DNA from: an uncultured Peptococcaceae bacterium
Lineage (GTDB): Bacteria > Bacillota > Peptococcia > Peptococcales > Peptococcaceae
Assembly: GCA_945949655.1 (NCBI GenBank)
Contig: CAMFFG010000008.1
Coordinates: 1-12,434, forward strand
Reading direction: 5' to 3'
Length of the DNA stretch: 12,434 nt
Part shown: piece by piece, positions 1 through 12,434 of the stretch
Layout: the number at the start of each line of letters is the position of its first letter
How positions within the stretch are numbered: position 1 is the first letter of the stretch
Program-made: the position numbers and the translations under genes
The notes under the pieces: generated by a model
What the model was told of the DNA's origin: nothing
What the model saw: only the letters and a program-made list of their open reading frames with translations
Database searches by the model: none

Positions 1-701
1 ATGAGGTGCTGCAGATCCGGGGCAAGGTGCTGCCGGTGACCGATGAGCCCATCACCTTAAAAGCTATTCTGGATGACGATACAGAAATTGTGGGCGAAAG
101 CTGCGTGTCGCAGGCGGACCGGCCCATTGTGCGGCTGACCATCGAGCCGGAGGACGTGCAGCCGCTGGAGGAAGCGCTGGAAGCCATTGCTTCGGCGGAG
201 GCTATCGTGCTGGGGCCGGGCAGTCTGTTTACCAGCATTATTCCCAACCTGCTGGTGGATGGCATTGTGGATGCTATTCTGCAGAGTCGGGCTATGAAGT
301 TTTATGTGTGCAATGTGATGACACAGGCTGGCGAGACCGACAATTTTACAGCGGAGGACCATTTATTTTCGCTTTTGGAGCATGGCCGCAAAGGAATTGT
401 GGATTACATTATCGTAAATAACCATGAGACGATGGATCAGGATATCCTGCAGCGCTATGCCGAGGAAGGGGCCATTCCGGTGGTCTATCACAAAGACAGG
501 CTGGAGGCTATGCAGGTAAAAGTAGTTGAGGCAAATCTATTGAACGAACAGCAGGTGCTGCGCCATGATTCGGTGCATCTGGCAGAGACAATTATGGATC
601 AGATCTACGAGAAAAATGGATTCTGGAGCACATTGAACTGGCGGCGCAATTATAAAGCGGTAAAAAAGAAAAACCGCCGGGCTGAGAAAAATAAATTGTA
701 A
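1..701 (+). CDS. yvcK: YvcK/CofD-family gluconeogenesis factor, C-terminal part (5' end outside window)
   Basis: This is the C-terminal portion of a YvcK-type protein, a CofD-like Rossmann-fold family that binds UDP-sugars and is needed in Bacillus for growth on gluconeogenic carbon and for normal cell-wall synthesis; it acts in the cytosol. About 232 codons are visible, against 310-450 residues for the family. The frame is open to the left edge, and the GTG at 6 is an internal Val. Diagnostic motifs are GPGSLFTSIIPNL (DNA about 213-251) and CNVMTQAGETDNF (about 309-347), both hallmarks of the family. The C-terminus ends in a lysine/arginine-rich tail. whiA follows after a short gap; the conserved Bacillota order is rapZ-yvcK-whiA, so rapZ is probably just outside the window. 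The family assignment is firm; the exact sugar ligand is not shown here. Confidence 0.93.
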   Translation, partial: EVLQIRGKVLPVTDEPITLKAILDDDTEIVGESCVSQADRPIVRLTIEPEDVQPLEEALEAIASAEAIVLGPGSLFTSIIPNLLVDGIVDAILQSRAMKFYVCNVMTQAGETDNFTAEDHLFSLLEHGRKGIVDYIIVNNHETMDQDILQRYAEEGAIPVVYHKDRLEAMQVKVVEANLLNEQQVLRHDSVHLAETIMDQIYEKNGFWSTLNWRRNYKAVKKKNRRAEKNKL

Positions 702-723
702 GAGCAAGACAGGGGGAATGGCA

Positions 724-1677
724 GTGTCCTTTTCCAATGAAATCAAAAATGAGCTGGCCCATCTGGAGCAGGATAAAAAATGCTGCGAGATTGCAGAGCT
801 GGCCGGTCTGGTGCGCATGGACGGCACCATTCTGATCGGCAGCAAAAAGGGGATCGGGCTGGAGTTAGTGACGGAAAATGCGGCAGTTGCCCGAAAAGCC
901 TTTAAGGGTTTGAAAAAACTGTTTCAGGTGGAGACGGAGATCACGGTACAGCGGCGCAACCGGCTGAAAAAAAATAATGTTTATCTGGTGCGGGTACCGG
1001 GACAGCCCCGGGTGATGGATGTGTTGGATACACTGGGACTGATGAAGGATGGTCTGATGTATAATCCGGAAATCAGTGCGCCGCTGGTGAAAAAGGAATG
1101 CTGCAAGCGCAGTTATCTGCGCGGTGTATTTTTGGGAGCAGGTTCGCTCAGCGACCCCATGAACAGTTATCATCTGGAGATCGTGGCCAACAGCGAGGAG
1201 TACGCCGAGTCGCTGGTGAAGCTGATCGAAACATTTGGTCTGCATCCCAAAATCAGCAGTCGGAAAAATGTGCTGCTGGTCTATCTGAAAGAAAGCGAGC
1301 AGATCGCGGATTTTCTGAACATTATCGGCGCCCATCAGGCGCTGCTGGAACTGGAGAATATCCGGATCCAAAAGGAAATGCGCAATCAAGTAAACCGTCT
1401 GGTAAACTGTGAGAGCGCCAACATGAACAAGACCATTGATGCGGCCTACCGGCAACGCATGAACATTGAACTGATCCAGAAGCATTACGGGCTGGAAAAG
1501 CTGAGTGATGGGCTGCGAGCTGTGGCGGAAGCGCGGCTGGCTTATCCCGAGGTCAGCTTAAAAGAGCTGGGTACTCTGATGGATCCACCCATCGGTAAGT
1601 CAGGCATCAATCACCGGATGCGCAAGCTGGAGGAACTGGCCGATGAATTGCGCAGCAAAGGCTATGACAATGAATGA
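724..1677 (+). CDS. whiA: WhiA, DNA-binding regulator with LAGLIDADG-like and HTH domains
   Basis: WhiA is a DNA-binding protein of Gram-positive bacteria, tied to sporulation septation in Streptomyces and to division and chromosome segregation in Bacillus. The order is an N-terminal LAGLIDADG-homing-endonuclease-like fold (ELAGLVRMDG and YLRGVFLGAGSLSDP, about residues 25-145) followed by a C-terminal helix-turn-helix (about 265-312, with SLKELGTLMDPPIGKSGINHR). Length is 317-319 residues, normal for the family. Start choice: an ATG at 718 lies only 1-2 bases from the AGGGGGA ribosome site (711-717), whereas the in-frame GTG at 724 has 6 bases of spacing and gives the family N-terminus MSFS; I prefer 724. 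It follows yvcK by about 20 bases and is surely co-transcribed. The homing-endonuclease catalytic acidic residues are not conserved in WhiA, so no nuclease role is expected. Confidence 0.95.
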   Translation: MSFSNEIKNELAHLEQDKKCCEIAELAGLVRMDGTILIGSKKGIGLELVTENAAVARKAFKGLKKLFQVETEITVQRRNRLKKNNVYLVRVPGQPRVMDVLDTLGLMKDGLMYNPEISAPLVKKECCKRSYLRGVFLGAGSLSDPMNSYHLEIVANSEEYAESLVKLIETFGLHPKISSRKNVLLVYLKESEQIADFLNIIGAHQALLELENIRIQKEMRNQVNRLVNCESANMNKTIDAAYRQRMNIELIQKHYGLEKLSDGLRAVAEARLAYPEVSLKELGTLMDPPIGKSGINHRMRKLEELADELRSKGYDNE

Positions 1678-1707
1678 GACATCGGTGAAACCAGGAGGTG
1701 GTACAGC

Positions 1708-2007
1708 ATGTTAAGTTGGAGAAAGGTTTGTACAGTTTTATCGGTGTTGTTGCTAGCCACCATTCTGCTGCTCAATCAGTTTGGCTCGCCGCTGGCCTGC
1801 TATCAGCTGGAAAAACAGGTGTACAGCCATTTGCAGGCTCAGGGGTATCAGCAGGAGGATATTGCGGAAATGAAGGTCTATTATGACCGGAATGCGCGCA
1901 ATAAATATGTGGCAGAGGTGCAGTTCACCAGTATGCCTGACCGGCTGTATCATTACTGCTATGACAGCGACCAGCAGATCCAGGAAACAGAACAGGTTAG
2001 CAGCTGA
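1708..2007 (+). CDS. Small membrane-anchored DUF3139-like protein
   Basis: This 99-residue protein has one N-terminal hydrophobic segment (about residues 6-24) after a short Lys/Arg-containing stretch, then a polar domain of about 70 residues. The domain pattern (an amphipathic helix ending in QGYQQEDIAEM, then a strand pattern like KYVAEVQF and a Tyr-rich YHYCY end) resembles DUF3139 proteins, small secreted or membrane-tethered proteins of unknown function in Bacillota. The helix is likely a signal anchor, with the C-terminal domain outside. The start is the ATG at 1708, 8 bases after a perfect AGGAGG (1693-1698). It lies 30 bases after whiA with no terminator between, so it should share the yvcK-whiA transcript. 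Cys8 and Cys31 are present but do not form a lipobox with a clear signal. Function unknown; the DUF match is by eye. Confidence 0.75.
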   Translation: MLSWRKVCTVLSVLLLATILLLNQFGSPLACYQLEKQVYSHLQAQGYQQEDIAEMKVYYDRNARNKYVAEVQFTSMPDRLYHYCYDSDQQIQETEQVSS

Positions 2008-2062
2008 ATACACCAAACTGTGATCTCTATGCCTCCGCGGTATATGTCACAAAAAATAAACT

Positions 2063-2106
2063 GGCAGCGTAGAAGGCAGAAATGCTTTTGCGCTGTCTTT
2101 CTTTCT
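2063..2106 (+). terminator. Rho-independent terminator of the yvcK-whiA operon
   Basis: GGCAGCG (2063-2069) pairs with CGCTGTC (2091-2097). An inner 7-bp stem, GAAGGCA with TGCTTTT, closes a GAAA tetraloop. The T-rich tail TTTCTTTCT follows. It lies 56 bases after the DUF3139-like gene. A-rich sequence on the left side could allow weak function on the other strand. Confidence 0.75.
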
Positions 2107-2146
2107 GTCAAAATGAGCCGCTTTTATTTTAGCAACAACCAGTTGC

Positions 2147-2175
2147 TTGTGCTGGAGCTATGCATGAACTATACT
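2147..2175 (+). promoter_or_regulatory. Weak candidate promoter of the HTH/zinc-ribbon gene
   Basis: TTGTGC (2147-2152) and TATACT (2170-2175) are separated by 17 bases. The -10 fits well and the -35 fits poorly. Transcription would begin about 2182, right at the ribosome site, giving a very short leader. A promoter is expected here because a terminator lies upstream, but this exact site is uncertain. Confidence 0.35.
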
Positions 2176-2197
2176 TTATGCAAGGAGGTGAAACCAA

Positions 2198-2635
2198 ATG
2201 GATACAAAGGATGTAATTCTTGAACTCCGCACGGGAAACGGGCTTTCACAGGAAGAACTTGCGAAAAAAGTTTATGTTACAAGACAGGCTGTATCCCGCT
2301 GGGAAACGGGAGAAACGGTCCCTAACACCGAAACACTGAAACTGCTTTCCAAATTGTTTGATGTTTCAATCAACACATTGCTGGGCTCTCCGCGACAGTT
2401 GATCTGCCAGTGCTGCGGAATGCCCCTTGATGATGGTACCATAAGTAAAGAACCAGACGGCGATTTTAATGAAGCATACTGCAAATGGTGTTATGTAGAC
2501 GGCGTTTTCACCTATAAAAGTAAAGAACAGCTGATTGATTTTTGTGTAGAACACATGGCAACCGAGGACTGGCCCGCCGAGCAGGTACGGGCGCACATGG
2601 AGGCTGTAGTGCCTACGCTGGATCATTGGAAGTAA
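2198..2635 (+). CDS. XRE-family HTH regulator fused to a C-terminal zinc ribbon
   Basis: This 145-residue protein has two parts. Residues about 5-62 are a Cro/C1-type (XRE) helix-turn-helix, with LSQEELAKKVYVTRQAVSRWE as helices 2 and 3 and the usual ending DVSINTLLG. Residues 69-145 resemble the 'putative zinc ribbon' domain seen in many Bacillota and archaeal proteins: CQCCGMPL (Cys70, 72, 73) and CKWC (Cys95, Cys98) offer a C-x2-C...C-x2-C zinc site, followed by a helical part with FCVEHMA. The ATG at 2198 follows AAGGAGGTG by 7 bases. It stands alone between two terminators, so it is a single-gene unit. Likely a transcription factor or a sensor that binds metal or reacts with thiols; the target is unknown. 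The fold assignments are strong, the role is inference. Confidence 0.9.
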   Translation: MDTKDVILELRTGNGLSQEELAKKVYVTRQAVSRWETGETVPNTETLKLLSKLFDVSINTLLGSPRQLICQCCGMPLDDGTISKEPDGDFNEAYCKWCYVDGVFTYKSKEQLIDFCVEHMATEDWPAEQVRAHMEAVVPTLDHWK

Positions 2636-2656
2636 ATAAAGAAATTCGGCTTGCTG

Positions 2657-2704
2657 TAAAGTGCCCCATTGTGCCATCCGCACAAATTGGGGCACTTTAT
2701 GTTT
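2657..2704 (+). terminator. Hairpin terminator after the HTH/zinc-ribbon gene
   Basis: A perfect 12-bp stem pairs TAAAGTGCCCCA (2657-2668) with TGGGGCACTTTA (2688-2699). It continues inward with TTGTG/CACAA around a two-base bulge. A modest T-rich tail (TATGTTT) follows. The stem is symmetric enough to act in both directions. Confidence 0.75.
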
Positions 2705-2771
2705 AACAGAGCTGCCGATGAAGCATTGCATCAGTTTGCCTCTAATTTAGGATATGTTAATTAAAACAATA

Positions 2772-2786
2772 TATATCTAAGATATA
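2772..2786. promoter_or_regulatory. 15-bp palindrome upstream of the feoA1 promoter
   Basis: TATATCT-A-AGATATA is a perfect 7-1-7 inverted repeat, the geometry used by Fur-family dimers, though the bases do not match the classic Fur box well. It lies about 30 bases upstream of the feoA1 -35 element. It overlaps CAATATATATC (2767-2777), an 11-mer that recurs inverted at the feoA2 promoter. In an AT-rich stretch a palindrome of this size could arise by chance. Confidence 0.4.
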
Positions 2787-2817
2787 AGAAGTAGAACTGT
2801 GTGAAGTTTAAGTCATA

Positions 2818-2846
2818 TTGCAAAAACGAGGGAAACGTGATAAAAT
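2818..2846 (+). promoter_or_regulatory. Promoter of the feoA1-feoB1 operon
   Basis: TTGCAA (2818-2823) and TAAAAT (2841-2846) are 17 bases apart, with a TGA extension just before the -10. This is a strong vegetative-sigma promoter. The predicted start near 2853 gives a leader of about 40 bases before feoA1. Confidence 0.7.
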
Positions 2847-2869
2847 GAAATCTACAGTAAAACTTATCA
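2838..2869. promoter_or_regulatory. Possible operator: spaced TGATAA...TTATCA inverted repeat over the feoA1 -10 and start
   Basis: TGATAA (2838-2843) and TTATCA (2864-2869) are inverted halves separated by 20 bases. The first overlaps the -10 box and the second lies just after the predicted transcription start. TGATAA is half of the Fur consensus, so an iron-dependent repressor is plausible, but the spacing is not that of a standard Fur box. Confidence 0.3.
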
Positions 2870-2892
2870 TCAAACAGTAAGCAGGGGAGGCT

Positions 2893-3132
2893 ATGCCATT
2901 GTATCTGGATGAAAGCCTTGTCAACGAGACCTATCAGGTCGTTGATGTATCCGGCCTGGAATTGCCGGTGGAGCGACGGCTGGAAGCATTGGGCCTGACA
3001 GAGGGGACAAATATCACCGTATTAAATCGAAAAAAACGGGGCGCCATCATTGTAAAAGTGAGAGGCACCCGTTTTGCAATAGGACAGCATATCGCTGCCG
3101 GAATCAGGATCAAGAAGGTGGCGGTAACATGA
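2893..3132 (+). CDS. feoA: FeoA, ferrous-iron transport accessory protein, copy 1
   Basis: FeoA is a small cytosolic SH3-like beta-barrel protein that works with FeoB in Fe2+ uptake, probably by binding it at the membrane. This copy has 79 residues, typical for the family. The features seen are the RRLEALGLTEGT segment (about 28-39), the charged turn NRKKRGAIIVKVRGTRFAIG (45-64) and the closing strand with IAAGI. The ATG at 2893 follows GGGGAGG (2884-2890) closely. Its stop codon overlaps the feoB1 start by ATGA, so the two are translationally coupled. It is the first gene of cassette 1, behind a strong promoter at 2818-2846. Confidence 0.95.
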   Translation: MPLYLDESLVNETYQVVDVSGLELPVERRLEALGLTEGTNITVLNRKKRGAIIVKVRGTRFAIGQHIAAGIRIKKVAVT

Positions 3133-5183
3133 AAGATACGGTTCGGATCGGATTTATTGGAAATCCCAATTGCGGGAAGACAACATTATTTAATGCTTAC
3201 ACCGGGGCCAAACTGAAGGTGGCCAACTGGCCCGGCGTAACGGTAGAGAAAAAAGAAGGCTCTATGCAGTATCACGGGCATACCTTTCAGCTGGTGGACC
3301 TGCCCGGTATCTACAGTCTGACTTCTTATACCATGGAGGAAAAGGTATCCCGGGAATTTATTCTCAGCGACGATGTGGATGTGATCGTTGACATCGCCGA
3401 CGCATCTGCTCTGGAGCGCAATCTGTATCTGACGCTGCAGCTGATCGAGCTGGGTAAGCCGGTGGTGCTGGCGCTGAACATGATGGATATTGTGGAAGAG
3501 CGGGGCATGGAGATCGATATGCACCGTCTGCCGGAGATGCTGGGGATTCCGGTGGTACCGGTATCGGCGCGGAAAAAACGGGGCCTGGATGTTCTGATGC
3601 ATGCGGTGGCCCACCATGCCGATCAGGCCGAACCAGTGCTGCTGATCCATGACCATGAGGAGCTGGAGGAAGCCAGCCAGCACCAGCATGATCATCATGC
3701 CGAGTATGCCATGGTGTACAGTGACCTGATCGAGGATAAGATCGACGCGGTCACCGATGTGTTAAAGCAGCGGTATCCGGAGATGAAAAATTATCGCTGG
3801 CATGCGTTAAAGCTGCTGGAACAGGATCCGGACATTATGGCCCGTTATCCGGTGGATCTGCCGCAAGTGCTGGATCGCAGCTATGAAAAAGATATTATTA
3901 ACGAAAAATATGACTTTATCGAAGAGATCATCAGCGAAGTGCTGATGAATAAGACGCAGAAAGCGGAGCGAACCGACCGTATCGATACGCTGCTGACTCA
4001 TCCTTTCTGGGGTGTACCGGTTTTTCTGGGTATTATGGCTCTGGTATTTGCGCTCACCTTTACCATCGGTGATGCCATTAAGGGTGTCCTGGTGGAGCCG
4101 GCCATTGAATGGTGTTCCCAGGGAATTCTGAATTGTCTGACCTATGTTCAGGTGAATGAGATCCTGGTATCACTGATCATTGACGGGATCGTGGCCGGTG
4201 TGGGGACTATTTTATCCTTTCTGCCCAATATCTTTATTCTGTTTCTTGCGCTGGCCTTTCTGGAGGACAGCGGCTATATGGCCCGTGTGGCCTATGTGAT
4301 GGATGGCATTATGGGGCGGCTGGGGTTATCGGGCAGAGCTTTTATTCCTATGCTGCTGGGCTTTGGCTGTACGGTGCCGGCGGTGATGGCCTCCCGGGCA
4401 CTGGAAGATCCGCGGGATCGGCGCAAGACCATTCTGATCACACCGTTTATGTCCTGTAGTGCCCGTCTGCCTATCTATGTGGTGTTTTCCCAGATGTTTT
4501 TTGGCAGACATGCAATGCTGGCGGCCTACTCCATGTATCTTCTGGGCATTGTGGTAGCACTGGTGACAGCCTTTCTCCTGAAACTGCTGGACCAGAAAGA
4601 AAGCAGGAATAATCTGCTGATTGAGTTGCCCGAATACAAAACCCCCAATGCTTATAGCATTGCAATCTATGTATGGGAAAAGGTAAAGGATTATTTAACC
4701 AGGGCCGGCACTGTTATTTTTGTTGCATCTATTATTATGTGGTTGCTGCTGAATTGCGGACAGCATGGATTGGCTGACGATATGGGCCAGAGCTTTGGTG
4801 CAATTCTGGGCAAGGTACTGGTACCAGTGTTTGCTCCGGTAGGCTTGGGATACTGGCAGATTGTAGTGGCGCTGATTTCTGGGCTGGCAGCCAAAGAAGT
4901 TGTCGTGTCCAGCTGCGGCGTTTTGTTCGGCATCAATAACTTAAACTCCGATGCCGGTATGGGCGATATGGTGACCATGCTGGCTGCCATGGGCTTTGGC
5001 GCTGTTAACGCTTATGCCCTGATGACATTCTGTCTGCTGTATACGCCTTGTGTAGCAACACTGGCAACTATACGGCGAGAGTCGGGCAGCTGGGTGTGGA
5101 CCGGGCAGGCCGTTGTATTTCAGCTGGCTGTGGCCTGGCTGGTAACTTTTGTAGTGTATCATATTGGAATGCTGTTTGCGTAA
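3129..5183 (+). CDS. feoB: FeoB, Fe2+ transporter with N-terminal GTPase domain, copy 1
   Basis: FeoB is the inner-membrane ferrous-iron transporter. This 684-residue copy looks fully functional. Residues 1-165 are the G domain: P-loop GNPNCGKTT (11-19), switch I NWPGVTVE (33-40), DLPG (57-60), NMMD (117-120) and VSAR (145-148). Residues about 170-280 are the helical GDI-like region, here preceded by a histidine-rich stretch (HDHEE at 174-178, HQHDHH at 185-190). From about 288 the protein is membrane-embedded, with two Gate repeats. Conserved marks are GFGCTVPAVM (411-420), MSCSARLP (441-448), TRAGT (524-528), AAKEVVVSSCG (587-597) and LLYTPC (636-641), which carry the cysteines associated with metal passage. 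It is coupled to feoA1 by ATGA and followed by a small cysteine-rich protein gene, the usual Bacillota arrangement. Confidence 0.97.
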   Translation: MKDTVRIGFIGNPNCGKTTLFNAYTGAKLKVANWPGVTVEKKEGSMQYHGHTFQLVDLPGIYSLTSYTMEEKVSREFILSDDVDVIVDIADASALERNLYLTLQLIELGKPVVLALNMMDIVEERGMEIDMHRLPEMLGIPVVPVSARKKRGLDVLMHAVAHHADQAEPVLLIHDHEELEEASQHQHDHHAEYAMVYSDLIEDKIDAVTDVLKQRYPEMKNYRWHALKLLEQDPDIMARYPVDLPQVLDRSYEKDIINEKYDFIEEIISEVLMNKTQKAERTDRIDTLLTHPFWGVPVFLGIMALVFALTFTIGDAIKGVLVEPAIEWCSQGILNCLTYVQVNEILVSLIIDGIVAGVGTILSFLPNIFILFLALAFLEDSGYMARVAYVMDGIMGRLGLSGRAFIPMLLGFGCTVPAVMASRALEDPRDRRKTILITPFMSCSARLPIYVVFSQMFFGRHAMLAAYSMYLLGIVVALVTAFLLKLLDQKESRNNLLIELPEYKTPNAYSIAIYVWEKVKDYLTRAGTVIFVASIIMWLLLNCGQHGLADDMGQSFGAILGKVLVPVFAPVGLGYWQIVVALISGLAAKEVVVSSCGVLFGINNLNSDAGMGDMVTMLAAMGFGAVNAYALMTFCLLYTPCVATLATIRRESGSWVWTGQAVVFQLAVAWLVTFVVYHIGMLFA

Positions 5184-5212
5184 ATGTTTGTTTGAGAAAG
5201 AGGTGTATGGTT

Positions 5213-5362
5213 ATGCTGGCAACGATTGTTATTGGCGTAGCGATTGTAGCTTATGCCGGCTGGGTCAGCTACAGAAAATATAAGCAGTATAAAGCAGGAC
5301 AGTTCTGTAGCTGTGGCTGTAGTGGATGTTCCAGCAAAAGCAGTTGTGGAAAAAAAGAATAG
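5213..5362 (+). CDS. FeoB-associated cysteine-rich membrane protein
   Basis: This 49-residue protein matches the small FeoB-associated Cys-rich proteins often encoded directly after feoB in Bacillota. It has one membrane helix (about residues 3-19, ATIVIGVAIVAYAGWVS), a basic juxtamembrane part (YRKYKQYK) and a C-terminal tail CSCGCSGCSSKSSC with five cysteines, likely binding iron or another metal on the cytosolic side. The ribosome site AGAGGTG (5199-5205) has good spacing to the ATG at 5213; the in-frame ATG at 5207 is too close. It begins 29 bases after feoB1 and is co-transcribed. Its exact role in Feo uptake is not known; a small partner comparable to FeoC is one idea. The second Feo cassette lacks an intact copy. 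Confidence 0.88.
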   Translation: MLATIVIGVAIVAYAGWVSYRKYKQYKAGQFCSCGCSGCSSKSSCGKKE

Positions 5363-5368
5363 ACGGAT

Positions 5369-5413
5369 AGCAGAAAGCCTCGCTGATTTCTATTACCAGC
5401 GAGGCTTTCTGCT
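5369..5413 (+). terminator. Long perfect hairpin at the end of Feo cassette 1
   Basis: A 17-bp perfect stem, AGCAGAAAGCCTCGCTG (5369-5385) with its complement (5397-5413), encloses an 11-base loop. It lies just after the cysteine-rich gene. It lacks a T-tract on the right (GCCTTGG follows), so it may stop transcription weakly, or protect the 3' end of the message and let some read-through reach cassette 2. Confidence 0.6.
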
Positions 5414-5481
5414 GCCTTGGAGAATATTTTCAGGCAAAGTTTTTCTTATGGTGTTCTGGACAGGTGCAGATTTGATATATA

Positions 5482-5510
5482 TTGAAAAGATACGGCAATG
5501 GTGCTACAAT
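5482..5510 (+). promoter_or_regulatory. Promoter of the feoA2-feoB2 operon
   Basis: TTGAAA (5482-5487) and TACAAT (5505-5510) are 17 bases apart with a TGC extension before the -10, the same architecture as the feoA1 promoter. The inverse of the 11-mer CAATATATATC (5474-5484) overlaps the -35, so a regulator binding it would block or alter polymerase access. Confidence 0.7.
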
Positions 5511-5524
5511 TTATTTTAAAATTG
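5507..5524. promoter_or_regulatory. Inverted repeat at the feoA2 transcription start
   Basis: CAATTT-N6-AAATTG overlaps the -10 box and the predicted start site (near 5517). Its position suits a repressor site, but it is AT-rich and short, and no equal sequence exists at feoA1. Low confidence. Confidence 0.25.
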
Positions 5525-5557
5525 ATTTATATTCTTGTCGTACAGGAGGCAAGCATC

Positions 5558-5791
5558 ATGAAGTTGAATGATGGTGCAGTTGATCATACCTATCAGGTCG
5601 TAAAAGTAATAAATTTGGACCTTCCGGTGGAACGGCGACTAGAGGCGCTGGGGCTGACAGAAGGAACGGAGATAACGATATTAAATAAGAAAAAGCACGG
5701 TGCTATTATTGTAAAAGTGCGGGGAACACGTTTTGCCATAGGACAGAATATTGCCGCAGGGATTTGGGTTGAGGAGGCGCCCGTATCATGA
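5558..5791 (+). CDS. feoA: FeoA, ferrous-iron transport accessory protein, copy 2
   Basis: This 77-residue SH3-like FeoA closely resembles copy 1: VERRLEALGLTEGT (24-37) and GAIIVKVRGTRFAIGQ (48-63) are identical blocks, and the ends differ. The N-terminus (MKLNDGAVDHTYQ) and the C-terminus (WVEEAPVS in place of RIKKVAVT) change the charge from basic to acidic, which could alter which FeoB it prefers. The ATG at 5558 lies 8 bases after AGGAGG (5544-5549); the frame is open further upstream (to a codon at 5498), but that has no ribosome site and overlaps the promoter. Its stop overlaps the feoB2 start by ATGA. Confidence 0.95.
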   Translation: MKLNDGAVDHTYQVVKVINLDLPVERRLEALGLTEGTEITILNKKKHGAIIVKVRGTRFAIGQNIAAGIWVEEAPVS

Positions 5792-7842
5792 AAGATACGG
5801 TTTATATTGGTTTGATTGGGAACCCCAGTTGTGGGAAAACAACATTGTGCAATGCCTATACAGGTGGGAACAGAAAAGAGGCCGATTGGCTGGATAAAAC
5901 AGTAGAAAAAACAGAAAGTATCGTTTCCTATCATGGACATACCTTTAAACTGGTAGATCTGCCTGGCGTATATAGTCTGACAGCCTATACGGCTGAGGAA
6001 CTGATTTCTCGGAATTATATTCTCAGTGATGAACTGGATGTTATCGTCAACGTGGTAGATGCCTCGGCTCTGGAACGGAATCTGTATTTGACATTACAGC
6101 TGATCGAATTGGGCAAGCCGGTGGTAGTGGCGTTGAACATGATGGATATGGTGGAGGAACGGGGCATGGAGATCGACCTGCACCGTTTGCCAGAAATGCT
6201 GGGGGTGCCGGTAGTGCCCGTGTCAGCACGGAAAAGACGAGGACTGGATGTTCTACTGCATGCGGTGGCCCATCATATTGATCAATTGGAGCCAGTGGTA
6301 CTGGTTCATGATCATGAGGAACAGGAAGAGAATAGTCAGCACATGCATGACCACCATGCCGAGTATGCCATGGTGTACAGTGATGCAATTGAAGATAAAA
6401 TTGACGTTGTTACAGATATACTGAGACAGTGTTATCCGGAGATGAAAAATTATCGTTGGCATGCACTGAAACTGCTGGAGCAGGATCTGGATATTACAGC
6501 CCGTTATCCGGTAGATTTGTCGCAGGTGCTAGACTGCAGCTATGAGAAAGATATCATCAATGAAAAATATGATTTTATTGAAGAGATCATAGGGGAAGTA
6601 TTGATGAACAAGGAAGAAAAGGCGGAGCGTACCGATAAGGTGGATGCGGTCTTAACCCACCCGATATGGGGGCTTCCTATTTTTCTCGGTATGATGGCTT
6701 TAATTTTTGTTGTGACATTTACAGTAGGCGACTGGCTGAAAGTTGTATTTATGGAACCGGTGATCGAGGGCTGTTCTGCAGGGATTTTACGTTGTCTGTT
6801 ATATCTGCATGTAAATGAAATTATGATTTCTCTAGTTGTCGATGGGATCGTAGCTGGTGTTGGAACTGTTCTTTCCTTCTTACCCAATATCTGTATCCTG
6901 TTTTTAGCACTGGCTCTTTTGGAGGACAGTGGCTACATGGCCCGGGTGGCTTATGTGATGGATGATATCATGGGCAAGCTGGGCCTACCGGGCCGTGCTT
7001 TTATCCCTATGCTGCTGGGTTTTGGCTGTACGGTGCCAGCCGTTATGGCAGCGCGATCGCTGGAGCATGTGCGGGATCGGCGCAAGACTATTCTGATTAC
7101 ACCCTTTATGTCCTGCAGTGCCCGTCTGCCCATCTATGTGATATTTTCACAGATGTTTTTTGCAAAATATGCAGCAGTTGTGGCTTTTTCCATGTATGTT
7201 CTGGGGATTGCGGTTGCGCTGTTGACAGCATTCGTGTTGAAATTTTTTGATGGCAAAGAGCAGAAACAGCGGGCATTATTAATTGAACTGCCCGAATATA
7301 AAACGCCCAATCTGCACAGTATTCTGATTTATGTATGGGAAAAGATGAAAGAATATTTTACCAGGGTGCCGATCATTTTTGTAGCATCGTTAATTATGTG
7401 GGTGCTGTTAAACTGCGGCCCCGGCGGACTGGCCGCCGACATGACGCAGAGCTTTGGCGCCATGGCCGGCAAAGTGCTGACCCCAGTGTTTGTGCCCATT
7501 GGCCTTGGCTATTGGCAGATCGTAGTAGCTTTGATCTCCGGCATTGCTGGCAAAGAAGTGGTGGTATCCAGCTGCGGGATCCTCTTTGGCATTAACAACA
7601 TCAATTCGCAGGCAGGCATGGAGCAGATGCTGGCCACACTGTCCACCGTTGGTTTTGGAGCGGTAAACGCCTATGCGCTGATGACGTTCTGCCTGCTGTA
7701 TACGCCCTGTGCTGCTACATTGGCGACCATTCGGAGAGCCTTTGGCAGCTGGAAATGGACAGGCCAGGCAGTCCTGTTTCAGCTGGCAGTAGCATGGCTT
7801 GTGTCCTTTGTGGTATATCACATTGGGCTGCTGTTTGTGTGA
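5788..7842 (+). CDS. feoB: FeoB paralogue with altered P-loop and switch I, copy 2
   Basis: This is a full-length, 684-residue FeoB with the same domain order as copy 1, including the histidine-rich stretch (HDHEE 174-178, HMHDHH 185-190) and the cysteine motifs GFGCTVPAVM (411-420), MSCSARLP (441-448) and LLYTPC (636-641). The G domain is altered. The P-loop reads GNPSCGKTT, so Asn14, the counterpart of a residue important for GTP hydrolysis in studied FeoB G domains, is Ser. Switch I reads DWLDKTVE instead of NWPGVTVE, keeping the Mg-binding Thr38 but losing Pro-Gly-Val. Phe21 is Cys. In the membrane part, TRAGT becomes TRVP, one residue shorter; an extra residue near 494 restores the length. 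DLPG, NMMD and VSAR are intact. It is probably still expressed, given the open frame and good promoter, but with changed GTPase behaviour. Confidence 0.95.
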   Translation: MKDTVYIGLIGNPSCGKTTLCNAYTGGNRKEADWLDKTVEKTESIVSYHGHTFKLVDLPGVYSLTAYTAEELISRNYILSDELDVIVNVVDASALERNLYLTLQLIELGKPVVVALNMMDMVEERGMEIDLHRLPEMLGVPVVPVSARKRRGLDVLLHAVAHHIDQLEPVVLVHDHEEQEENSQHMHDHHAEYAMVYSDAIEDKIDVVTDILRQCYPEMKNYRWHALKLLEQDLDITARYPVDLSQVLDCSYEKDIINEKYDFIEEIIGEVLMNKEEKAERTDKVDAVLTHPIWGLPIFLGMMALIFVVTFTVGDWLKVVFMEPVIEGCSAGILRCLLYLHVNEIMISLVVDGIVAGVGTVLSFLPNICILFLALALLEDSGYMARVAYVMDDIMGKLGLPGRAFIPMLLGFGCTVPAVMAARSLEHVRDRRKTILITPFMSCSARLPIYVIFSQMFFAKYAAVVAFSMYVLGIAVALLTAFVLKFFDGKEQKQRALLIELPEYKTPNLHSILIYVWEKMKEYFTRVPIIFVASLIMWVLLNCGPGGLAADMTQSFGAMAGKVLTPVFVPIGLGYWQIVVALISGIAGKEVVVSSCGILFGINNINSQAGMEQMLATLSTVGFGAVNAYALMTFCLLYTPCAATLATIRRAFGSWKWTGQAVLFQLAVAWLVSFVVYHIGLLFV

Positions 7843-7844
7843 AC

Positions 7845-7905
7845 AGAGGTGCAGACTTAGTCTGTCGTGACTGTGCTGGGTGTTTTAAAAATAAAAACAA
7901 AATAG
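7845..7905 (+). pseudogene. Possible remnant of a second FeoB-associated cysteine-rich gene
   Basis: Just after feoB2 the ribosome site AGAGGTG (7845-7851) matches the one before the intact small gene of cassette 1 (5199-5205). No matching start follows. Instead, within 10 bases, a frame reading VCRDCAGCFKNKNK (from 7860) resembles the cysteine tail of the intact protein (FCSCGCSGCSSK). At base level TCTGT...CTGT..TGG.TGTT lines up in both. The membrane-helix part appears deleted. The match is short, so chance is possible. Confidence 0.35.
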
Positions 7906-7917
7906 TTTCGTTCCAAG

Positions 7918-7955
7918 AAAGTGGATTGCAGATTCTGCAGTTCACTTTTTATTTA
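7918..7955 (+). terminator. Rho-independent terminator after feoB2
   Basis: AAAGTGGATTGCAG (7918-7931) pairs with CTGCAGTTCACTTT (7935-7948) over 14 bp with two G-U pairs and a 3-base loop, followed by T-rich TTTATTTATT. This is a convincing intrinsic terminator. It marks the end of the Feo block and separates it from the permease operon. Confidence 0.8.
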
Positions 7956-7986
7956 TTCTGCTTATACTTTTTCGGTATAATAGTTC

Positions 7987-8001
7987 ATATCAGTCTGATA
8001 T
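7987..8001. promoter_or_regulatory. 15-bp palindrome, candidate LysR-regulator binding site
   Basis: ATATCAG-T-CTGATAT is a perfect inverted repeat containing T-N11-A (T7988, A8000), the loose consensus of LysR-type regulators. It lies directly upstream of the -35 of the candidate promoter at 8002-8030, centred near -43 of its predicted start, a usual position for LysR-type activation. The lysR gene closes the same locus. Binding is inference. Confidence 0.45.
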
Positions 8002-8030
8002 TATACAAAAGAAAATATTATGGATATAAT
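8002..8030 (+). promoter_or_regulatory. Candidate promoter of the permease-hydrolase operon
   Basis: TATACA (8002-8007) and TATAAT (8025-8030) are 17 bases apart. The -10 is perfect, the -35 matches 4 of 6, as is common for activator-dependent promoters. An alternative -10, TATAAT at 7976-7981, has a poorer -35 inside the terminator tail and would place the palindrome at the start site. Confidence 0.5.
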
Positions 8031-8154
8031 AAAGACAATCTGAATGACTTCCATTCGCGCGAAGAAGCCTTTCGTAAAGAGTTATTTTTCAAATAATCTA
8101 TAGCGGTTTTATGTGAAAACTGACGAAAATGTTATTTTGAAAGGAATGAAATCT

Positions 8155-9534
8155 ATGACGAATGCAACAAAAATAAAGTGGATCGCCGCAATTTTAATGC
8201 CAATCTGCATTTATTTGATTCCAGTAAATGATATATTTACATTTGAAATACGAGCTTTCCTGGTAGCGACTGTGTTTGTGCTTTCCCTGGCGGCATTTGA
8301 ACTGTTGCCTAACTTGTTAGTCGGGTTACTGTTACCCGTTATGTATGTGATTTTAGGGGCAGTTCCGGTTTCTGGCGCTTTGGGCATCTGGTCCGGCAGT
8401 TTTATGATTTTTATGGTTATTGGTGGTATGATTTTTGCAAATGCTTTAGATGAAAGCGGATTGCTGCGTCGAATTGTACTGTGGGTCGGTACAAAATGCA
8501 AGGGAAGTTTTTTGAAATTACTGATGGCGCTGATGGTAGCAGGTTTGCTTGTAATGGCAATCTCTTTTGCAGGGGCCTGGATGATCACCCTGGTGTTATG
8601 TTACGGCGTAGTAAAAGCCTTACATCTGGAAAATACAAAAGAAGGCATTCTGATTATGATCGTCAGCCAGATTGTATCTACCGCATCGCTGAACTTTATT
8701 TATAATCCTACTGCCATTGCGCTATGGGGTGGCGGTGCACAAATGGCTGATCCTACCTTTGAAATGAAATGGTGGATGCAATATGTATATGATGCACCGT
8801 TAATCGTGATACAGTTTATTATCGTGTTTATTTTCTATAAACTGTATAAACCGGAAAAACAGCTGAAAGGCGGCCAGGAATATTTTGAAACGGAATATGC
8901 AAAGTTAGGGTCTGTGACTATCAAGGAAAAGAAAGCAGTTGTATTAACAATTGTGCTGTTCCTGTATATTTTCACACAGCCGATTCATAAATTGGACATG
9001 AATTATGCGTTTATTTTAATTCCGATGCTGTTCTTTTTGCCAGGGATTGATGTGGCAACAAAGCAAAAATCGCTGGACACAGTAAATTTAGGCTTTATCG
9101 TATTTATCGCTTCCTGTATGGGAATCGGTACAGTTGGGGCAGCGGTAGGTATTGGTCCGGCTATCAGTACTTATGTAGCGCCTATGCTGTCCGGCTGTCC
9201 GAAACCGGTATTCCTGTTCCTGTGTATTGTTTTTGGTATCATTATGAATATTCTGATGACACCATCTGCCATGCAGGGCATGTTTCCCGGTCCATTGGCG
9301 GCGCTGGGGCAAGGTATTGGCATCGCGAGCCCGTTGATTCCGTTCATGGCTATGTTTTTTGCCAATGACATGGTGTTCTTCCCGTACGAAAATGCTTATC
9401 TGCTGGTAATGTTCGGTTTCGGTGTGATGAGTATGAAAGAATTTATGAAGTACAATGTCATTAAAATGGGTATCACGCTGGTGCTGTTCTGGGTGCTGGT
9501 ATTGCCATGGTGGTATCTGCTGGGCTTGATTTAA
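8155..9534 (+). CDS. SLC13/DASS-like permease (predicted anion transporter)
   Basis: This 459-residue integral membrane protein has roughly 11-12 hydrophobic segments and the two-repeat pattern of the divalent-anion:Na+ symporter (SLC13/ArsB-like) superfamily, whose members import dicarboxylates, citrate or sulfate. Repeat 1 covers about residues 10-230 and repeat 2 about 260-459, joined by a charged cytosolic loop (about 231-260). The substrate hairpins of classic members carry Ser-Asn-Thr. Here the matching places appear to be ISFAGAWM (136-143) and MTPSAMQG (368-375), so ligand and sodium coordination may differ. The start is the ATG at 8155, 8 bases after AAGGAA; upstream in-frame GTG 8113 and ATG 8146 lack a proper ribosome site. 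The amidohydrolase-fold gene follows by 51 bases with no terminator, so transport and metabolism of one compound is likely. Substrate unknown. Confidence 0.82.
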   Translation: MTNATKIKWIAAILMPICIYLIPVNDIFTFEIRAFLVATVFVLSLAAFELLPNLLVGLLLPVMYVILGAVPVSGALGIWSGSFMIFMVIGGMIFANALDESGLLRRIVLWVGTKCKGSFLKLLMALMVAGLLVMAISFAGAWMITLVLCYGVVKALHLENTKEGILIMIVSQIVSTASLNFIYNPTAIALWGGGAQMADPTFEMKWWMQYVYDAPLIVIQFIIVFIFYKLYKPEKQLKGGQEYFETEYAKLGSVTIKEKKAVVLTIVLFLYIFTQPIHKLDMNYAFILIPMLFFLPGIDVATKQKSLDTVNLGFIVFIASCMGIGTVGAAVGIGPAISTYVAPMLSGCPKPVFLFLCIVFGIIMNILMTPSAMQGMFPGPLAALGQGIGIASPLIPFMAMFFANDMVFFPYENAYLLVMFGFGVMSMKEFMKYNVIKMGITLVLFWVLVLPWWYLLGLI

Positions 9535-9585
9535 TCAAATAATCAGACCATGTTTTACAGAAAGTTACAAAAGGAGTTGCGAAAC

Positions 9586-10431
9586 ATGAAAATAATTGAT
9601 ATGCGTCTGCGTCCGCCCTTTCAGCCTTATCTGGACAAAGACGGTATGTACGATATGAATAGTGATGTTTTGTTTGGACCGAATCATTTTCCTATGCGCT
9701 TTGGCATGAAAACAGCCCAGTCTGTGAAAGAGGCTTCTATGGACAGACTGTTTGAGGAAATGGACCGGGCCGGTGAAATCACCGGTGTAGTATCGATCCG
9801 CAAAAGCCCCCGTGGTTATGAAAATGACGCGCTGGTGGATCTGCTGGCCCAGTACCCGGAACGATTCATCGGTTCCTGCGGAATTGCGCCGGATGGCAGC
9901 GCGGAAACCATTGCTGTACTGCAGAACTATGTATTAGATGGTCCTTGCATCACAGCTTTTATGGAACCGGGCTTTCATGGAGTGATGATTGATGATGAAA
10001 AAATCTTTCCTACCTATGAATTCTGTGAAAAAAATCAGATTCCGCTGATGATATCCTTTGGCGGTTTTCACGGACCTACCGCTGAGTATTGCAATGCAGT
10101 ACATGCCGATCATGTGGCCAGTACGTTTCCAAAGCTGAAAATGGTATTGTGTCATGGCGGATGGCCGTGGGTAGAAGCGGCTGTACATCTGGCTTTTAAG
10201 GCACCTAATGTTTATTTGTCGCCCGATATCTATGCACTACATGCGCCAGGAGGCAAAGACTACATTGAGGCAGCCAATTACATGATTCCTAATAAATTTC
10301 TGTATGGTTCTGCATATCCTTGTGTAGACGTGGAAGGTTCGGTTGCATATTATCTGGATCATCTTCGGCCAGAAGTTGTGGAAGATGTTATGTATCGTAA
10401 TGCTGCCAGATTTTTGGGATTGGAAAAATAA
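9586..10431 (+). CDS. Amidohydrolase_2-fold protein lacking canonical metal ligands
   Basis: This 281-residue protein matches the TIM-barrel amidohydrolase-2 family, which includes decarboxylases and lactonases acting on small carboxylates and aromatics. Strand 1 reads IDMRLRPP (4-11) where metal-dependent members have Asp-x-His-x-His. The strand-5 His position is Ser157 (PLMISFGG), and the C-terminal GSDYP motif is GSAYP (241-245), so the catalytic Asp is Ala. His190 in VLCHGGWPW (187-195) is kept. Other family traits are present: FIGSCGIAPD, GFHGVMIDD and the end RNAARFLGL. The ATG at 9586 has AAGGAG 9 bases upstream; an in-frame ATG at 9550 has no ribosome site. It is the second gene of the permease operon. 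It may be a metal-independent enzyme, a ligand-binding protein, or use a different catalytic set (Arg7, Arg9, His162). No reaction can be named. Confidence 0.85.
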   Translation: MKIIDMRLRPPFQPYLDKDGMYDMNSDVLFGPNHFPMRFGMKTAQSVKEASMDRLFEEMDRAGEITGVVSIRKSPRGYENDALVDLLAQYPERFIGSCGIAPDGSAETIAVLQNYVLDGPCITAFMEPGFHGVMIDDEKIFPTYEFCEKNQIPLMISFGGFHGPTAEYCNAVHADHVASTFPKLKMVLCHGGWPWVEAAVHLAFKAPNVYLSPDIYALHAPGGKDYIEAANYMIPNKFLYGSAYPCVDVEGSVAYYLDHLRPEVVEDVMYRNAARFLGLEK

Positions 10432-10444
10432 AAATTTGTGAAAT

Positions 10445-10480
10445 AATCCTGCTGTTTTCTCTGGGAGACAGCAGGATTTT
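10445..10480. terminator. Bidirectional terminator between the hydrolase and lysR genes
   Basis: AATCCTGCTGT (10445-10455) pairs with ACAGCAGGATT (10468-10478), with a small inner CTC/GAG stem, and TTTT follows. On the other strand the hairpin is followed by T-rich sequence too. It lies between two convergent genes, 13 bases after one and 4 bases from the other. Confidence 0.8.
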
Positions 10481-10484
10481 AAGC

Positions 10485-11432
10485 TTATAGTTTTTCAGCC
10501 AGAGCCATATAATGATCATGGAGCAGATTGGCCACAATGCTCTCTTCAACAGACGGTTCTGCCATCATCAGAATGAAATATGTCATAGGTAAGTGGAAAT
10601 CGGTAACATGTAACGGCAATACACTGTTATTTTTCCTGTATGGTTCCTGGGAGGAAATGATGTTACCTGTTAAACTTAAAGCCTTGTTGGCCACAGTCAG
10701 ATCCATAATGGTGTAACGATTGCTGAGATAAATGACCTTGCGAAACAGACTGTCATAGTTGATGAGACCAGCTGCGATAAATTGTGGCAATGTAGCTGTT
10801 TCGATTGTTTGAGAATAACTGGCTAATGTGCAGTTTTTCAGATCGGCAGTAGTGAGCTTCTGGTTCACGAGAGGACTGTCACAGCTGGCGAAAAACTGGT
10901 AGCAGTCATCAAACAACGGAATTACCTGCAGACGATTTGTTCTGGCAAATTCATAAATTTCATTTTTTGTCTGATCGTTATAGTGGCTGATGCAAATGGT
11001 TTTCGGGTATGTGGTAACTTCATTTAAGACATCCTGCAATTGCCGTTCAAATAATGTCAGCTGAATGCGAGGATAGTTATGGGCAATCTCGCAAAACACG
11101 TCGTTTATGGTATTGTTGCAGATCATCGGCAGAGCGGCAATACGGATCTGGCTGATTGTTTCTGTTGCTGCATAGGCAATATCCTGCCATTTGCGGGTAC
11201 AGTCAGAATATAGCTGTAAAAGAGAGATACAATCCTTATACACAATCATGCCTTCTTTGGTTGGTGTGATACCATGTTTGGAGCGCTTCAGTAGCGGGAA
11301 GCCCAGCTCTTTCTCTAATGCGGCAATGGCACGACTCAAAGCAGGCTGCGCTACAAATAATGTTTTGGAAGCCTGATTGATAGAGCGGGCGTTGACAATT
11401 TCCACAAAATATCGCATATCCTCTAAACGCAT
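10485..11432 (-). CDS. LysR-type transcriptional regulator
   Basis: This 315-residue protein is a typical LysR-type regulator. Residues about 1-60 hold the winged helix-turn-helix, with MRLEDMRYFVEIVNARSINQ, then ASKTLFVAQPALSRAIAALE as the recognition helix region and LKRSKHGITPTKEG as the wing. A linker helix follows, then the periplasmic-binding-like effector domain (about 90-305). The chosen start is the ATG at 11432, after GGGGGTG about 6 bases upstream; the frame is open for about 50 more codons, but those would cover the promoter. It points toward the permease-hydrolase operon, convergent with it rather than divergent as is usual for this family. The likely job is control of that operon in response to its substrate, perhaps through the palindrome at 7987-8001. 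The effector is unknown. Confidence 0.93.
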   Translation of the reverse strand: MRLEDMRYFVEIVNARSINQASKTLFVAQPALSRAIAALEKELGFPLLKRSKHGITPTKEGMIVYKDCISLLQLYSDCTRKWQDIAYAATETISQIRIAALPMICNNTINDVFCEIAHNYPRIQLTLFERQLQDVLNEVTTYPKTICISHYNDQTKNEIYEFARTNRLQVIPLFDDCYQFFASCDSPLVNQKLTTADLKNCTLASYSQTIETATLPQFIAAGLINYDSLFRKVIYLSNRYTIMDLTVANKALSLTGNIISSQEPYRKNNSVLPLHVTDFHLPMTYFILMMAEPSVEESIVANLLHDHYMALAEKL

Positions 11433-11463
11433 AAATTTGCACCCCCACGGAACAGATACTATT

Positions 11464-11492
11464 ATTATAGCAGGACAATACTGCCTGGTCAC
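11464..11492 (-). promoter_or_regulatory. Promoter of the lysR gene
   Basis: On the minus strand GTGACC (11492-11487) and TATAAT (11469-11464) are 17 bases apart, with a TGC extension before the perfect -10. Transcription would start near 11457, about 25 bases before the start codon. An inverted repeat, CAGG-N9-CCTG (11471-11487), fills the spacer and could serve self-regulation, as is common for LysR genes; that part is weak. Confidence 0.65.
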
Positions 11493-11549
11493 GCATAAAT
11501 TTTGTACGGACAAACAATAAAGCAGGAGCGAAAGCCCAACAAGACGCAC

Positions 11550-11591
11550 AACGAAAAACCGTGTATCCTTTTTGGAAGAATACACGGTTTT
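11550..11591 (-). terminator. Terminator of the NAGPA-domain gene
   Basis: AAAACCGTGTAT (11555-11566) pairs with ATACACGGTTTT (11580-11591) over 12 bp. Read on the minus strand it is followed by a T-rich end (TTTTTCGTTG). It lies 14 bases past the stop codon of the leftward gene and upstream of the lysR promoter, so the two genes are transcribed separately. Confidence 0.8.
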
Positions 11592-11605
11592 GCTGTGGTG
11601 CGGTA

Positions 11606-12434
11606 TTATTTGAAAATTAAAGCGTTGCTAATCTCTTTGGATGGTGCAGGAAGAGATGCATCGGGCACATAAAGACCGGATGAGGAACCGCTATCCATGC
11701 AGATGGCCTGCACAGCACCTAACTGAGACATCACGGAAGCCAGTTGGTTCAGCGTGCATTTTATGCCGCCCACCAGCAGAATATCACCGTCTTTTGTGAC
11801 ACCGACTGCACTGCGGGCCACAGTCATGGTGAATCCGGCAGAATCGGTAAAGCCTTCTTTTTCCGGGTTGACCACATTGTTGCCGTCTTTCAGCAACAGG
11901 GGACCAGCGCCTATGGCAGTCCGCACATTGGACCAGTCAACTTTCTGGCCGGCGCTATTCACATAGGAAACTGTATAGGAAACCTTGGTGCCTTTGGCCA
12001 ATTGCTGTGCCGCTGCGGCTTTATCACCGGTGAACAGAAGCACATAGCCGTTACTGGGGATATCCACCGCCTTTTTGCTGCTGATGGCACTGATGGTGCC
12101 GTTCTGAACCACAACAGAAGTGCCAAAGGCACAATTGGTGTTGGTGCCGTAAGCCGTTGTGTACAGCACAACACTGTTACCGCTTGCAGATGGCGCGTGA
12201 CTCATCAGCGAAACGGTGTAGCTGTTACTGCCGATGGTAGCCATGATGGCACTGCGCACGATATCCATTTTGATACCGCCGCTGGTGGTAAAGGCGATGG
12301 TGCTGCCGGTATGTTCGGAGTGGATCAGTTTGCCGTTTTTGATCAGCAATCCATAGGGATCCTGCGATTTGGAACTGTCATAGCTCTGAAAATAACTGCC
12401 GTTGATAGCGGCTTTGGCGGAAGAACGTTTAGCC
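11606..12434 (-). CDS. Phosphodiester glycosidase (NAGPA) domain protein, 5' end outside window
   Basis: This is the C-terminal part of a secreted or surface protein with a phosphodiester glycosidase domain, related to the mammalian enzyme that uncovers mannose 6-phosphate; bacterial members are linked to cell-envelope glycans. The frame is open to the right edge (276 codons), and residues before the first possible start still match the family (AINGSYFQSYD, then DPYGLLIKNGKLI), so the true start lies outside. Family blocks in order are the AINGSYF start, a long beta-rich middle, VRTAIGAGPLLL, AVGVTKDGDILLVGG and the active-site region ICMDSGSSSGLYVP (DNA about 11663-11704). In many relatives that motif is Asp-Gly-Gly-Gly-Ser; here Asp-Ser-Gly-Ser-Ser. 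An N-terminal signal peptide or cell-wall repeats may be encoded beyond the edge. Serine and threonine are frequent, consistent with export. Confidence 0.88.
   Translation of the reverse strand, partial: AKRSSAKAAINGSYFQSYDSSKSQDPYGLLIKNGKLIHSEHTGSTIAFTTSGGIKMDIVRSAIMATIGSNSYTVSLMSHAPSASGNSVVLYTTAYGTNTNCAFGTSVVVQNGTISAISSKKAVDIPSNGYVLLFTGDKAAAAQQLAKGTKVSYTVSYVNSAGQKVDWSNVRTAIGAGPLLLKDGNNVVNPEKEGFTDSAGFTMTVARSAVGVTKDGDILLVGGIKCTLNQLASVMSQLGAVQAICMDSGSSSGLYVPDASLPAPSKEISNALIFK

Follow-up and report, generated by a model that had tools for sequence, protein, structure and literature searches.

In the window analysed, a stretch of 12,434 nucleotides from an uncultured Peptococcaceae bacterium, a second feoA-feoB pair lies in tandem beside the canonical pair of the same genome (Table 1), and it encodes a diverged FeoB (FeoB2) in which the P-loop asparagine and the Pro-Gly-Val of switch I are lost. 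FeoB as a family is already known; a clade of FeoB proteins lacking the P-loop asparagine is a new variant, and in the portions of the open-licence PMC literature that were available no FeoB without this residue was found. Judged from sequence comparison, FeoB2 is on balance best read as an old, maintained paralogue which gave up the K+-activated GTPase switch and kept the membrane permease. Nucleotide binding was probably retained.

Table 1. Features of the tandem feoAB locus, in window coordinates.
Feature	Position	Strand	Basis or remark
feoA1	2893..3132	+	PF04023, 58.4 bits
feoB1, canonical GNPNCGKT / NWPGVT	3129..5183	+	open frame, profile match, motif reading
FeoB-associated Cys-rich membrane protein	5207..5362	+	PF12669, 45 bits
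Strong hairpin, not followed by a T-run, between the feoB1 unit and feoA2	5365..5416	+	-36.5 kcal/mol, z -8.0
Candidate promoter for feoA2-feoB2, TTGAAA-17-TACAAT, TG before the second hexamer	5482..5510	+	10/12 matches
feoA2, intact	5558..5791	+	PF04023, 64.5 bits; 4-base overlap with the feoB2 start
feoB2, divergent FeoB changed in P-loop and switch I	5788..7842	+	open frame, ATG, 684 aa; full-length TIGR00437 and Pfam domains
G1/P-loop, GNPSCGKT	5818..5841	+	Asn14 to Ser, codon 5827-5829
Region of switch I and the K-loop, G26 to T38	5863..5901	+	ends in WLDKT (5887-5901); WPGVT in FeoB1
Switch II neighbourhood, residues 61-82	5968..6033	+	sites 69, 72, 76 and 82 differ from FeoB1 and among the FeoB2 clade
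RVP (residues 526-528) for conserved RAGT, one Gly deleted	7363..7371	+	predicted membrane helix
Ala588 to Gly, AAKE to AGKE, beside conserved Lys-Glu	7549..7551	+	alignment
Intrinsic terminator-like hairpin 3' of feoB2	7916..7950	+	fold z -5.0

The intact reading frame claimed in the preliminary description of this DNA was found at feoB2, and its product matched the full-length TIGR00437 profile with 568.9 bits, above the curated cut-off of 315.65. The Pfam domains FeoB_N, FeoB_Cyto, Gate (twice) and FeoB_C were detected (family definition: TIGR00437 with PF02421, PF17910, PF07670 and PF07664; the NCBIfam scan covered five proteins). Other features of the family were also present, namely an adjoining FeoA and the conserved membrane cysteines C414, C443 and C641. 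FeoA2 was identical to FeoA1 in 54 of 79 aligned columns. FeoB2 resembles FeoB1 and the FeoBs of the same genus in length (within a few residues), domains, feoA-feoB order, G3, G4, pore cysteines, PxxP and Asn22. In contrast, it lacks Asn14, carries Leu-Asp-Lys for Pro-Gly-Val, and differs by V31E, RAGT to RV-P and A588G.

The alignment of FeoB2 with FeoB1 showed 530 identical columns out of 685, with a nucleotide identity of 73.7%. The least alike block of 25 residues was 26-50 (0.48). The replacements of Asn14 by Ser and of Pro35-Gly36-Val37 by Leu-Asp-Lys (codons 5890-5898), both reported in the preliminary description, were seen directly, together with further changes in the same stretch (F21C, A27, L29, V31E, N33, K42T and G44S). 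An origin of the switch I rewrite from a pair of frameshifts was rejected, as Lys30, Ala32, Trp34 and Thr38 remain in register and the length is equal. The nucleotide motifs stand out as conserved: 19 of the 21 G-motif positions checked (G1 11-18, G2 Thr38, G3 57-60, G4 117-120, G5 144-147) were unchanged in FeoB2 and in both of its closest relatives, described below, the exceptions being position 14 and a Val/Ile alternation at 145. Lys17, Thr38, DLPG and NMMD were thus retained as previously claimed, along with Thr18; of the VSAR motif, also said to be kept, the SA of G5 remains. The backbone of Thr38 and of the DLPG glycine aligns the attacking water.

Two database proteins, P0001 and P0002, were 91% and 86% identical to FeoB2 (among the best 120 of 7984 scored). 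Both share WLDKT and lack the P-loop asparagine, position 14 being Ser, Ser and, in P0002, Gly across the three members. In a tree that took in 33 of the best 120 listed proteins, the three formed one clade with a support of 100/100 and a stem of 0.30, compared with tips of 0.05-0.14, and FeoB2 clustered with the proteins of three genomes of its own genus, G004, G005 and G007 (100/99). This answers in the positive the question, raised at the outset, of whether other genomes carry the variant as a single clade, the tandem arrangement with FeoB1 being read in this genome. The P-loop asparagine was found in 120 of the 122 readable homologues among those listed (128 proteins, of which six truncated at the N-terminus were dropped), and the two exceptions were P0001 and P0002. 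It was likewise present in 29/29 other FeoB loci from a search of 398 genomes of the phylum (107 matched at E <= 1e-40; 30 loci read) and in all 21 readable FeoB loci of the compared genome contigs (22 found, one partial). A search with FeoB2 residues 8-60 returned P0001 only among five candidates and is insensitive, since it missed P0002. The FeoB2 variant is not one strain's accident. The clade is known from three protein sequences, with DNA for one.

Across the clade, 26 of 329 conserved columns (the same residue in 95% or more of the 42 rows from other FeoBs) were altered in all three members. Within residues 12-47, 11 of the 31 conserved columns were affected, and in the remainder of the protein 15 of 298 (odds ratio 10.4 and p 2.6e-6 by Fisher's test, for a region picked after the finding was seen). 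The proposed clustering of changes in about 30 positions is therefore borne out as an enrichment, but the affected stretch is larger and more than half of the changes (15 of 26) fall beyond residues 12-47, so that the rest of the protein is not simply conserved. The conserved-column and motif comparisons within the genus used a set of 28 rows, which includes P0013, the database entry of this genome's own FeoB1, beside FeoB1 itself; outgroup loci and seven distant proteins were left out of the genus sets.

In Streptococcus thermophilus FeoB, the residue matching Asn14 is Asn11, and the accessible part of the report describes it as a K+ ligand whose mutation abolishes both K+ binding and K+ activation (PMC3153494). 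The earlier statement that it is important for GTP hydrolysis can be made more exact in this sense. Of the two asparagines considered for K+-activated GTPases of the TEES superfamily, the K+-binding one of the P-loop is replaced in the FeoB2 clade, whereas the second, N22, five residues past the G1 lysine, is present in all three members and in FeoB1; in the excerpt consulted, this second asparagine is described as shaping the K-loop (PMC3466195). As the K+ site is lost, hydrolysis at a basal, K+-insensitive rate is expected rather than none. The suggestion of a nucleotide-binding paralogue that hydrolyses slowly thus stands as regards the kept nucleotide motifs and the lost catalytic feature, with the qualification that this feature is the K+ site. 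A comparable behaviour is reported for Bacteroides fragilis NFeoAB, for which the text available gives very slow GTP hydrolysis and no K+ stimulation (PMC8980893), and FeoB2 may be expected to be likewise slow and K+-insensitive in the context of FeoA. The B. fragilis FeoAB fusion keeps GNPNCGKT, its asparagine being thought blocked by its authors, whereas FeoB2 has lost the residue and is not fused to FeoA (PMC8980893).

Ser14 alone is no proof of lost cation activation, because dynamins, which also have Ser for the P-loop Asn, use Na+ or K+ (PMC6310460, as far as its text was available). However, dynamins shorten the K-loop by one residue, whereas switch I of FeoB2 has the length of that of FeoB1 and one clade member has Gly; the combination of Ser with a shortened loop was accordingly not found, Ser occurring in two of three members with a full-length loop. 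A different route to cation replacement would be that Lys37 stands in for the lost ion. In K+-dependent NTPases, K+ sits where Arg or Lys fingers place a nitrogen (PMC6310460, in part), a switch II lysine fills the K+ place in GD2 of EngA (PMC3466195, in part), and WLDK is identical in all three clade members. Nevertheless, the ungapped loop, the Gly14 of one member and the drift of switch sites near WLDK speak against it, and four invariant residues in three sequences are weak evidence of selection. The distant FeoBs L020 and L026 (GNPNVGKS...GNWSGKT; about 26-29% identical to FeoB1) have a lysine directly before the G2 Thr, as FeoB2 does, but keep the P-loop Asn, so that a lysine at this place is no obvious cation substitute. 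We regard a role of Lys37 as cation substitute as unlikely.

No pseudogene marks were detected in FeoB2, as neither a broken frame nor a dN/dS near 1 was seen. The dN/dS between FeoB2 and five FeoB1s was 0.06-0.08, with dS saturated (1.8-2.7), and for residues 10-50 alone it is not estimable, because pS there is saturated (0.80-0.87). The pattern that the preliminary description had equated with decay, a variant unique to one strain with a dN/dS near 1, was not what these three diverged proteins displayed. Constraint has instead moved from the G domain to the rear membrane part when compared with FeoB1. Against 1664 FeoB1 triplets of matched total divergence, the clade had 9 variable sites in residues 12-47 (mean 1.6, maximum 5) and 6 in residues 521-600 (mean 16.8, minimum 8). 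In residues 351-450 it had 8 (FeoB1 mean 5.6, range 2-14), so the membrane part of FeoB2 is not uniformly quieter than that of FeoB1; residues 451-684 are more constrained in the FeoB2 clade. The three FeoB2 pairs showed 13, 22 and 20 differences in residues 12-160 (matched FeoB1-pair maxima 7, 13 and 13) and 9, 29 and 28 in residues 361-684 (minima 14, 30 and 31). P0013 was left out of triplets and pairs, which share members and are not independent. The rate ratio of the G domain to the membrane part (361-684) inside the FeoB2 clade was 5.7 times that of FeoB1 (0.409/0.072; median 5.96 and 5-95% range 3.9-9.5 in 60 bootstraps). Relative to FeoB1, variation in FeoB2 is less restricted in the switch regions and more restricted in the rear membrane part.

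The apparent G-domain variation could be inflated by gene conversion that took place long ago between the two paralogues in residues 61-280. Private residues common to FeoB1 and all three FeoB2 proteins were found at 177, 259 and 363, and further ones shared with this genome's FeoB2 at 166, 218, 320 and 662, which may reflect such events. Nine sites are conserved in FeoB1, altered in all three FeoB2 proteins and non-uniform among them, and eight of these lie in residues 12-47 or 61-84; conversion cannot explain these eight, since no FeoB2 has the FeoB1 residue there.

Regarding the history of the gene, a recent duplication of the genome's own FeoB1 was rejected (dS 1.8), and so was a single clade of FeoB2 with FeoB1 (AU test, p 0.017, for a grouping specified once an initial tree was at hand). 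The private residues common to FeoB1 and FeoB2 speak the other way. A chimeric contig was also rejected: the upstream neighbours yvcK and whiA occur next to a lone feoAB pair in G004 and G005, as do the downstream DASS and LysR genes in G001. At the syntenic locus, G001, G004 and G005 each have one feoAB pair, and G007 has one FeoB1-type copy. This distribution, like the relaxed constraint in the switch regions, would suit a relaxed duplicate heading for loss without a useful function. That reading is already disfavoured and scarcely probable, given the intact frame and domains, the dN/dS far below 1, the conservation of residues 361-684 beyond that of matched FeoB1 pairs, and the occurrence of the variant in three diverged proteins.

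The membrane part of FeoB2 is changed as well. On the stem branch of the clade, RAGT to RV-P, A588G and S401P were acquired, and F369C is also common to the clade; at position 588, Ala was counted in 122 of 128 proteins and Gly in 2, the pattern being unmatched in 4. For the FeoB1-FeoB2 and FeoB1-G007 comparisons, respectively, pN was 0.205 and 0.010 in residues 10-50, 0.223 and 0.199 in residues 281-350, and 0.196 and 0.083 in residues 451-550. These clade-wide replacements, together with the stronger constraint on residues 451-684, raise the question of whether the transported metal changed, for example to Mn2+, the G-domain changes merely accompanying this. In Porphyromonas gingivalis, a duplicated Feo system has been demonstrated to transport Mn2+ (PMC8749426), and FeoB2 of that species likewise belongs to a second, diverged Feo operon; the shared name is without meaning, and the two were compared by description only. 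A change of metal is decidedly unlikely here, as Cys414, Cys443 and Cys641 are unaltered throughout the clade and the strongest cluster of changes sits in the GTPase switch. The same cysteines lend no support to the earlier alternative that FeoB2 binds something else.

It was also proposed earlier that FeoB2 is a regulator of FeoB1, which is without direct support. FeoB2 could act through FeoB1 by forming mixed trimers or competing for FeoA, its slow G domain tuning FeoB1. The tandem position agrees with this, FeoB has been reported as trimeric (PMC4847171, in the text available), and PxxP, proposed as the dock for FeoA (PMC8980893, likewise in part), is identical in FeoB2 and FeoB1. Such action is nonetheless very improbable, since a separate feoA2 and possible signals for expression belong to FeoB2. 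The candidate promoter is weak on its own, because 12 promoter-like sites were found in the region and 9.6 expected; terminator-like sites numbered 9, with 5.2 expected. No operator common to the fronts of feoA1 and feoA2 emerged from a scan for palindromes or from a single local alignment.

If the K+ switch was given up and the permease kept, FeoB2 would bind GTP and hydrolyse it at a slow basal rate only, with K+ or Na+ alike, and would stay GTP-bound for longer because hydrolysis proceeds only at that rate. FeoA2 and FeoB2 would form a second metal-uptake unit beside FeoA1-FeoB1, with its own expression signals being probable. Among the least certain steps, the long GTP state might give a transport cycle that stays open longer or is timed differently, and the metal might still be Fe2+. 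A bolder version, which we consider rather unlikely, is that FeoB2 is a natural FeoB in which transport and GTP hydrolysis have become uncoupled. Its G domain, with the switch drifting, would serve as a plug that holds GTP or as a part that docks FeoA, and its membrane domain would conduct metal as a GTP-bound channel independent of hydrolysis. Whether GTP acts in FeoB as a gate, a motor or a signal remains under debate, and a GTP-gated channel has been proposed (PMC4847171). If true, uncoupling would make FeoB2 a naturally occurring separation-of-function variant that bears on whether FeoB is a GTP-gated channel or an active transporter. The FeoB1/FeoB2 pair could test whether transport needs K+-activated hydrolysis; it is informative because the sharpest difference is the K+ site and switch, the pore cysteines are common and the genes lie side by side. 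The case also illustrates that a plain 'FeoB' annotation can hide the loss of a family-defining catalytic feature.

AF2 models of FeoB2 and FeoB1 were built from the same input rows except P0013; they are mediocre (pLDDT 75.5 and 74.4; pTM 0.57 and 0.63) and carry little weight. In these models the helix at 508-542 is unbroken in FeoB1 and interrupted at 526 in FeoB2, other small helix breaks differing too, and over residues 31-40 the pLDDT averages 40 for FeoB2, compared with 67 for FeoB1.

FeoB1 and FeoB2, the canonical and the diverged FeoB of the same genome, were identical in 530 of 685 aligned columns (nucleotide identity 73.7%). The altered P-loop and switch I of FeoB2 reported in the preliminary description were confirmed: FeoB2 reads GNPSCGKT...KEADWLDKTVEKTES and FeoB1 reads GNPNCGKT...KVANWPGVTVEKKEG. 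In Streptococcus thermophilus FeoB, the matching Asn11 is a K+ ligand, and K+ activation is lost when it is mutated (PMC3153494). According to PMC3153494, Gly33, Val34 and Thr35 of that protein touch the transition-state analogue through their backbone NH groups, and the backbone of Thr35 and Gly56 aligns the water. FeoB2 carries Leu-Asp-Lys in place of Gly33-Val34 and the residue preceding them, and the P-loop Asn is absent. FeoB2 still has the Trp, Thr and G3 Gly, and its N22 corresponds to the second Asn that cation-dependent GTPases carry five residues past the G1 Lys (PMC3466195).

Among the sequences readable here, which sample FeoB2-like FeoBs and are not a family census, the P-loop Asn was nearly universal. 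It was found in 120 of 122 readable database homologues, in 21/21 readable genome_contigs loci and in all 29 phylum loci besides the window's own. The phylum loci were retrieved from 398 genomes by using the FeoB2 G domain as query, which would place variants high in the ranking. Two distant FeoBs of the same genus (L020, G005 C10; L026, G007 C1) read GNPNVGKS...GNWSGKT, where a Lys precedes the G2 Thr and the Asn is kept; they represent another FeoB type, beside a further FeoB (L018, L024) about 37% identical to FeoB1.

A search of 5.8 billion proteins gave P0001 (91% identity; from a Peptococcaceae MAG, in a cluster for which 13 member sequences are listed) and P0002 (86%) as the top two matches to FeoB2, while the others among the best 120 of 7984 scored matches were at most 78% identical. 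Their motifs are GNPS...DWLDKT and GNPG...AWLDKT, respectively, so the variant is not unique to one strain. The three proteins formed one clade (100/100), with a long stem (0.30) and short tips. The clade survived removal of alignment columns 12-47 and was nested in a cluster (100/99) together with the congeneric G004, G005 and G007.

Decay of FeoB2 is disfavoured, since the frame is intact, the domains are complete, a weak promoter-like site and a terminator-like hairpin accompany the gene, and dN/dS was 0.06-0.08 against five FeoB1s, a value that saturated dS allows to be read only as far below 1, not near 1.

With FeoB2 as query, six of seven other genus genomes yielded FeoB1-type genes at 73-76% and G003 only a 40% FeoB; five further family genomes gave no match at E <= 1e-180. 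Several of all the genomes searched in this way are incomplete. A single pair occurs at the matching locus of G004 and G005 (yvcK-whiA-orf-feoA-feoB) and, with the other flank, in G001 (feoA-feoB-small protein-DASS-LysR), which indicates that the second pair was added only in a limited lineage. It either predates the split of the window species from G004/G005, as based on the AU test against grouping of FeoB2 with the same genome's FeoB1 (p 0.017), or moved laterally within the genus. The G001 feoB (L063, C97) looks split because of a scaffold gap, a run of N. A FeoB1-type gene of G006 (L014, C120), cut by the contig edge, has one in-frame TAG near its end.

Twenty-six columns conserved in 42 other FeoB rows were altered in every member of the FeoB2 clade; residues 12-47, with 31 conserved columns, account for 11 of these changes. 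Variable sites were compared with FeoB1 triplets of matched overall divergence (n = 1664). The FeoB2 clade had 9 in residues 12-47 (triplet mean 1.6, maximum 5), 16 in 52-160 (4.5, maximum 16), 37 in 161-280 (36.9), 16 in 281-350 (24.5), 8 in 351-450 (5.6), 7 in 451-520 (14.9), 6 in 521-600 (16.8) and 14 in 601-684 (21.3). Variation is thus less constrained in the G domain and, outside 351-450, more constrained in the membrane domain. All three FeoB2 pairs repeated this shift against matched FeoB1 pairs, triplets and pairs having members in common and not being independent. With branch lengths fitted separately, the G-to-membrane ratio of the FeoB2 clade was 5.7-fold that of FeoB1 (bootstrap median 5.96, 5-95% 3.9-9.5).

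In residues 161-280, the linker/helical part, pN was lower between FeoB1 and FeoB2 (0.094) than between FeoB1 and G007 (0.154), and the two share private residues. Old gene conversion between them is possible there and could account for part of the variation in residues 61-280. It cannot account for nine sites conserved in FeoB1 and both different and non-uniform in FeoB2 (14, 27, 29, 33, 69, 72, 76, 82 and 309), where no FeoB2 protein carries the FeoB1 residue. Eight of these fall in the switch neighbourhoods 12-47 and 61-84 (bounds picked after the sites were seen), together containing 52 of the 462 conserved columns. The nucleotide-contact motifs showed no drift, save Val/Ile at 145, suggesting that the switch is relaxed and not nucleotide binding.

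The membrane changes common to the clade (RAGT to RV-P with a deleted Gly, A588G, S401P) would be compatible with a change of gate or metal, though Cys414, Cys443 and Cys641 are the same as in FeoB1. In AF2 models, mediocre for both proteins, helix 508-542 was interrupted at 526 in FeoB2 and unbroken in FeoB1, and confidence for residues 31-40 was 40 and 67, respectively.

Most likely, FeoB2 binds GTP and would hydrolyze it slowly without K+ help, as sequence and published mutagenesis in another FeoB suggest; we infer that it would form a second unit for metal uptake together with FeoA2, its G domain signalling more by binding than by turnover. The main rival is that K+ is replaced by Lys37 or by the Ser14 site, in a dynamin-like manner (PMC6310460). 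Slow, K+-insensitive biochemistry is already known for Bacteroides fragilis FeoB (PMC8980893), and duplicated Feo systems have also been described, including one whose metal has changed (PMC8749426); no natural FeoB clade lacking the K+-binding Asn was found in the portions of open-licence PMC literature searched. FeoB1 and FeoB2 form a natural pair in which to compare what GTP hydrolysis does in FeoB.

Features of the tandem feo locus (source genome 68% complete, 285 contigs)
Feature	Position	Remark
feoA1	2893-3132	
feoB1	3129-5183	
FeoB-associated Cys-rich small protein	5207-5362	after feoB1
Promoter-like site of feoA2-feoB2 pair	5482-5510	statistically weak
feoA2	5558-5791	first gene of second pair
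feoB2	5788-7842	intact frame
Terminator-like hairpin	7916-7950	after feoB2

Between the feoB1 unit and feoA2, a hairpin without a T-run (5365-5416, -36.5 kcal/mol, z -8.0) is positioned like a terminator; it may mark the end of an mRNA or be a repeat element. Right behind feoB2, one frame of 7843-7890 contains a brief run rich in Cys (CRDCAGC), which may be left over from a gene for a FeoB-associated Cys-rich protein similar to the one behind feoB1. Further downstream (8113-11585) lie a DASS-type anion transporter, an amidohydrolase (PF04909) and a divergently read LysR regulator; DASS and LysR adjoin feoAB in G001 too.
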